Below, piece after piece: positions 1 to 64,000 of a stretch of 64,000 bases of DNA. The stretch is from Armatimonadota bacterium (GTDB taxonomy: Bacteria; Armatimonadota; UBA5829; DTLH01): positions 1 through 64,000 of the forward strand of contig JAKPFN010000123.1 of NCBI GenBank assembly GCA_029551395.1, in the 5' to 3' direction. The notes under the pieces are model-generated. The model did not search any database, was not told the origin of the DNA, and saw nothing but the letters and a program-made list of their open reading frames with translations. Made by a program: the position numbers and the translations under genes. Each line of letters starts with the position of its first letter. Position 1 is the stretch's first letter.

Positions 1-649
1 TAAATATCTCTTTTTTACTTTTGACCTCAACAATATCTCCATGCTTGAGGTCCAGGCTGCTTTGTGCAGCTGATTTTGCCTTTTTCGCACTTTCCGGCTG
101 TTTTCTACCTAAAATCGAGTCTTTCAACTTCCCCAGATACCATCTGGAGTTGATTCCTGAAAGAAAAACGAACATAGGCCAGTTGATTCCCCTGGTATAC
201 TGCCGAAAATGACGATATTTAAGCCTGCCGGCAGCCTGGTTCAGCACGCAGCTTTGTCCGTGGCAAGGTAGAAGCTCCTCACCAGGTTTTATTGCATATA
301 AATCGATGTCAGGTTCATCATTAGAGTCATCTGCTGTATCTTCAGTTGTAATCCAATCTGTCTTAAAGAGAAAAAGGCAGCGTCTTTGGCATCCGCGATG
401 AGCTTCTCCAGTGCACCTGGCTCCATCCAGCAAGACAACATTCTTAATACCAGCCAGCCCAGTGCCTTCGATATATATCCTGTCGATATTATCAACTATA
501 ATCAGCTTTTTACCGCAGAACTTCCTCATTTCTGCCTGGAATGGAATTCCCTCGAGTGAGCAATCCGTATCAAGAGTTGCAGTTATCTCCTGAAGACTTT
601 TCACTTTGACAGTTGTTCCAGGCTGCAGGTTCTCCAATTCTAAAGACAT
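1..649 (-). CDS. EPS-locus-associated protein with repeated domain, 3' end beyond window edge
   Basis: An open frame reads from ATG at 649 (AGGAGA about 9 bases upstream) off the left edge without a stop, giving at least 216 residues. The N-terminal domain begins LQPGTTVKVKSLQEI and contains FCGKK and a cysteine cluster (GARCTGEAHRGCQRRC), then an aromatic stretch ending KTDWI. Near the edge the opening motif returns as HGDIVEVKSKKEIF, so a second copy of the domain appears to start. I recognise the pattern (G-x-V-x-V-[RK]-S-x-x-E-I ... CGK ... cysteines) from uncharacterised proteins next to capsule and exopolysaccharide genes. Its biochemical role is unknown; the conserved cysteines suggest metal binding, which is inference. 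It is divergent from the exopolysaccharide operon, with a shared intergenic region at 650-829. Confidence 0.7.
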   Translation of the reverse strand, partial: MSLELENLQPGTTVKVKSLQEITATLDTDCSLEGIPFQAEMRKFCGKKLIIVDNIDRIYIEGTGLAGIKNVVLLDGARCTGEAHRGCQRRCLFLFKTDWITTEDTADDSNDEPDIDLYAIKPGEELLPCHGQSCVLNQAAGRLKYRHFRQYTRGINWPMFVFLSGINSRWYLGKLKDSILGRKQPESAKKAKSAAQSSLDLKHGDIVEVKSKKEIF

Positions 650-760
650 AATGAGAATCTCCTATCAAAACATCTCCAACAGATTTACCCAAACATCAAC
701 ACTAACATAGTTGAGTTATTGACGTATTTAGCCTATATTTGCGTTCTCAATTTACAATTC

Positions 761-788
761 ACTTGTTTTGTCACTTGTTGGGTATAAT
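761..788 (+). promoter_or_regulatory. Probable sigma-70 promoter of the EPS operon
   Basis: A perfect -10 hexamer TATAAT at 783-788 lies 41 bases before the preferred start of the copolymerase gene. The -35 is weak; ACTTGT at 761-766 gives a 16-base spacer. The surrounding 650-800 stretch is AT-rich and noncoding, as expected between divergent genes. Confidence 0.45.
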
Positions 789-829
789 CACCGCGTCCTA
801 AACTGCGATTGTTAATCCAGGTGAGCTAT

Positions 830-3082
830 ATGTATCGAAACAATGCTATTAATGCGTATACACCAACAACAATCTCTACAGATTTTCAACCTCATCAGCA
901 GCAGGAAGCACACCCGGAACCGGTTGAGATAAACCGAATCTGGGGCGTGTTACACCGGCGATGGTGGCTGATGCTGCTTGTTCTCGCAGTAGTAATCACT
1001 CCTGGCGTTCTATACATTCATAATCAGCAACCTGTGTATACTGCATCGGCACTGATGGTAGTGCCTACAGGGCAAAGCTTTTCATCTGCGCCTGATGACC
1101 TGCGACTTTTAAACGACCTTGTATCACTGGCCAAGGGAAGGTCTGTGCCTGGAACTGTTCAGGTGCTTGAAAGCCTGGATATGATAGTTGCGGTCAGCCA
1201 GAAGATAAGCCCGGAAGACTTGCAGAAAGGTTTTGGTGAAGAGGCTGTAGAATCCGGCCTGATTCCAAAGTGGGCGCTCAAATACAGCACAAGAAGAGAT
1301 TCGGACGTAATAACTGTAACGGCTCAAGCTTATGATCCGTATGTGGCAGCCAATCTGGCTAACATTGTAGTCGATACCTATATAGAACGAGACAGGGAGA
1401 GCAGCGGACAGGCTGCAAAGTTAGGCAGAGAATATGTAACCAAAGAGCTTGATTCCATCCGTCAAAAGTTGAATTCTGCACAGCAGGAACTTGCTCAGTT
1501 CAAAAGGAAGACTAAAATCATTGCTGCAGAAGACCAGCTAAAGCAGATGGCAGTCAGCATGGCTGCCCTTCAATCCGAACAGGACAAGGCAAATGTAGAA
1601 CTTGCATCGATGGACCGTCAAGTTGAGGAACTCAGAAATCAACTCAAGGCCCAAGGCAATGAGATACAGGAAAACCAGACCATACAAATAAGCCCTGAAT
1701 ACCAGGAAGCGCTCAACAATCTCGCAAAGCTGAATGCCGAGCGGGCTAACCTGCTTCAGGAGTATACTCCGAACTCTAAAGAAGTCAAAAACATAGATGG
1801 TGAGATAGCAGAAGTCAAGCAGCAAATGAAAAAGATTGCTGAAACAGTAGTTGCTTCCAAAGTCCGTACTCGAAACCCTGTCCTGGATATGTACATTGGC
1901 TCGGTAATCAGCCGGGCGGCTTCAGATGCTAAATCGCGGGCTATCAAGCAGGTAATCGCAAGCCATGATAAGAGGTTAGAACAGCTTCCTGACCAGGAAC
2001 GGACTTACACAGACCTGCAGCGCAAAGTCTCGGTTCTGGAAGGCACTTTCCAGGCGTTATCATCCAAATATTACTCGCTTTTAATAAACGAGAAGTCGAC
2101 GCTTCCAAACGCGCTTCTTGCGGCTGCTGCACAACCTTCCAGCATACCTGCATTCCCTAGAAAGGTTAGAGACACAACGTTATTTGCCCTTATCGGAATT
2201 GCTCTGGCTGTTCTTGTAGCTTCCATAGCTGAACAGCTCGATAAAAAGATAAGATACGAAAACACTATCACCAAAGTAACGGGAGAAGCACCTCTTGCTA
2301 TCATCCCAAACCAGAAATCCCTTGGAAAACAAGGCACGAAGATTTGTGAAATGGATTCTTGCAGTCCGTTTATAGAGTCGCTGAGAGTGCTTCGAAATTT
2401 AATCAATTTCAACAGCAGTAAACCGATAAGAATCCTTGCAGTAACAAGCCCTTCCAATGATGAAGGCAAATCTACCATCTCAGTGGGACTTGCAGTTACT
2501 ATGGCGATGGCTGGAAAGAAGGTCCTGGTAGTGGACTGCGACCTTCGGAGACCTATCCTTCGCAGACAATTGGGTGAATCGAGCAGCACAGGCTTTACGA
2601 GCCTGGTAAACGGGTCGTCTGATATTGAAAATGCCATTCAGCCCACCAGTATAGAACGGCTCTTCTGCCTGCCGTCTGGACCACTGCCTAAGAATCCATC
2701 AGAATTTCTGGATTCTCCCGAGTGTAGAGAGATGCTTAAGAAACTGGCAAAAGATTACGACTTACTGGTCCTTGATTGTCCACCTTGTGTAGGTCTGAGT
2801 GATGTGCAGGTCATCTCAACCATTGCAGATGGTGTGCTGTTGGTAGTTGCAGCCAACAAAACCGAACTACCTGACTTCTACAGCGCGTTAAAAACGCTTG
2901 GGCAAGTCAATGCGCCATTCATCGGCACTGTAATCAACAAGTCGAACATGGATTGGGGAAATTACAGCTATTACAAATATCACGGAAGCAGTGATGCATC
3001 AGATAAATGTGAAGATAAACAATTAAGAGGCAAATCGAACAGAGAACGGGCAAGCACTTTGCTTGATTCACAACAACGCTAA
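830..3082 (+). CDS. Polysaccharide copolymerase / tyrosine autokinase (Wzc-like BY-kinase)
   Basis: About 750 residues. It should control chain length and export of the exopolysaccharide at the inner membrane. An N-terminal Wzz segment begins near residue 30 with a membrane helix around 46-64. A long periplasmic region with coiled coil (about 195-300) follows, then a second helix near 447-468 (TLFALIGIALAVLVAS). The cytoplasmic kinase has Walker A SNDEGKST near 541, Walker A' VLVVDCDLRR near 565 and Walker B LLVLDCPP near 645. The C-terminal tyrosine cluster is short (GNYSYYKYHG near 710). The frame is open from a TTG at 809, but ATG 830 with AGGTGAG at 819-825 is the better start. It is the first gene of the plus-strand locus, directly before the exosortase, an arrangement known for exosortase-associated BY-kinases. 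Confidence 0.92.
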   Translation: MYRNNAINAYTPTTISTDFQPHQQQEAHPEPVEINRIWGVLHRRWWLMLLVLAVVITPGVLYIHNQQPVYTASALMVVPTGQSFSSAPDDLRLLNDLVSLAKGRSVPGTVQVLESLDMIVAVSQKISPEDLQKGFGEEAVESGLIPKWALKYSTRRDSDVITVTAQAYDPYVAANLANIVVDTYIERDRESSGQAAKLGREYVTKELDSIRQKLNSAQQELAQFKRKTKIIAAEDQLKQMAVSMAALQSEQDKANVELASMDRQVEELRNQLKAQGNEIQENQTIQISPEYQEALNNLAKLNAERANLLQEYTPNSKEVKNIDGEIAEVKQQMKKIAETVVASKVRTRNPVLDMYIGSVISRAASDAKSRAIKQVIASHDKRLEQLPDQERTYTDLQRKVSVLEGTFQALSSKYYSLLINEKSTLPNALLAAAAQPSSIPAFPRKVRDTTLFALIGIALAVLVASIAEQLDKKIRYENTITKVTGEAPLAIIPNQKSLGKQGTKICEMDSCSPFIESLRVLRNLINFNSSKPIRILAVTSPSNDEGKSTISVGLAVTMAMAGKKVLVVDCDLRRPILRRQLGESSSTGFTSLVNGSSDIENAIQPTSIERLFCLPSGPLPKNPSEFLDSPECREMLKKLAKDYDLLVLDCPPCVGLSDVQVISTIADGVLLVVAANKTELPDFYSALKTLGQVNAPFIGTVINKSNMDWGNYSYYKYHGSSDASDKCEDKQLRGKSNRERASTLLDSQQR

Positions 3083-3097
3083 AAGGTCTTAAGAGTT

Positions 3098-4696
3098 ATG
3101 CTTCGCAGCATGAATTGGGGCAATGGTTTTCACTATCTAATATATGCAGTTGCGCTGGTTGCGTTTTTTGTCAGCCAATGGAGGCTGCTCAGATACTACT
3201 GGGGGATTTGGACGGAACCTAACGGCTATTACTCACATGCCTTGTTGGTGCCTATCCTTGCCGGCATAATGATATACCTGAATAAAGACCGGCTGAAGAG
3301 TATCAAATGCACAGGTTGTTGGCTGGGTATTCCGGTTCTTATCAGCGCGGTTGCTCTGCACCTGGTCGGAGTAGTAACGGTTTGGGACTTTCCATGCGGG
3401 ATTGCTATGCTACTTATGGTTTCAGGCGGCATTATATCGTTATTCGGATTAAAGGTAATGGCCGTAATTCTAGCTCCTATCCTGTTCCTCAGTCTGATGA
3501 TACCGGTTTCCCCATCCATACTGGATAGCACAACGCATCACTACCAAATAGTGTCTACGACCATGAGCGTTCATACTCTCAGCTTGTTCGATGATTCAGT
3601 CGTTCAAGCTGGAAATGTAATAAACTCAGCCAACCTTCCGCAACCGCTCATCGTAGGAGGCGCCTGCAGTGGGTTGAAACTCCTGATTGCACTGATAATG
3701 ACAAGCCTCTTCTTAGGCTATGCCCTGGAAGGCTCCTGGTGGAAAAAAGCGATTCTGGCAGGTGTGTCTTTCCCGCTCAGTATATTCATCAACTCATTAA
3801 GAGTAGCGATTTTAGGGTTAGCGGGTATCTGGACCGGTTCTGCTGAGACAGTCCAATCCTTCCATAACTATGCAGGATACTTCGGGCTGGTGCTATGCGC
3901 TGGAGTAGTGATACTGCTGGCCAGAATAATGGGAATGAGATACTTCCGAACATTTCAGACACCTTCTGATACTTCACTGGATGAGTCAGCGCGCCATCGC
4001 CCATTAGCCAGCAGCATTGCAGCGCTTGCAATCCTACTTGTTGCTGCATCATTCGGCACTGCAGAACAAAGTCTGTACAATCTCCCAAAAGGACAGATTG
4101 CGCGGCAGAATATTCCGATGTCATTCGGGAAATGGACAGGTGAAGACATCCCAATAGAGGAAGAAACAGCAAAGACACTGGCAAAGGGAGACCTCTTGAA
4201 ACGTGTTTATTACGATACCAGTGGAAGCCCTGAAATCATAGTTTTTATCGATGCTGCTATTGATATGTCTGCATTTCATGACCCTGTGGTATGCATACCA
4301 AGCAATGGAGGCAGAATAGTCGAGGAAGGACTGATTAAAATCAGATCACCCAATCAAACCGATATCCCAGCAACTGTCTTACTTGTTGCTGACGCTGATG
4401 GCTCCACAGGACTCATCGTTTACTGGTATGAACTACCGAATGGCCGATATGTTCAATCACTGCAGGCTATGCGAAGACATCTGGTTACCAGCAGGTTCGA
4501 GCATTTGAAGCAGACTATGCTTGGGTCAGTATCCTTACAAAGCTCAAAGCCTGTAGACATAGAATCAAGTCAGATAACCTGGTACAGGTTTTCAACTGAT
4601 GCCATCGACCGGAAAATAGACCAACAAAGACAGATGCAGTTTATCTCAGATTTCCTTGTAAGCAAATCAAAGCTGGAAACTAATCAGGATAATTGA
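3098..4696 (+). CDS. Exosortase fused to an EpsI domain
   Basis: 532 residues. The first roughly 290 residues are a polytopic exosortase, the membrane cysteine protease/transpeptidase that processes PEP-CTERM proteins. The catalytic triad is visible as Cys190 (GGACSG), Arg235 (NSLRVAI) and His256 (SFHNYAG). The rest (about 310-525) is an EpsI domain with GKWTGED, a KRVYY segment and HDPVVCIP. EpsI is often a separate gene after the exosortase; here the two are one chain. Its gene starts 15 bases after the kinase stop and ends 1 base before the next glycosyltransferase start. The likely in-operon substrate is the PEP-CTERM protein at 7998. Confidence 0.93.
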   Translation: MLRSMNWGNGFHYLIYAVALVAFFVSQWRLLRYYWGIWTEPNGYYSHALLVPILAGIMIYLNKDRLKSIKCTGCWLGIPVLISAVALHLVGVVTVWDFPCGIAMLLMVSGGIISLFGLKVMAVILAPILFLSLMIPVSPSILDSTTHHYQIVSTTMSVHTLSLFDDSVVQAGNVINSANLPQPLIVGGACSGLKLLIALIMTSLFLGYALEGSWWKKAILAGVSFPLSIFINSLRVAILGLAGIWTGSAETVQSFHNYAGYFGLVLCAGVVILLARIMGMRYFRTFQTPSDTSLDESARHRPLASSIAALAILLVAASFGTAEQSLYNLPKGQIARQNIPMSFGKWTGEDIPIEEETAKTLAKGDLLKRVYYDTSGSPEIIVFIDAAIDMSAFHDPVVCIPSNGGRIVEEGLIKIRSPNQTDIPATVLLVADADGSTGLIVYWYELPNGRYVQSLQAMRRHLVTSRFEHLKQTMLGSVSLQSSKPVDIESSQITWYRFSTDAIDRKIDQQRQMQFISDFLVSKSKLETNQDN

Positions 4697-4697
4697 T

Positions 4698-5984
4698 ATG
4701 AAAGTCTTGTTAATCTGTCAGCACTATCTTCCAGAGGAAGTTGGAATAGGGTTTCAGATACATCAACTGGCTGAATGTCTGCAAAACCACGGGCACTCGG
4801 TCAGTGTGCTGACTGCGTTTCCTAACTACCCAAAGCGCATCATTTTCGATGGATACAAGCACAAAATATTCCAGAGAGAGACGAACAAAGGGATAAACGT
4901 CATCAGAACATGGGTCTATGCCAATCCTAAAGAAACTTTCGCATCCCGCCTGATGAACTGGGGCAGTTTCTGCATATCTGCAATGCTTGGTACTGCCATT
5001 GCAGCCGAAAAACCTGATATTATCCATGTTCTACTCCCTCCATTGCCTCTCGGAGCCACAATCAATCTGGTCGGAAAGCTGAGAAGGATTCCCGTTGTAG
5101 TGCATGTGCAGGACATCTACCCGCTAATAGCTATCGAGCTTGGGATTCTCCGAAACAAGATGCTTATCCGGTTCTTTGAGAATATGGAACGGAGAGTCTA
5201 CCGGGACTCAGCTCACATCGTAGTGATTTCTCAAGGCTTCAAAGACAACCTTATCAGCAAGGGAGTCCCACCTGACAAGATCAGCGTTGTGCCAAACTGG
5301 GTCGATGCAGGTTTCATCCAACCAGGCTCTAAGAAAAATACCTTTAGAAGCCAGTTGGGAGCCGATGGCAAATTCCTGGTCGTTTACTCAGGCGGACTTA
5401 CAAGAAATTCTAACCTTGAACCGGTCATTCAAGCTGCATCACTTCTGAAAAACGAGCCTTTTATGTTTGCGCTGGTAGGTGATGGCCCGCTCAAGCCGCA
5501 TCTTCAGTCGCTTGCATCAGACCTTTCGCTGGATAACCTGCAGTTCATACCATTCCAGCCGCTTGCAAGGTATCCAGAGGTTCTATCGGCAGCAGACATG
5601 ACGCTGGTTGCATTGAACAAAGCTGCTACTTTTGCATCTGTGCCCAGTAAAGTGTTCAAGCAGATGGCTGCAGGAAGACCTGTGCTTGCCATAACTGCAA
5701 AAGGAAGCGAATTAGAGCAACTTGTCGAAAGGTCTGGCTGCGGTTTACACGTTCCAACCGATGACCCTCAGTCACTTGCTGATGCTCTACGGTGGGCTGC
5801 GTGCCATTTGGATAATATTGATGCAATGGGATGCAATGGCCGGATGCATCTGGAGAAAAAACACTGTAAAGAGAAATGCGCTGGCTCGATAGAGGCTATT
5901 CTCAAGAAAACAGTGGAGTCATGGCGAAGTAAAACACTTCCCGATGATTCATCGGGTTGGAAAACGAGGTCAGACAATGCTTAA
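4698..5984 (+). CDS. Glycosyltransferase family 4, WcaI/WbuB-like
   Basis: 428 residues with two Rossmann-like halves of GT-B fold. The N-terminus [15 protein letters not shown] and the FPNYPKR segment are typical of WbuB/WcaI-type enzymes. The C-terminal half carries [10 protein letters not shown] and the donor-site region [18 protein letters not shown]. It should transfer a sugar from a nucleotide donor to the lipid-linked repeat unit on the cytoplasmic face of the membrane. Donor and acceptor cannot be read from sequence. It follows the exosortase by one base and overlaps the aminotransferase start by 8 bases, so it is co-transcribed with both. Confidence 0.9.
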
Positions 5985-7236
5985 AGCCGGTTACACCAGA
6001 ACACGTAAAGCTTTTACAGGATTAAATAGTTCCAGCCGGAGGAGCATTGCTACTGACACTAAAAAAGAAGAAGCCAAGCCTCAGACTCTCGATTTTTTAC
6101 CATTCGCTCTACCGGATACCGGAGAGGAAGAGATAGAAGAAGTTGCGGACTCCATCAGGTCAGGTTGGCTGACTACCGGCCCCAAGACCAGGAAGTTTGA
6201 GCAGGATTTCGCGGAGTTTCTTGGCGGCGGCATCGAGTGTCTTGCTGTAAACTCCGCTACTTCCGGGCTGCATCTGGCGCTTGACGCTGTAGGAATAGGA
6301 AACGGCGATGAAGTCATCACAACTCCGTACACATTCACTGCTACAGCTGAGGTAATCAGATACCTTGGCGCGCATCCAGTCTTTATAGACATAGACCCAC
6401 GGACATTCAACCTGAATCCAACTCTGATAGAGGCTGCTGTAACCAAACGCACCAAGGCAATCCTGCCGGTACACTTCGGCGGACTGGCTTGTGATATGGA
6501 GAGCATAGTAGACATTGCCCATCGGTATAACCTGCGTATTATTGAGGATGCAGCACATGCGCTGCCAACTACATGCAACTCATTGCTCGTCGGCACACTT
6601 CCAAGTGATGCGACTGTTTTCAGCTTCTATGCCACAAAGACCCTTGCTACAGGTGAAGGAGGGATGCTTGTAACGAAAAATCCTGATATTGCAGCCAGAT
6701 GCCGCGTAATGAGGTTGCACGGAATCGACAGAGACGCTTTTGACAGATACACATCCTGTAAACCTGCCTGGTACTATGAGGTAATTGCTCCTGGGTTCAA
6801 ATACAACATGACTGACCTTGCGGCATCAATAGGAATCCATCAGCTTAAAAAGGTGTATCAGTTCCAGCGCAGGAGGGAGGCTATTGCAGAAGCCTATCAC
6901 ACAGGATTATCCGACCTTCCGGTAATGCTTCCCCCCTACCCTCCTGATGGAGAAATCCATGCCTGGCATTTGTATGTTATCAGGTTAACCGACAGCGCGC
7001 CTGTTTCAAGAGACAGGTTCATCGAATTGATGTCCCAGATGGGTATCGGGACAAGCGTTCATTTTATTCCGCTCATTCTGCAGCCTTATTGGCGCGACAC
7101 TTACAACCTTAAAGAATGCGATTTTCCTAATGCAGTTGATTGCTACAAGCGAGCCGTCAGCCTGCCTATCTATTCACGCATGTCTAATGATGATGTGCTT
7201 CGAGTGATAAAAGCAGTCAGGACGATTCTGGAATGA
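5977..7236 (+). CDS. DegT/DnrJ/EryC1/StrS family sugar aminotransferase
   Basis: About 419 residues of fold-type I PLP enzyme. The PLP lysine is Lys221 in [15 protein letters not shown], with the upstream cofactor-binding acidic motif EDAAHA and the family N-terminal segment [13 protein letters not shown]. These enzymes transaminate nucleotide-linked keto sugars to amino sugars for surface polysaccharide. The frame extends upstream to 5944, but ATG 5977 has GAGG at a better distance and gives an 8-base overlap with the preceding gene. The residues before about 35 are variable and basic. The stop overlaps the next start in ATGA. Confidence 0.92.
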
Positions 7237-7847
7237 ACAGTTACACACAGAGCCTGACAAAGCGATTATTTGACCTTACCTTTGCCCTGCCAGGACTGAT
7301 TGTGCTGTCTCCTCTCTTCATTCTGATAACTCTGCTCATCTTTATGGATGACAAAGGGCCTGTAATTTTTGCACAGCAACGAGCAGGAAAAAACGGAAAG
7401 CTGTTTCTCATGTACAAGTTCAGGACGATGATAGCAGGCGCTGAGTCTTTTGGCAGACAGTTGACTGTTGGGGAGGATAAAAGAATAACAAGAACCGGCA
7501 GCCTGCTTCGTAAAACCAAACTGGATGAATTGCCTCAACTGATAAATGTAGTCCTTGGCAATATGAGCCTGGTTGGGCCAAGGCCAGAGGTGCCTAAATA
7601 CGTCGCGCTATATACTCCCGAGCAAAGAGAGGTTCTAAAGCTAACTCCAGGCATTACTGACCCGGCGTCCATTAAGTATAGAAATGAAAGCGACATTCTC
7701 AGCAACTCTTCCAACCCCGAGCAGACATATATAGAGCAGATAATGCCGGATAAAATAAGGCACAATCTGGAATACGCTGCCCATGCATCGCTCATAACCG
7801 ACTTTACTCTTATTCTAAAAACTATCGCCAGACTGGCTTTTTCATAA
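7233..7847 (+). CDS. Initiating sugar-phosphate transferase (bacterial sugar transferase family)
   Basis: 204 residues, the usual size of the short catalytic form without the extra N-terminal membrane domain. One hydrophobic segment lies at about 14-38. Conserved motifs are [41 protein letters not shown] and the later [11 protein letters not shown]. The family transfers a hexose-1-phosphate to undecaprenyl phosphate and so starts repeat-unit assembly. ATGA overlap (7233-7236) with the aminotransferase shows translational coupling. GITDPA and the P/R motifs are intact, so it should be active. Confidence 0.93.
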
Positions 7848-7926
7848 ATAGTGTTTCAGTGCGAGTAATTAGTGAATTCATGTTTCTGCAGACGTGTCTT
7901 AATGCCCATACAGGGGTAGCATCAGT

Positions 7927-7945
7927 GTTGATTATATAAATCAAC
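7927..7945. promoter_or_regulatory. Perfect palindrome upstream of the PEP-CTERM gene
   Basis: GTTGATT at 7927-7933 and AATCAAC at 7939-7945 form a perfect 7-base inverted repeat around ATATA. It lies about 53 bases before the PEP-CTERM protein start, in the 150-base gap 7848-7997. It could be an operator or an overlapping -10-like region. No clear -35 is visible and I found no GG-N10-GC sigma-54 element. Confidence 0.3.
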
Positions 7946-7997
7946 AAAAGCTCATCAGGTTGGTACTAACAAAATAACTGGTCAGGAGTAACTAAAA

Positions 7998-8684
7998 ATG
8001 AAAATAAGAGGGGCAGAAATAACTTGTTTATTAGTTATTACCGTCCTTATGTTAATTCAACCAGCATTTGGTTCATATGACGGCAAACTGTATATGGGCG
8101 CAGGTCTGGACGGCACAGGTAGTGATTGGGTAAATGCAGTATTCGGATGGAACGTCAGCCAGAACAAAGATGGAAGTTGGCATTATGCCTACAACTTCAA
8201 TACCTACAGTAAAAAAGACATAAGCAACCTTACCTTTGAAGTATCCAAAGGTTTCAGTAGAAATGATATCTATAACTGGAAAGTATTGGATGGATATGTA
8301 GGCAGTTATAGTATGGAGACACAGCCGGAAGGCAAATGGGATTGTCCGGGAAGTATATATGGAATTAAACTGGATGGCGTTAGCGGCACCAAGCTTGCAT
8401 TTAGTTTCGATTCCTACCGGGCTCCTGCCTGGGGAGACTTCTATGCCAAAGGCGGGATATCGAAAAACGGCGAAGATTCGAAAACTTTCAACACAGTTTG
8501 GAATGCAGGACTGACTAAAAACGACAGTGATCCTGATGCCGCGCCAAAGAGTGGTTCTGTAAACTACCATATCCTGCGGCCAGACACTGCAGTTCCTGAG
8601 CCTGGAACGGTGGTTGCTGCTATTACCATGCTGTCGTCCGCAGGACTCTTCTTCCGAAGAAGAAAAACTGCGCAAGAAAGATAA
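7998..8684 (+). CDS. Secreted PEP-CTERM protein, likely exosortase substrate
   Basis: 228 residues. It has a signal peptide (hydrophobic about 9-25, ending QPAFG-SYD), a soluble aromatic- and Gly-rich domain of unknown fold, and the tripartite C-terminal tag: VPEPGT, a hydrophobic segment, then FRRRK. This is the sorting signal cut by exosortase. ATG 7998 follows AGGAG at about 10 bases. It sits between the sugar transferase and the flippase in the same locus as the exosortase, which fits a matrix or surface protein made together with the polysaccharide. The mature function is unknown. Confidence 0.9.
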   Translation: MKIRGAEITCLLVITVLMLIQPAFGSYDGKLYMGAGLDGTGSDWVNAVFGWNVSQNKDGSWHYAYNFNTYSKKDISNLTFEVSKGFSRNDIYNWKVLDGYVGSYSMETQPEGKWDCPGSIYGIKLDGVSGTKLAFSFDSYRAPAWGDFYAKGGISKNGEDSKTFNTVWNAGLTKNDSDPDAAPKSGSVNYHILRPDTAVPEPGTVVAAITMLSSAGLFFRRRKTAQER

Positions 8685-8750
8685 TCAGGCTCAAACGGCA
8701 CATAGAAATATTTAAAACAAGTCCGGTAAACAGGAGAAAGCTGCCGCTGT

Positions 8751-10076
8751 ATGCCTAAGAAAAGCTTTGCAGCAGACGCTACCTGGGTACTTCTTACCAG
8801 TGTCTTTGCCGCGATCATTAGCATTGCCGGCGGTGCATTGCTGGCTCGATTTATCGGGCCAGACGGCAAAGGTGTTGTAACTGCGATTCTGGTTGTCCCG
8901 ACCCTCGTATCGAACTTGCTGGCACTTGGGCTGCGCGAACCGATAGCCCATCTGATTGGCAAGAAAGTCTTCAATATAAAGGAAATCATCGATTCCGCTT
9001 ACTGGTTCCTGATCCTTTCAAGCGCAGCCGGTATTATCATCAGCGGAATATACCTTGTCTCTATTGGAAATCCGGAATTCACCCCACTTATGATTCTCCT
9101 TGCGCTTATGGTAGTGCCTGCGAATGCTACTATTTTCCTGTGCGGAGGCATATTCCTTGGCCAAGGCAGGATTGGGCTTTTGAACAGGGTTGTATGGATT
9201 TCCGAGTTCCTTCGGTTGCTGGCAATCGTAGGTCTTGTTTGGGCATTGAATCTGGGCGTGACGAGCGCGCTGGTTGCGTGGCTTTTGGGATTATGCATCA
9301 CTGCCTCTTATGGAGTTGCCCTTGTCAGGGCGGACTTCAAGCCAAAACGCAGATACATCCCGCCAGTAGCAAAAAAGATGCTGGGGATGAGCGGCATCTA
9401 CACGTTGTCGATTCTAGCCACCAGGCTTCATCACAGCATAGATATCATCATGATGGAGCGGCTCAGCAATGTAACTCAGATAGGTTTATACGCTGTAGGA
9501 CTCGGCACGGTGGAGTTGATACTTCACATACCATCAGCAGTTGGAACAGTGCTGTTCTCAAGAAGCGCAAATGCAGCAGATTGGGTATCTATGGCAGCAC
9601 AGGTTGCAAAACTGCTCAGAGTAACTTTCCTGGCAGCCTGGTTAGCAGGAGCAGCACTTTACCTCGCTGCACCGGTAATGATCCCGCTGGTCTACGGCAG
9701 TGCTTTTATGCCAAGTATCGCAATAACACAACTGCTGATACCGGGTATAGTAGGCTGGTCGATATCGAGTGTCATTAATGGGAGTATGAAAGGCCACGGG
9801 AGAGCGGGTATAGGTATCCTTGTGACGCTGCCCGGTGTGGTTATAAATGTGATTCTCAACTATTTCCTGCTTCCGAAGTATGGCGCTAAAGGAGCAGCAT
9901 TGGCTTCTGTAATCAGCTATAACCTGGTTGCTGTTATCTGGATAGTGGTCTATGCCAGATTGACATCTCTTCCTATACGAGAGTTCGTTCGTTACAGAAA
10001 GAGCGATTTTAGCTTTATCAGGCAGTTGTCAAGGAGGACAGGCAGTGAAGATTGCAGTAATCGATCTTCTGGCTAA
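8751..10076 (+). CDS. Oligosaccharide flippase (Wzx-like, MOP superfamily)
   Basis: 441 residues with about 12 predicted membrane segments and the polysaccharide-biosynthesis-protein start (TSVFAAIISIAGGALLARFIGPDGKG). Later landmarks are MLGMSGIYTLSILATR and the repeated C-terminal helices around GHGRAGIG. It should flip the lipid-linked repeat unit to the periplasm. Its 3' end overlaps the next glycosyltransferase start by 32 bases, implying coupled translation. Confidence 0.92.
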   Translation: MPKKSFAADATWVLLTSVFAAIISIAGGALLARFIGPDGKGVVTAILVVPTLVSNLLALGLREPIAHLIGKKVFNIKEIIDSAYWFLILSSAAGIIISGIYLVSIGNPEFTPLMILLALMVVPANATIFLCGGIFLGQGRIGLLNRVVWISEFLRLLAIVGLVWALNLGVTSALVAWLLGLCITASYGVALVRADFKPKRRYIPPVAKKMLGMSGIYTLSILATRLHHSIDIIMMERLSNVTQIGLYAVGLGTVELILHIPSAVGTVLFSRSANAADWVSMAAQVAKLLRVTFLAAWLAGAALYLAAPVMIPLVYGSAFMPSIAITQLLIPGIVGWSISSVINGSMKGHGRAGIGILVTLPGVVINVILNYFLLPKYGAKGAALASVISYNLVAVIWIVVYARLTSLPIREFVRYRKSDFSFIRQLSRRTGSEDCSNRSSG

Positions 10077-11295
10077 AAGCGGGTTTACCGGACACACAAG
10101 GACAGCAGTTGCTACAGCCAAAGCTCTGCGTGCCCGGGGACATGATGTAATCTTCCTGATGCGTCCTCAAGCTAATACCAGGTTAGTAGAAGGTGCTTCT
10201 TTCGAGGTCATCAGAATAGTACAGAACTGGACAGGGCAGTTTTCCAGGCTCGATGAGCAGCTTTATTCACTCAAACATGATTGCGGGCTGGATCTGGTGC
10301 ATTCTTTTGACTTCGGAGGCGCGGCAGACATCGTTGCAGCTTGTAAAAAGTTGAAAATCCCCTGCTTTTTCACCCAGTGCGCAGATCAACCGTATAAGCG
10401 CCTTATAAAAGTCCGGCCGTTGATAGTGGTAAGCCAGGAATGGAAGGTCTTTTTGGTTCAATCGGAAGGCTGGGATGCTGAAGATATAATCGTCGTTCCT
10501 GCACGGATAGATACGGAAGTTCTCTCATTAGACGCTGACGCCAACCAGCTTGCCAGCTTGAAAGAGAAACATAATCTACCCGTGGACTCAAAAGTTATCC
10601 TCAGAGTTGCCCGGGTATCTCCCCAGTATGTAACAAGCATAGTCCAGGGCATCGAGGCAACAGCCAGGCTTCGCATGCAAGGGTTGAATGTCAGTTTTGT
10701 CCACATCGGCATCCGCCAGGATAGATGGAGTTCGAAATATATAGACCGGTGTATAGAAGAAGCAAACAAAAAGTGCAAAGCGACGGTTGCAGTCTCCACT
10801 CAGGAGGGTACTGCCAATGCTCCTGACTATATAAGTGCAGCAGATTTGGTAATTGGAGCAGGACGCGGGGCCTTTGATGCCATGCTGAGAGCAAAACCTG
10901 TGCTTATAGTGGGAGAAAACGGCTTTGCAGGAACAGTAACTTCAACCAGGGTGGAAGAACTTGCCTACAGGAACTTTTCAGGCAGAAACGCATCTTCAGA
11001 AAGAACGGCAGAGGAGAGCATCAGCGAATTAGCAGATGAGATAGAACGCCTAATCACAGACAATGTCTACTACAGTGAAGTCGCAACCTTCGGGCAGCAA
11101 TACGTATTGAACAAACTCGATGTCCGGTTTGGAGCAGCCCAATATGAGCAGATATATCAAAAATATGCAGAAGACATGCACTTTCCTGCAGATGAGGAAA
11201 TTCAGCAGCATCGTGTATCTCCTGCAACCTACTGGAGGCACCGCATAATCCCGGAAAGTACCCGAGCAAGAATCCTCAAACTGGTACGGAGATAA
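10045..11295 (+). CDS. Glycosyltransferase, GT4-like (divergent)
   Basis: 416 residues of GT-B architecture. It starts at GTG 10045, set by AGGAGG at 10032-10037 inside the flippase gene. The N-terminal glycine-containing segment GFTGHTRTAVATAKAL contacts the acceptor in related enzymes. The C-terminal domain has KVILRVARVS and a donor-site region around YISAADLVIGAGRGAFDAML. The canonical EX7E motif is not clear, so family assignment within GT-B is moderate. It should add one sugar of the repeat unit. Confidence 0.82.
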   Translation: MKIAVIDLLAKSGFTGHTRTAVATAKALRARGHDVIFLMRPQANTRLVEGASFEVIRIVQNWTGQFSRLDEQLYSLKHDCGLDLVHSFDFGGAADIVAACKKLKIPCFFTQCADQPYKRLIKVRPLIVVSQEWKVFLVQSEGWDAEDIIVVPARIDTEVLSLDADANQLASLKEKHNLPVDSKVILRVARVSPQYVTSIVQGIEATARLRMQGLNVSFVHIGIRQDRWSSKYIDRCIEEANKKCKATVAVSTQEGTANAPDYISAADLVIGAGRGAFDAMLRAKPVLIVGENGFAGTVTSTRVEELAYRNFSGRNASSERTAEESISELADEIERLITDNVYYSEVATFGQQYVLNKLDVRFGAAQYEQIYQKYAEDMHFPADEEIQQHRVSPATYWRHRIIPESTRARILKLVRR

Positions 11296-11308
11296 GGTTT
11301 CGCAGGCA

Positions 11309-12439
11309 ATGAACAGATTGAGTTCTCAAACATCAGAAAGAATAGCATTTTTTCTGGCAACTCCCTGGGGTGACGGCGCTGAGAGAGTAGTTGTGACCCT
11401 TGCCAACGCTATCTGTGAGAGAGGACTGAAATTAGACCTGGTGGTATACCAGTCTGATAGCTACCGGGAACAAGTCTCAAAGCACATAAGGCTGATAAAC
11501 CTTCATTCATCTGGCGCAATGGCTTCAATCCCAAGTCTAGTTAGGTATTTAAGAGAAGTCCGGCCCAAAGCGGTGCTCTCGACCATCGAGCAGATTAACA
11601 TTGCCCTTCTAATAGCAAGAAGACTCTCAGGAGTTCCAGCGCGGATAATCATTCGAGAAGCAAACACCACATCCCGGATGCTGGATACTACGAAAGGTGT
11701 CAGGGGAATGCTCTATAGAAAACTGTTGCCTATCTGTTATCTCTGGGCTGATGGAATTGTTGCAGTCTCTCAAGGAGTGGCAGACAATCTGACATCAAAG
11801 CTGCACTTACCCAAGACAAAAGTCAGCGTAATATACAATCCGGTTGCGCTTGACCAACTCCTTAAGAATGCCTCGGTTCCAGTAGACCATCCTTGGTTCG
11901 AACAAGGGCAACCGCCAGTAGTCACAGGAGTAGGAAGGCTGTCTTTGCAGAAGGATTTTGCTACTCTTATACGTGCTTTTGCCCAATTGCGAAGCTGCAT
12001 CAAAGCCCGGCTGCTCATTCTTGGAGAAGGCGAGGAGCGAGGAAAACTTGAAGAACTGGCACGGGAGCTTAATGTGCAAAAAGATATGCTCCTGCCGGGG
12101 TACGTTAAGAACCCGCATCCTTATATTGCCCGAAGTTCGCTTTTTGTGCTTTCATCAGCTTTTGAAGGGCTTCCTAACGCTCTCATAGAAGCTCTTGCCC
12201 TTGGCATTCCGGTAGTTTCCACGGACTGTGAAAGCGGCCCTAGAGAAATATTAGATAACGGAAGGCTTGGCAGGCTCGTGCCCGTGGCTGATCCAAATGC
12301 CCTTTCTCTTGCAATGCTTGAGACATTGAACCAGGTTGAAAAGAAGCCGATTTCCCAGGAAGACCTCTCTAAATTCGATCTCGACAGTGCCGTAGATGCC
12401 TACATTCGGATGCTAACCGGCAGTGGAGAAGCCCCATGA
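11309..12439 (+). CDS. Glycosyltransferase family 4
   Basis: 376 residues. The N-terminal domain carries WGDGAERVVVTLANA, and the donor domain carries GVGRLSLQKDF and the EX7E motif EGLPNALIEA followed by GIPVVSTDCESGPREIL. This is a canonical retaining GT-B enzyme, presumably transferring one residue of the exopolysaccharide repeat. It starts 13 bases after the previous gene and overlaps the deacetylase by 4 bases (ATGA). Confidence 0.92.
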   Translation: MNRLSSQTSERIAFFLATPWGDGAERVVVTLANAICERGLKLDLVVYQSDSYREQVSKHIRLINLHSSGAMASIPSLVRYLREVRPKAVLSTIEQINIALLIARRLSGVPARIIIREANTTSRMLDTTKGVRGMLYRKLLPICYLWADGIVAVSQGVADNLTSKLHLPKTKVSVIYNPVALDQLLKNASVPVDHPWFEQGQPPVVTGVGRLSLQKDFATLIRAFAQLRSCIKARLLILGEGEERGKLEELARELNVQKDMLLPGYVKNPHPYIARSSLFVLSSAFEGLPNALIEALALGIPVVSTDCESGPREILDNGRLGRLVPVADPNALSLAMLETLNQVEKKPISQEDLSKFDLDSAVDAYIRMLTGSGEAP

Positions 12440-13341
12440 GCAACAGCAGCATCATAAGACAACTATTCTGCTTTGCAATAAGGCTAACGATGGTTCCTTA
12501 CGTTATTCGAGAAATTATCCAGAGAAACAAAGTCACCATCCTGATGTTCCATGAGGTCGATCCGCAGGCATTCGACAGGCACATAAGAGTGCTCAAAGCC
12601 AGATACAACATCATTTCTCTTAAGAGCTTCCTGGAAACAAGTGACCTGCCTCCAAAACCATTGATAATCACGCTGGATGACGGCCATTTGAGCAACTATC
12701 AACTGCTTCCTGTCATCCAAAAACACAGGATACCAGTTACCATCTTTGTCTGCAGCGGTATTCTCGGCACCAACCGTCATTTCTGGTTCGATACCGGACT
12801 TCCTTACGAAGAACTTGAGCAGCTAAAGCATCTGGATAACGATGAGCGGCTGAGAAGGATGGAAGGAATCGGCTTCAATGAAACCAGAGAATACCCGGAC
12901 AGGCAGGCTCTTTCAGATGATGAGTTGCTTGAAATGATGGAATATGTAGACTTCCAGGCACACACTGTGTTTCATCCCATCCTGCCGATGTGCAGCGATG
13001 ATCGGTCAAGATACGAGATATGTCAGTGCAAGCAGGATTTGGAATCGTCTTACGGGCTGTCTGTATATGCCTTATCCTATCCTAACGGGGATTACAGCGA
13101 GCGTGAGAAGAAATATGCAAAGGATTCCGGCTACAGGTGTGCAGTTACGGTGGACTACGGGTTCAATACCGCAAAGACAGACCCATTCGAGTTAAAACGA
13201 ATATATGTAGGCGGAAATGCCGGTAAAAATGAGCTGATTATTAAAGCAAGCGGGCTATGGATACCCTTTCATAAAGCAAAGAAGATGCTTATGAAACGAA
13301 CTGCAAAGCAACATACCTGTTTAAGAGGTGAAATAAATTGA
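12436..13341 (+). CDS. Polysaccharide deacetylase (NodB homology domain, CE4)
   Basis: 301 residues with no evident signal peptide. Motif 1 is LDDGH with Asp81/Asp82, and motif 2 is HTVFH with His176/His180; these supply the catalytic base and metal ligands in CE4 enzymes. A late LSYPNGDY segment matches the motif-3 region. Expected reaction: removal of N- or O-acetyl groups from a sugar or oligosaccharide. Cytoplasmic location is suggested by the missing signal peptide, unless the N-terminal hydrophobic residues act as an anchor. ATGA overlap with the upstream glycosyltransferase places it in the operon. Confidence 0.88.
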   Translation: MSNSSIIRQLFCFAIRLTMVPYVIREIIQRNKVTILMFHEVDPQAFDRHIRVLKARYNIISLKSFLETSDLPPKPLIITLDDGHLSNYQLLPVIQKHRIPVTIFVCSGILGTNRHFWFDTGLPYEELEQLKHLDNDERLRRMEGIGFNETREYPDRQALSDDELLEMMEYVDFQAHTVFHPILPMCSDDRSRYEICQCKQDLESSYGLSVYALSYPNGDYSEREKKYAKDSGYRCAVTVDYGFNTAKTDPFELKRIYVGGNAGKNELIIKASGLWIPFHKAKKMLMKRTAKQHTCLRGEIN

Positions 13342-13382
13342 AATAACGCTCTGGAGAGGAATACATTGGGAGATGGCCGGTT

Positions 13383-14702
13383 ATGAGCAAGAACAAACAG
13401 AGCTTCCGGTTCAGCTACTACCTGGTGTCGGTCAACCTGTTAGCGTTTGTCTACGTTGCAGGTTATGCGCTGTTTGAATCGAACTCGAGTATATCCAGAA
13501 TCAGTATTTTGACAGCGCTTCTGATGATGGTTCTTCTTCTAGCAAGGTTGATCATCACCGGTCATCTTGCTATCCCACGGCTCATCGGTATTCCTATTGC
13601 TTTTGCACTGTTCTCAAGTATATCCATACTCTGGGCAACTGATCTCGAGATAGCGTGGCTTTACGGGTCGATATCGTTATCTGCCATGCTAGGAGCTATT
13701 GCTATCTGGATTGCCCTTTACAACGGATTGTCATACCGCACACTGTTCTGGTCAGCCTTGACAGGTTCTGTAGTGGTAGTGTTTTACCTGATCCAAAACC
13801 CGGAGCAGGTCTTTGACGATATAGCCAGGTCTGGGGGAACATTCAGCAACCCAAACGCTGCAGGGATTTACCTGATGTGCTGCACTTTTCTTATTATAAG
13901 CCCGCCTCCAGGGACATCTCGTGTTCCCAAGTTCAATCTAGCCATTGCAGCAGGACTTCTCTTGTCTGCAGTAGCTTTTACGGGAAGCCGAAAGACTCTC
14001 ATTGCAGTAGCTGTCTTTGTTTTATACGCTGCCGTTGTCCTGTTCTGGCAGACCAGGCTTCGAGCCTACACAGCACCGGCATTGCTTCTTTTTATAGCGC
14101 TTGTAGCATCGGTCGTGCTAATCAGCCCTGACATCAGCTTTGCATCAAGTCCCATTGGAAGCCTGGGAGCAGTCCAGAGGCTTGACCTGCTCCTTCAAGG
14201 GGATGAATACAGTGCACTCATGAGGGAATCGATGATCTCTGCAGGGACCGATCTCTGGCTAAAAAAACCTTTGATTGGACATGGTTACGGGCAGTTTGGC
14301 AGTCTTACACCTTTTGGAGTGTATTCCCACTGCAACTACGTGGAACTGCTTTGTAACACAGGGATTATAGGGGCTGTTTTATACTACTTCTTCTACATCC
14401 TGATAGGTATGCACGCTGTCAGATTGAAAAATCCTCAGCACCTGGCAGCATTGTTCATTATAGGAATCCTTGCCCTAATCGATGTAGCAATGGTATCGGT
14501 CGTATCCAAACCTAACTGGGTATTGCTGGTCGTAGCTGCCTACTTTGCCATCTCCAACCGGCCTGTTAAAACGTTGGTTTTAGTCAAGACAATGCCGGGA
14601 TTTTCCTTGAAAAAGACATCCCTGGGGAACAGCATGGCACGCCGGTCACTGGAAAAAGTGCTGCGGACTCCTGCTGGGATGAGAAAGGTGCTCGGGAAAT
14701 GA
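13383..14702 (+). CDS. O-antigen ligase/polymerase-like (Wzy/WaaL family) membrane protein
   Basis: 439 residues with about 11-12 hydrophobic segments. The long periplasmic loop and motifs of the Wzy_C family are present: FSNPNAAGIYL, TGSRKT, and GHGYGQFG followed by HCNYVELLCNTGIIGAVLYY. It should polymerise (or ligate) repeat units in the periplasm, completing the Wzx/Wzy-dependent route with the flippase and Wzc-like protein. A basic tail of about 40 residues follows the last helix. The stop overlaps the CapA-like start by 4 bases. Confidence 0.9.
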   Translation: MSKNKQSFRFSYYLVSVNLLAFVYVAGYALFESNSSISRISILTALLMMVLLLARLIITGHLAIPRLIGIPIAFALFSSISILWATDLEIAWLYGSISLSAMLGAIAIWIALYNGLSYRTLFWSALTGSVVVVFYLIQNPEQVFDDIARSGGTFSNPNAAGIYLMCCTFLIISPPPGTSRVPKFNLAIAAGLLLSAVAFTGSRKTLIAVAVFVLYAAVVLFWQTRLRAYTAPALLLFIALVASVVLISPDISFASSPIGSLGAVQRLDLLLQGDEYSALMRESMISAGTDLWLKKPLIGHGYGQFGSLTPFGVYSHCNYVELLCNTGIIGAVLYYFFYILIGMHAVRLKNPQHLAALFIIGILALIDVAMVSVVSKPNWVLLVVAAYFAISNRPVKTLVLVKTMPGFSLKKTSLGNSMARRSLEKVLRTPAGMRKVLGK

Positions 14703-15727
14703 ACTATCTTGAGTTTGTCGGAGATGTATACCTGCCGCAGCCCTGCATTGTGGATTTGGGCCAGACTCAAGGGATAGTATGCAACCTTGAACACCCTATT
14801 ACACAGTCCGAACGCGGCTATCCAAGCAAGATAAACCTGAAGGCTGATAAAAACTACCTGACAAGCTCGTTCTCGGATAGTCTCATTGCTGTCTGCCTGG
14901 CAAATAACCACATTATGGACTACCAGGAGCAGGGATTCTTGGATACATTAACCAGCTTGCGGAATGCAGGAGTCGGCTATTACGGCGCTGGATATTTATC
15001 AGACAATTGTAACAACCCGCTTCTATTGGATATCGATGGAAGCATAGTCGCGCTGATGGGCTATGTCTGCCCTTCTACTTCTGCTATTTTCGCAACTGAT
15101 TCACAGCCGGGAGTTAGAGCCATAGATATCGATATCATCCGGCAGGACATAGCTTTGGCTAAATCTCAGGGAGCAGACCGTATAGTTGTCTCGCTGCACT
15201 GGGGATGCGAGCAGGTTGTGCTTCCCAAACTCGAAGATGTTCTTACTGCACATGCTATTTTAGGCACAGGGGCTGACTTGATAATCGGCCATCATTCACA
15301 CTGCATACAGCCATTTGAAAAGAAAGGCGGAGGTTACATCTTTTACGGTCTCGGGAACTGCATTATGCCAGACTTGGATGTGCCTTCCTACTACAACGAA
15401 GCCGGTGAACCTACCAGCCGCTTCATATGTAAACAAGCCAGTTGGAACAAGACTTCTCTGGCTGTTAGATACTCACCTGCTGATGGCCAAGTGACTGCTT
15501 CGGTGCTGGCTTTTTCGGACAACAGATTGTTCAGAACAAAGAAAAGCCCTATGAAGCACCACCGCAACCTGGGCAATCTGTCTAACTACGATAAACAGTT
15601 CAAACGGTCTTTTTTTGTTGGCAAACTCAAGGATGCATTTGCTAACTATCTTTCCAGGCCAAAGCTGCCCGAAATAAGGCACGTAAAGCTGATGCTCTCT
15701 ATGTATCATTCGAAGGAATATAAATAA
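14699..15727 (+). CDS. CapA-family metallophosphoesterase-like protein
   Basis: 342 residues covering a CapA/PGA_cap fold: FVGDVYLPQP with the first metal Asp, LEHPIT, LANNHIMDYQEQG, SLHWGCE and GHHSHCIQP, then FYGLGN. The family is linked to poly-gamma-glutamate capsule and surface polymers, but its reaction is not settled. No signal peptide is visible at the ATG 14699 start, so it may act in the cytoplasm, unlike many CapA proteins. The ATGA overlap with the polymerase gene ties it to assembly or modification of this polymer. Confidence 0.88.
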   Translation: MNYLEFVGDVYLPQPCIVDLGQTQGIVCNLEHPITQSERGYPSKINLKADKNYLTSSFSDSLIAVCLANNHIMDYQEQGFLDTLTSLRNAGVGYYGAGYLSDNCNNPLLLDIDGSIVALMGYVCPSTSAIFATDSQPGVRAIDIDIIRQDIALAKSQGADRIVVSLHWGCEQVVLPKLEDVLTAHAILGTGADLIIGHHSHCIQPFEKKGGGYIFYGLGNCIMPDLDVPSYYNEAGEPTSRFICKQASWNKTSLAVRYSPADGQVTASVLAFSDNRLFRTKKSPMKHHRNLGNLSNYDKQFKRSFFVGKLKDAFANYLSRPKLPEIRHVKLMLSMYHSKEYK

Positions 15728-15761
15728 TCCTGTTTCTCAGTTGGCTTAAGGAACACAGCTT

Positions 15762-17138
15762 ATGCACATAGCAAGACGATTTGCCTGGAACACAATAACA
15801 AAGGTGCGCGGAAATGTCCTGGAGCATTATAAAACGCTTCAGATGGTCGCTGGCGCTTCCTATAAAGAGGCAATCGAATTCCAGAACCACAGTTTGGCGA
15901 AGATTCTGTCTCACGCTTACAGATATGTCCCATATTACTGGGAAGTTATGGCTGACTGCGGCATTGTAGACCAGCATGGCCGCGTTGACCTGACCAGATT
16001 TTCAGAAATCCCTCTCCTCAACAGAGCCACGATTCATGAAAGGCATGCAGACCTGCAATCAACCAAATCCGATAACAAAAAACGGTTTGAAAACAAATCT
16101 AGTGGGTCGACAGGGGAACCTGTAAAGGTTGTTTGGGACTCCGATGTCTTTGATTGGATAATGGCTACCAAAATACTCTTTGATGATTGGGCTGGCTACC
16201 AGGTCGGGCTTCCTCAGATTACGTTATGGGGCTCAGAGCGAGACCTATTGGTTGGAAATGAAAGCATTAAAACTAAAACAGGAAGATGGCTGAGGAATGA
16301 GGTATGTCTTAACTCCTTTTACATGACTCCTGACCGTATGCACGAGTTCGTCAATGCTATAAACTCACATAAACCAGTGCATATCCTTGCCTACGCGGGA
16401 AGTCTGTACGAACTGGCCTGTTTCATCGAACGAGAAGGGCTGCCAATCCGTTCCCCAATGTCCATAATGACTTCCGCAGATACTTTGTACCCACACATGA
16501 GAGAAAAAATAGAACAGGTCTTCGGAGTCAGAGTATTTAACCGCTATGGAACCAGAGAAACAGGAGACATTGCATGCGAGTGCAAGGAACATAACGGCCT
16601 TCACATCTGCCTGCCTACCCACTTTGTTGAGATCCTTCGTCCTGACGGCAGTCCGGTTGAACCTGGAGAAGAAGGTGAAGTTGTCCTGACACTTCTGACT
16701 AACTACAGCATGCCTCTTATCAGATACCGAATAGGAGATACAGCCGTTCTAAAAGAAGGATTGTGCAACTGCGGAGTCTCCTGGCCCTTGCTCCAGCATA
16801 TAACAGGCAGGCTGACGGATGCTTTTATCCGCAAAGATGGAGGGATTGTTTCTTCACAAACTCTGTTAATGATCTTGAATAACTGCGTGGTAGTCAAGGA
16901 CTGGATAAAAAAATGCCAGTGCATACAGGAAGACTATGACAAGGTCTGTGTGCGGATAACAAGCTGGGACAGAAACTGCTTGCCTCAAATCGAATATGCC
17001 AGCGAACTGCTGGAGGTCAAAGAGAGAATCAAACTGGTAATGGGAGAAGACTGCGAGGTGGATTTCGAGTTTCCCGATGACATCCCCCCTACTCCATCAG
17101 GAAAATTCCGCTATGTCATCTCGAATGTCGAGAGATAA
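15762..17138 (+). CDS. PaaK/CapK-like AMP-binding enzyme
   Basis: 458 residues of the phenylacetate-CoA-ligase-like adenylating family. The nucleotide-binding P-loop is NKSSGSTGEPVKV near residue 110, with the later NRYGTRETGDIACEC and the R-I-G-D hinge region. CapK-type homologues are common in capsule and exopolysaccharide clusters, where they are thought to activate an acyl group for polymer decoration. The substrate is unknown. It lies between CapA and a glycosyltransferase, 34 bases after the former. Confidence 0.87.
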   Translation: MHIARRFAWNTITKVRGNVLEHYKTLQMVAGASYKEAIEFQNHSLAKILSHAYRYVPYYWEVMADCGIVDQHGRVDLTRFSEIPLLNRATIHERHADLQSTKSDNKKRFENKSSGSTGEPVKVVWDSDVFDWIMATKILFDDWAGYQVGLPQITLWGSERDLLVGNESIKTKTGRWLRNEVCLNSFYMTPDRMHEFVNAINSHKPVHILAYAGSLYELACFIEREGLPIRSPMSIMTSADTLYPHMREKIEQVFGVRVFNRYGTRETGDIACECKEHNGLHICLPTHFVEILRPDGSPVEPGEEGEVVLTLLTNYSMPLIRYRIGDTAVLKEGLCNCGVSWPLLQHITGRLTDAFIRKDGGIVSSQTLLMILNNCVVVKDWIKKCQCIQEDYDKVCVRITSWDRNCLPQIEYASELLEVKERIKLVMGEDCEVDFEFPDDIPPTPSGKFRYVISNVER

Positions 17139-17142
17139 ACCA

Positions 17143-18297
17143 ATGAAAAGCACACGGGCTGGTCTTAAAGTATTACTGATATCTCCTCTGCCTCCTCCAT
17201 CGAGCGGTATTGGCTCATGGACTGTCAACGTAACCAAAGAAGCAGCAAAGTCAGAAAACCTAAAGGTCATTGTTCTGGACACTGCAGTCAGGTGGCGTGC
17301 TGTTGATAATCTCTCACCGATTATCCGCCTTACAGGAGGCTCCGTTCAAGCTATTCGCGACATTCTCAGGACCTTTGCAGCCATCCTCAAACACAGACCG
17401 GCTGTAATACATCTAAATACCAGTGCGAGCTTCGCGGCAGTCAAAGACATAAGCATACTGTGGCTGGCAAAGCGCTTCGGGATAAAGTCTGTCATCCACT
17501 ACCATATGGGAAGGCTGCCGGAACTCATCAAAAAGAACAATTGGGAATGGAGACTCATCAGAAAATCGATGATGCTCGCTGACAAGACAATCGTGCTCAC
17601 TAGAGAGTCGGAAAACTGCATCAGGAAAGCAGAAAAGAGCATCGATGTTGTGCTGGTGCCTAACCCGGTCGATATCAGCGATATCAAAGTTACCGCAAGC
17701 GATGTAAAGCGAGAAACTGATGCCAAATATCCCCGCATAGTCTTTGCTGGCCATGTGACCGAAAGCAAAGGCGTTACCAATCTCATCTCTGCCTGCACCA
17801 GACTGCCAGTAGACTTCACTCTCGATATAGTTGGACCGGTAACCAATCAGTATAAAGAACAACTGAGAGAAATAGCCAAAGAACGAGATGACGGAAACCG
17901 GTTTGTTTTTCATGGAGAGGTAACGCATGACCAGGCAATTCAACACATAGCTTCTGCAGATATATTGGTCCTGCCAAGCCTCACAGAAGCATTTCCTTAT
18001 GTAGTAGTCGAAGCTATGGCCTGCGGTGTTCCCGTCGTCGGTACGCGAGTTGGTGCAGTGCCTGATATGCTGGATGTGGAATCTGAACATCCATGCGGTG
18101 TATGTGTAGCCCCTGGCGATGTAGATTCACTTGCCCAGGCGCTAAGTTTGATTCTCAGCGATAACCAAACCCGCAGTCGAATGGCTGAAAACGCCCGCCG
18201 TCGTGTTGAAGAATACTCACTTTCAAAGGTGTTTTCCCAGCTTGTAACCATTTGGAATTCTCTTGTCAGTAAAGAGAAGGAGGCTGCTGATGCTTAG
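17143..18297 (+). CDS. Glycosyltransferase family 4
   Basis: About 384 residues. It opens KVLLISPLPPPSSGIGSW and the donor domain has IVFAGHVTESKGV and the EX7E region SLTEAFPYVVVEAMACGVPVVG. The frame is open upstream to 17077, inside the PaaK-like gene, but ATG 17143 follows GAGAG at a proper distance and begins just before the GT-B core. It presumably adds another sugar of the repeat unit. Its 3' end overlaps the following gene by 8 bases. Confidence 0.9.
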   Translation: MKSTRAGLKVLLISPLPPPSSGIGSWTVNVTKEAAKSENLKVIVLDTAVRWRAVDNLSPIIRLTGGSVQAIRDILRTFAAILKHRPAVIHLNTSASFAAVKDISILWLAKRFGIKSVIHYHMGRLPELIKKNNWEWRLIRKSMMLADKTIVLTRESENCIRKAEKSIDVVLVPNPVDISDIKVTASDVKRETDAKYPRIVFAGHVTESKGVTNLISACTRLPVDFTLDIVGPVTNQYKEQLREIAKERDDGNRFVFHGEVTHDQAIQHIASADILVLPSLTEAFPYVVVEAMACGVPVVGTRVGAVPDMLDVESEHPCGVCVAPGDVDSLAQALSLILSDNQTRSRMAENARRRVEEYSLSKVFSQLVTIWNSLVSKEKEAADA

Positions 18298-20278
18298 GTC
18301 CAGAACAGGCTGTATTTTGAACGCACTTGGTATATTCTTATTGTCACTAACCCTGGCAGTCTCGCTTTCACTAATCTCAGCTCTATCTGATGATACAAAC
18401 GGAGTAGATAACCCGGGATTTGAAGACAAATCTGGTGGGAGATGGACATTCCACCCTTCTAGCCGCTGCCTCATAACAGACGAAGTCTCACATACTGGAA
18501 AGCACAGCCTATCGATTGTCTGCAACAAGGAATCTGATTTCGCCACTGCAAGGCAGACTGTTTCTATCAGTGACCAGGGAACCTTCAATTTCAGTGTCTG
18601 GATAAAGCTTAGTGAGCTGAAAGGGCTTGGCACTTATTTTTCGTTAAGCTGGCAGGATGCCCAGGGAAAGGTCATAGACAGATACTATTCCTCTCCTGTA
18701 GTCGGTACGCTCGAATGGACGAAAATCGAAGTCAAACAAAGGGTACCTGACGGGGCCAAAGCCTTGATGATAGGACTGCACACCAATCCAAAATGCAGCG
18801 GAACCGTCTGGTACGATGATATACAGATTGGTATCAAAGATGAACTGGAAATGCGCTCGCTACTTATCTACCCCAACTACCGCAGCCAGATATACCACGG
18901 CCAAAAAAAGCAGGTAATCATAGGAGTTGATATCACAGAGACCACTGACCATCCACTGAGTTCCCTTGGCCTGTCAGTGCAGGTTCTTTCAAAAGACGGA
19001 CGAACCATAAGCGAAACCCGAAAAGATAAGCTGAACAATGCAGATTGGCAAAGTATCAGCCTTGACCTGAAAGATGCAGCTCCGGGAGATTACCAGGCAG
19101 TGGTAAGGCTGATTGATAACAACTCGAAACAAGAGTTAAAGTTTCAGCAGTTAAACTTTAGCATACTTGGACAGAATACTCCTCTGCCAGCAGTGTATTT
19201 CGACGAACACAACAGGTGTATAGTAAACGGCAAGCTCTTCTTCCCTCTGGGATATTACACCTGGGGAGTAGATGTAAAAGACCTTGACTGTGTGGCAGAC
19301 ACCAACTTCAACTGCATAATCCACTACAACCTGTTCTCTCAGTGTAAGATACCTGAAGCAATCCGCTACCTGGATGAAGTCAACAGCCGTGGACTCAAGT
19401 TCATCGCATCAACCAATCGCTGCTACGACAACTTTACAAGCGATCCCATCATATTCGATTCCTGGCAAGGGCCTAATCAGGTCTTGCAAGGCGCTGTCAA
19501 GACTCTGAAAGATCATCCAGCACTTTTAGCCTGGTACACAAACGATGAACGCTCGGATTTCTTCATCCCTCAGCTTGAACAGGCATACAACTACATAAAA
19601 ACAGCCGATCCAGACCATCCAACCTATCAAGTGCTGACAAGAAAACAGCCTGTAGTCTATCATGTCGGTTCAACTGACGCACTGGGGACCGATTGCTATC
19701 CAGTATACGAGTTTTACACCCGCGAGCAGTCAAAAATCGAACTTGAAGATGTCGTAGAAGCTACTGAACTGGTCAGAAACGCTGTAATGGGAGCAAGACC
19801 GGTCTGGGAAGTCATTGAATGCTGCAAAATAGCCTCAGATGGCAGACCTCCTACCTTCGAAGAGATGCTGTGCGAATCATACCTTGCCATTGCTCACGGT
19901 GCAAGAGGGCTTTTCTTCTTCTGCCTGCCTTATGCGCAGAGAGATGGTGATGTGCAGATGCAGAGGCTAAAAGACCTCGGAGAAGAGATGGAAAAGGTTC
20001 GGCCTGTAGCGCTTGGCACTGATATTGGTCCCGAAGACTCGCTCAAAACCACAGATAAACGTATCAGCGTCCTTACCAGAAGCACTCCGTACGGTATCTT
20101 CGCAATTGCAGTGAATCCATCGAGCGATAAAATCAAAGCTGAGTTTCAAATCAGGAATGTATCGAGCGTTGAAGTCCATACTCCTAAATCACCCAGCTGT
20201 CGAATATCAGTAAGCAACAATAGCTTCACCGATGAGATCGAACCTATGGGTACGCGATTATACAAACTATCGCAATGA
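18290..20278 (+). CDS. Secreted glycoside-hydrolase-like protein with CBM-type N-terminus
   Basis: About 662 residues, started at ATG 18290 behind AGGAGG (18278-18283). A signal peptide or anchor covers about 8-32. A carbohydrate-binding-like jelly-roll follows (NPGFEDKSGG to the WYDDIQIG end near 185), then a beta-sandwich. From about 310 there is a TIM-barrel-like region with FFPLGYYTWG, WYTNDER (possible acid Glu) and VWEVIECC (possible second acid). It resembles clan GH-A domains but I cannot name the family. It could trim or turn over the polymer during export. It follows the last glycosyltransferase with an 8-base overlap. Confidence 0.75.
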   Translation: MLRSRTGCILNALGIFLLSLTLAVSLSLISALSDDTNGVDNPGFEDKSGGRWTFHPSSRCLITDEVSHTGKHSLSIVCNKESDFATARQTVSISDQGTFNFSVWIKLSELKGLGTYFSLSWQDAQGKVIDRYYSSPVVGTLEWTKIEVKQRVPDGAKALMIGLHTNPKCSGTVWYDDIQIGIKDELEMRSLLIYPNYRSQIYHGQKKQVIIGVDITETTDHPLSSLGLSVQVLSKDGRTISETRKDKLNNADWQSISLDLKDAAPGDYQAVVRLIDNNSKQELKFQQLNFSILGQNTPLPAVYFDEHNRCIVNGKLFFPLGYYTWGVDVKDLDCVADTNFNCIIHYNLFSQCKIPEAIRYLDEVNSRGLKFIASTNRCYDNFTSDPIIFDSWQGPNQVLQGAVKTLKDHPALLAWYTNDERSDFFIPQLEQAYNYIKTADPDHPTYQVLTRKQPVVYHVGSTDALGTDCYPVYEFYTREQSKIELEDVVEATELVRNAVMGARPVWEVIECCKIASDGRPPTFEEMLCESYLAIAHGARGLFFFCLPYAQRDGDVQMQRLKDLGEEMEKVRPVALGTDIGPEDSLKTTDKRISVLTRSTPYGIFAIAVNPSSDKIKAEFQIRNVSSVEVHTPKSPSCRISVSNNSFTDEIEPMGTRLYKLSQ

Positions 20279-20367
20279 TTCGCCTGCAATTATCTTTATG
20301 CTGTGTTGACAAATAATTGCCGGCATTACGTTAGGAGTGCCATTAAAATTGGTAAACTTCTAACGCT

Positions 20368-21429
20368 ATGAGGCTGGCGCTTATTACAGGTATAACAGGT
20401 CAGGATGGCTCATACCTTACAGAACTCCTGCTTGAGAAGGGCTACGAGGTGCATGGCATCGTCCGTCGAGGTTCGACATTCAATACGGGCAGGATCGAGC
20501 ACCTGTATAAAGACCCTCACATGAAGGATAACCGGTTATTTCTACACTACGGTGACCTGTCAGACTCAAGCAACATAAGCCGTTTGCTGGAAAAGATAAA
20601 ACCGGATGAGGTGTATCATCTCGGTGCTCAAAGCCATGTCCGCGTGAGTTTTGACATGCCTGAGTTCACATCCGACGTAACCGGGCTTGGCACGCTCAGG
20701 ATACTCGATGCCATAAGAGAAACAGGAGTGCGAACAAAGTTCTACCAGGCATCCAGCAGCGAGATGTTCGGCAAAGTCGTAGAGATTCCGCAGAAAGAAA
20801 CTACTCCATTCTATCCGAGAAGTCCCTATGGATGCGCCAAAGTCTTCGCTTACTGGATAACCAAAATGTACCGAGAAAGCTATGGCATATTTGCCTGCAA
20901 CGGGATACTCTTTAACCACGAATCCCCAAGAAGAGGTGAGACTTTTGTAACAAGGAAAATCACCCGCGGACTGGCCCGTATCAAGCTTGGATTGGAAGAA
21001 TGCCTTTACCTTGGAAACCTGAACGCTGTGCGCGACTGGGGATATGCCAGGGACTATGTATATGCGATGTGGCTTATGCTTCAGCAACCTGAACCTGATG
21101 ATTATGTGGTCGCCACTGGGGAAATGCATACCGTGCGTGAGTTCGTCGAAGAGGCAAGCAAAATATTGGGGTTCGATATCGAGTGGGAAGGTGAAGGGAT
21201 TGACGAGACAGGCATAGATACCAAGACCGGTCAAGTGCTGGTTCAGATCGATCCGATGTATTTCCGCCCGGCAGATGTGGATATTCTGATAGGTGACTAT
21301 TCAAAAGCAAGAGACAGACTTGGCTGGAAACCTGAAGTCAGGTTCCCGGAATTAGTGAAGATAATGGTCGAGGCAGACCTTGAGACTGAATCAAAGAAGA
21401 TTGGATTGGGAGTATCAGGTTATGGATAA
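20368..21429 (+). CDS. gmd: GDP-mannose 4,6-dehydratase
   Basis: 353 residues, full length. Short-chain dehydrogenase fold with NADP-binding GITGQDG at 8-14, catalytic YxxxK as Tyr154/Lys158 (SPYGCAK), SSSEMFG, and the Gmd-specific segments [16 protein letters not shown] and [13 protein letters not shown]. It converts GDP-D-mannose to GDP-4-keto-6-deoxy-mannose, the precursor of GDP-L-fucose and related sugars. An 89-base gap precedes it, with a TTGACA at 20305 but no convincing -10. It overlaps fcl by 8 bases. Confidence 0.96.
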
Positions 21430-22357
21430 AAGCGCAAAAGTATACGTAGCAGGTCATAGAGGACTTGTAGGTTCTGCAATAGTGAGAAAACTCCAGTCAG
21501 AAGGCTATCAGAACCTCATAACCAGAACATCTGGGGAACTCGATCTGACTGACAGCGCTGCAACAGCCCAGTTTTTCGATTCTGAAAAGCCGGAGTATGT
21601 CTTCCTGGCCGCAGCAAAGGTCGGTGGAATACTTGCAAACAGCCTCCAGGGAGCGGATTTCATCTGCGAAAACATACTTATACAGAGCAATGTCATCACC
21701 AACTCACACAGGACAGATGTCAAAAAGCTGCTTTTCCTTGGCAGCAGTTGCATCTATCCCAGAATGGCCCCCCAGCCTATAAGAGAGGACTGCCTGTTGG
21801 ATGGCAAACTCGAAGAAACGAACAAACCTTACGCGGTAGCCAAAATAGCCGGAATCACAATGTGTCAGGCATATAACCAGCAGTATGGAACCCGATACAT
21901 CTCCGTAATGCCGACGAACCTTTACGGTCCAAACGACAATTTCGACCTGAACTCATCCCATGTTCTCCCTGCGCTTATCAGAAAGATGCATGATGCCAGG
22001 ATCATGTATAAGCCCGAGGTTTCAGTCTGGGGTACAGGCACTCCCAAGCGTGAATTTCTTCATGTAGACGACCTCGCAGCAGCCTGTCTGTTCCTGATGC
22101 AGAACTATGAGGACTCAGAAATCATAAACATAGGCACAGGGGATGATATCTCGATAAAAGACCTGGCAGAAATGGTCAAAGAGGTCATCGGATACCAGGG
22201 CAGATTGGTTTTCGACGCATCAAAACCCGACGGAACCCCAAGAAAGCTACTGGATGTATCTAAAATCAACAGCATAGGCTGGAAAGCAACGATTGACCTG
22301 CAAACCGGCATCGAACAAACATACAAATGGTTCCTTCAAACACACTACAGAAAATAA
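21422..22357 (+). CDS. fcl: GDP-L-fucose synthase
   Basis: About 311 residues. NADPH-binding [10 protein letters not shown], catalytic GSSCIYP serine, and Tyr137/Lys141 (PYAVAK) with the Fcl-type NLYGPNDNF and FLHVDDLA motifs. It epimerises and reduces the Gmd product to GDP-L-fucose, so the polymer probably contains fucose or a fucose-derived sugar. ATG 21422 with GGGAG 9 bases upstream gives the 8-base overlap with gmd; the longer frame from 21380 has no better signal. It is the last gene of the exopolysaccharide locus before the tRNA-derived repeat. Confidence 0.95.
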
Positions 22358-22408
22358 AATCTGATACGCAGTAAAATCTGATTGGAAGCAATGGTGGAAA
22401 AAATCAAA

Positions 22409-22452
22409 TGGTGGGCGGTATTGGATTTGAACCTGTAGCCTCTTCGGTGTCA
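22409..22452 (-). repeat. Duplicated 3' half of tRNA-Val (putative attachment site)
   Basis: These 44 bases match 24121-24164 at 41 positions in the same orientation: 25 identical bases covering CCA, acceptor 3' strand and T-loop, four bases with three mismatches, then 15 identical bases reaching the anticodon loop. Beyond that the sequence diverges, so D-arm and 5' acceptor strand are missing, and the mismatches break the T-stem. It is not a functional tRNA. The layout is that expected of an attachment-site copy left by integration into a tRNA 3' end. Confidence 0.8.
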
Positions 22453-22530
22453 GCAAGTTGGCTTTTTCGCGCCTTAACAGAGGACAATATAGCATCTTGC
22501 TCCAGATATGGCAACAAGCATTTTGGTTAG

Positions 22531-22635
22531 GTTTACGATAATGCGAATGCCCAGGATATTACTCACGCACTCGACGGATTTGAAAACTGGCACCCCTGGC
22601 TGGACGATTTTAGAACTTTTCTACCTTACGCTTAG
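22531..22635 (+). other. Possible C-terminal gene fragment inside the island
   Basis: A short frame without a plausible start encodes about 34 residues ending ENWHPWLDDFRTFLPYA before TAG at 22633. The tryptophan-rich composition looks protein-like rather than random. I cannot assign it to a family. It fits the decayed content of the region between the two tRNA-Val copies. Confidence 0.3.
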
Positions 22636-22648
22636 TCGCTAACAACGG

Positions 22649-23527
22649 CTAGTGTGACAGCTTCACCAGCTCCTGAAAGTCGCTCTCGGTCAGTATCCGG
22701 ATGGGGAACCCTTTGGATATCAATACTTCAGCCTTGCGGTGTTTAGAACTCTTTTCATTACCGGCTAGTCTTCTTGCGTCTTGATTTCCCACTACGAGGA
22801 GAGTGGTTTCTTGTGTAACTCCAGACCCGACCTGACAGCCTATTTGTGCGGCCATATCTGCCGCAGTTCGTCTTGGAATTTCGAGTGCGCCAGTGAAGAC
22901 GATTACTTCGCCGTAGAAATCGCCTTCTGGATTACCGTCTCTTCTAATGCTCTGTTGGTCTCTTCTAACGCTCTGTTGGCAGTTGGGGGAGATTGGCTGT
23001 TCGACCCTCTTCAACCATCCTGCCATATCTAAGCCGGTCTTTGCAGAAGCGGCAAGAAGCACTCGGGCGGCGGCCTTGGCATCGTCTAAAGCGTTGTGAT
23101 GCTTAAATTCATATCCTATGTGTGCGCATACATTAGCAAGTCCATAGCCTTTCCATGCAAAATCCTCCCAAGTTCTCCTTGCAACTCGCGCCGTATCAAG
23201 CCAGTTGCATTCCATAGGAGGAAGATCGTACTTACCACATGCCTGTTGAAGCGCAATACGGTCAAATGCAGTGTGACATATGACCACAGTATCCTTGAGA
23301 ATACGCGATAAGTCTCCATGAATTTGTGGAAATCTCGGCGACTGCTTGACCATCTCTGCCGTGATTCCATGTATCGCAACATTCCAAGGGTCGAAGTAAT
23401 CTTCAGGATCTATGTAAGAAGTGAACTCGTCATTTATACAGTCATTCTCATAGCGAACCCATCCTATCTGGCAGATGGACCCCATGTCAGGATTGGCTGT
23501 CTCTACATCGATAGCGATGAAGTTCAT
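22649..23527 (-). CDS. DnaQ-like 3'-5' exonuclease with C-terminal BRCT domain
   Basis: About 292 residues from ATG 23527 (AAGGAG upstream); the longer frame to 23590 adds residues not seen in the family. The DEDDh exonuclease core has Exo I IDVETA, Exo II HTAFDR and Exo III HHNALDDAKA. The C-terminal BRCT domain (about 215-285: VIVFTGALEIPRRTAA, GSGVTQETTLLVVG) resembles that of NAD-dependent DNA ligase and is often found on such exonucleases. Likely roles are DNA repair or processing. The linker contains a duplicated 7-residue unit (QQSVRRD/QQSIRRD). It lies inside the tRNA-flanked segment, so it may be cargo. Confidence 0.85.
   Translation of the reverse strand: MNFIAIDVETANPDMGSICQIGWVRYENDCINDEFTSYIDPEDYFDPWNVAIHGITAEMVKQSPRFPQIHGDLSRILKDTVVICHTAFDRIALQQACGKYDLPPMECNWLDTARVARRTWEDFAWKGYGLANVCAHIGYEFKHHNALDDAKAAARVLLAASAKTGLDMAGWLKRVEQPISPNCQQSVRRDQQSIRRDGNPEGDFYGEVIVFTGALEIPRRTAADMAAQIGCQVGSGVTQETTLLVVGNQDARRLAGNEKSSKHRKAEVLISKGFPIRILTESDFQELVKLSH
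22938..22979. repeat. Two-unit 21-base tandem repeat in the exonuclease linker
   Basis: Units 22938-22958 and 22959-22979 are identical at 20 of 21 positions. In the exonuclease frame they encode QQS[VI]RRD twice between the exonuclease and BRCT domains. The near identity suggests recent slippage, and the unit keeps the frame. Confidence 0.8.
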
Positions 23528-23592
23528 GGGAACATCACTCCTTCGTGGTGGATTACCCCTGTTTTGGTAACGTGGGGACATAAAATACACAG

Positions 23593-23636
23593 CCTAATTA
23601 TTAGGTGATTATACGATGCTATTCTTGTAATGTCAA
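23593..23636 (-). promoter_or_regulatory. Consensus promoter with overlapping palindrome, exonuclease gene
   Basis: On the minus strand TTGACA (23636-23631), a 17-base spacer and TATAAT (23613-23608) form a perfect sigma-70 promoter. A palindrome CCTAAT-T-ATTAGG at 23593-23605 covers the predicted start site, a position where a repressor could act. The leader to the ATG at 23527 is about 70 bases. Confidence 0.75.
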
Positions 23637-23731
23637 AACGGACAAAGGAAGAAAAATTACTTGATTAGTAACTTAGGAATATGGGGACGAGTCCTTTTCA
23701 ATGATCCACCCCAAACGCATGTAAGGCATAG

Positions 23732-24097
23732 CTGGAGAGATGGATTTCAGAACTGGAGGAATATGGCAGGCAACTGATAGACCGAGGGTTCACTGGTTAT
23801 CTTAACAATGAGATGAAGCGTGTGCAACTGCAACTCCAAACTTCCACTTATGAATTGACCCATTTACAGTCCAATATAGTTACCCAGCGAGACATCATGG
23901 ACGCCATCACCAAGCTCGACCTCGTATGGGAGGAGCTTTTCTCTCTGGAACAGCGACGCATCGTCCATCTTCTGGTGGATAGAGTGTCGGTGCCAATAGA
24001 CGGTATCGATGTCCGCATTCGCGCAGGCGGGCTTCATTCGTTAATACAGGAACTTAAAGACACAACACAGGAGGATGAACGGCCTTGCAGGACGTAA
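23732..24097 (+). pseudogene. C-terminal remnant of a serine recombinase
   Basis: A continuous frame of about 121 codons runs from just after a TAG at 23729 to the stop at 24097 without a ribosome site. It carries a coiled-coil-like part and then DAITKLDLVWEELFSLEQRRIVHLLVDRV and a V-R-I-R strand, which is the end of resolvase/recombinase proteins with a zinc-ribbon domain. The catalytic N-terminus and DNA-binding domains are missing upstream (23640-23730 shows nothing recognisable). It is a decayed integrase gene next to the intact tRNA copy. Confidence 0.72.
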
Positions 24098-24120
24098 CAG
24101 GTATATCCGTTTCGACAAAG

Positions 24121-24195
24121 TGGTGGGCGGTATTGGATTTGAACCAATGGCCTCTTCGGTGTCAACGAAGCGATCTCCCCCTGATCTAACCGCCC
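24121..24195 (-). tRNA. tRNA-Val (anticodon GAC), CCA encoded
   Basis: The minus strand folds as a complete cloverleaf: acceptor GGGCGGT/ACCGCCC with discriminator A and encoded CCA, D-stem GATC/GATC, anticodon stem CTTCG/CGAAG with loop TTGACAC (anticodon GAC), 5-base variable loop and T-stem ATTGG/CCAAT with TTCAAAT loop. The 3' half is duplicated at 22409. A consensus promoter lies 43 bases upstream. Confidence 0.95.
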
Positions 24196-24237
24196 AAGTT
24201 TATCGAGGCTGTGTCCGTCACATTTCGGACGAGTCTT

Positions 24238-24265
24238 ATTATACCACAGCCAGAAAGGTTGTCAA
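24238..24265 (-). promoter_or_regulatory. Consensus promoter of tRNA-Val
   Basis: Minus-strand TTGACA (24265-24260), 16-base spacer and TATAAT (24243-24238). The leader contains a small GTCCG/CGGAC hairpin before the mature tRNA 5' end at 24195. Confidence 0.8.
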
Positions 24266-24302
24266 GCTCACAAGCTGAGAATCGACTCACGGTAAATCGA
24301 TG

Positions 24303-25475
24303 TTACATACTGTCTATTTCTATTAAAAGTTGCTTGAACCACTCTTTATCACGAACTGATTCAAAGTCGGAGCGCCGCTCCAGAATTATCTTATCTCGTT
24401 TATCCAAATAACCGATTGCCTTATACTTCAAAAGCCATTCTCTACACTGGGCTTCGTCACCCAGTTCGCCGTAGGTCGCTGCTAGAACCCACATACTTAA
24501 GTCACTTCCCAGCCGTGCAGCATCCTCTAGTTTACGTATAGCCTGCGAGCGTAAATGGCTTGCCTGTTCTCCATCTTTTTTCTGGGACTGGTCTAATAGT
24601 GCTAATGCCCAATTGTGCAATGCTTCGTAGTATTCTGGATCAATCTGAACTGCTGCCTCAAACAGACGGTAAGACTGCTCGAAGATTGTATCAGCCTCAT
24701 CACCATCTTTGTTCTCAGCCTGATTAGCTAAGGTGTAAGCCCAACAGAACCGAGTTAAAGGATCGTGGGGATTTATTCTGACTGCAGTAAAGTACTTACG
24801 ATATGCTTCCTCACACAGTTGGTCGGATTCTTCTCCCTCTTTCAAATCAGCAAGCGAAGTCAGAGTATTCCCCCAATTTATATATGCACTATCATTGTCA
24901 GAATCAAGTTCTACGGCAGCTTTGAATTTCTCACAAGCCAACTCCAGCAGGTGTATCCGATCTTCACCACTCTTAAGTTTTCCTAAATCAGTGAGGGCAA
25001 TACCCCAAAGATTAAAAAGTCTATATGACCCAACATAATCTTCCAAATAAGCGGTTTCATATATCCGGCAAGCTTGCTCCAAAAGAGGTTCGGCCTCTTT
25101 TCTTGATTTGATGTCCGCAAGCATGTACAACGCAAAACCCCAGTCACAGAACAAGCAACCTGTTGACTTGTTTTCATCTGCTGCGGCCTCAGACGCACTG
25201 ATGAACAACCTACAAGATTTCTGTAGAAGGCATTCTGTTTCTTCTTCGTCTTTGCAGTAACTGTGTGTTATAAGTGCCTTGCCCCACTGGTATTGCGTAT
25301 CGTATAAATCCGGACTAATATCAAGTGCAGTTGCGAATTTTTCGTACGCGAGGTTAAAAAGTCGGTCAGATTCGACTCCCTGAGCCATTTCTGCCTGCTT
25401 GACCAACTGCTTCCCAATCTTTACACATTCTTTGGCTAATTCACAAGAACATCCACCATTAGAATCAATCGACAT
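24303..25475 (-). CDS. TPR-repeat protein
   Basis: About 390 residues built of at least six tetratricopeptide-like helical pairs, each with W-G-x-A-L/x-x-L-A patterns (for example YQWGKALITH, CDWGFALYMLADI, NLWGIALTDLG, INWGNTLTSLADL, HNWALALLDQ), then a Sel1-like end. No signal peptide or membrane segment. Such scaffolds mediate protein-protein contacts; no partner can be named. ATG 25475 overlaps the hydrolase stop as TGATG, so translation is coupled; an alternative ATG lies at 25493. Confidence 0.8.
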   Translation of the reverse strand: MSIDSNGGCSCELAKECVKIGKQLVKQAEMAQGVESDRLFNLAYEKFATALDISPDLYDTQYQWGKALITHSYCKDEEETECLLQKSCRLFISASEAAADENKSTGCLFCDWGFALYMLADIKSRKEAEPLLEQACRIYETAYLEDYVGSYRLFNLWGIALTDLGKLKSGEDRIHLLELACEKFKAAVELDSDNDSAYINWGNTLTSLADLKEGEESDQLCEEAYRKYFTAVRINPHDPLTRFCWAYTLANQAENKDGDEADTIFEQSYRLFEAAVQIDPEYYEALHNWALALLDQSQKKDGEQASHLRSQAIRKLEDAARLGSDLSMWVLAATYGELGDEAQCREWLLKYKAIGYLDKRDKIILERRSDFESVRDKEWFKQLLIEIDSM

Positions 25476-26821
25476 CACTGCGCTTTCACCCATGCTGCAA
25501 TATCTTCCACTACAATCTCAGCCACATTGCCGGGTTTATCGTATTCATCCGGGCTGCTCTTGCCTTCACCTTCAACAAAAAGATGGTTCAGCTTAGGATA
25601 TAGCTTGAATGTAACGTTCTTCTTATCGACGAGCGCTTCTTTCCATCCATCGTAGTCCAGATATGTCACCTGATAATCCCTGCCGCCCTGCAGAATCAAC
25701 ATCGGCTGCGTAAGGTGCTTCGCTGCTTCAGCAGGTTTATAATCTCTGAGGTCCAACCAGTAACTGGCCGGTATGCTGAATGGAAGCTCAGATGCCGGAG
25801 TCTCAGAAGAAAGGTTCTTGTCCTTCACCTTAGCCACCTGCGCCCGAATTTTCTCCACCGGCGATTGATCCGCACCAGGCTGGTTCTTGAGCGAGAAAAG
25901 ATATGCCGTCTGATCAAGTATCACATCCTCTAAAGGCCTTGTCGTACCTGCTAGAATCACCACTCCGGCAATATCCGAGTTCCCTTTTGCAATCCTGGGA
26001 ATCAACATGCCGCCAAGGCTGTGCCCGAGCACGAATATCCGCTTCTGATCGATCTCCGGAATCTTCCGCAGAGTCTTTACTGCCTCCAAAGCATCGTCGA
26101 TAGTTTCATCCTTGACGGTCATCCTTTCGCTCATCCGAACGATCCTGGCTGTGTAGTATTTGGTGCGTTTCTCGTAACGGAGCACCGCTATACCCTGTGA
26201 TGCCAACCCCCATGCCAGGTCCTTGAACGGTTTGTTAGGCCCAATTGTCTCATCCCTATCCTGTGGACCTGATCCATGCACAAGCACCAGAGCAGGAAAC
26301 GGCCCCTTACCTTTCGGCAGCGTCAATGTACCAGGCAGTTCCCACTCTTTATCATCGCCTACGGTCACAGGTCTTTCCACAAACTCCTCATGCTTTATAT
26401 ATGCAGGAGATTTATACTCGACATTCGGTTGCTTAGGCGCAAACCAGAGTCCGCTGATCCTCTGCCTGCTGTCAAACACCACCTTGGCCTCAAGCGCCGT
26501 TTTCTCAAACGCACAAGAGATATAAACGACCTCTGAGTTCCCTATCTTCTCAACCCGCATTTCATTTTGCGACTTGAGATCACCACACTGAGTCTTCACC
26601 TGGTTCCAGACTTCCTGAAGTTTATCAGGAGGCAGCGCGGTTTTCATCGTAGCATCGAACATATTGGCTGCACCAACCATATCGCCCTTCTGCAGCAGCT
26701 CAATAAACTGTTGAGCAATCTTTATGGTTTCACTGGAGCTACCCTTCGACTGCTCACCAGAACAAGAAGCAAGACCAAAAAGGAAGAACATAATGCAGAA
26801 TATGTACCCCCACTTTTTCAT
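25475..26821 (-). CDS. Lipoprotein DUF3887-alpha/beta hydrolase
   Basis: About 448 residues started at ATG 26821 with a GGTGAGG site; the longer frame lacks a signal. The N-terminus KKWGYIFCIMFFLFGLASC is a lipoprotein signal ending in a lipobox cysteine. A DUF3887-like domain (about 30-130, AQQFIELLQKGD) is followed by a dienelactone-hydrolase-type alpha/beta hydrolase with oxyanion loop LVHGSGPQDRDET, nucleophile GHSLGG near 265, Asp in GGRDYQ near 379 and His in LNHLF near 410. The substrate is unknown; esters or peptides are possible. It probably acts in the periplasm attached to a membrane. Confidence 0.87.
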   Translation of the reverse strand: MKKWGYIFCIMFFLFGLASCSGEQSKGSSSETIKIAQQFIELLQKGDMVGAANMFDATMKTALPPDKLQEVWNQVKTQCGDLKSQNEMRVEKIGNSEVVYISCAFEKTALEAKVVFDSRQRISGLWFAPKQPNVEYKSPAYIKHEEFVERPVTVGDDKEWELPGTLTLPKGKGPFPALVLVHGSGPQDRDETIGPNKPFKDLAWGLASQGIAVLRYEKRTKYYTARIVRMSERMTVKDETIDDALEAVKTLRKIPEIDQKRIFVLGHSLGGMLIPRIAKGNSDIAGVVILAGTTRPLEDVILDQTAYLFSLKNQPGADQSPVEKIRAQVAKVKDKNLSSETPASELPFSIPASYWLDLRDYKPAEAAKHLTQPMLILQGGRDYQVTYLDYDGWKEALVDKKNVTFKLYPKLNHLFVEGEGKSSPDEYDKPGNVAEIVVEDIAAWVKAQ

Positions 26822-26961
26822 AGCATCTACCCTCACCACTGAAAGGATTCTCCGCGAGGATGAAACGGCCAGACAGCATCCCCGTTTATGATAGTCTACT
26901 TTACCCCGCAAGCAGCCATTTCTGAAACGAAACCGGGCAATCCAGTGGAACATTTCGCACC

Positions 26962-28971
26962 TCAATATGCAAATGGATCGTTTGGATCAGGCTGCGCGAC
27001 TACATCGAGCGCCGGTCGGGACGGCGGAACCTGGTCTATCCTGGCCTTTTTCCTGATGCAGCTCCGAAGGAACGCCATAGGGTCTTCAGGTTTACGCTGC
27101 AGCGTTTTATGAAATGCTTGGAGAATCTCTTCCTCATCTCCATTCGCAGACGCAATCACATCCCGGACTACTGTCCTCTGCAGAGTTTTATCTATTCTGG
27201 ACAACTGAACGAAGACCGCCTCATCCAGCGGCATATCTTCAGCAGGAGGAAATATCTTTATGCCATCCGGGCCGCGAAGGATGTTCGGACGGGGGAATTT
27301 TACGAATATAGGTTGCGAAAAATGCGGATGTCTCAGCATAAGCTGGCCTTTGGCAAGCGTCGCAAGCTTCTCTTTGGTCGCTGCAGTCAAGACCTGATAG
27401 CCTGGAGTCGCCAACTCGTCCATATCCATCCGGCCATAGATGCAAGTAGCGCTGTTGCCGACTATCCGCTTATGAACCTGGCTTCTGAACTGCTGTGCTG
27501 AGAATAAAACAAGCCCAAGATACCTTCCGCGCTCAGAAATATCCAGCAAAGTCTGCTTCAGATAGGTATCCTGACCATCTGATGGAGCATATTTGTTCAG
27601 CTCATCCACTACTACAACCACATGCTCCACTCCAAGCGCCTTCTTCTCAAGATACTCCCGCAGTTGGCTGACGATACGTGTGAAAACAAGGTCCTGCGCC
27701 TGAGGATCGACGTTCGCTACATCAATGACATAGACAGTCCTGTCTTTAAACTCGCCCCAGGGAAGATCACACACGACTTCATCCGGACTGATAAGCCCTC
27801 TGTAACGGGTAACGAGGTTGCTTAGCCTGTTATAGACCTTTCTGATGGTTGCATAATGGTGCGTCTGATACTCTGACCTGTTTTGAGCTTCCATAAACTT
27901 CAAGACCAGGTCAAACCATTCCGTAAGCCCCTTGAAATCCCGCACGGTCAGCTTGGTTTCGCCAACCTCGCAGTCCTGATCGATCACGCGCTGGTTTATA
28001 TACTGAATGAGAGCATCCGCTTTGGCATCTATGTCATCCTTATTGAGCACGACCTCGCTGAACTTCATAATCTCGCGCAGTCCCCAGGACAGAGGGTAAA
28101 CATTCGAGATCACCTGAGGATTCGTTCTAAGCGTGTTCAGATTCACCCGGTCAGCCTTATACGGAGCATAATACACAACGTTCTTGAAAGGCTCAGCAGG
28201 AATATCCAGAAGCCTGTACATCTCGCGATCCCGATCTGAAAGCATCGGCACACCGCAATCCTCATATTCTTTCACATAGGGAAAATCCGGCGGCGCTTCG
28301 GCAGGAAAGTCCAAAAACAGCAGGTCTGGACCTTTGACATTGAAGCAGACTGCTGCAACATCGCCTTTGAAGTGTTTGAAGATACTGGATAAGATGAATT
28401 CGATGGAACTGGTCTTGGTTGCAAGCCCGGAGACACCTGTAAGGTTTAAATGTGCTGCTTCGGGACCTAAAAGGAAGTCGGCATCAAGATAAACAGGTGA
28501 TAGTAACTCGCCGTTTTGATAAAGACCGACCGGAATGCCGGAAACATCCTTAAAAGAATCCATCCTGAGCGCGCGGCAGACTGCTTCATCATCAGCGAGA
28601 TACACCGGGCCAACAGGCACCGGCTGCAGAGGCTCTTCAGGCTCGACTCTGAGTACTGCAGCAGTGTAGAACCTCATCTCCGGCCGGATTGTAGCAGGTT
28701 CAGCTCCCGGATTACCTTCTGCCGCGATGAAATCGTGGATAGCCGAAGCCAGGTCTGTAAACCCAAATCCTTCCACTACGACGCCATAGATATCTTTGCC
28801 TGCTGTCTTGACATGCACCAGAGTGCCGATACCCACCGGCGAATCTAATGGAGTCCAGAAGTTGAAACTATAAGCAGTATTGGGCTTCTGTTCAGTAGCA
28901 ACAACTTTGCCTATTTCCAATAATTCGCCTGTAACAGCCTTATCTACCTCATTCTTTTCGCTTGCAGCCAC
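26962..28971 (-). CDS. herA: HerA-family DNA-translocating ATPase
   Basis: 669 residues. A HAS-barrel-like N-terminus (about 10-110) precedes the ATPase core. The Walker A equivalent is GVSGLATKTS near 178-187, where the glycine before lysine is Thr, a variant I have seen in this bacterial subgroup. Walker B is VVVVVDELNKYAP near 453, and HerA motifs follow (QQFRSQVH, GNSATCIYGRMD). HerA hexamers pump DNA into the NurA nuclease for end resection. The nurA-like gene lies 21 bases upstream in the same direction, supporting the pairing. Product length fits the family. Confidence 0.85.
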   Translation of the reverse strand: MAASEKNEVDKAVTGELLEIGKVVATEQKPNTAYSFNFWTPLDSPVGIGTLVHVKTAGKDIYGVVVEGFGFTDLASAIHDFIAAEGNPGAEPATIRPEMRFYTAAVLRVEPEEPLQPVPVGPVYLADDEAVCRALRMDSFKDVSGIPVGLYQNGELLSPVYLDADFLLGPEAAHLNLTGVSGLATKTSSIEFILSSIFKHFKGDVAAVCFNVKGPDLLFLDFPAEAPPDFPYVKEYEDCGVPMLSDRDREMYRLLDIPAEPFKNVVYYAPYKADRVNLNTLRTNPQVISNVYPLSWGLREIMKFSEVVLNKDDIDAKADALIQYINQRVIDQDCEVGETKLTVRDFKGLTEWFDLVLKFMEAQNRSEYQTHHYATIRKVYNRLSNLVTRYRGLISPDEVVCDLPWGEFKDRTVYVIDVANVDPQAQDLVFTRIVSQLREYLEKKALGVEHVVVVVDELNKYAPSDGQDTYLKQTLLDISERGRYLGLVLFSAQQFRSQVHKRIVGNSATCIYGRMDMDELATPGYQVLTAATKEKLATLAKGQLMLRHPHFSQPIFVKFPRPNILRGPDGIKIFPPAEDMPLDEAVFVQLSRIDKTLQRTVVRDVIASANGDEEEILQAFHKTLQRKPEDPMAFLRSCIRKKARIDQVPPSRPALDVVAQPDPNDPFAY

Positions 28972-28992
28972 GATTTCTACCTTTCTACCTCC

Positions 28993-30006
28993 CTAAACTC
29001 CTGCCAGTGCAGCTTCTATTGCTACTTTTGTCGGCATTATGCTCCTCAGATACTGTTCGCAGTCCCTTATGGGATAGATCATTTTGTCCCAGCGTCCATC
29101 AGGAAGCGCAAGCGGCGACCGTTCTGCTAAAAGCCATCTGGATATCTCGTCAGCCATTTTCAAAGTCTCAGGACCGGCCATCGCTTCGATTCTGATTAAT
29201 CCAAAGTATAAATCTCTGCCCTCATTAGAGTGAAGCCGCAGGTACCAGCTATATACCGGCGTCCAGTCCTTGCCACGAGGTTGAAAGATGCTCGAACGCT
29301 CACCCACTTTGAGCGACAATATCTTCCGCTGTTCCTCTACACCAAAATACTGAGTCTGATGGCTCTTTATAACTCCAACTACTCTTGGATGCTTGCTGGC
29401 TTCCACGCTGCCTGTAATGGAACCGTCCCAGAACAGCCAGTCTTCAGGACTAGAGGACTCCACCCATCTCTCAGCAAGCTCGCGTTCAAGCTCTGCACGG
29501 TCATTGCTTATAGTCTGACGGGCCAGCTCGAGCAGCCTTAGAGGATGGATATCGTTCGAATCCGATTTTTCACCAGACCTGATCTTTACATCCCTCAGCT
29601 CAAGCCCTGCAGTTTTTAGCCCCGATGTATCCAGGTGGCAAGATGGCTGGTATAATTTTTCCTGAAATTCTTTATCATAGGTGGACATGCAGCGATCGAT
29701 ACCACGCTTGCGGATCACTGCTCCGATGAACCCATAGACAATAGGAACAGAGTGTTGATAGTAGCAGACACGCCTGGTGGTCTGAGCACCATCGAGAAAG
29801 TGGGTAAATCGAGTTCCTGAGGTCTGTCCCACAGGATGCGCTTGCATCCCCGACCCTTCCACTATTTCAGCTTGGGAAACGACTGGAGGTTCCACAGACC
29901 CGCGAGAGCTATCGTCATCAGAATCAGGCTGCAGGACCACCTGAAATGACGACCCATCAGGATTGGATTTGAGATAAGATGCAAATTTTCTGAGTAGCAC
30001 GGACAT
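28993..30006 (-). CDS. nurA: NurA-like nuclease
   Basis: About 337 residues. The metal-binding acids of the NurA fold are visible as FLDGAQ near residue 68 and FWDGSITG near 190, the latter followed by GVIKSH. NurA degrades DNA ends with HerA, whose gene follows at once. The frame is open to a TTG at 30063, but that TTG is the first half of a -35 box, so ATG 30006 is the preferred start. Bacterial HerA-NurA pairs also serve in some defence and repair contexts; here no extra defence gene is adjacent. Confidence 0.78.
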   Translation of the reverse strand: MSVLLRKFASYLKSNPDGSSFQVVLQPDSDDDSSRGSVEPPVVSQAEIVEGSGMQAHPVGQTSGTRFTHFLDGAQTTRRVCYYQHSVPIVYGFIGAVIRKRGIDRCMSTYDKEFQEKLYQPSCHLDTSGLKTAGLELRDVKIRSGEKSDSNDIHPLRLLELARQTISNDRAELERELAERWVESSSPEDWLFWDGSITGSVEASKHPRVVGVIKSHQTQYFGVEEQRKILSLKVGERSSIFQPRGKDWTPVYSWYLRLHSNEGRDLYFGLIRIEAMAGPETLKMADEISRWLLAERSPLALPDGRWDKMIYPIRDCEQYLRSIMPTKVAIEAALAGV

Positions 30007-30034
30007 TCTTTGTAAGCACGCTCCAACTGAACCA

Positions 30035-30063
30035 ATCGTACCATGTGTTAAAAGAGGTGTCAA
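30035..30063 (-). promoter_or_regulatory. Promoter of the nurA-herA operon
   Basis: Minus-strand TTGACA (30063-30058), 17-base spacer and TACGAT (30040-30035, four of six matches including the TA..AT positions). Predicted transcription start is near 30028, giving a leader of about 22 bases to ATG 30006. Confidence 0.6.
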
Positions 30064-30366
30064 ACGGGGGAAGTTACGAGTGGCGAGTGATGAGTGACGA
30101 GTATGATTATTCCAGCCTCGGGAGGAATTTGTAATTCATCCCGGACAAGTAGCCGAGGGATCTCCCGATCCCGAACAACCAATACATATTGTATACTTCG
30201 GCTCGCAGAGCAGAAGGAACGGCATCAACGGCAATAGAGTTAACACCACAAGAGTACCAGGATGCCAAAGCCTTCCATTAATTAGTTCATCTATCTCCGA
30301 TTATGCCGATGCACACTCATAACGGGGTCATCGTCTCTGGCGAGCCAATGCATAGAATACTCTTAG
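30064..30366. other. Intergenic region with short degenerate repeats
   Basis: No gene is visible. 30076-30104 contains repeated GAGTGA/GAGTGACGAG words. The stretch at 30143-30173 is rich in GGGATC/GATCCC-type inverted words (GAGGGATCTCCCGATCCCG). Similar repeat words occur at 58541-58601, so these look like dispersed intergenic repeats rather than regulatory sites of one gene. Confidence 0.6.
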
Positions 30367-31209
30367 TTATATGTATTTATCTAAGTCATCCGGCAGGATT
30401 TTATAATCCTCCCACGGAATCAAATCCTCTTTGCTGCAGTTTGTTGTCAGCAGAGGCAGAGACAACCTGTCCGCTATTACCTGAGCTAACTCTTTCGATG
30501 ACCAACCGGCCTTTGCCACAACAGCATGCTCACGGTCTTCAACACCATAAGGTGATATAAATGCCGTTGCACCATCAATGACAGATTCATCTTCGCAAAG
30601 TAGTTGTCGAAGGATATTATCTCCAGGTGATGAAAAATATGATAACCATACCTTATAAACCTCGGTTGGTTCCTGTGCACGAGAGAACACGGCAATTCGT
30701 GCACCACACCAGTGACTAAACCCCTGGTTTTCTGGAAGCCGGAGCTTATCCACTTCCGTTACTCGAAGTATTACATCAACAGTCGATGGCATACCGGGCT
30801 TGCGTTCGGGAATCCGAAGGTCCGATTGAAGAAGACCTGACATTTGCAACTCAGAAATTTCATCTATCAAATACTCACCCATAACCCAGATTATGGGATC
30901 ATCTACATCTTCCAACAGCAGATTTAGAACCGTCCCAGCTATATGAGGCGTACGCCAGAATATAGGACGAACAATATCTTCAGATGAGGAACTAAGCACT
31001 CCAGGAGAATCAGGATTTGGTCCTGTAAAGCATCTCCTGATGTCATGCAGTTTCTGTAGAACAGTTATGAGACATGCTGGAAGGATTCCGGTTTTTGTAT
31101 ATGCTCGAACAGGAGTCTTTGTTAGTGTTACCGTATCTACTGACTCGAGAACCCCGGCAAAATAAATAATCCCCAACACCTCATTTTTATTATTAGGCTC
31201 ACAGACCAT
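30367..31209 (-). CDS. Uncharacterised protein, candidate RHS immunity partner
   Basis: About 280 residues from ATG 31209 (GAGGG 8 bases upstream, inside the RHS gene); the frame extends to 31224. I do not recognise the family. There is no signal peptide or transmembrane segment. Composition is acidic, with an acidic middle segment (LLLEDVDDPIIW) and a C-terminal part ILPDDLDKYI. Its start overlaps the RHS stop by 11 bases, the position typical of immunity genes behind polymorphic toxins, although 280 residues is long for an immunity protein. The function is inferred only from position. Confidence 0.6.
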   Translation of the reverse strand: MVCEPNNKNEVLGIIYFAGVLESVDTVTLTKTPVRAYTKTGILPACLITVLQKLHDIRRCFTGPNPDSPGVLSSSSEDIVRPIFWRTPHIAGTVLNLLLEDVDDPIIWVMGEYLIDEISELQMSGLLQSDLRIPERKPGMPSTVDVILRVTEVDKLRLPENQGFSHWCGARIAVFSRAQEPTEVYKVWLSYFSSPGDNILRQLLCEDESVIDGATAFISPYGVEDREHAVVAKAGWSSKELAQVIADRLSLPLLTTNCSKEDLIPWEDYKILPDDLDKYI

Positions 31210-32347
31210 TTCGGAAACCCTCAAGGAAATTTTGGATGAATATTCTTTCGTATTTCACCCCGCCAATATTATCAGGTTGGAAATCGATATGCATTTTGCC
31301 TCCATGGTGGCTCTTAAGACCAACATCGAAATCCAAAAATATTTGCTGACCTCCTTTAGTATTTTTTATATATATACCAGCACTTCCAGCAGTACTTATT
31401 ACTCCTGATGCTAAATCAGTCAACGTGGTGGCTGCAAGGTATCCAGATATATAGCCAGCATGCTTAGCTACAGCTTGATATATCTTATCCGTACCCCATT
31501 TTTTTACAACATTTGCTGCGGCACCTTCAGATCCCTCTTGCTCAAGTCCAACTAGTTCACTCATCAACAAACTAAGGAATTTTCCTGTAGGATCATGACC
31601 ATTTATCGGATTATTTGCGCAATAAGCATACCAATTAATCCCATCCTTGGCCGGATCCTCTGATATGAACCTGCCAAGAGTGGGGTCATAGTATCTGGCC
31701 CGCATGTAGATGAGGCCGGTCTCGTTTTCGCAGGAGTGACCAAGGTTGCCTACGAACTTGTGGTTACTCAGGCTGTCACCTGTCAGTCCTACGTTTCTTG
31801 AGACACCGTAGACATCATACTTGCGCAGCCGGGTTTCATTTCCCTGTGCATCGGGATTGACTTTGCCATCTTCATCAACTTCAGCTACTACGCTGCCCAG
31901 CCCATCGAAGACGTACCACCTGATAATATCACCAGTTGGTGAATGCTGGATCTTGTAACCAGTATATCCGTTGGGGTCCATGAAGTAAGTTGCGTGCTTC
32001 TGACCTCCCCTAAGCTCACGGACAACACTCTGTCCTTCTATAACAAAGCGGGTTGTGGTTCCTCCTTCGGTCATACTACGCCTGAGACCGTCAGCTCCGT
32101 AGGTAAACTGGGAAGTGTGACCGTCATAGACACGGGATATCAACCTGTTCTGACTGTCCCACCAGTTGACCTGGACATTATCTACCGTAGTATTGTTGCC
32201 ATTGTTATCATAACCATAACTGTGATATGGTTTTGATGTAAGCTGGTTTAACGAATTATAAACCCACTGCTGACCGCTGTCAATCGTTTTGATGCTACAG
32301 CGCACGCTTTTTACACCGAAGCCCACGCTACCAATTATAATCGGCAT
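31199..32347 (-). CDS. RHS-repeat core protein with variable C-terminus, 5'-truncated
   Basis: About 382 residues. YD-repeat segments (SYGYDNNGN, RLISRVYDG, FTYGADGLRRS) lead to the RHS-associated core with ARYYDPTLGRFISEDP and the NNPINGHDPTGK boundary. The last roughly 125 residues are unrelated to the core and end SHHGGKMHIDFQPDNIGG, a possible nuclease-like or other toxin tip. Complete RHS proteins are usually far longer with a secretion-linked N-terminus; here similarity begins only near 32270 and no ribosome site precedes the start. It may be a displaced RHS-tip cassette or a pseudogene. A possible immunity gene overlaps the stop. Confidence 0.72.
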   Translation of the reverse strand: MPIIIGSVGFGVKSVRCSIKTIDSGQQWVYNSLNQLTSKPYHSYGYDNNGNNTTVDNVQVNWWDSQNRLISRVYDGHTSQFTYGADGLRRSMTEGGTTTRFVIEGQSVVRELRGGQKHATYFMDPNGYTGYKIQHSPTGDIIRWYVFDGLGSVVAEVDEDGKVNPDAQGNETRLRKYDVYGVSRNVGLTGDSLSNHKFVGNLGHSCENETGLIYMRARYYDPTLGRFISEDPAKDGINWYAYCANNPINGHDPTGKFLSLLMSELVGLEQEGSEGAAANVVKKWGTDKIYQAVAKHAGYISGYLAATTLTDLASGVISTAGSAGIYIKNTKGGQQIFLDFDVGLKSHHGGKMHIDFQPDNIGGVKYERIFIQNFLEGFRNGL

Positions 32348-32420
32348 AAACAACAAACATACTTGTTCGTATTACAACCAACTGCCACCCATAAAACATC
32401 ATCCCACATCCCACCCACAG

Positions 32421-32460
32421 CCTTTCGTGCATTTCGCCTAATTTCGTGCCCTTCGTGTTT
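32421..32460. repeat. TTTCGTG-type low-complexity intergenic repeat
   Basis: Repeated words TTTCGTGC/TTCGTGTTT occur in tandem with short spacers. Such GGCACGAAA-type strings are, from memory, scattered in many unrelated bacterial genomes. No coding potential is seen in the surrounding 32357-32560. Confidence 0.5.
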
Positions 32461-32625
32461 CAAAACCAGAGGCAAAACACCCCCATCAATCCTACCGAAC
32501 ACCTGTTCGCACAAATATCCTCAAAATATACCTGCTTTTTCGGTACTTTTTGGTCGAGTTGTTGTCTTATAATTATGGACAACAAAAATTATCTCAACTT
32601 CGAAAGGAGAAACAAATTCTAACCT

Positions 32626-32724
32626 TTGAGTATCCGGGAAATGATGGAATATGAACGGATTGCAGACCTGCAGCTTCACAGGACCATCAGAGCATTTAAG
32701 AGGAAAAGAAGCAGACGATATTAA
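32626..32724 (+). CDS. Possible 32-residue basic small protein
   Basis: A TTG-started frame (or ATG 32641) encodes REMMEYERIADLQLHRTI followed by a strongly basic tail FKRKRSRRY and TAA. TATAAT at 32568-32573 and AAGGAGA at 32604-32610 lie upstream, but the ribosome site is about 15 bases from TTG, longer than usual. The predicted peptide is amphipathic and could bind nucleic acid. It is too short to trust without comparison. Confidence 0.3.
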   Translation: MSIREMMEYERIADLQLHRTIRAFKRKRSRRY

Positions 32725-32729
32725 TTCCG

Positions 32730-32807
32730 TAAAACGAAATGGTTATACCTTCATTCCACGCTCAACTGTAATCGTAGCTGAGCGTAACTGAGCTTGATTT
32801 CGTTTTA
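32730..32807. repeat. Inverted repeat / long hairpin
   Basis: TAAAACGAAAT at 32730-32740 and its perfect complement at 32797-32807 flank about 56 bases that contain a second, imperfect pair (GCTCA ... TGAGC). It may be the terminator or a structured RNA following the small frame at 32626, or the remnant of a miniature transposable element. No flanking duplication was recognised. Confidence 0.5.
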
Positions 32808-32945
32808 AGAATTTTCTGTAATTTCTGATGGCACGGGACTGCAAATCCTGTGCCCTCTTTTCCCGGGTTTGCAACCCGGCTATCTCTTATTACCAAACAG
32901 CTGGAGTTATCGGTAAAACCAGTTCAAAAAATGACGAACAAACTC

Positions 32946-32979
32946 ACATCCGTGCTAATCCGTGTGCATCCACGGTTTA
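32946..32979. repeat. CCGTG-type intergenic repeat
   Basis: Words ATCCGTG/CATCCACGG recur; the complement reads as an ACCGTGGATG string followed by CACGG and GCACGGATG. It lies just after the Nramp gene stop and includes a CCGTG/CACGG stem. From memory this string is scattered in many genomes. The remaining bases of 32808-33000 show nothing else. Confidence 0.5.
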
Positions 32980-33000
32980 GGGGTCGGGGAAAATTCCGTC

Positions 33001-34254
33001 TCACTGGAACAGCGTCGGGAAGATGCTGGTAAGCACCATTATGATGCTGAATACAATTAAGGCAGCAGCAGTAATCCATACTATGATGTTGTATATTTTC
33101 GAATTCGTATACTGCCCCATAACAGCCTTGTTATTTATCAGCTTCAGCATAAAGATAAGAACAACAGGCAGAAGCAGGCCGTTTACGAACTGAGACCAGA
33201 TCATCACCAACACCGGGTTAAAGTGAGGAATCAACGCCACAAGCGCGCCGATCACGATAGCAGATGTATAAATGCCATAAAAAGCCGGCGCTTCTTTCCA
33301 CTTGCGGCTGATTCCGATTTCAAAACCAAACGCTTCAGTAAACGTATAAGCTGTCGATAAAGGCAGGACTGCTGCAGCAAGTAAAGAGGCTCCAAGAAGC
33401 CCGAAGGCAAAAAGAACAGTAGCATATCCGCCTGCAAACGGCTTTAGAGCTATTGCAAGGTCACTGGCATCGAGTTCTTCCGGCCTGACAACAGTCGGCC
33501 CTCCAACTGCATGATGAAGAGTTGCTGCTGCTGCTATTATGATGAAAGCAGAAACCAGGTCGGTAAGTATCGAGCCAACAATGACATCCGCTTTCTGATA
33601 TTTGTAGTGACGAACATCAACACCTTTGTCTACAACTGTTGCCTGAAGGAAAAACTGCATCCAGGGAGTGATTGTAGTCCCGACAAGTGCTATCAAAAAC
33701 AGCAGATATTGTGTATCGAACGCTGCAAAACTTGGTCTGGTTATACCTTCAATGACGCTTGACCATGAAGGCCGTGCCATAATCCCGGAGATTATATAGG
33801 TGGCATAAAGTACGGCGAGAGTAAGAAAAACCCGCTCCACTGTCTTGAAATTGCCTCTGACAACCAGGAACCAGACTCCGGCTGCCGCCAGCGGCACTCC
33901 CAGGTACCGTGCAGCAAACGGGAAATTAAACGGGGATGCAGCCGCCAGAAGCTCAGTAGCAGCTGCAATACCGGCAAATTCAGCTATCGTAGTAGCGAGG
34001 TTAGCAACGAGAAGAACGGACAGTGCAAACAGAGTCCATTTGACTCCAAACTGCTCCCGGATAAGCTCTCCGAGGCCTTTCTGAGTGACAGTACCCATAC
34101 GTGCTGCCATTTCCTGGACTATAATCAGCACGAAGGTGATGACAACTATCACCCACAGCAGGTTGTAGCCGAATAGAGCACCCGCTGCGGAGTACGTAGT
34201 TATACCACCGGCATCGTTGTCTGCGGCAGACGTAATGATACCGGGGCCTATCAC
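33001..34254 (-). CDS. Divergent Nramp-family metal transporter (NRMT-like site)
   Basis: 417 residues from GTG 34254, about 11 membrane helices. In helix 1 the canonical DPGN is replaced by DAGG (ADNDAGGITTYSAAGA), and in helix 6 the MPH region reads ITPW. The Asp is kept while the Asn and the selectivity Met are lost. Loss of the Met/Asn ligands is known for Nramp-related magnesium transporters, so Mg2+ (or Mn2+) uptake is plausible. The preceding gene encodes PRC/MgtE_N/CBS domains, which supports Mg2+. The frame is open upstream back to the TAG of that gene and encodes the rest of helix 1 (RRGILAFLAV), yet has no ATG, GTG or TTG there; the true start is uncertain. Confidence 0.88.
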   Translation of the reverse strand: MIGPGIITSAADNDAGGITTYSAAGALFGYNLLWVIVVITFVLIIVQEMAARMGTVTQKGLGELIREQFGVKWTLFALSVLLVANLATTIAEFAGIAAATELLAAASPFNFPFAARYLGVPLAAAGVWFLVVRGNFKTVERVFLTLAVLYATYIISGIMARPSWSSVIEGITRPSFAAFDTQYLLFLIALVGTTITPWMQFFLQATVVDKGVDVRHYKYQKADVIVGSILTDLVSAFIIIAAAATLHHAVGGPTVVRPEELDASDLAIALKPFAGGYATVLFAFGLLGASLLAAAVLPLSTAYTFTEAFGFEIGISRKWKEAPAFYGIYTSAIVIGALVALIPHFNPVLVMIWSQFVNGLLLPVVLIFMLKLINNKAVMGQYTNSKIYNIIVWITAAALIVFSIIMVLTSIFPTLFQ

Positions 34255-34308
34255 CGCCAGAAAGGCCAGAATACCTCTTCGACTTATCCGCCTGATCTGA
34301 TTCCTCCA

Positions 34309-35562
34309 CTACTCCGACCACACTTTCGGTATCTTTCTACGCCAGTTCTCAGGGAGAACCTTCTGAAGCGCATCATCAATCGTCACAATCCCCTGCATCC
34401 GGTTTTCATCATCAACAACCGGCAGGGCAAGCAGGTTATAGTCTTCCATTGTCTGTGCTATCTCTTGAATTGTTGCATCAAGATGCACATGGATAACGTT
34501 TTCGACCATGAACTCCTCAGCATTTGTCTGAGGCTGTGCTATTATCAGGTCACGAAGCGAGATAACTCCAACCAACCGCTTCGATTCATCAAGAACATAG
34601 ATATAATAAATAGTCTCTGCGTCCGGCCCAACCTCACGCAGATGATTGATTATCTCCTCAGCCGTCATATCCGGTGAGATGGATATAAACTCAGTGGTCA
34701 TCAACCCACCGGCTGTTTCATCTGCATATTGGAGCAGTTCCTTAACGTCCTCAGCTTCTTCTGCCTCCATCTCGTTAAGGATCTCATCCCTGCGGTCGGC
34801 TGGCAGGTCTCCCAGCACGTCTGCAGCCTCATCAGGCTCCATTTCTTCCAGAATATCTGCAGCACGCTCCTCATCCAGGCTTTCGACTATCGATACCTGC
34901 ACCGCAGGATCAGTCTCAGCAAGCGTTTCTGCTGCTGTCTCAACGTCTACCGACTCAAAATACTCTGTCCGCTGGGCAGGATCGAGTTCTTCGATGATCT
35001 TTGCAATATCCGCTGGATGCCGTTTTGACAGCTTCTCAGCAGGAACTTTCAACCTGAGACGGCCTTCCTCACGCTCGAAAGTCTCTACATCGTTCCAAGC
35101 GATGATCCTAGTACTTGGCCGCCATCTGGACCTTCTCGTAAGCCGATCCGTAAGCTTCTCAAGACCAAGTCTTCTCAGAAGCCCACGCATTCCGGTATCG
35201 ACTCCAACCAAATAGAGCGAATCATCCGACTGCTCCAATCGGACATCATTAACTCGAACTACTCTGAAGTTATGAACATCAACAATCTGCTTGTCCTGAA
35301 CGTCTCTTTTGAGCAGCAGGTCTTTCTCCTGTATCTGATATGACTTAGCTGCGTCCCGATTAACGGTAAGCTTAAGACCTCGGTCTGTAATCCGCAGTTG
35401 CTCCCAGGGAATGGTTTGACAATCGCCTCGACGCGTGCAGATAATCGCTGCGGTTACAGGTGGAAATTGGATAGTCTGACTTACTATCAAATCATCCAGC
35501 TTACCAACCAATTCTCCCGAAACATCGAACACCGGTTTTCCAAGCATTTCCGATAGAAACAT
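34309..35562 (-). CDS. PRC-barrel / MgtE_N / CBS-pair cytoplasmic protein
   Basis: About 417 residues from ATG 35562 (GGAAG upstream); the frame to 35682 overlaps the promoter. Order: PRC-barrel-like domain (FLSEMLGKPVFDVSGE, about 1-80), a second barrel-like segment, MgtE N-terminal superhelical domain (about 200-310, HPADIAKIIEELDPAQR and acidic helices), and two CBS motifs (about 315-425). The MgtE transmembrane pore domain is absent. In MgtE these cytoplasmic domains sense Mg2+ and gate the pore, so this protein may regulate the downstream Nramp-like transporter, in the same frame with one TAG between them. Confidence 0.85.
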   Translation of the reverse strand: MFLSEMLGKPVFDVSGELVGKLDDLIVSQTIQFPPVTAAIICTRRGDCQTIPWEQLRITDRGLKLTVNRDAAKSYQIQEKDLLLKRDVQDKQIVDVHNFRVVRVNDVRLEQSDDSLYLVGVDTGMRGLLRRLGLEKLTDRLTRRSRWRPSTRIIAWNDVETFEREEGRLRLKVPAEKLSKRHPADIAKIIEELDPAQRTEYFESVDVETAAETLAETDPAVQVSIVESLDEERAADILEEMEPDEAADVLGDLPADRRDEILNEMEAEEAEDVKELLQYADETAGGLMTTEFISISPDMTAEEIINHLREVGPDAETIYYIYVLDESKRLVGVISLRDLIIAQPQTNAEEFMVENVIHVHLDATIQEIAQTMEDYNLLALPVVDDENRMQGIVTIDDALQKVLPENWRRKIPKVWSE

Positions 35563-35584
35563 TGTTATACTTCCAAACACACAA

Positions 35585-35617
35585 CAGGCCGGGCGAAATC
35601 TGCAAATCACCCGGCTG
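35585..35617 (-). promoter_or_regulatory. Leader hairpin of the PRC/MgtE_N/CBS gene
   Basis: CAGCCGGG and CCCGGCCTG arms fold (one bulge) around a 15-base loop in the roughly 60-base leader between the promoter and ATG 35562. It might modulate expression in response to Mg2+ or other signals; it is much shorter than the known Mg2+ M-box riboswitch. Confidence 0.4.
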
Positions 35618-35628
35618 TTTGTAAAAAT

Positions 35629-35657
35629 ACTATACGCTCTAGAGGCTAGTCTGTCAA
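35629..35657 (-). promoter_or_regulatory. Promoter of the PRC/MgtE_N/CBS-Nramp operon
   Basis: Minus-strand TTGACA (35657-35652), exactly 17 bases, TATAGT (35634-35629). The match is near perfect, and the start site falls about 60 bases before ATG 35562. Confidence 0.8.
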
Positions 35658-35903
35658 GCACATATACATTACCATTTTCCAACTATTTGGTGTCCTCATA
35701 AGCAAAATACGAGAATTATGGGAACTCAGCATTTTATATTACCCGTCTTTAGTAACTGGAGCAATATTAAAAACGTCTTAACTTTTGAATACAACGGGAA
35801 CACTGGCCGCCGACCTCTTAGTATATGCGCACCTTTGACAGTAAGCACCAATCCTCCCGTTTTACCTGTTGAGAAAGGAATCCACAAAACAGTAGGAGGC
35901 AGG

Positions 35904-36659
35904 ATGTTAAAGTATAAATCAAGAATAACCGTCATTTTACAGCATGTAAACCATACATTCCACATACACAGAAGCTATCTTATAGCGCTGTCATTATTAA
36001 TTAGTCTGGTATTTGCGCTCTCAACAGCTAATTCAGCCCAACCAGCACCTGGTCAGGACGCCAGGAGTTTCTTTAAGAGCATCGTAGGCAGTTGGATAGG
36101 TACTTGCGAACAAAGCACTGATGGCGAAAAGGCTGAAAACAAGTACTTCCAAGCGGTCATCAAACAAATTGACGGTAATACTTTCCAAGGTGAGTTCGAA
36201 TACTACAGACTGGATACCAAGACTGGTTCAGTTGTGCCTGTTGGTCAGTCTTCATTCCTGACTACCATCAAACCTGATGGCACAGTACAAAACAAGATTA
36301 CTGGTAAGGGAACAGTGCTTGTAAACTATAAACCAAAGGACCAGAAGCACGACCTTTCAGAGGTACTGACATGTATTGACGGCAGCAGTTTTCAGGGTAA
36401 GGGCACCGGTACTGTGAGCGTCAGCGGGATGCCACTCGGACTCGGCAAGAATGGTAAAGTAAGTGATGCAACCAGCAATTGGTCGCTCAAGAATGGAGTT
36501 TTGAGCATAGACCAGAACTTGAAAGTAGGTTTCAAGGCTCTTTTCATCAAGAAGAGTTTCAAGATGACAGCACACTATACTGCAAAACGAGGGACAAACG
36601 TAGCAAGCATTATACCAAAGGCTCAGGCAGCACCAACAGGAGCCGGAAGCAGCAAGTAA
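35904..36659 (+). CDS. Secreted protein of unknown function
   Basis: About 251 residues from ATG 35904 (AGGAGG at 35894-35899); the longer frame to 35718 has no site. A long n-region and hydrophobic segment (about 25-45, ending in ANSAQPAPG) form a signal peptide. The mature part is a predicted beta-rich domain with repeated GT/GS-F-x-G words (GNTFQGEFEYYR, GSSFQGKGTGTVSV), like a lipocalin- or calycin-type barrel. No catalytic residues can be named. The gene is monocistronic, with a terminator at 36687. The 35683-35903 upstream stretch shows no clear promoter. Confidence 0.72.
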   Translation: MLKYKSRITVILQHVNHTFHIHRSYLIALSLLISLVFALSTANSAQPAPGQDARSFFKSIVGSWIGTCEQSTDGEKAENKYFQAVIKQIDGNTFQGEFEYYRLDTKTGSVVPVGQSSFLTTIKPDGTVQNKITGKGTVLVNYKPKDQKHDLSEVLTCIDGSSFQGKGTGTVSVSGMPLGLGKNGKVSDATSNWSLKNGVLSIDQNLKVGFKALFIKKSFKMTAHYTAKRGTNVASIIPKAQAAPTGAGSSK

Positions 36660-36686
36660 CCAATAAGCAGTGAATATTTACATAAA

Positions 36687-36717
36687 GAGCCGAACCTTTA
36701 TCTAACAGGTTCGGCTC
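36687..36717 (+). terminator. Rho-independent-type terminator
   Basis: GAGCCGAACCT/AGGTTCGGCTC is a perfect 11-base stem with 9-base loop, followed by TTCAGGTTTTAAATT. It follows the secreted-protein gene by 27 bases and may also serve the opposite gene at 36757. Confidence 0.8.
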
Positions 36718-36756
36718 TTCAGGTTTTAAATTAGACCAATACAATTAGACCAATAA

Positions 36757-37611
36757 TCAATAGGTTTTTGCACTTGGATTAATTAGCGGGAACATCGTTG
36801 CAGTGCTTACTACTCCCGGACTAGGACTACTACCGCTACCACTGTATCTAAAATGCTTGAAATGTACTGCCTTCACATGACCATCAGCGAAAGCAACCAT
36901 TACCTGATTACCATGTCGAGGCTGCATAAGATGCTTGCTGCTTTCTCCTGTCCAGTCACCACTGCCATATGCTAAATGCGGAGTGTTGGCATATTTAGCT
37001 CTAACCATTCCCTGAGGCAGAGTTACACCATCTGGGCCGGTAATGACTGTCCAGTCCATAATCAATACCCATGAGCAGTCTGCTACCAGCAATGTCTTAG
37101 AAGGCTGCGGAAGTGTGGATTCTTTAACATATTCCCCCCAGTCTTTATAAATCAAATACTCATTGATACCATAGTTAGCGCCGTTAAAGAACCTTTTTGC
37201 TGGTAATGCTATGCCCTGGTAATCAATTGGGAAAGCATATTTGTCTTTACCAGTTTTAAGTGCACTGGGACAGACAAACAAGTCCTTAGACTTGTGGTAT
37301 TTGTAAAGCATCATCATCCAGAACGTATGATCCCAACCGGGATATGCTGGTGGAGTAGGATATTGTCCAGCTCCGGCAGATGGGAAATATCCATTCCAAT
37401 CCTGTTTATACAAGTCAATAGCACTGGATATCTGTTTAAGGTTGCTAATACATTTGGAGCGGCGTGCAGCCTCTTTTGCTGAACTAAATACTGGGAACAA
37501 GATAGCCGCAAGGATCGCAATTATAGCGATGACGACAAGCAATTCAATGAGTGTAAAACCACCCGAACGTGCTCCAGATTTCGACCTACAGTCAGATATT
37601 GTACCGAACAT
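36757..37611 (-). CDS. Type IV prepilin-like protein (DUF1559 family)
   Basis: About 284 residues. The class III signal is [18 protein letters not shown], cleaved after the Gly, followed by the helix that runs into [17 protein letters not shown] and the globular DUF1559-type domain with [10 protein letters not shown] near the C-terminus. ATG 37611 has AAGGAG at 9 bases; 37620 and 37629 are alternatives. Such proteins are exported by type II secretion or type IV pilus machinery, often in many paralogues in Armatimonadota and Planctomycetota. No pilus gene is nearby, so assembly must use machinery elsewhere. Confidence 0.9.
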
Positions 37612-37680
37612 GCTATTCATCTCCTTCATCTCCTGGCTTCATTGAAAAAACAAATGTTTTCTGAAGCTCTTACCATAACT

Positions 37681-37709
37681 ATTTTGCCCTACGTTGGCAT
37701 TGATGTCAA
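37681..37709 (-). promoter_or_regulatory. Promoter of the prepilin gene
   Basis: Minus-strand TTGACA (37709-37704), 17-base spacer and CAAAAT (37686-37681, four matches). The leader to ATG 37611 is about 60 bases and contains an AAACAAATGTTTT-type hairpin. Confidence 0.5.
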
Positions 37710-37875
37710 TTAAACAAAAGAGTTATTTCTAATAATACTTAGGAACTAGATTATGATGGCAGCTAACAAACGATTGCATTACTTGCTCGTGGATGCGCAT
37801 ATGCTAACGTTTTAATTGTGCGTCAACCGTATTCAAAATAAGGTTTTGAAGATATATAGGGAGGTAATTGTGATC

Positions 37876-37904
37876 AGGAAGCCGGATTTTTTCTCCGGCT
37901 TCCT
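37876..37904. terminator. Hairpin downstream of the 1274-residue protein gene
   Basis: AGGAAGCCGGA/TCCGGCTTCCT is a perfect 11-base stem with a 7-base T-rich loop, 14 bases after the stop at 37918. The U-tract is weak on both strands, so terminator activity is uncertain. The rest of 37612-37917 holds the prepilin promoter and nothing else I can name. Confidence 0.5.
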
Positions 37905-37917
37905 GTTATGATTGATT

Positions 37918-40900
37918 TTAGTCGCTGATCCTGGAGATCAACCTTGGCCGCTCGTAAATTGCGCCGCTGCCGATGTTTCCAAAAACCCTTACAGCAAGAA
38001 CATTTTGCTGTCCAGGCTTAAGTAATCCTTTCGGGACCTTGTAAACCCGATCAACTCTGCTTGCATCTTCCCAATCTGGCGGGAATTTACCAGAGGCACC
38101 GATCTTTGTGCCATTCAGGTAGCATTCATCACAGTTGTTGATCCTTCCCAGGACTAATTCGAGGTTCTCATCTTTGAAATCCTTCGGAACATCAAAGGTA
38201 AACCGATACCAGGCCACACCGTTGTAACCTTTCATTCCGACAACCTTTTCCTGCCAAGGGCCAAGACCTGAAGAGGCTGCCCAGCAGCGGTCATCGCAAT
38301 CGAGTTTTGCAAACTCAAGGTTGTCTTCAGTCGTGATCCTTGGATCTCTGGGCAGGATAAGGAACCTGTCCGGTGCATCCTGCGGATCAGGAGTAAGGTC
38401 GAAGAGCCATTCCTTCTCAAATCGCTCGCGGAGCTTGGGATCACCGCTTATTCTGACGAGTTCATCTACAAACAGGATCTGCTTTGCGCGGTCAGAGAGG
38501 ATTGGATATACATCCGCATATAAATCCCATTGCGCAGCCCAGAACTTAGGCCAGAAGCCCTCACCGTAAGTCCTGTAGATTTCGTCGCAGATGAACCAGC
38601 CAAGATGGATCATCAGCTCACGGTCATTGCCTGGAAGTGCATCCCAGGCTGGTCCTTCAGACTGAATTGGGTTCTTGCCCGACGCTTTGATGAGTTCCAA
38701 AGCTGGGGTAATAGCCTTCATTCGCTGCCTTCTCCACCACTCGGAATTAGCAAGCTCGGTAGCTTCCCAACCGATCTGCTCGAGCCAGCAGCCATAGCCC
38801 TGATCAGTCCAAGTAGGTGAACCAGGCACCCTGCACCGAAGTGTTACCCAGTGAAGCTCATGAGAATCGACGCCGGTGACGTTGTCTCCATGTCTCCACA
38901 CACAAGGAGCCATACGGCCAGTTGAAGCGATCCAGGTCTCTGAGCTGAGGTCATCTCCAGCAGTGCCTCCACCGTAACCGGACAGCATGGAAGCGCCCGT
39001 AGGCCCAATGTAAAGCATATACGGACGGTTATGACCACTGACTTTGAGCTGCTTGTCATGGATGACCCTGACATACTTCATCCAAACCGGGAAAAAGCGG
39101 CGGTTGTTCGGATTGTCCGGGACATAGAACCGGATGTTACCATGGTTCATACAGATCCACGAAGTCAGAACATCATGAGCTTCCCATCGTGCGCTGAGAC
39201 CACCTGCAGGCTCCACGTTAAATACGAGAGGTTTAGCAGCATCATTGACAGGTTTAGGAGTAAACTCCTCGACCTTCCAATCTGCGGGCATCTCAGTTAT
39301 CCGCCAAACACTCTTTTTATCTGTGTCGAGTAGACATGCAGGAGTGCTCATGTAGACGTGATCATGCCTGTCCCAACTGTATTTTGACATAGGCACGTTA
39401 TAAGCGGCATCCGGCCAATGGTAGGTGATTCTCATTTCCTTACCAGGTTCAGGAACAGCAAAAAGCGGAATGTTTGCGCCACCAAGCTTGCCATCCCACT
39501 GCACCAGGTATTCCGTGATAGGTTCCTGAATCGTATACGCTGCTGCGCCTTCGATCATCAGGTTCATAGCAGTGCGCGGAATTGCAGCAAGCACAGGAGC
39601 TTTACTTGTCCTGCTGACGGTTGCTGTGCCATCTTTATGAACAGCGACATCCCATGCTTCAGTCGGAAGATCGGCGTCTGACTTAACAGGCCATGCTGCT
39701 ACTTCCATTGTGTGAGTAAGCAATATACCCGTAATGTCAGGATCGATAGAAACCGTCAATTCGAGCGGTGTTCCAGCTTTTATTCCAGCTTCCGATGCAT
39801 CGACTATGAGAAGAGGCTGTTTGGATGTTCTTTCTGCTACAACCTTCTCACCAGCAGTCAGCCTGGCTGTTACTTCTATACCAAGGCTGTTAACCATAAC
39901 AGCGAATTTATCTGCATCAGGTGCATTGAAGGCAAGTTTATCAGCCCAAGACTTTTCTTTGTCTATCACCAATGTCCAAATATTATTGGTGAACTCGCCA
40001 ATACCTTTCCATTGCCTGCCGAGCGCTCGGACATTGCGCATTGGAGAATGGTCGTCTGGATAAACGAATGGTTCCGGGTCCATTTCTGCCCAGATGGCAT
40101 CTATCCTCAATCTTGCCTGCTGGATCAGAGAAAGGTCGGCGCGGCTGTCCTCTGCAAGGAGTCCCCACTGCCTTCTTTCCTGAGCCAAATCACCCAATTC
40201 TCTGAATCGGGCTGCAGCAACAAGACGAATTTCAGTCTGTTTAGGATCAGCCTTCAGCACCTCGCTGACAGCTTCATCGATGGTCTTTTTATCCTTAGCT
40301 GCTGCTATTTTAGGTCTTGCAGCCTCAAGAGCTTTTATACCAGCCTGCCTGGCGTTCAGTTCTGCCTCGAGATTATCCCATCTGGCAAGTCCTGCACCAG
40401 GAAGCTGCCATGCCTCAGTCATGAGAAGTAGCTTGGCAGATTTATAGTTGAATTTGGAGTAAGACGGTGCAACCGTTCGAAGCCAAAGCGGCTCCTTCAT
40501 ATCTTTGAGCTGTATCCCCAGGTCAATAGCAAACCCGTCTCCCAGGCTGCCGTCAGCTCCAGGAGTTACAACACATTCCAACCGCTTGGGCCAGGAAGTT
40601 AACTGCACAGCCTGGTTCCAGGTGGATTGGTTATCGGAAAGAACATAAGCAACCGGATTGCCATCTATAGTGACAGTGAGAACCGAACTGGTGATTGATC
40701 CCGGATTAGGAACCTCCGTGGTCCGGTACTGCTTTGCTTTAATGACAAGCTGGCCATCAGTAGTCTTAGCCTGTGACACAGTTGCGCGAACTACGGCAAG
40801 CGGGATATCGCGCAGGTTGAAAGTAATTGGTCCGTTTGGCGGATATGCCTGACCTAACCAGTAAGCTTGCGGCTCATCAGAAGCTTCTCCGATTAGAACG

Positions 40901-41742
40901 CTGCGGTTGGGATGATGTGTTCCCTTATGAATAACCCGGTCAGTCGGCTGGACTATATCAACCAGCGAAACGCTTAGTTTACGTGTTCCATTGGTAGATA
41001 TCGTCGCCTTACCAGATTTCCACCAATCCGTGTGGGCTTTGTTAGCAGGATCTGTAGTGATAGTAAGAATCGAGGAGGCTGTAATAGTGACTCCACTCTT
41101 GAGCTGAGCATCTGTGAGAGGTTTTCCATCGACAGATATCTTCAATCCTTGAGGAAGCGGACTAGAAGATTTAAGAGTGAGCTTGCCTAACTGTCTGGCA
41201 GCGTTTGAATTTATCTCATCGATTGCAGATTCTTTATCGGCGGCAACTTTACTCCAGTTGCGGAAAACCATCTCGTTTCCGCTGATTCCGCCCCAGCCTC
41301 TTGCATAGGTCTTCCCATCTACTGAGAGCTTATTCTCGATGATATTACGGTCTCTGTAGCTAGGAATCCAGGCTCTTTCCTCTGGAGTTAAGTCCGTGAG
41401 GAACAATATCTCGCCAGTTTTGGAGTTTACCAGTCTAGCATCCAGCCAGTTGCCCCAGTCACCGCCATGCCCGTCTCCTTCGTCATCAATATAGAGAGCC
41501 AGTTCTTTGGCACCCGCTATTGATACATCTACCGGCTTCGGTGTTTCTCCAGGCAGCATTACATCTGACTTGAAAACTTCTTTGCCATCTACTTTCACTC
41601 GAAAGATAGCTTCACCACTTCGTCCCTTACAGCCGTCATCGACCCCAATCAAAGCCTGAAAACGGTCAAACTCAGGCGCAGCAAAAGCGAGCGAACCTGC
41701 GATGACAGATAGAACGAAAATAAATACAATCGTCCTTCGCAC
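37918..41742 (-). CDS. Large secreted protein with carbohydrate-binding-type domains
   Basis: About 1274 residues. The start is GTG 41742, placed by AGGAGG at 41750-41755; TTG 41745 is the alternative. A signal peptide (VFIFVLSVIAGSLAFA) precedes an NPCBM-like domain (about 25-175: FQALIGVDDGCKG, DVMLPGETPKPVDVSI, WGNWLDARLV). A long middle region of sandwich-like domains follows. A domain near 860-1140 contains SHELHWV and WFICDEIYRTYG and resembles part of metallo-peptidase M60-like or unknown enzymes; the exact HExxH spacing is not met. The C-terminus (about 1150-1270) is a glycosidase-2-type jelly-roll (WYRFTFDVP, ECYLNGTKIG, VLAVRVFGN). Function is unknown; carbohydrate binding or degradation outside the cell is likely. 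Confidence 0.75.
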   Translation of the reverse strand: MRRTIVFIFVLSVIAGSLAFAAPEFDRFQALIGVDDGCKGRSGEAIFRVKVDGKEVFKSDVMLPGETPKPVDVSIAGAKELALYIDDEGDGHGGDWGNWLDARLVNSKTGEILFLTDLTPEERAWIPSYRDRNIIENKLSVDGKTYARGWGGISGNEMVFRNWSKVAADKESAIDEINSNAARQLGKLTLKSSSPLPQGLKISVDGKPLTDAQLKSGVTITASSILTITTDPANKAHTDWWKSGKATISTNGTRKLSVSLVDIVQPTDRVIHKGTHHPNRSVLIGEASDEPQAYWLGQAYPPNGPITFNLRDIPLAVVRATVSQAKTTDGQLVIKAKQYRTTEVPNPGSITSSVLTVTIDGNPVAYVLSDNQSTWNQAVQLTSWPKRLECVVTPGADGSLGDGFAIDLGIQLKDMKEPLWLRTVAPSYSKFNYKSAKLLLMTEAWQLPGAGLARWDNLEAELNARQAGIKALEAARPKIAAAKDKKTIDEAVSEVLKADPKQTEIRLVAAARFRELGDLAQERRQWGLLAEDSRADLSLIQQARLRIDAIWAEMDPEPFVYPDDHSPMRNVRALGRQWKGIGEFTNNIWTLVIDKEKSWADKLAFNAPDADKFAVMVNSLGIEVTARLTAGEKVVAERTSKQPLLIVDASEAGIKAGTPLELTVSIDPDITGILLTHTMEVAAWPVKSDADLPTEAWDVAVHKDGTATVSRTSKAPVLAAIPRTAMNLMIEGAAAYTIQEPITEYLVQWDGKLGGANIPLFAVPEPGKEMRITYHWPDAAYNVPMSKYSWDRHDHVYMSTPACLLDTDKKSVWRITEMPADWKVEEFTPKPVNDAAKPLVFNVEPAGGLSARWEAHDVLTSWICMNHGNIRFYVPDNPNNRRFFPVWMKYVRVIHDKQLKVSGHNRPYMLYIGPTGASMLSGYGGGTAGDDLSSETWIASTGRMAPCVWRHGDNVTGVDSHELHWVTLRCRVPGSPTWTDQGYGCWLEQIGWEATELANSEWWRRQRMKAITPALELIKASGKNPIQSEGPAWDALPGNDRELMIHLGWFICDEIYRTYGEGFWPKFWAAQWDLYADVYPILSDRAKQILFVDELVRISGDPKLRERFEKEWLFDLTPDPQDAPDRFLILPRDPRITTEDNLEFAKLDCDDRCWAASSGLGPWQEKVVGMKGYNGVAWYRFTFDVPKDFKDENLELVLGRINNCDECYLNGTKIGASGKFPPDWEDASRVDRVYKVPKGLLKPGQQNVLAVRVFGNIGSGAIYERPRLISRISD

Positions 41743-41917
41743 CAACTTGCCTCCTTGTCCCTGTTTCGAATATAACAATTCTACTAATGTATTAGCTAAA
41801 CAAATGAAGCTATCCTGCCTGAAATGAGGTAGATAAACGCAGAAGTGTAAGGGTATATCATATGCGGATTAATTAATGAGCTTGCTCTTAGAAAAATGCA
41901 AAATCAATAGAATTTAG

Positions 41918-41950
41918 CAGTGGGACAGAACACTTGAGCCTGTCCCACTG
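41918..41950 (-). terminator. Terminator hairpin at the end of the flagellar cluster
   Basis: CAGTGGGACAG/CTGTCCCACTG is a perfect 11-base stem with an 11-base loop, 41 bases after the DUF6115-like gene stop on the minus strand, followed by moderately AT-rich sequence. It marks the downstream end of the long flagellar transcription unit. The rest of 41743-41991 is AT-rich and noncoding, and probably holds the promoter of the large secreted protein. Confidence 0.6.
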
Positions 41951-41991
41951 CAGGGAGGAAAGAAATATAGTAGAAATCTTGCGATAGTAAA

Positions 41992-42471
41992 TCAGCGAAC
42001 TGCAGGCAGTTTGCTCAAACTCAGAACCAACTTGACCTGGGCACAGTCAAGGCCCAGCTTTTTGGCTATTGCAGCGCTATCCAGACCTTTATCCGATAAA
42101 GCCAGAATCTGATCTCTGTCTGAATTGGAATGTGATATATCGCATTCAAACGATTCATCAGTCTCAGCAAAATCAGGCACGCTGCAGACAGAAACCTGAT
42201 CCAAGCGCTTAAGCTTTCTATCAGCTTCTTCAAGGAGTGTTCTGAGATCGGCGGTGCGTTTATCGATCTCGGCGATTGCTGAATCAGCTTCTGTTTTAAG
42301 TTGTTCTATCAATAGCACTGCTGACTCCTCAAGCGCCCGAAGGTCAGAGGAAGTCAACGCTTCCCGTTCCTTCTGCGCCCAGGCAGCTTTCATTATTGCT
42401 ATAGCCAGCACCAATCCGGTACAAAGAACGATACAAGTCATCAAGGCAAATACAAACCATCCGTTTGTCAT
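41992..42471 (-). CDS. DUF6115/YlxL-like membrane-anchored coiled-coil protein
   Basis: 159 residues: an N-terminal membrane helix (about 5-30), a coiled coil (about 35-95) and a C-terminal helix-turn-helix-like tail (ILALSDKGLDSAAIAKKLGLDCAQVKLVLSL). The same layout is seen in YlxL-type proteins found at the end of fla/che operons. YlxL influences sigma-D activity and swarming in Bacillus; here the function is inferred from position after fliA. Confidence 0.65.
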   Translation of the reverse strand: MTNGWFVFALMTCIVLCTGLVLAIAIMKAAWAQKEREALTSSDLRALEESAVLLIEQLKTEADSAIAEIDKRTADLRTLLEEADRKLKRLDQVSVCSVPDFAETDESFECDISHSNSDRDQILALSDKGLDSAAIAKKLGLDCAQVKLVLSLSKLPAVR

Positions 42472-42490
42472 GCCTGAACCTCCATTACAT

Positions 42491-42784
42491 TCAAGCTTTG
42501 AAGTCTAAAATATGATGATCGCTTAGACCAGTGTCTGCAGATCCATCCGGTTTATAACCGGGAGTCTCGACAATCTCGATTGCTTCATCTTGTGCTTGAT
42601 TTTCTGCTGCGGGTTGTTCCTGATTTTGCTGCTTTTGCTGCTCCTCATCATCACCCGCTTTTTCCACAGCGAAACGTTGATCTGTCAAGTGTTGAGCCGT
42701 ATCCTTATGACGGACAGGCCGCACCTTTTCCAGTTCGAGCCGCTTAGCTGCCAGGCTGCTTACATCAGCCGCTCGAACATCCAT
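42491..42784 (-). CDS. Small acidic, Gln-rich protein of unknown function
   Basis: 97 residues, no signal peptide. The N-terminal part is charged (LAAKRLELEKVRPVRHKD), the middle is Glu/Gln-rich and probably disordered, and the end reads HHILDFKA. The C-terminal motif is reminiscent of short flagellar-cluster proteins placed beside fliA, but I cannot name the family. It lies between fliA (19 bases) and the YlxL-like gene (19 bases), so it is part of the operon. Confidence 0.6.
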   Translation of the reverse strand: MDVRAADVSSLAAKRLELEKVRPVRHKDTAQHLTDQRFAVEKAGDDEEQQKQQNQEQPAAENQAQDEAIEIVETPGYKPDGSADTGLSDHHILDFKA

Positions 42785-42803
42785 CTAACATTCCCCCTTG
42801 GTT

Positions 42804-43577
42804 TTATGCAGCGACCGTTAGCAATTCTTTGTGTCTGGCCAGTTTGCCCTGAAGCCGCAACACTGCTTTTGAGTGTAACTGGCAGGCTCTGGACTCAGTC
42901 ACCTCCAGGACCGCTGCCACTTCCTTTAATGTCAGCCCTTCTTTGTAGTAAAGGCTGATTACCAACTTCTCCTTTTCGGGGAGTTCTGCTATTGCTTGAG
43001 CTAAAAGCCGCTTTCGTTCGGCACGAATTGCGACCAGTTCAGGATCACCAAAGCTAGATTGGCTGATACCAAGCCCTGTCAGGTTCCCTGTTTCCTCACC
43101 TGTTGCCATAATATCCTCAAGAGAGAGTATGGCAGACTGGCCTACATCAGCCAAAGTATCCTGCAGTTCGTCTACATCAATACCAAGTGCCCTGGCGGTT
43201 TCTTCATCAGTGGCAGGTCTTCCAAGTTCAGCCTCAAGGGCTGCAAAGACACGTTTCAGTTCCTGTTCTGTTGCGCGAACTGAGCGGGGCATCCAGTCAA
43301 GCGACTTCAGAGCATCCAGAACAGCACCCCTGATCCTGACAGATGCATAAGTCTCGAACTTTACCTCCCGGTTTGGGTCGAATTTATCTACAGCATCGAT
43401 TAGCCCCATTATTGCGTGCCCTATAAGGTCATCGTAACTTACAACCGGATTAGGACACAGGTTCAAGCGGTCTACCACATATTTGGCAAGATAGGCGTAG
43501 TTAGAAATGATGTGCTGGCGAGCATCAGGATCAGAATCCTGCTTGCATCGCCGCCATATCTCATCCATTTTCAGCAT
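42804..43577 (-). CDS. fliA: Flagellar sigma factor FliA/WhiG family
   Basis: 257 residues. Region 2 has YDDLIGHAIMGLIDAVDKFDP and FETYASVRIRGAVLDALKSLDW, region 3 has the R-S-V-R-x-x-E segment, and region 4 has ELPEKEKLVISLYYKEGLTLKEVAAVLEVTESRACQLHSKAV. It should direct RNA polymerase to late flagellar and chemotaxis promoters. ATG 43577 has GGAGG at 9 bases. It sits after the FlhFG and PilZ genes, as in Firmicutes-type clusters. No FlgM is visible in the window. Confidence 0.95.
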   Translation of the reverse strand: MLKMDEIWRRCKQDSDPDARQHIISNYAYLAKYVVDRLNLCPNPVVSYDDLIGHAIMGLIDAVDKFDPNREVKFETYASVRIRGAVLDALKSLDWMPRSVRATEQELKRVFAALEAELGRPATDEETARALGIDVDELQDTLADVGQSAILSLEDIMATGEETGNLTGLGISQSSFGDPELVAIRAERKRLLAQAIAELPEKEKLVISLYYKEGLTLKEVAAVLEVTESRACQLHSKAVLRLQGKLARHKELLTVAA

Positions 43578-43613
43578 TCGCCAATACCTCCGCCATTAAA
43601 CAGACACATCAGG

Positions 43614-43841
43614 TTACTGCCTTTCATCACTCGGTTCCTTAGTATTTGCAGGCTCTGCAACATTTGTAAGGCTAAGAAGCGCGCGCAGGACTGTCTGCAC
43701 AGCCCACAAAGCGATAAAGGCTATAATCGCCCTGATCGCTGCCGTAAGGATACATTCTCCCTGAACAAGGAGCGCACCCGCCACTATGAGGAATCCCAAC
43801 AGGGAAACCAATATACTCACAAGCTGCCAGAACTCTTTCAT
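43614..43841 (-). CDS. Small two-helix membrane protein
   Basis: 75 residues with two hydrophobic helices (about 8-28 and 32-56) and a polar Asn/Glu/Lys tail (PANTKEPSDERQ). I do not recognise the family. It lies in the same direction between the PilZ protein and fliA, 24 and 36 bases away, and is probably co-expressed. Confidence 0.6.
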   Translation of the reverse strand: MKEFWQLVSILVSLLGFLIVAGALLVQGECILTAAIRAIIAFIALWAVQTVLRALLSLTNVAEPANTKEPSDERQ

Positions 43842-43865
43842 GGCTACATTTATGTAAAACAGGGG

Positions 43866-44549
43866 CTATCTGCCCGTATGACTCCCAACAGTTTTTTTCG
43901 AGGCACTTGACCTTTCCGTCTGCTTTTTCTGCACATATTGAATAATCTTCCTGTGTGCAATCGTGTCGATTTGAACAAACTGAAGCCCAACTCCCATCTG
44001 ACTGTTAGAAACCGGAGTTGTTCTGATTACTCGGGCTGTAGCTCTCACAGATCCACCTTCAGGAAGCAATAATTCAACATCCACAAAATTTTCTGATGTA
44101 ATCCCGCTCAACTTATCGATAACAATCTGCATACCGCCGCTGCTGATATCTCTTGTCATCGCTGGCCACCATGCGCCTGAGCTGCCTTCAAGCCTGCATT
44201 TTAACTGAATCCTGTCAGTTATCCGGACATGATCCCGACGATGCACACTGCCCATATTCACGAAATCAGATAAGATCAAAATTGGAACGCGATCATTCAA
44301 CTGTCCCTTTACTTTGCTTCTGAACTGGCGAAGCCCAAGTCCGGCAAATATATTGATAATCACTTCCATGTCCGGTTTAATACACAATATACTCCCACGA
44401 TATATCGGGCAGGCAACATGGAGTTCACCCGGCTTGATATCCTCGACTCGACTCAGGTACCATCCGCTGCAAACGCCAACTTGAATACGGTCATTGACAT
44501 TTACCTGGCTAAAAATATCATTAGTTGCACGAGACCTTTTGTGCCACAT
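43866..44549 (-). CDS. YcgR-like PilZ-domain protein
   Basis: 227 residues: a YcgR_2-like N-terminal barrel (about 15-105) and a PilZ domain (about 110-215) with c-di-GMP motifs RRDHVRI (RxxxR) and DISSGGMQI (DxSxxG). It should bind c-di-GMP and slow or bias the motor, linking motility with the exopolysaccharide lifestyle. It lies 13 bases after flhG. Both binding motifs are intact. Confidence 0.9.
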   Translation of the reverse strand: MWHKRSRATNDIFSQVNVNDRIQVGVCSGWYLSRVEDIKPGELHVACPIYRGSILCIKPDMEVIINIFAGLGLRQFRSKVKGQLNDRVPILILSDFVNMGSVHRRDHVRITDRIQLKCRLEGSSGAWWPAMTRDISSGGMQIVIDKLSGITSENFVDVELLLPEGGSVRATARVIRTTPVSNSQMGVGLQFVQIDTIAHRKIIQYVQKKQTERSSASKKTVGSHTGR

Positions 44550-44562
44550 GGGCTATCTCCTG

Positions 44563-45417
44563 TCAAAGTGCGGCCAAACGACGCTTCTTCTCACTGCAGC
44601 ATAGCTGTCTGGCCAGACGTCGCAGCCAGATAACGGCTGCAGACCTGGGATGTGATATCGGCAAAGGTTTTCTGGAATGTATGCTTCTCGGAATCATATC
44701 ATCCGCCTCAATCATAGTCCATGATGTATACACTCGCCCTAAGAACTTATCCGTGACTCCGTTTATGATATCTACCGACTGTTTTGCCTGCAGTTCTGAC
44801 GCTGATGAATTGACCAGAAGCTGAATATCCGACTCTAGGAACTTCCTGTCCAATGTTTTGAGCATTGCATAGGTATCCCTGAGAGATGTTGGCTCTGGAG
44901 TAGTCACCAGCAGCACCTTGTCAGCATCTTCAAGGAAATCGATGACATCGTCTCCAATGCCAGGGCTGGTGTCTATTACCACAGTATCGAATGATCGGTA
45001 GTATCTCCTCAGTTTGCCAAGAAGCATCTGCCGTTCATCAGCACCAGCGGCAGCCAGTTCTCGGAGCCCAGAGCCGCCAGAGATTACCGTTACCCCATTA
45101 GGGCCGGGAGCGGCAACATCTTCAGGCTCAAAATCTGTTAATAGCAAATGACCTATATGCCTTGGCGTATCGATACCAAGCATCACGTCAACATTTGCAA
45201 GCCCGAGATCAGCATCCACAAGCAGAACCTGTTTTCCTTCTTCCGCCAGAAGGATTGCAAGGTTGACGGCAATTGTGGTCTTTCCTACCCCACCCTTACC
45301 GCTTGTTACTGCTATGACCTGGGTATTAGCGAACTCGTAAGCCGCGCACACACCGTTCTCAGGACTGGTACAGGTTTCTCCCATTACAATCGCACGCAGT
45401 CTGGAGGCTTGATCCAT
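44563..45417 (-). CDS. flhG: FlhG/YlxH MinD-type ATPase
   Basis: 284 residues. The N-terminal MDQASRLRAI matches the DQAxxLR activator helix that stimulates FlhF. Deviant Walker A is TSGKGGVGKTT (38-48), with LLVDADLGLANVDVML and a C-terminal amphipathic basic segment (CSEKKRRLAAL) for membrane binding. It sets flagellar number and position together with FlhF. TGATG coupling with flhF at 45415-45419. Confidence 0.95.
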   Translation of the reverse strand: MDQASRLRAIVMGETCTSPENGVCAAYEFANTQVIAVTSGKGGVGKTTIAVNLAILLAEEGKQVLLVDADLGLANVDVMLGIDTPRHIGHLLLTDFEPEDVAAPGPNGVTVISGGSGLRELAAAGADERQMLLGKLRRYYRSFDTVVIDTSPGIGDDVIDFLEDADKVLLVTTPEPTSLRDTYAMLKTLDRKFLESDIQLLVNSSASELQAKQSVDIINGVTDKFLGRVYTSWTMIEADDMIPRSIHSRKPLPISHPRSAAVIWLRRLARQLCCSEKKRRLAAL

Positions 45418-46487
45418 CAGAGTGAACCCTCCCAGACGAATTTCGCTAGCCTGCCTGCATCTGCCAGAGCTATATCGTCAGGAACTTCCTGTCCGTAGGT
45501 TATGTAAGAGAACGGCAGAATACTGTTGGCAGCAAGCCCAAGGATACACCCCATCTGCGGGCATTCATCCAGCTTAGTAAGCAGCAATCTGCTTGCCAGG
45601 AGGCTGCTGAAACTCTCCACAGACTCTTTCTGGACAGTAGGACTCGATGATGCTGATACGACTAAATGCACTTCTGTTGGCTCGGCAGCACGAACGAACC
45701 TTCTGAGTTCGTCCAGATGTTCTCTGTTTCGCTGGCTGCGGCCGACTGTGTCGATGATAATGACATCTTTGTCTTTGTGCTTGCATACGAGTGCATCTAC
45801 ATCCTCTGGGCAAAGCGCAACCTCTAACGGGATGTTCATAATACGAGCATAAGTGGCAAGCTGTTCTATTGCGCCTATTCTGTAAGTATCGAGAGTGAGC
45901 AGGGCAACTTTTTTCTTATAGACAAGGGAGTATCTGGCAGCCAGTTTGGCGGCTGTGGTAGTTTTACCCACCCCTGTAGGTCCAACAAGGGCAATTCTCT
46001 CCTGACTGTCTTGTTGAGCCACTGGCTGAGTAACAGCAATGCGGCGTGCTATGGCAGCCAGGACAGCAGAAAGGTCTTCTGAGCTACATTCCTCTGCCAG
46101 TATCTCAGCGAGCCTTTCCGGCACTCCGTTTCTGACCAGACGGTCGTATATGGGTGAAGGCGCGGGTTGAGAGGATGACTCGCGCACCTCATTCATATCT
46201 GCAAACAGCCGCTGGATATCAGCAATCTGACGGTTTATCTGATTCGTATCAGCGGACATAGATACAGGACGCTGAGCACAGGCAGTGGCAGCTTCGGAAT
46301 ATGCGGCCGAAGATGGTTGGTCATCAGCAGCAGCCAGAATCTCGACACTCTTCTGACGGCCAAGACCAAACCAGACCGGTTCCTCATGCTGCTTTGTGTG
46401 CAGCACGGTTACGCCATCGCCAAGCTGTCTCCTCGCTTCCGCGAGGGCATCATGCATATTGTGGGACTTGATACGTAGAATCTTCAT
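45417..46487 (-). CDS. flhF: FlhF SRP-type GTPase
   Basis: 356 residues. Canonical N-terminus KILRIKSHNMHDALAEARR and a variable basic region precede the NG domain, with G1 GPTGVGKTT at 169-177, a DTYRIGAIEQL segment, G3 VIIDTVGRS and G4 LTKLDE. It directs the first flagellar components to the assembly site. Its 5' end overlaps flhA by 38 bases. Confidence 0.96.
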   Translation of the reverse strand: MKILRIKSHNMHDALAEARRQLGDGVTVLHTKQHEEPVWFGLGRQKSVEILAAADDQPSSAAYSEAATACAQRPVSMSADTNQINRQIADIQRLFADMNEVRESSSQPAPSPIYDRLVRNGVPERLAEILAEECSSEDLSAVLAAIARRIAVTQPVAQQDSQERIALVGPTGVGKTTTAAKLAARYSLVYKKKVALLTLDTYRIGAIEQLATYARIMNIPLEVALCPEDVDALVCKHKDKDVIIIDTVGRSQRNREHLDELRRFVRAAEPTEVHLVVSASSSPTVQKESVESFSSLLASRLLLTKLDECPQMGCILGLAANSILPFSYITYGQEVPDDIALADAGRLAKFVWEGSL

Positions 46488-48564
46488 TCTCTAAACTCAC
46501 CATTCCTACTGTCTCGAGCTTGACTCCCGAGCAAAGCTCATTGTAGGACAGGACTGCAAGTGTTGGTATCATTCGTTCGACCAGCCTTCGATAATGAATC
46601 CGAATGCGCGGCGAACAGAATGCAATTGGTTGGTTACCAGAAGCTGCCATACGCTCAACCTGGGCTTTAGTGCTCTCAAGCACCTTCTGAACCGTTACAG
46701 GATCAAGCATAAGCTGGATTCCTGCCTCAGATTGCCGCAGTCCATCTGCTATGACCTGTTCAACTGAAGGGTCGAGCGCAAACACCCGGATTGTGTCACC
46801 TGTCTGATATTGTCTCGTGATCTGTCTGGCGAGAGCCTGCCGGACGTATTCGCTCAACATATCGGTATCTTTGGTCACAGTTGCAGCATCAGCAAGGGCC
46901 TCGAGGATCGTAGAAAGGTCCTTGATCGATACCCGTTCAGCTAGAAGGTTCTGCAGTACCTTTTGGACATCACCAATACTCATCAGGCTGGGGATGAGTT
47001 CATCAACTACGGCAGGCGATTGAGCCTTGATGTTATCTATCAACGTCTGTGTGTCCTGCCGTGTCAGTATTTCAGCCGCATGTTTGCGGAGGACTTCTGT
47101 CAGGTGTGTTATCAGGACTGTCAGCGGGTCCACTACTGTGTATCCGGAAAGTTCAGCCTCGGACTGCTGTGCCTCAGATACCCAGATTGCAGGCAGACCA
47201 AATGCAGGTTCGACTGTCTCGATACCCATCAACTGAGTAGTTGCTGTTCCCGGATTCATAGCCAGTAACTGGCCGGGATATATGTCTCCGCCGGCAATCT
47301 CAAGACCTCTGAGCTTGATTGAATAGGTATTGGGTTTGAGCTGCAGGTTGTCTCTGACCCTTATGGCCGGGACCAGTAGGCCGAGGTCTGTTGCACAATG
47401 GCGCCGAACGGCCGTAATTCGCTCCAATAGATCCCCACCCTGTTTTGGATCGGCTAGCGGGATTAATCCGTAGCCCAGTTCGACCTCGATTGGGTCAACA
47501 ACCAGCAGGTCAGCCATAGATGCAGGCTGCTTTGGCGCTTCAGGAGCTTCCTCTGCTTTAGTTGCAGAAGCATCCGGTTTGATTGGCTGCTGTTTCAGGA
47601 AATACGCCACTGTTCCACAGCCTGCCGCCACCAGAAGGAACGGCAGTTTCGGAATGCCTGGGATCAAAGCCAGAACAGCGCAAATGCCTGCTGTAACAGT
47701 AAGAGCTTTCGGCTGCGAGAACATCTGGTTGGCAAGGTCATTCCCTATGTTGCTTTCTGAAGCAGCTTTGGTAACCATCAGACCTGTAGCAGTTGAAATC
47801 AGAAGGCCGGGAATCTGCGTTACAAGGCCTTGTCCCACCGTGAGAAGTGTATAGGTCTGCAGTGCAGTCATCAGATCCATATGGCGCTGGAGCATACCTA
47901 CCATAAAACCGCCAAGGATGTTTACGATGATCATAACGACTGCAGCAAGGGCATCGCCACGGACAAACTTGCTTGCACCGTCCATTGCTCCGTAGAAATC
48001 CGCCTCACGGCTTATTAACTTACGGCGTTCCTGGGCTTCTTTTTCATCAATTATGCCCGCGTTGAGGTCGGCATCTATAGCCATCTGCTTACCGGGCATA
48101 GCATCCAATGTAAAACGGGCTGCTACCTCTGCAACTCTGCCAGTGCCGTTTGTGATGACGATAAACTGCACGATAACAAGAATAATGAAGACAACAATAC
48201 CAACAACATAATTCCCGCCGACAACTACCGATCCAAAAGCTGTAATGACAGACCCCGCACTACCATGAAGCAGAATCAGCCTTGTCGCAGAAATATTGAG
48301 CGACAAGCGGAAGAGTGTGGTGACAAGGAGCATCGCCGGAAAAGATGCAAACTCCAGCGTGTGAACGCTGTATACGGTGACGAGCAGAATCGTCAGGCTC
48401 AGCGTGATATTAAACGTAACGAGCACATCCAACAGCCATTGGGGCATCGGCATGATAAGCATGCTGATGACGACAACAGCCGCCAGGGCTACGAGCAAGT
48501 CGTTATGCTTTGCTATTACATTCAGTTTAGATGCTTTTGAACGGGCCATCAGGCTTGTTGCCAC
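46450..48564 (-). CDS. flhA: Flagellar export gate protein FlhA
   Basis: 704 residues. Eight N-terminal helices with the conserved cytoplasmic FHIPEP-type loop (FVRGDALAAVVMI, DAMPGKQMAIDADLNAG) and a C-terminal ring domain (about 350-700). It forms the nonameric export gate that takes cargo and proton motive force. GTG 48564 with AAGGTG is preferred, and ATG 48549 is the alternative. Confidence 0.97.
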   Translation of the reverse strand: MATSLMARSKASKLNVIAKHNDLLVALAAVVVISMLIMPMPQWLLDVLVTFNITLSLTILLVTVYSVHTLEFASFPAMLLVTTLFRLSLNISATRLILLHGSAGSVITAFGSVVVGGNYVVGIVVFIILVIVQFIVITNGTGRVAEVAARFTLDAMPGKQMAIDADLNAGIIDEKEAQERRKLISREADFYGAMDGASKFVRGDALAAVVMIIVNILGGFMVGMLQRHMDLMTALQTYTLLTVGQGLVTQIPGLLISTATGLMVTKAASESNIGNDLANQMFSQPKALTVTAGICAVLALIPGIPKLPFLLVAAGCGTVAYFLKQQPIKPDASATKAEEAPEAPKQPASMADLLVVDPIEVELGYGLIPLADPKQGGDLLERITAVRRHCATDLGLLVPAIRVRDNLQLKPNTYSIKLRGLEIAGGDIYPGQLLAMNPGTATTQLMGIETVEPAFGLPAIWVSEAQQSEAELSGYTVVDPLTVLITHLTEVLRKHAAEILTRQDTQTLIDNIKAQSPAVVDELIPSLMSIGDVQKVLQNLLAERVSIKDLSTILEALADAATVTKDTDMLSEYVRQALARQITRQYQTGDTIRVFALDPSVEQVIADGLRQSEAGIQLMLDPVTVQKVLESTKAQVERMAASGNQPIAFCSPRIRIHYRRLVERMIPTLAVLSYNELCSGVKLETVGMVSLENEDSTYQVPQYA

Positions 48565-48606
48565 TACAACACCTTCTGTTCAGGAACCTTTAATCGATGA
48601 TTCCGG

Positions 48607-49683
48607 TTATGCTGCTGACTGGCGTTTGCCAGTCTTTTCATTTAACTGGTAGACATAGGCTAGAATTTCAGCCACTGCCTGGTATAGTTCTTCAGGAATC
48701 TGCTGCCCTACTTCAACAGTTCGGTAGAGTAACCGGGCAACAGGCGGGTTTTCCACAACGGGAATCCCGTTGGTTTCTGCAATCTCTCTTATTTTCAAGG
48801 CCAACAGTCGCTGCCCTTTGGCTAACACTGTTGGCGCGGACATTTCGCTAGAATCGTATCTGATAGCAACCGCGTAGTGAGTCGGGTTGGTGATTACGAC
48901 ATCTGCCCGCACTACATCCCGCATCATTCTGCGGCGTGCTAACTCGAACTGGCGCTGCTTGATCTTTCCTTTGACCTGAGGATCTCCTTCCATTCGTTTG
49001 TATTCGTCTTTTACTTCCTGTTTGGTCATCTTCAGGCTTTGCTCAAATTGATACTTCTGGTAGAAGAAGTCCAATATGCCAATGATGAGGATTATCATGC
49101 ATCCTCGGATAACCAATTGCCAGGCCAGCATACCAATTACGGCTCCTATCTGCTGGGGAGTCATCCCAGCCAAATCCAGAAACCTTGGATATGCATTTTT
49201 AAGAAACGAATACACAAACCAGGAGACCACAGCTACCTTCAGCACTGATTTGAATACTTCAACAGCCGACCTGATTGAGAACAGTTTTGTCATGCCTTTG
49301 ATTGGGTCCAGTTTATTCAGGTTCGGAGCCATTGCTTTAGGAGTCACTCTAAACCCAATCTGCATTACATTAGCGACAAAGGCCACAGCACTTGTTCCTA
49401 CTAATATCGGCAGGCATATCAATCCAAAGCGAATACCATAAGATATAGCCAGGGACTGCATACCATCTACTGTCAAATCATTCTTGTGTAAGTTTGATAA
49501 AGTATCCTTATAAACATTGCACATGCCTTCCCACATATAAGGTCCGGCAGCACGAATAATGAACAATCCGAAAAGCAGAACAACTGCCGATATCAGATCG
49601 GAACTCTTTGCTACTCTTCCTTCTTTTCGAGCTTCATCCCGCTTACGAGGGGTCGCTGGCTCGGTCCTATCCTGCATAGCCAC
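48607..49683 (-). CDS. flhB: Flagellar export switch protein FlhB
   Basis: 358 residues from GTG 49683 (GGAG at 9 bases). TEPATPRKRDEARKEG start, four membrane helices, and the autocleavage motif NPTH at 266-269 followed by YAVAIRYD. It switches export specificity from hook to filament on signal from FliK. The basic cytoplasmic domain is complete. Confidence 0.97.
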   Translation of the reverse strand: MAMQDRTEPATPRKRDEARKEGRVAKSSDLISAVVLLFGLFIIRAAGPYMWEGMCNVYKDTLSNLHKNDLTVDGMQSLAISYGIRFGLICLPILVGTSAVAFVANVMQIGFRVTPKAMAPNLNKLDPIKGMTKLFSIRSAVEVFKSVLKVAVVSWFVYSFLKNAYPRFLDLAGMTPQQIGAVIGMLAWQLVIRGCMIILIIGILDFFYQKYQFEQSLKMTKQEVKDEYKRMEGDPQVKGKIKQRQFELARRRMMRDVVRADVVITNPTHYAVAIRYDSSEMSAPTVLAKGQRLLALKIREIAETNGIPVVENPPVARLLYRTVEVGQQIPEELYQAVAEILAYVYQLNEKTGKRQSAA

Positions 49684-49697
49684 GGTTTATTGCTCCT

Positions 49698-50486
49698 TCA
49701 ATGCCCAACCAACTGCCGCAGCACGCCGATTGTGTTCAGATGGATGTCCGCCAGCAGGTTACTGCTCATCGCAACAGCCACTGGAAGCGCAACAAGCATA
49801 CCTACAATCCCCACGCCCAGTTTTAATGGAAGACCGGACATAAGGATGTTCATCTGCGGGACAGCACGGCTGATCATCGCAAGCGCTACATCTGCCAAAA
49901 AGACCGCAGCCACAACAGGGGCAGCAATTCTGACTGCAACAGCAAATAATGCTGCAAAGAGATCAACCACACCACCTGCAACGGCTGGGTCCAGCGAAAA
50001 CTGACCTACTGGAAGCAGCCGGAAGCTATCTGCAAGCCCGGATAACAGGATGTGATGCGCGTTGGTAACAAAAAAGAGCAGTCCGGCTAACAGGTGATGC
50101 AATCTACCTGCTACAGCCGTCTGAGCGCCATAAACAGGATCAAACATCGTCGCAAAACTGAATCCTGATTGCAAGTCGATATAGTCACCAGCAAGCTGGA
50201 TGGCAGTAAATACCAGTGTTGTAACGAATCCTATAACTAATCCGACTATGGTCTCTTTCACAATCAACGCTACCATCGGCATAACATCCACAGCCAAAGG
50301 TTTTGTCCCTGTAGACTGGCAAAATGGAACAAATACCATCGTGATACCAAGAGCAATGGCTATTCTGACCATTACGGGTATTTGTTTGGCTCCAAAGAGC
50401 GGGACAAGCGTAAATATCCCTGCTGTCCTTGCAAGGATCAGCAGGAACATCTGAAGTTGTCCAATTCCCAGAAAAGCCAGGTCCAT
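49698..50486 (-). CDS. fliR: Flagellar export gate protein FliR
   Basis: 262 residues, about six membrane helices. It contains FARTAGIFTL-like and PLFGAKQIPVMVRIAIAL segments of the FliR/SpaR family and forms the export gate with FliP and FliQ. One base separates it from fliQ, whose stop immediately precedes its start. Confidence 0.95.
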   Translation of the reverse strand: MDLAFLGIGQLQMFLLILARTAGIFTLVPLFGAKQIPVMVRIAIALGITMVFVPFCQSTGTKPLAVDVMPMVALIVKETIVGLVIGFVTTLVFTAIQLAGDYIDLQSGFSFATMFDPVYGAQTAVAGRLHHLLAGLLFFVTNAHHILLSGLADSFRLLPVGQFSLDPAVAGGVVDLFAALFAVAVRIAAPVVAAVFLADVALAMISRAVPQMNILMSGLPLKLGVGIVGMLVALPVAVAMSSNLLADIHLNTIGVLRQLVGH

Positions 50487-50487
50487 A

Positions 50488-50757
50488 CTATCTCACCAAT
50501 GTAGGAATGCTCTCCAGTAAGCTGCCAGTGAAGTTAACCACTTGACTAAGCATCCAAGGGCCGAATATCGCTATGGCAGCAGCAACGGCGATTATCTTAG
50601 GGATAAACGTTAAACTCATCTCATGGATCTGAGTTGCTGCTTGAAAGACGCTGATAACCAGCCCTACTACAAGGCCGAATCCCAAAACAGGAGCACATAT
50701 CGTAGCTGCTACTACCAAACCTCGCTGTACTACATCTAAAACTGCTGCATCAGTCAT
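50488..50757 (-). CDS. fliQ: Flagellar export gate protein FliQ
   Basis: 89 residues, the expected length, with two membrane hairpins. The family motif is VGLVISVFQAATQIHEMSLTF. It joins the helical FliPQR gate complex. It starts 10 bases after fliP. Confidence 0.97.
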   Translation of the reverse strand: MTDAAVLDVVQRGLVVAATICAPVLGFGLVVGLVISVFQAATQIHEMSLTFIPKIIAVAAAIAIFGPWMLSQVVNFTGSLLESIPTLVR

Positions 50758-50767
50758 TTACTCATCC

Positions 50768-51514
50768 TCATCCAAAGCTCAGTGCAAGTGACTTAATGAT
50801 CAGGTGCCATCCGTCTACCAGCACGAAAAGTAGAATCTTGAAAGGAAGTGAAATCATCACCGGTGGGAGCATCATCATACCCATAGACATCAAGGTGACG
50901 GCTATGACCATATCAATAATCAGGAACGGTATGAAAATCAGGAAACCGATGCTGAAAGCTGTCCTAAGCTCACTGATTAAAAATGCCGGAATCAGCACGT
51001 AGGTGGGAATATCTGCCTCAGTCCTTGGCCGGTTTATATGTCCCAACTTGACGAAAAGCGCCAGATCCTTCTCCCTGACCTGTGAAAACATAAAATCTCT
51101 AACAGGATCGGAACCACGGTCTATAGCCTGATCAAATGTGATTTGCTTATCAAGATAAGGCTTGAGCGCTGTCTGGTTTACCTGATTCCATACCGGAGCC
51201 ATCGTGAAGAAGGTTAGAAACAGCGCTAAACCAATCAAGACCGTGTTAGGAGGGACCTGCTGTGTTCCAAGCGCGCTCCTGGTAAATGCCAACACAATCA
51301 CTATACGAGTGAATGATGTCAGCATAATGAGCATAGCTGGAGCCAGTGACAGCAGAGTGAGTACTATCAGAATCTGAAGGCTCACTGAAACATCCTGTGG
51401 TCCATTGGCTGCTTCTACGTCAATATTCAACTTTGGCACAATCGGATCAGCCTGTGCGATAGATACACAGAGAACGCCGATTAGTATTACAAACAGAGTC
51501 AGATTACGCTTCAT
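50768..51514 (-). CDS. fliP: Flagellar export gate protein FliP
   Basis: 248 residues with an N-terminal signal peptide and four helices. Family motifs: [54 protein letters not shown] and [19 protein letters not shown]. It is the core of the export gate. Its start overlaps fliO by 11 bases. Confidence 0.97.
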
Positions 51515-52370
51515 CTTGATTACCTGGATCTGCCGCGCCCGCTTTTACCAATCTGCTTTTACGAGACTGAAGATGCTGAACACAATCTCGCAAAAGTCCG
51601 GCTATCCGGCCTGCTGGAGTGTTCTGGAAAGATCCGGAAGAATACTTTTCAAGGTATTCAGAAAACTTGCCTGCTTCTGCAGGTGCAGGTTTTTCCATCT
51701 CCGCTGACTCAGGTTCAATCTCTTTTAACAGGTTGACCTGTCCTGAAGAACACCCAAGCAACAGCGTCTTTCCGCCAACATCCACCAGATGAAGGCTGCT
51801 TGTATTCGACAGCCTTACAGTATCCACAACTTTCAAGCCGTGGCCGGTGTGGAGCGATGAATCACGCCTTTCAGACAGCAATTTCAATGCCAGGATGGTG
51901 GCATAAGCCAACCCCAGGACCAGGCCCAGCTTGATTATCATCCAAAATGCAGATCCGACGGTACTTGTGCTTTTTTCGGATGGTTTCTCAGTTGAGGTAA
52001 CTTGCCCCGTCATCATAACAACTTTATCAGGCCGTTTTTGCTTCGACGGCGGTTTCACAAGCCCAGTAGTCTGTTCAGGAGCAGTTTTTACAGCAGGATT
52101 TTCAGGCTTAGGCTCAACGGTCCTTACTCCTACCACCAGCCTGTCGCCGATTTGAAGCTTGGCGATATTCCTGCCGGAGTTTAGCTGTTTCAGCTCTTCC
52201 AAATCCAGGTTATATTTTTTGGCGATCTCAATAGCCAGCTCACCCTTTTGCACTACATGCTCCTGTTTGATTACTTCAACAGTCGAACCAGGAGTCTGAG
52301 CTGATGCTGTGCAGCAGGCGATGACAAAAATGAGGCATGCCCCGGTGATAATCAGTTTTACTCTTGTCAT
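51504..52370 (-). CDS. fliO: FliO-like protein with N-terminal LysM domain
   Basis: 288 residues. A signal peptide (about 6-24) is followed by a LysM-type peptidoglycan-binding domain (about 38-80: [34 protein letters not shown]), a Pro/Lys-rich linker, one membrane helix (about 141-163) and a FliO C-terminal cytoplasmic domain ([28 protein letters not shown]). FliO assists assembly of the FliP ring. The LysM would place a wall anchor in the periplasm. The gene is between fliN (9 bases) and fliP (overlap). Confidence 0.85.
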
Positions 52371-52379
52371 AGCAATCCT

Positions 52380-52817
52380 CTACGCTGCCAGCGCAGATGC
52401 GCCGCTTTGACTGATTATCTCAATAACTCGAACACCGTAGTTTTCATCAACTACAACGACTTCACCACGGGCAATCAACCGGCCATTTACAAGAATGTCA
52501 ACAGGCTCACCACCGAGTTTATCCAGTTCAATTACAGAGCCAGAGCCTAATTGGAGCACGTCTTTGACAGGAATCCTCGCCCGGCCAAGCTCTACACTGA
52601 GTTCAAGCTGTACATCAAGAAGCAAGTCCATTGTGTTGTGACCTGCAGTGGTTGAACCAGTCTCAAGCGGGGCAAAACGGGCTGATTTGACCGAAGCTAC
52701 AGGAGTTGAATCCATCGTAAATGCATCGAGAGTCTCTTCAGATGAAGTTGTCTGATCGATGATTTCCTCAGGTGTGCTTGTTTCTGCGCTGCTTTTTGCT
52801 GTCGATTTATTACTCAA
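52380..52817 (-). CDS. fliN: Flagellar motor switch protein FliN
   Basis: 145 residues. An acidic Ser/Thr-rich N-terminus (about 1-60) precedes the SpoA/FliN domain with DVQLELSVELGRARIPVKDVLQLGSGSVIELDKL and the ILVNGRLIARGEVVVVDENYGVRV motif. It builds the lower C-ring. It follows fliM by 5 bases. Confidence 0.96.
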   Translation of the reverse strand: MSNKSTAKSSAETSTPEEIIDQTTSSEETLDAFTMDSTPVASVKSARFAPLETGSTTAGHNTMDLLLDVQLELSVELGRARIPVKDVLQLGSGSVIELDKLGGEPVDILVNGRLIARGEVVVVDENYGVRVIEIISQSGASALAA

Positions 52818-52822
52818 TTAAC

Positions 52823-53827
52823 CTAACCTCCAAAATCCACATCCTGTTCAGGTGTTTCCTGCTCAACAGCAGTCTGCGGCGCATCCTGCGCTCGCTCCGT
52901 GATTTGAATTGCTATCTGGTTTCCGACCATACCCGGCCGTCCATAGAATTTTGTTTTGTCCTGGACTTTGATCTCAAGCAGGTTATCAACTGATCGATCC
53001 AGGCGGATTACATCTCCAACGCCTATCTCAACAACATCCCTCATACTGACTCTGGCTTTTCCCAGCTCAACTGACACATTGATGGATACAGGATCGAGCA
53101 TTTTTGTTGCTCCGGCGGTGTAGTTGTCTTCCTCTTTTGATTTCGCGCTGAGTAGCCGTTCCGGTGTTATAAGCCCTCGCACACTATCAAACGAACTACC
53201 GGGGATTACCAAATCAACTTTGTAATCTGTTGATGAGATGTACCAGTTGAACCTGGTTATGAGAAACATTTCATTAGAATTGAACTCAAGAGACTCCACT
53301 GAATCGTGGACATCAAGAACTTTAATGCTAACATCGGTCAGTGACCGCCATACTCTCGACAAATCCACAGCCAGTTTATTAATCAACCGTTTCAAGATGC
53401 TGCGGTCTACTGGTGTCAAGGTTCTTTGTCCTTTACCGAGCTTACCGATACCGCCTGCAAGCCTGTCAACTATCAACACTGCAAGGTCAAGGGGAATGCT
53501 GATAATGCTTATACCTGAAAATGGCTCAACATCCAGTCCCACTGCCACACAGTCTTGTGACTGGCTCTCTACATAGGCTCCGAATTTGGCTTGTTCCAGA
53601 TTTCCGAGCTTTACCACTGATTCAGATTTGAGAACTGTAGACAAACTGACAGACCAATGCCTCTCCAGTCCTGAAAGCAGCGACTGCAAGACTCTTAGAT
53701 GCACCTTTGAGAGCTTGTCAGGCCGGGTAAAGTCGTATTCTCGAACCTGTCTAGCGGCACTAGGCGCCGCTGTGGCCGTTTTCATTGCTTGTGTCAACTC
53801 TGTAATTTCTTCTTGAGTTAGTTCCAT
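52823..53827 (-). CDS. fliM: Flagellar motor switch protein FliM
   Basis: About 334 residues from ATG 53827; the frame to TTG 53845 is open but the family begins at this Met. The middle domain has GISIISIP, DRLAGG and the linker to the SpoA C-terminal domain (VSVELGKARVSMRDVVEIGVGDVIRLD, FYGRPGMVGNQIAIQI). The N-terminal CheY-P-binding segment is present but degenerate: LTQEEITELTQAM instead of LSQ(D/E)EIDALL. It forms the middle C-ring. Confidence 0.94.
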   Translation of the reverse strand: MELTQEEITELTQAMKTATAAPSAARQVREYDFTRPDKLSKVHLRVLQSLLSGLERHWSVSLSTVLKSESVVKLGNLEQAKFGAYVESQSQDCVAVGLDVEPFSGISIISIPLDLAVLIVDRLAGGIGKLGKGQRTLTPVDRSILKRLINKLAVDLSRVWRSLTDVSIKVLDVHDSVESLEFNSNEMFLITRFNWYISSTDYKVDLVIPGSSFDSVRGLITPERLLSAKSKEEDNYTAGATKMLDPVSINVSVELGKARVSMRDVVEIGVGDVIRLDRSVDNLLEIKVQDKTKFYGRPGMVGNQIAIQITERAQDAPQTAVEQETPEQDVDFGG

Positions 53828-53855
53828 TCGTTTACTGCCAACCAATCAAAATCTT

Positions 53856-54320
53856 CTACTGCATAGCAAAATTCGTGAAGTAGATATTTTCTACTTCCGT
53901 CTCTTCCAAGACTTCATTCAGCTTTAATTTAAGCTCGTCTTTCAGCTGAGCTTTGCCTTTATCCGTTAGAAGGTCTTTAAAATACTTTGATGAGAGTACG
54001 GTTATGATGGTATCCCTGGCCTTTGCTTCATCAGGAGATGCAGTTTCGCCGCCATGTCCGCCTCCACTGTTGTGATCTCCACCTTTCACTTCAAGGACGA
54101 CAGAGACTTTCAGGTAGCGAGCATCATTGCGGTCAGCCAGGTTAACAATGAACTCATCCAGCTTCCAGGTGCTGAGTTTTTCGTGTTTTTCTCCACCTTT
54201 GCCATTCTTGCTCATGATGGTAAAGGTAAAAGCACCGCCTCCAACCAGAAGGACAAGTAAGATAATAATGATTATCAAGTTGATGGACATCTTGCCCGAT
54301 ATAGTGGAAATACGACCCAC
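53856..54320 (-). CDS. fliL: Flagellar basal-body protein FliL
   Basis: 154 residues: a membrane helix at about 14-36, a linker with Gly/His and charged residues, and a FliL-type stomatin-like domain (LDEFIVNLADRNDARYLKVSVVLEV, then YFTNFAMQ). It strengthens the motor-stator connection. The Gly/His-rich insertion GGDHNSGGGHGGE is not typical and may be a local expansion. Stop 28 bases before the fliM start. Confidence 0.9.
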   Translation of the reverse strand: MGRISTISGKMSINLIIIIILLVLLVGGGAFTFTIMSKNGKGGEKHEKLSTWKLDEFIVNLADRNDARYLKVSVVLEVKGGDHNSGGGHGGETASPDEAKARDTIITVLSSKYFKDLLTDKGKAQLKDELKLKLNEVLEETEVENIYFTNFAMQ

Positions 54321-54337
54321 TCTATCACCTCACTAAG

Positions 54338-55063
54338 TTAGTCGGCAGTCTTGAGGACTACCAAATCAACGCGCCTGTTTAATGCGCGGTTATTCTCGTC
54401 TGTATTCTGTACAAGCGGTTTTCTGTCTGAGTAGCCGGCTGCTGACAGTCGGTCAGCAGGAATTCCGCTTTTTTCTATCAGATAGCGAACTACCACTGTT
54501 GCACGAGCTGTAGATAACTCCCAGTTAGACGGATATTTGGTTGATGATACCGGCAGATTGCAGGTGTGGCCTTCAACGCACACGGAATTAGGCACTTTCT
54601 TCAGGGCATCACCAATACCATCCAGAATCTTTCGAGCAGATGGCGAAAGCTCAGCCTGACCTTTATTAAAAAGCACTTTGTCCGTAACCAGGCTGATTAC
54701 CAATCCACGCTCATCAACTCTCAAACGCACTGCCTGTTCAAGGTTCTCCTCTTTAACGAATTTCCGCAGGCTTTTAACGACAGGCCACGGCACTCCAAGG
54801 TTCTCTGCATGAGAACTAGCCTGTTCAACCTTGACATCACTGTCCAGGTCTGCGCCTGTCTGCTTCTGACTGTCTACAGGCCCGTTGAACCCACTTCTAA
54901 TCGACACTGCGACCTGCTTGAAACTGTTCAGGTTCAATATAGACATCGAATAGAGCATTATGAAAAAGGCCATAAGAAGGGTAATCATGTCCGCATATGT
55001 TAAAAGCCAGCGAAGGGTACCTCCTCCATCGTTACCACTATTTCTGCCTGTTTCTTCGGACAT
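54338..55063 (-). CDS. motB: Stator protein MotB
   Basis: About 241 residues from ATG 55063 (GGCGGAGA upstream); the longer frame is read from motA sequence. One membrane helix with the proton-conducting Asp25 (YADMITLLMAFFIML), a plug region, and an OmpA-type peptidoglycan-binding domain (VCVEGHTCNLPVS, NWELSTARATVVVRYLIE). It anchors the stator to the wall. The order motA-motB-fliL is normal. Confidence 0.95.
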   Translation of the reverse strand: MSEETGRNSGNDGGGTLRWLLTYADMITLLMAFFIMLYSMSILNLNSFKQVAVSIRSGFNGPVDSQKQTGADLDSDVKVEQASSHAENLGVPWPVVKSLRKFVKEENLEQAVRLRVDERGLVISLVTDKVLFNKGQAELSPSARKILDGIGDALKKVPNSVCVEGHTCNLPVSSTKYPSNWELSTARATVVVRYLIEKSGIPADRLSAAGYSDRKPLVQNTDENNRALNRRVDLVVLKTAD

Positions 55064-55085
55064 TCTCCGCCTTCTTACCAACCTG

Positions 55086-55904
55086 CTATTCTCCCAAAGA
55101 CTGGAGCCTGCCAGTGCCAAGCAACTCACGCTGCTTTGGAGGAAGGAATGCAAGCATTTTTGTCTCAACCATCCTGGGGTTATCTCCCGCCTGAATGGAT
55201 AAAATCCCCTCCAGCATCATGTCATAAGCAATGATTTCCTCAGTAGTTCTTGCTTTAAGCTTTGATCCGATAGGCAGGAAGACCAGGTTTGCAAGTGCGA
55301 CTCCATAAAGGGTCGCAATAAACGCAGCAGCTATAGCAGGCCCCATTTTTCCTGGTTCATCCAAGCTGGATAGCATATGAATAAGGCCCATGACGGTTCC
55401 GATGATTCCCATAGTCGGTGCAAATCCGCCCATTGTAGCGAAAATGTTTTCACCAACCTTGTGCCGCTCCTGAAGTGAGATTGTTTCAGTCTCAAGGATT
55501 TCTCTGACCATTTCAGAGGGAACTCCGTCTACCACGAGCCTGATTCCCATCTTTAGAAACTTGTTGTTGACTCGTCTTGACTCTTCTTCCAGCGCCAGAA
55601 TTCCGTCCTGACGAGCTTTACGGGCTAGAACTACCATCCTGTAGATCACCTGGCTCAGATCGGTCTCTTTACTGAAAAAAGCGTTGCGTATGATTGCAGG
55701 CAGGCCTAGAATCTGCTTCATAGAGAAGGCCACGGTTGTCGCGCCAATGGTTCCACCCACGACTATGATGAGCGCGGAAGGATTGATAAGGTCGCTTATG
55801 CTGCCTCCCTCCATAAACAGGGCAATAAGTAAAGCGCCCCAGGCAAGCAGCAAACCGATTACTGTAGCCAGATCCATATTAACTGGTGCTTTCTTACTGG
55901 TCAT
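55086..55904 (-). CDS. motA: Stator protein MotA
   Basis: About 272 residues. Four helices with DLATVIGLLLAWGALLIALFMEGG at the start, a long cytoplasmic loop (KARQDGILALEEESRRV) and MGGFAPTMGIIGTVMGLIHML. It forms the ion channel with MotB. ATG 55904 overlaps the flbD stop as TGATG, so it is translationally coupled. Confidence 0.95.
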   Translation of the reverse strand: MTSKKAPVNMDLATVIGLLLAWGALLIALFMEGGSISDLINPSALIIVVGGTIGATTVAFSMKQILGLPAIIRNAFFSKETDLSQVIYRMVVLARKARQDGILALEEESRRVNNKFLKMGIRLVVDGVPSEMVREILETETISLQERHKVGENIFATMGGFAPTMGIIGTVMGLIHMLSSLDEPGKMGPAIAAAFIATLYGVALANLVFLPIGSKLKARTTEEIIAYDMMLEGILSIQAGDNPRMVETKMLAFLPPKQRELLGTGRLQSLGE

Positions 55905-56128
55905 CAACTGTCTTTTGTCTCCGGCATCTTTGTCTGTTCATAGTTGGAAGCTCCAACCTTTCGGCGGAACTCCACTATTTTGTCCACGACTTCAGATACA
56001 GACTCCCTGACAATCACCTTCTTTCCTGTAGAAAGAGAGATGATAGTATCAGGAGTTGCCTCTATGAACTCGATCAGGTCAGAGTTCAATACAATCTGAG
56101 AACCGTTTATCAGACTTACTTCTATCAT
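55904..56128 (-). CDS. flbD: FlbD/SwrD-family flagellar protein
   Basis: 74 residues, usual size. The FlbD core is LINGSQIVLNSDLIEFIEATPDTIISLSTGKKVIVRES with a short polar tail. SwrD in Bacillus supports flagellar torque. It lies between flgE (58 bases) and motA (overlap), a conserved position. Confidence 0.9.
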   Translation of the reverse strand: MIEVSLINGSQIVLNSDLIEFIEATPDTIISLSTGKKVIVRESVSEVVDKIVEFRRKVGASNYEQTKMPETKDS

Positions 56129-56186
56129 AGGGTCACACCCTTAAATGGGGCGGCCAGCTCGCCCAAGGCCGCCCCAACAGTTGGAA

Positions 56187-57491
56187 TTAACGTTTAAGCT
56201 GGACAAGTTCCTGAAGGATCTCATCCGAAGTAGTGATTATTCTTGAGTTAGCCTGGAAACCTCGCTGTGCGACGATCATATTGGCAAACTCAGTTGGCAG
56301 GTCAACATTAGAAGACTCAAGGAAACCTGATGTCAGGCTTCCAAGGCTTCCAGTAGCAGGCTGGCCTATCTGCGGAAGTCCCGAGTTACCAGTCTCTGCA
56401 AGTAGATTGCCTCCAATCCGGCTAAGACCGGAAGGATTACTGAACTGAGCCAGTGCTAATCGGCCTAATCTCTGGATCATACCGTTGTCAAACATACCGG
56501 AGATAGTACCGTCCTTGCCAACAGTGAAGCTCTCAAGGACTCCGAGAGGAAGACCATCCTGGTAGATTGGCATTACGGTGCTTTTTTCAGCCTGACTACC
56601 GCCCTGAGATGTCTCATCACTACTCTCAGCAGCCAACTGTGTTACCTGCTTCATGTCCAGTGTTAGAGATACGGTACCGGCAGCACCACCAGGGTCTGCC
56701 AGAGTCAGATTTAGTGCGCCAGTATCGCCCGATATACATTTGCCCTCGTTATTGAAGACTAAAGAACCGCTGCCAACAATACTCCCTGCTGCAGCATCAT
56801 CACTGGTAGCTTCCCAAGTCCAGGTACTTCCTGTATCGTCGGCTGCGCTCTTTGTGAAGGTTACACACACTGTATGAGTGTTACCAAGAGAATCATATAC
56901 CTGTAAGCTGGCAGTTGCATTTTCACCAATTGCCAACTTGGCATTCAGGTTGCCTCCGAGGCTGATATTAGCGGTTTGTCTGGCGATGGCAAGCTGCCCT
57001 ACAGGGAGTTTAATGACTGAAGCGGCTGTAATTGGCTCATCAACATTAATCTCACCCGTAGTAGGATTAGCCATCCAGCCAAGCACCTTCATACCGGTTG
57101 TTGCTGATACCAGATTGCCGTCAGCATCTAGCTGGAATGAGCCATCACGGGTGTAGTATTTCCCCTGACCATCACCAAGCACCAGGAAACCACTACCTTC
57201 AATCGCCACATCCGTAGATTTGCCTGTAGGCAGAAGCGATCCCTGTGTTAAGCTGACATCAATAGAGCCAATACCTGATCCAAGCCCGATCTGCATCGGG
57301 TTAGTTCCGCCCATTCCATTGGGTGTTGGAGCAGTTGCGCCTCTAATAGTCTGGCTGAGCATTTCTCTAAAACTCACTCGGCTGGATTTAAAGCCAATAG
57401 TGTTGATATTGGCAATATTGTTACTGATAACGTCCATCTGCGTTTTGTGCGCCCGCAGACCGGAAACACCGTTATACATTGATTGAATCAT
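56187..57491 (-). CDS. flgE: Flagellar hook protein FlgE
   Basis: 434 residues. The rod/hook N-terminus MYNGVSGLRAHKTQMDVISNNIANINTIGFKSSR and C-terminus ESSNVDLPTEFANMIVAQRGFQANSRIITTSDEILQELVQLKR form the coiled D0 domain; the middle D1/D2 part contains IAIARQ-type and TGEINVDEPI segments. ATG 57491 has AGGAGG 12-17 bases upstream, rather far. It is exported through the type III apparatus and polymerises into the hook. Confidence 0.96.
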   Translation of the reverse strand: MIQSMYNGVSGLRAHKTQMDVISNNIANINTIGFKSSRVSFREMLSQTIRGATAPTPNGMGGTNPMQIGLGSGIGSIDVSLTQGSLLPTGKSTDVAIEGSGFLVLGDGQGKYYTRDGSFQLDADGNLVSATTGMKVLGWMANPTTGEINVDEPITAASVIKLPVGQLAIARQTANISLGGNLNAKLAIGENATASLQVYDSLGNTHTVCVTFTKSAADDTGSTWTWEATSDDAAAGSIVGSGSLVFNNEGKCISGDTGALNLTLADPGGAAGTVSLTLDMKQVTQLAAESSDETSQGGSQAEKSTVMPIYQDGLPLGVLESFTVGKDGTISGMFDNGMIQRLGRLALAQFSNPSGLSRIGGNLLAETGNSGLPQIGQPATGSLGSLTSGFLESSNVDLPTEFANMIVAQRGFQANSRIITTSDEILQELVQLKR

Positions 57492-57600
57492 TCGTTCTTT
57501 GACCTCCTGAAGAGTCTATTATTGATTTAAGCTCCTGTGAGCCTTGTGCGAACTGAGTCACAGCAAGCACATGGGCCTCCTCAGTCGAGGTCCAGCCCAT
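57472..57600 (-). CDS. Possible 42-residue small protein overlapping flgE
   Basis: ATG 57600 opens a 42-codon frame (EEAHVLAVTQFAQGSQELK ..., ending SINV) that stops at 57472, inside the flgE start in another frame. The only ribosome site is GGAGG about 26 bases upstream, too far. It lies between the TIGR02530 gene and flgE, so it could be a short coupling peptide or simply spacing. Support is weak. Confidence 0.3.
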   Translation of the reverse strand: MGWTSTEEAHVLAVTQFAQGSQELKSIIDSSGGQRTNDSINV

Positions 57601-57625
57601 TTTGTATCAATTGAAGAACCACCTC

Positions 57626-58006
57626 CTACGCGATAACAACACTGTCGATGTTGGTGAATACCCCCTCCTTCGTCCGCGCCTCATCAACCGCAGTAATCAC
57701 GACTTTATTCTTGACACTCACCACAAAAGCGACATTGTCGAGCATAATCAGGGATTGTGCAGATCCCTTTTCACTTGCTCTGGCAACTGCACCATCCAGC
57801 CGTTTGATGTCGGCATCGGTGAGAGTAACCTGAGATGAGTCGAGGCGTTTTTGAGCATGAGAGGATATTTTTAGTGACTCTTGACGCTCTGTTTCACGAG
57901 CCAGAGCCGCTGCGAAATCCCCTCCCTTTACGGGAGCGCCGGCATTACCCGACTTTACAGGTCCAGCCGGTCTGATTGGTGTTGTGAGATTGAGTTTATT
58001 GACCAT
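57626..58006 (-). CDS. Flagellar operon protein, TIGR02530 family
   Basis: 126 residues. The C-terminal domain (about 45-126) reads HAQKRLDSSQVTLTDADIKRL and SLIMLDNVAFVVSVKNKVVITAVDEARTKEGVFTNIDSVVIA, the signature of this small family that lies beside flgD/flgE in Firmicutes-type clusters. Its exact role is not settled. It overlaps the CheX-like gene by 11 bases. Confidence 0.88.
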   Translation of the reverse strand: MVNKLNLTTPIRPAGPVKSGNAGAPVKGGDFAAALARETERQESLKISSHAQKRLDSSQVTLTDADIKRLDGAVARASEKGSAQSLIMLDNVAFVVSVKNKVVITAVDEARTKEGVFTNIDSVVIA

Positions 58007-58457
58007 TTCTCACCGCCACACTCACGTTCAATTGTCCGATTTCCGTTTCCACCGGCACAGACAACGCAGGTTCAGCAACAGAGAATTCCACATTCATCGC
58101 CTGGAAGACGATTGGACGGCCTACTTCGCAAACATATCCATGTTCATCAAGCGTGCGACGGGTCTGTTCAGCCAACAATACACCCAACTGACTTAGCCCA
58201 TGCCCCATAGAACGTCCAAAAGCACGAACTTGAGTTCCTGAAATAGCTGATGCAAGACGTTCAGCAGTCTCACCGGACATGCTGTACATCACATCTCCAC
58301 TCAGCTCTCCACTCACAATAGCTGCGAGGTTGGTAGTGCCGGAAGTAAATGTACTTCCTGCCAGACCGATTGCTCCCGGTCTTGCACTACAACCGACCAG
58401 TCCTTCAATTACCGAACGTGCTGCCTGTACGAATGGCTCCATGTACTCTACTTTCAA
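57996..58457 (-). CDS. CheX-like protein, catalytic residues apparently lost
   Basis: 153 residues. The N-terminus KVEYMEPFVQAARSVIEG and the SGDVMYSMSGETAERLASAI segment match CheC/CheX-type phosphatases of CheY-P. The expected ELxN helix is replaced by SMGHGLSQLGVLLAEQ, so Glu and Asn of the active site are missing. It may be a structural or regulatory homologue rather than an active phosphatase. It overlaps the TIGR02530 gene and follows a gap of 289 bases with a terminator-like hairpin. Confidence 0.72.
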   Translation of the reverse strand: MKVEYMEPFVQAARSVIEGLVGCSARPGAIGLAGSTFTSGTTNLAAIVSGELSGDVMYSMSGETAERLASAISGTQVRAFGRSMGHGLSQLGVLLAEQTRRTLDEHGYVCEVGRPIVFQAMNVEFSVAEPALSVPVETEIGQLNVSVAVRNGQ

Positions 58458-58540
58458 GCAGATCCCATCCTGGATTGTCGTGATATGAACGGGCTGCTCA
58501 TCTCCGGCACCTTAATAGCAATTACCGTGCCAGGGTGGCA

Positions 58541-58601
58541 AATGCGGAATGCGGAGTGCAGAGTGCGGAATGAAGGGAAGTGACGAGTTGCTAGTGATGA
58601 G
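58541..58601. repeat. GCGGAATG/GTGACGAG-type intergenic repeat
   Basis: Words AATGCGGAATGCGGAGTGC and GTGCGGAATG recur at 58541-58572, then AGTGACGAG and AGTGATGAG at 58579-58601. The latter words also occur at 30076-30104. This is a noncoding, repeat-built segment between flgD and the CheX-like gene. Confidence 0.55.
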
Positions 58602-58689
58602 GGTACTTTTTGAGGCGATGCGGGATATGTTTGGCATAAAGCTGGGGAAGATGTCATCCTTGGTGGGGAGGAATTGTACAATTAAAGAT

Positions 58690-58717
58690 GGGATGCCCTT
58701 TTTATCCTGGGCATCCC
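58690..58717 (-). terminator. Hairpin after flgD
   Basis: GGGATGCCC/GGGCATCCC with a 10-base loop, followed on the minus strand by ATCTTTAATTG. It lies 30 bases after the flgD stop and could partly uncouple the fliG-flgD block from the cheX-flgE block. Confidence 0.5.
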
Positions 58718-58746
58718 CAAAAGTCGACTCTATTACAGAGTTATAG

Positions 58747-59187
58747 TTAGGATACTTTTTTCACATGGCTTAGTGGGATGTCGTGGCCATCAACCTTTAG
58801 AATTGGACTGCCTTCGATGAACTCTATACCCTCTACCTTGCCTTTGATCAGTTCACTCTGGTCTGCATTCGGATCCGGATTTATTGCTTCCACTTCCTTA
58901 CCGATAAGAGTGAGCGCAGAGAAAGCCGATTGGCTCTGCAGCATTGTGATAATACCTGCATTCAAGTCCTGAACGCCGATATTCATAGACTGCATCTGCT
59001 CCAGAGTAGTGAACTGGGCAAGCTGTGTAATAAACTCCTTGTCCTCCATAGGGTTCAATGGGTCCTGTGTCCTAAGCTGAGTTACCAGAAGCCTCAAGAA
59101 CACGTTTTTATCCATAGCTGAACCAGAACCCATTGTTGATAGAGCCTGGTTATAGCCTCCCACTGCTGTTGTTGAGTTTGTAGTCAT
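58747..59187 (-). CDS. flgD: Hook-capping protein FlgD
   Basis: 146 residues with the FlgD N-terminal motif FLRLLVTQLRTQDPLNPMEDKEFITQLAQFTTLEQM and a short C-terminal beta domain (IKGKVEGIEFIEG, VDGHDIPLSHVKKV). It is a short Bacillus-type form without the Ig-like insert of E. coli FlgD. It caps the growing hook. It follows fliK by 12 bases. Confidence 0.95.
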   Translation of the reverse strand: MTTNSTTAVGGYNQALSTMGSGSAMDKNVFLRLLVTQLRTQDPLNPMEDKEFITQLAQFTTLEQMQSMNIGVQDLNAGIITMLQSQSAFSALTLIGKEVEAINPDPNADQSELIKGKVEGIEFIEGSPILKVDGHDIPLSHVKKVS

Positions 59188-59199
59188 ATAGTTTTCCTC

Positions 59200-60666
59200 C
59201 TAAGCCAGGAGATTCAGTCTCCCAACTCCGGTTGATAAGACAGTCTCAGCCGGTAAATCGGCTCCCGTGTCTGTAGAAAGTGCTTCATAAGCATGCCAAG
59301 GTCCGCTTTGAGGCTTACCCTCTGAGGCAGGATTATGTCCTCCTGAATGAGGATTCCACAATTGGCCTGATCCGCTGTCTGTGCCTACTGAGACGTTGAT
59401 AGTGTCCACATTTATCCCCGAATCAGCAAGAGCCTGCCTAAGTGAGGATAAATCCGACTGCAGGATTTGCCTTGCTGCTTCCGTGCTGGTATGAAGTGTC
59501 GCAGAGACAACTCCTTCCGCAACTGTGACATTCATTTTGAGCATCCCCAGATGCGGTGGATCCAGCCTTAAGGTCATGTCGGTCCGGCTATCAGTCATTT
59601 GCACTTTGGCAGCTATTACGATCTGGTGGATCATTTTGGCACTTGCTACCTGTTCAGTCGGCAGATTGTCTTGTGCAGCCTGGACAACTTCCGCACCTCG
59701 AACTTCCGTAATATGGGCCTCGGATGGCAGAGTCATAACCGGATTTTGAGCAGGCTGCCCCTGAGAGGTGTCTCTTTTAATGTCACTGTGTTCAACCGGA
59801 CGAACTGCGGAACTGACATCGACGAATTCGCCCTCTACGGGAGTTCCAGCTGCTGCGTTGATCTCTATTCGATTAGTCTGAGCGATGGACGGATTAGCCT
59901 CAACGGAGACATAACTCGATTTGTGAGTATCCGTCAGCTTGACATCAACCTTTGATGTGTCTACCGTCAGGTTTTTCGGTTCTGAGCGTCCATCCAGGCC
60001 AACTTCAGCCTGTTCAGCATCTTTTCGAGTCTGCTCCAAAGATATTTCCAGCTTTGGATCAACCGTTTTCTCCGCTGCCTGAGTATCATCTGTTACAGAT
60101 TGCTCTTCGAGAGCAATTACTGTCTCCTGTTGATGTATACCAGAAACATTTGGAGCGTCTTCAAGTAGATACTGTTCTTGAGGAACATCTACAGGCTTGT
60201 CTACAGGTCTGCCAATAACCTCTACCTGTCCTGGAAGACCAGATGAATATGCGGGTGCTGCTTCAGACAGAGTATCATCTTGTTTCCAAAGCCCCAAGGT
60301 TGAGGAAACAGGTCGATCTGCTTCTTGTGATGGCGCAGGAGCCGAATTAACCGTCGGAACTACCACTTCCGGCAGTTCCTTTACTACTCCTGCGGACTCC
60401 AACAGACACTGCATTTGAAAAGCCATCTCAACTGATTCACTACTTGAACCTGTTTCTGGTTCCTTCTCTTGCTCAGTAGTCTGTTGTCCAGCCCTTATTC
60501 CATCTTCTTTAGCCGTTGTTATTCCGCATTCACCCAGCAGCTTCCGGACAATGTCTCCAAACTGCGACCCAGCTACATCAGACGATGCGCGAGCCTGACC
60601 AGTTTCTGTACCCGGAGTTGCGCTTCCAAGTACCACTGCGTCCAGCAATAAGATTGCTGCTTCCAA
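59200..60666 (-). CDS. fliK: Hook-length control protein FliK
   Basis: 488 residues. The first roughly 330 residues are low-complexity and acidic, as expected for the measuring segment, and the C-terminal Flg_hook domain (about 345-430) has MTLRLDPPHLGMLKMNV and a SLRQALADSGINV helix. It ends export of hook subunits by acting on FlhB. The tail after the domain is Ser/Gly rich. Confidence 0.88.
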   Translation of the reverse strand: MEAAILLLDAVVLGSATPGTETGQARASSDVAGSQFGDIVRKLLGECGITTAKEDGIRAGQQTTEQEKEPETGSSSESVEMAFQMQCLLESAGVVKELPEVVVPTVNSAPAPSQEADRPVSSTLGLWKQDDTLSEAAPAYSSGLPGQVEVIGRPVDKPVDVPQEQYLLEDAPNVSGIHQQETVIALEEQSVTDDTQAAEKTVDPKLEISLEQTRKDAEQAEVGLDGRSEPKNLTVDTSKVDVKLTDTHKSSYVSVEANPSIAQTNRIEINAAAGTPVEGEFVDVSSAVRPVEHSDIKRDTSQGQPAQNPVMTLPSEAHITEVRGAEVVQAAQDNLPTEQVASAKMIHQIVIAAKVQMTDSRTDMTLRLDPPHLGMLKMNVTVAEGVVSATLHTSTEAARQILQSDLSSLRQALADSGINVDTINVSVGTDSGSGQLWNPHSGGHNPASEGKPQSGPWHAYEALSTDTGADLPAETVLSTGVGRLNLLA

Positions 60667-60720
60667 TATGAAGTCTCACCTCCTGTTTATAGTCATTTAT
60701 ATTAAGATCAAACCGGTAAT

Positions 60721-61272
60721 CTACCGGTCTTGGGAATAGTCATCAATATATCGAAGGACAGTGCTGACATAGTTCTGGGTTTCCGCATACGGAGGTATGC
60801 CATCGTAACGGTCTACTGCTCCGGGACCAGAGTTATATCCTGCCAAAGCCAGTTCCAGACTCCCAAACCTGTCCAACATCTGCCGAAGGTATCTGGTGCC
60901 TCCATCTATGTTCTGAGCAGGATCGCCAGGGTCAACGCCCAATGCTCTGGCTGTGCCGGGCATGAGCTGCATAAGCCCCTGAGCGCCAACCGGAGACACA
61001 GCGTTTGATCTAAAGCCAGACTCAGCCTTTATTACTGCCTTGATGATCTCCGGTTTAATCCCATATTTAGCAGCAGCTTTGGCTATAATCGGTTCCAAAT
61101 CTTTGGGACACTGTACCGATCTCCTCTGTCGAGCCTGGCTGAGTGTGCTTTCGAATACACCAGAACGTTTTCCCCTGTTTATCCGTGACTCAGCGAACTC
61201 TCTGGAATCGACGAACCTTCGCCTTATCTCAGCTACTCTGGCTTTTACTGCTTGAACATGCTCAGTATCCAC
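60721..61272 (-). CDS. Lytic transglycosylase (SLT domain)
   Basis: About 183 residues. SLT domain (about 55-183) with catalytic Glu84 in KAESGFRSNAVSPVGAQGLMQLMP and YNSGPGAVDRY. It cuts peptidoglycan strands, presumably to let the rod pass the wall; there is no signal peptide, so export would use the flagellar pathway. GTG 61272 is behind GGAGG (61283-61279); GTG 61275 and ATG 61296 are alternatives. The stop of fliJ overlaps this region. Confidence 0.88.
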   Translation of the reverse strand: MDTEHVQAVKARVAEIRRRFVDSREFAESRINRGKRSGVFESTLSQARQRRSVQCPKDLEPIIAKAAAKYGIKPEIIKAVIKAESGFRSNAVSPVGAQGLMQLMPGTARALGVDPGDPAQNIDGGTRYLRQMLDRFGSLELALAGYNSGPGAVDRYDGIPPYAETQNYVSTVLRYIDDYSQDR

Positions 61273-61274
61273 CA

Positions 61275-61745
61275 CTAACCTCCACTTACCATACAATCGC
61301 CCGTGTCAGCGGACCTGTTGAACCTGATACATGCGATATCATCAAGGAATTTTTGCTCCTGATGCTCCATTTCCCGTTTATGCTGGCTGACTTTATATTC
61401 TTTGAGCCGTTCCAGTACCTTTCGCTGCTTCGAAGCCTCGACTACTTCAGCAGTCTTGCTGTCTTTTTTCTGCCTGATCCGGGAAACGCGGATTTCCTGA
61501 GCAAGAACCTCCGTCGTAAGCAACTGAAGATAGCTGTAAGCCTGTTTAATCTCTTCTGGACTGCCACCGGAAAGCTGCTCTTTCATCGTCTCCTTGAAAA
61601 GCTCTCTGGAGCGTATGACTTCCTCCAGCTTGGCAACTTCACGGTCGTAATCAGCCTGAATTGCAGCCAACTCCGCCAGCAGCTTTTCCTCAACAGTTTC
61701 CCTGTAATCGAGCACTCTTTGAAGGTTGAATCTAAACCTTTTCAT
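61275..61745 (-). CDS. fliJ: Flagellar export chaperone FliJ
   Basis: 156 residues, almost entirely coiled coil; FRFNLQRVLDYRETVEEK and the following heptad-rich helices are typical of FliJ. It couples FliI to FlhA and escorts chaperones. The start overlaps the fliI stop by 4 bases. Confidence 0.92.
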   Translation of the reverse strand: MKRFRFNLQRVLDYRETVEEKLLAELAAIQADYDREVAKLEEVIRSRELFKETMKEQLSGGSPEEIKQAYSYLQLLTTEVLAQEIRVSRIRQKKDSKTAEVVEASKQRKVLERLKEYKVSQHKREMEHQEQKFLDDIACIRFNRSADTGDCMVSGG

Positions 61746-63076
61746 AATTCATCCTTGAACATTGACTGAAGTGTTTCGACAGTCTGAGCATACAATGCCT
61801 CATCTGAAACGCCTTGCTTCAAGAAAGCATTGACGGCATCTATGTGGGCCTTGGCATGGTCTATCTTCTTGTTGCTGCCATCCACATAGGCGCCGATGTT
61901 TATCAAATCTTCCGCTGATCTATATGTAGCCAGAATATCTCTCAGTATTCCGGCAGCTTTACGATGTTCAGGAGTAGTCACATCCGGCATAAGCCTGCTG
62001 ACGCTTGCAAGGACATCTATAGCAGGATAATGATTCCGATGCGCCAAGTCTCTTGAAAGCACTATGTGTCCATCCAGAATGCTTCTAACTGAGTCGGCAA
62101 CCGGTTCATTCATATCATCACCATCGACCAGGACGGTATAAAGCCCTGTGATGGAACCTCTGGCTGCAGTGCCAGACCTCTCGAGAAGCCTTGGAAGCAT
62201 AGCAAAGACAGACGGCGTGTAACCTCTGGTAGTAGGCGGTTCTCCGATGGCTAAACCTACCTCACGCTGCGCCCAGGCTACTCGTGTAACGGAGTCCATC
62301 ATCAAAATTACATCGTTGCCCTGATCTCTGAAGTATTCAGCTATCGATGTAGCAACCATCGCACCGCGCAATCGAGCGACTGCTACCTGGTCTGAAGTCG
62401 CCACAACAACGACCGACCGTGCCAAGCCTTCCGGGCCGAGGTCTTTTTCAATGAAATCCCTGACTTCTCTGCCGCGTTCTCCTATCAGCGCAATCACGTT
62501 GACATCCGCCACAGTGTTTCGGGCAATCATACCGAGCAATGTGCTCTTACCTACTCCACTACCTGCAAATATGCCAATACGCTGCCCCTTGCCACAGGTC
62601 AGCACAGAATCTATAGCCCGAACACCAAATGACAACGGCTCTGTAATACGCAGCCGATCCAAAGGAGGCGGAGGTGTTCTTGCAGCAAGCCATTCATCCT
62701 CAGCTTCAACAGGACCAAGACCATCTATGGGCCTGCCAAGACCGTCGATTACCCGTCCAAGTAGCCCCTTTCCAACCGGGACACGAAGCGAGGTTCCTGT
62801 AGCGACTACATCGCTTCCCGGAGCAATCTCTTCCATCTCGCCAAGAGGCATCAAAAGCACGCTGTTCTCTTTGAACCCCACTACCTCCGCAAGAATTGGA
62901 GAAGCATTACGCTTGTAGTGGATCTCACAGACCTCTCCAAGGTGAGCAGCAGGCCCGCGAGACTCTACAACGACGCCGACGACCTGTGAGACCTTGCCGT
63001 TCAGCTTCATTGTGTTCAGCCGCTCTACTATTGAACTGTATCTATCAAGATTCAGCGGGCACTGGAGATTTCCCAT
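61742..63076 (-). CDS. fliI: Flagellum-specific ATPase FliI
   Basis: 444 residues. F1-beta-like ATPase with Walker A GSGVGKST at 172-179, Walker B VILMMDSVTR, and the conserved YPAIDVLASVSRLMP region. It energises entry of substrates. ATG 63076 has GAGG 9 bases upstream, inside fliH (32-base overlap). Confidence 0.97.
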   Translation of the reverse strand: MGNLQCPLNLDRYSSIVERLNTMKLNGKVSQVVGVVVESRGPAAHLGEVCEIHYKRNASPILAEVVGFKENSVLLMPLGEMEEIAPGSDVVATGTSLRVPVGKGLLGRVIDGLGRPIDGLGPVEAEDEWLAARTPPPPLDRLRITEPLSFGVRAIDSVLTCGKGQRIGIFAGSGVGKSTLLGMIARNTVADVNVIALIGERGREVRDFIEKDLGPEGLARSVVVVATSDQVAVARLRGAMVATSIAEYFRDQGNDVILMMDSVTRVAWAQREVGLAIGEPPTTRGYTPSVFAMLPRLLERSGTAARGSITGLYTVLVDGDDMNEPVADSVRSILDGHIVLSRDLAHRNHYPAIDVLASVSRLMPDVTTPEHRKAAGILRDILATYRSAEDLINIGAYVDGSNKKIDHAKAHIDAVNAFLKQGVSDEALYAQTVETLQSMFKDEL

Positions 63077-63767
63077 ACTTTACTGCCTCTGTCAGCGCTC
63101 TTTCGACTTCCTTGAGCTGTGTGTCGATTCGGGCGTCCAGATGTCCGTTCCCGGATTCTATAAGACACCCACCTTTATCAACACGGCGGTCTTCGATGAC
63201 TTCAACCGCTCTGATACCATCACAAGAACTCATTATTTCTTCTTTGTGTTCTCGTACAAGTTGATAATCTTCGGGATTGACCCGTATTTTTAAGTCCTGA
63301 CGATCCCTGAGCTGTCGAAGCCCTTCCTTAATAGTGGTCAGGACGAACCCATCACTATCATCTATCCTGCTGCGGACGATTTTTTGTGCTATATCAACAG
63401 CCAATTTAAGCAGTTGAGGCTCCATTAGTGACCAGAACTGGTCAAGCTGCCGGGCAGCATCATGTTCTAGCTCTACAAATTTGTTTTTCAGCACTTCATG
63501 CTCTGCATCGAGCTGTCTCAACCCTTCTTCGTAGCCTTCCCGATATGCAGCAGAGCGGATAGATTCCGCTTCATCTGATGCAGCTTGAACGAGCGATTCT
63601 GCTTCGATTTTTGCCTGTTCTATTATCTGTGCTGCTATCTCTTCCGGTGATTGGACTAAATCCTGGCAATCCTGCACATCAGCCAGACTTCTCTGCGGTG
63701 GATCCACAATATACTGCTGCTCCGGGTCGAAATTAAGCAGCGAGGTCTTCTTGATAACTCGATTCAA
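63045..63767 (-). CDS. fliH: Flagellar export stator protein FliH
   Basis: About 240 residues. Long helical middle with AAQIIEQAKIEAESLVQAA and a C-terminal V/A-ATPase-E-like domain (LLKLAVDIAQKIVRSRIDD). TTG 63767 with AGGAGG 9 bases upstream gives the start LNRVIKK, matching the family's x-R-[VI]-I-K start; the longer frame to 63800 overlaps fliG further. It regulates FliI. Confidence 0.9.
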   Translation of the reverse strand: MNRVIKKTSLLNFDPEQQYIVDPPQRSLADVQDCQDLVQSPEEIAAQIIEQAKIEAESLVQAASDEAESIRSAAYREGYEEGLRQLDAEHEVLKNKFVELEHDAARQLDQFWSLMEPQLLKLAVDIAQKIVRSRIDDSDGFVLTTIKEGLRQLRDRQDLKIRVNPEDYQLVREHKEEIMSSCDGIRAVEVIEDRRVDKGGCLIESGNGHLDARIDTQLKEVERALTEAVKYGKSPVPAES

Positions 63768-64000
63768 GCGATGATTCCTCCTCTGCTGTTCCTTCGACAA
63801 CTACATCATCAGAGTTTCTAAGCATTGCTTCACCACTGGCAAGGAGTCTTCTGACGACATAAACAATCTTTTGCTGGGCTGCTTCGACATCTTTAGCCCT
63901 GACATTAGTAATCAGTTCCAAGTCTTCCTTAAGCATCTCCGCCACACGTTCAGACATGTTCTTGAATATGAGGTCTTTGAGTACATCATCCGCGCCTTTG
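63733..64000 (-). CDS. fliG: Flagellar motor switch protein FliG, C-terminal part
   Basis: The frame enters at the right edge and reads GADDVLKDLIFKNMSERVAEMLKEDLELI and VRAKDVEAAQQKIVYVVRRLLASGEAML before a tail rich in Glu/Ser. This is the FliG C-terminal torque domain preceding its last helix. The 5' part lies beyond the window. It overlaps fliH. Confidence 0.95.
   Translation of the reverse strand, partial: KGADDVLKDLIFKNMSERVAEMLKEDLELITNVRAKDVEAAQQKIVYVVRRLLASGEAMLRNSDDVVVEGTAEEESSLESSYQEDLAA

Follow-up and report, generated by a model that had tools for sequence, protein, structure and literature searches.

A gene for an Nramp-family transporter, on the minus strand of the 64,000-nucleotide stretch of Armatimonadota DNA analysed here (the window), probably begins its translation at a non-standard codon, the AUC at position 34296. 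The N-terminus that the transporter receives from standard gene calling would then have to be corrected. The case is built on the position of the start codon in related transporters, and on the preservation of both the ATC and its surroundings in a second genus.

Layout of the locus

Translation of the minus strand from 35562 to 33001 yields one frame that is interrupted only once, by the TAG at 34311-34309. This bears out an earlier note on the sequence, which had described a regulator and an Nramp gene as lying in one frame and separated by a single TAG. Two further details of the junction given there are likewise correct: the frame has no ATG, GTG or TTG over the 18 codons that lie between the TAG and the GTG at 34254, and a GGAGG (34307-34303) follows the TAG, six bases from the ATC (34296-34294). 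The features of the locus are as follows.

34309..35562, minus strand: regulator gene with a PRC-barrel, an MgtE_N and two CBS domains, 417 aa, ending in TAG
34309..34311, minus strand: stop codon TAG of the regulator (TAA in the sister genus), from translation and alignment
34303..34307, minus strand: GGAGG, Shine-Dalgarno-like, with a 6-base spacer to the ATC; identical in the sister genus
34294..34296, minus strand: ATC, proposed start codon of the transporter, at the position of ATG (once GTG) in relatives from the order; kept in the sister genus
34273..34296, minus strand: eight codons ATC AGG CGG ATA AGT CGA AGA GGT (IRRISRRG), identical in both genera
33001..34296, minus strand: NRMT-type Nramp transporter, 431 aa if read from the ATC, assigned by its match to EleNRMT and its metal-site motifs
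34252..34254, minus strand: GTG, the first standard in-frame start, with no Shine-Dalgarno sequence upstream; it would cut the transporter at the start of helix 1
34274..34309, minus strand: out-of-frame GTG (sharing the G of the TAG) plus 11 codons, VEESDQADKSKR; in the sister genus MEESDQADKSKR, from TAATG

Position of the start codon in relatives

Relatives from the same order have an ATG as start codon of the transporter (a GTG in L011) at the position equal to 34296 of the window. This is a fixed position, 42 bases upstream of the codon equal to GTG 34254, and it is followed by a basic stretch of the form R/K-R or similar, such as MRRLGR or MKRLSRRG. Most of these relatives also possess a purine-rich Shine-Dalgarno sequence just 5' of the start. 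In the window, the same position is occupied by ATC, and the residues that follow are RRISRRG.

Two genomes of the family itself are known, from separate assemblies, namely that of the window and one of a different genus, an Armatimonadetes genome from groundwater (L037), whose transporter is 74% identical to that of the window at the protein level. The junction in this sister genus reads TAA TGG AGG AGT CCG ATC AGG CGG ATA AGT CGA AGA GGT, and the ATC, the GGAGG and the 6-base spacing have all been kept between the two genera. Furthermore, when the two genomes are compared, no other run of unchanged codons in either gene is as long as the eight from ATC to GGT, and these eight are the sole fully identical stretch among 134 eight-codon stretches in which the amino acids are conserved. 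Across both genes, roughly 41% of the degenerate codons that encode the same amino acid are also the same in sequence, and identity of all eight codons has a p of about 0.0008 for a preset stretch. Following the ATC, the frame changes between the genera as a protein-coding sequence does (I/L, A/V and synonymous replacements). Lastly, in every relative outside the family a standard start codon lies 10 or more codons upstream of the equivalent of GTG 34254.

Together, the identical codon run, the protein-like changes, the spacing of the GGAGG and the upstream starts of the relatives argue that the transporter begins at or very near the ATC, and not at GTG 34254. A rare start at ATC 34296, one of several options that the earlier note had put forward, is the best supported of them, as it occupies the ATG or GTG position of the relatives from the order and is retained in a second genus.

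Weighing against the AUC are the small size of the family, which is known from two genomes, the presence of an in-frame GTG or ATG further into the gene in both of them, the weakness to be expected of a near-cognate start, and an RNA fold at the site that is nothing unusual (z -0.49). The transporter could instead begin downstream, at GTG 34254 in the window and, in the sister genus, at a TTG six codons earlier or an ATG one codon later, and would then lack its basic N-terminus and start from helix 1a. These are the first standard in-frame codons, and the proteins made from the GTG here and from the sister genus's ATG, one codon further on, would be nearly the same. However, neither codon is preceded by a Shine-Dalgarno sequence, and valine and methionine codons recur internally in relatives that have a clear ATG upstream. 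An N-terminus this short is found in no relative outside the family, and the codons 5' of the downstream start are conserved as protein and are in fact the most conserved of all. The shortened transporter that had been considered earlier is therefore not favoured, and we regard a downstream start as unlikely.

Three other near-cognate codons, ATA 34287, ATT 34272 and CTG 34269, all lie in frame and might take the place of the ATC. Yet none of them has a normally spaced Shine-Dalgarno sequence, nor does any lie at the start position of the relatives, and initiation at one of these codons is improbable. It might also be supposed that a sequencing or assembly error conceals an ATG, given that both assemblies are fragmented (165 and about 370 contigs). 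The same ATC nevertheless occurs in the independent genome of another genus, which makes such an error very unlikely.

Chance expectations and the shared reading frame

Several features of the junction that appear suggestive when taken singly are no more frequent than chance or common in the window. A start-free head of 18 codons is present in 10 of the 51 long frames in the window, and the long start-free stretch alone was accordingly discarded as evidence. A survey of the window showed that a GGAGG lying 4-9 bases ahead of a given position is rare (0.43% of positions), which favours the ATC, although the bare pattern GGAGG-N4-9-ATC was found 13 times, against 12.9 expected from shuffled sequence; the motif by itself was similarly set aside. 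The regulator lies directly upstream of the transporter and on the same strand in 55 of 101 distinct transporter relatives, and in 18 of these 55 the two genes share a frame, where one third would be expected by chance. The shared frame therefore does not count as evidence either. Because both the bare motif and the shared frame are at chance level, the argument for the ATC rests on homology and on conservation of position.

The open frame across the TAG could in principle allow readthrough, joining sensor and transporter in one protein of about 95 kDa, as the earlier note had contemplated. The chance-level frequency of the shared frame speaks against this, as does the TAA that the sister genus has for its stop, and the codons right after the stop change freely between the genera (NQ to SP). 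Moreover, no fusion exists among the 101 distinct relatives; an apparent fusion in L050 was rejected, as its alignment ran over a stop. With TAA as the stop in the other genus and no relative fused, a fusion product is contradicted, and we hold it to be highly improbable. Thus, of the two arrangements that the earlier note had envisaged in relatives, a one-gene fusion is absent (0/101), while an ATG at this place is indeed present in relatives from the order (once as GTG), with ATC in both genomes of the family.

Possible out-of-frame reading at the stop codon

The stop codon of the regulator overlaps a possible start codon in another frame, through TAGTG in the window and TAATG in the sister genus. 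When the 12 codons that begin there are compared (VEESDQADKSKR and MEESDQADKSKR, respectively), only the start codon differs in amino-acid terms, and the remaining 11 codons, EESDQADKSKR, are unchanged. Among about 1,560 such out-of-frame stretches, no other has 11 codons in a row that are free of amino-acid changes. Neither a stop nor a slippery signal was found after the 12 codons; in both genomes the frame runs on without interruption over about 100 codons, and the two sequences part ways beyond codon 12.

Translation might restart at TAGTG or TAATG, read these codons out of frame, and then undergo a +1 shift into the transporter frame; alternatively, the short reading could serve as a competing regulatory leader. 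Both genomes have retained this start codon, the two internal changes are synonymous in that frame, and the 11-codon run is unique. TAATG overlaps are, in addition, a classic arrangement for coupled restart. The out-of-frame reading of the same bases would fit part of the extra conservation, and to this extent it counts against the AUC. However, the identical 25-base block accounts for most of its conservation, which may be a by-product of that block. The divergence past codon 12 and the plain in-frame ATG starts of the relatives also oppose this reading, and because there is no stop or slippery signal, the +1 shift was given a low probability. Overall, an out-of-frame restart or leader is rather improbable.

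Apparent non-standard start codons elsewhere

In infC of the window's genome (L122 in G000) and of the sister genome (L123 in G001), the strong Shine-Dalgarno sequence GAGGTGAT lies ahead of an ATA, and in neither genome does an ATG, GTG or TTG occur in the interval from the preceding stop codon to the conserved part of the protein. Elsewhere in the order (L124-L127, L132) infC is alike, with a strong Shine-Dalgarno sequence before ATA, or ATC or ATT. In both genomes infC appears to start on a near-cognate codon, which is the known pattern for this gene, and non-standard starts therefore appear to be in use in these organisms. The transporter displays the same combination of sequence features as infC, that is, a near-cognate codon at the homologous start, a Shine-Dalgarno sequence, and conservation in two genera. 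A further long frame of the window (44563-45477, minus strand) has 20 codons before its first standard start, and a CTG preceded by a Shine-Dalgarno sequence at its codon 19.

Proposed mechanism of AUC initiation

We propose that the regulator and the transporter are two adjacent genes on one mRNA, as opposed to a fusion, and that they would be co-transcribed. The product of the regulator gene would be soluble, a PRC/MgtE_N/CBS protein that presumably senses Mg2+ in the cytosol. Ribosomes would finish this protein at the UAG, and initiation of the transporter would occur at the AUC 12 bases downstream, via the GGAGG, with the initiator fMet-tRNA reading the AUC; ribosomes that stop at the UAG may feed this start. 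By analogy with infC, pcnB and sigR, the AUC start would presumably be inefficient and disfavoured by IF3. The dose of the transporter would then be low, dependent on IF3, and below that of the regulator, as for sigR relative to rsrA, and the activity of the transporter could in turn be gated by the regulator.

More tentatively, the AUC might constitute a control point, at which synthesis of the transporter would track the level of IF3 and the fidelity of initiation, possibly in opposition to an out-of-frame restart at UAGUG or UAAUG. A magnesium importer would thus be regulated by the start-codon proofreading of the ribosome, an idea that we consider doubtful. Initiation fidelity depends on Mg2+ in vitro.

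Codons such as AUU, AUC and AUA escape automatic annotation when they serve as starts, and to our knowledge very few bacterial genes besides infC are known to begin with one of them. If true, an AUC start that has been conserved in a magnesium-type transporter gene, beside that of its putative sensor, would be a further case of a rare start that sets the ratio of two partners, and comparison of homologous start positions can reveal genes with non-standard starts.

The regulator and the transporter

The regulator matches only positions 25-252 of the 450 in the MgtE model, below the cut-off, and it aligns to the cytosolic domain of TtMgtE (2yvy) with an E-value of 2.8e-44. As it has no membrane pore, it is not an MgtE channel, but a pore-less protein with MgtE domains. 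The transporter belongs to the Nramp family (PF01566, E 1.2e-93), and its match to EleNRMT (7qia) has an E-value of 2e-103, the next solved Nramp structure following at 3e-23. Its metal site contains DAGG and TTIT, which align to DAGG and TTIA of EleNRMT. The signature of the NRMTs consists of DxxG in helix 1 and TxxA/T in helix 6, which replace DxxN and A/CxxM (PMC8806188). Both its closest family and its DxxG and TxxT motifs place the transporter among the NRMTs, and its substrate is likely to be Mg2+. The domain matches and the alignment with EleNRMT thereby uphold the earlier description of MgtE gating domains without a pore, next to a transporter with an NRMT-like binding site.

No second MgtE_N protein was found in the genome of the window or in that of the sister genus, and therefore neither possesses a full MgtE. 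The genome of the window does encode a CorA magnesium channel (G000:C13:3385-4245, L141), and no CorA was found in the sister genome (G001). No M-box or other known RNA lies near the genes within the window. In a Bacillota relative (L035), an M-box magnesium riboswitch is located at 1257-1422, upstream of the same gene pair. A search for a near match among plasmids gave none. The minus strand at 31199-32371 together with 28993-31254 encodes, as judged by eye, the last part of an RHS/YD-repeat protein whose C-terminus is variable, and then two uncharacterised proteins that could be its immunity partners.

Comparison with known systems

The sensor-transporter pair is already known. Shin et al. 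(2014) reported that, for most members of the group, a gene homologous to the MgtE cytosolic domain accompanies NrmT in the genome, and proposed feedback gating for the pair; with one such pair, that of Acidobacterium capsulatum, the uptake of Mn2+ was restored more effectively than that of Mg2+ (PMC4072509). The window contains the same two neighbouring genes, an MgtE-N-like regulator and NrmT, and the pair that the earlier note had called new had thus been described before. What differs is the start codon, as relatives outside the family have standard transporter starts, unlike the ATC here; the window also shows no M-box, although the relative L035 has one.

The transporter resembles EleNRMT from Eggerthella lenta (PDB 7qia; PMC8806188) over nearly the whole protein, and shares with it the DxxG and TxxA/T motifs. 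It differs in that its second motif is TxxT, and in that the second of the residues in helix 6b that replace histidine is Leu, whereas it is Asn in EleNRMT.

With regard to the start codon, no metal transporter with such a rare start was found in the literature searched. The start codon of infC is AUC in Streptomyces (PMC5472188) and AUA in S. aureus, where three near-cognate starts reached about 10% of the level obtained with AUG when the medium was poor (PMC13009471). The proposed start resembles those of infC (AUU, AUC, AUA), pcnB (AUU), ccpN (AUA) and cvfC1 (AUU) of S. aureus, and sigR (GTC) of Streptomyces, in combining a rare codon with a good Shine-Dalgarno sequence, in being kept in relatives, and in its expected limitation of dose. 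The likeness extends further for sigR, which is also part of a two-gene unit: its GTC start lowers the dose of sigR relative to rsrA (PMC5472188), and so sets the ratio of the two proteins, as the AUC may do for the transporter and its regulator.
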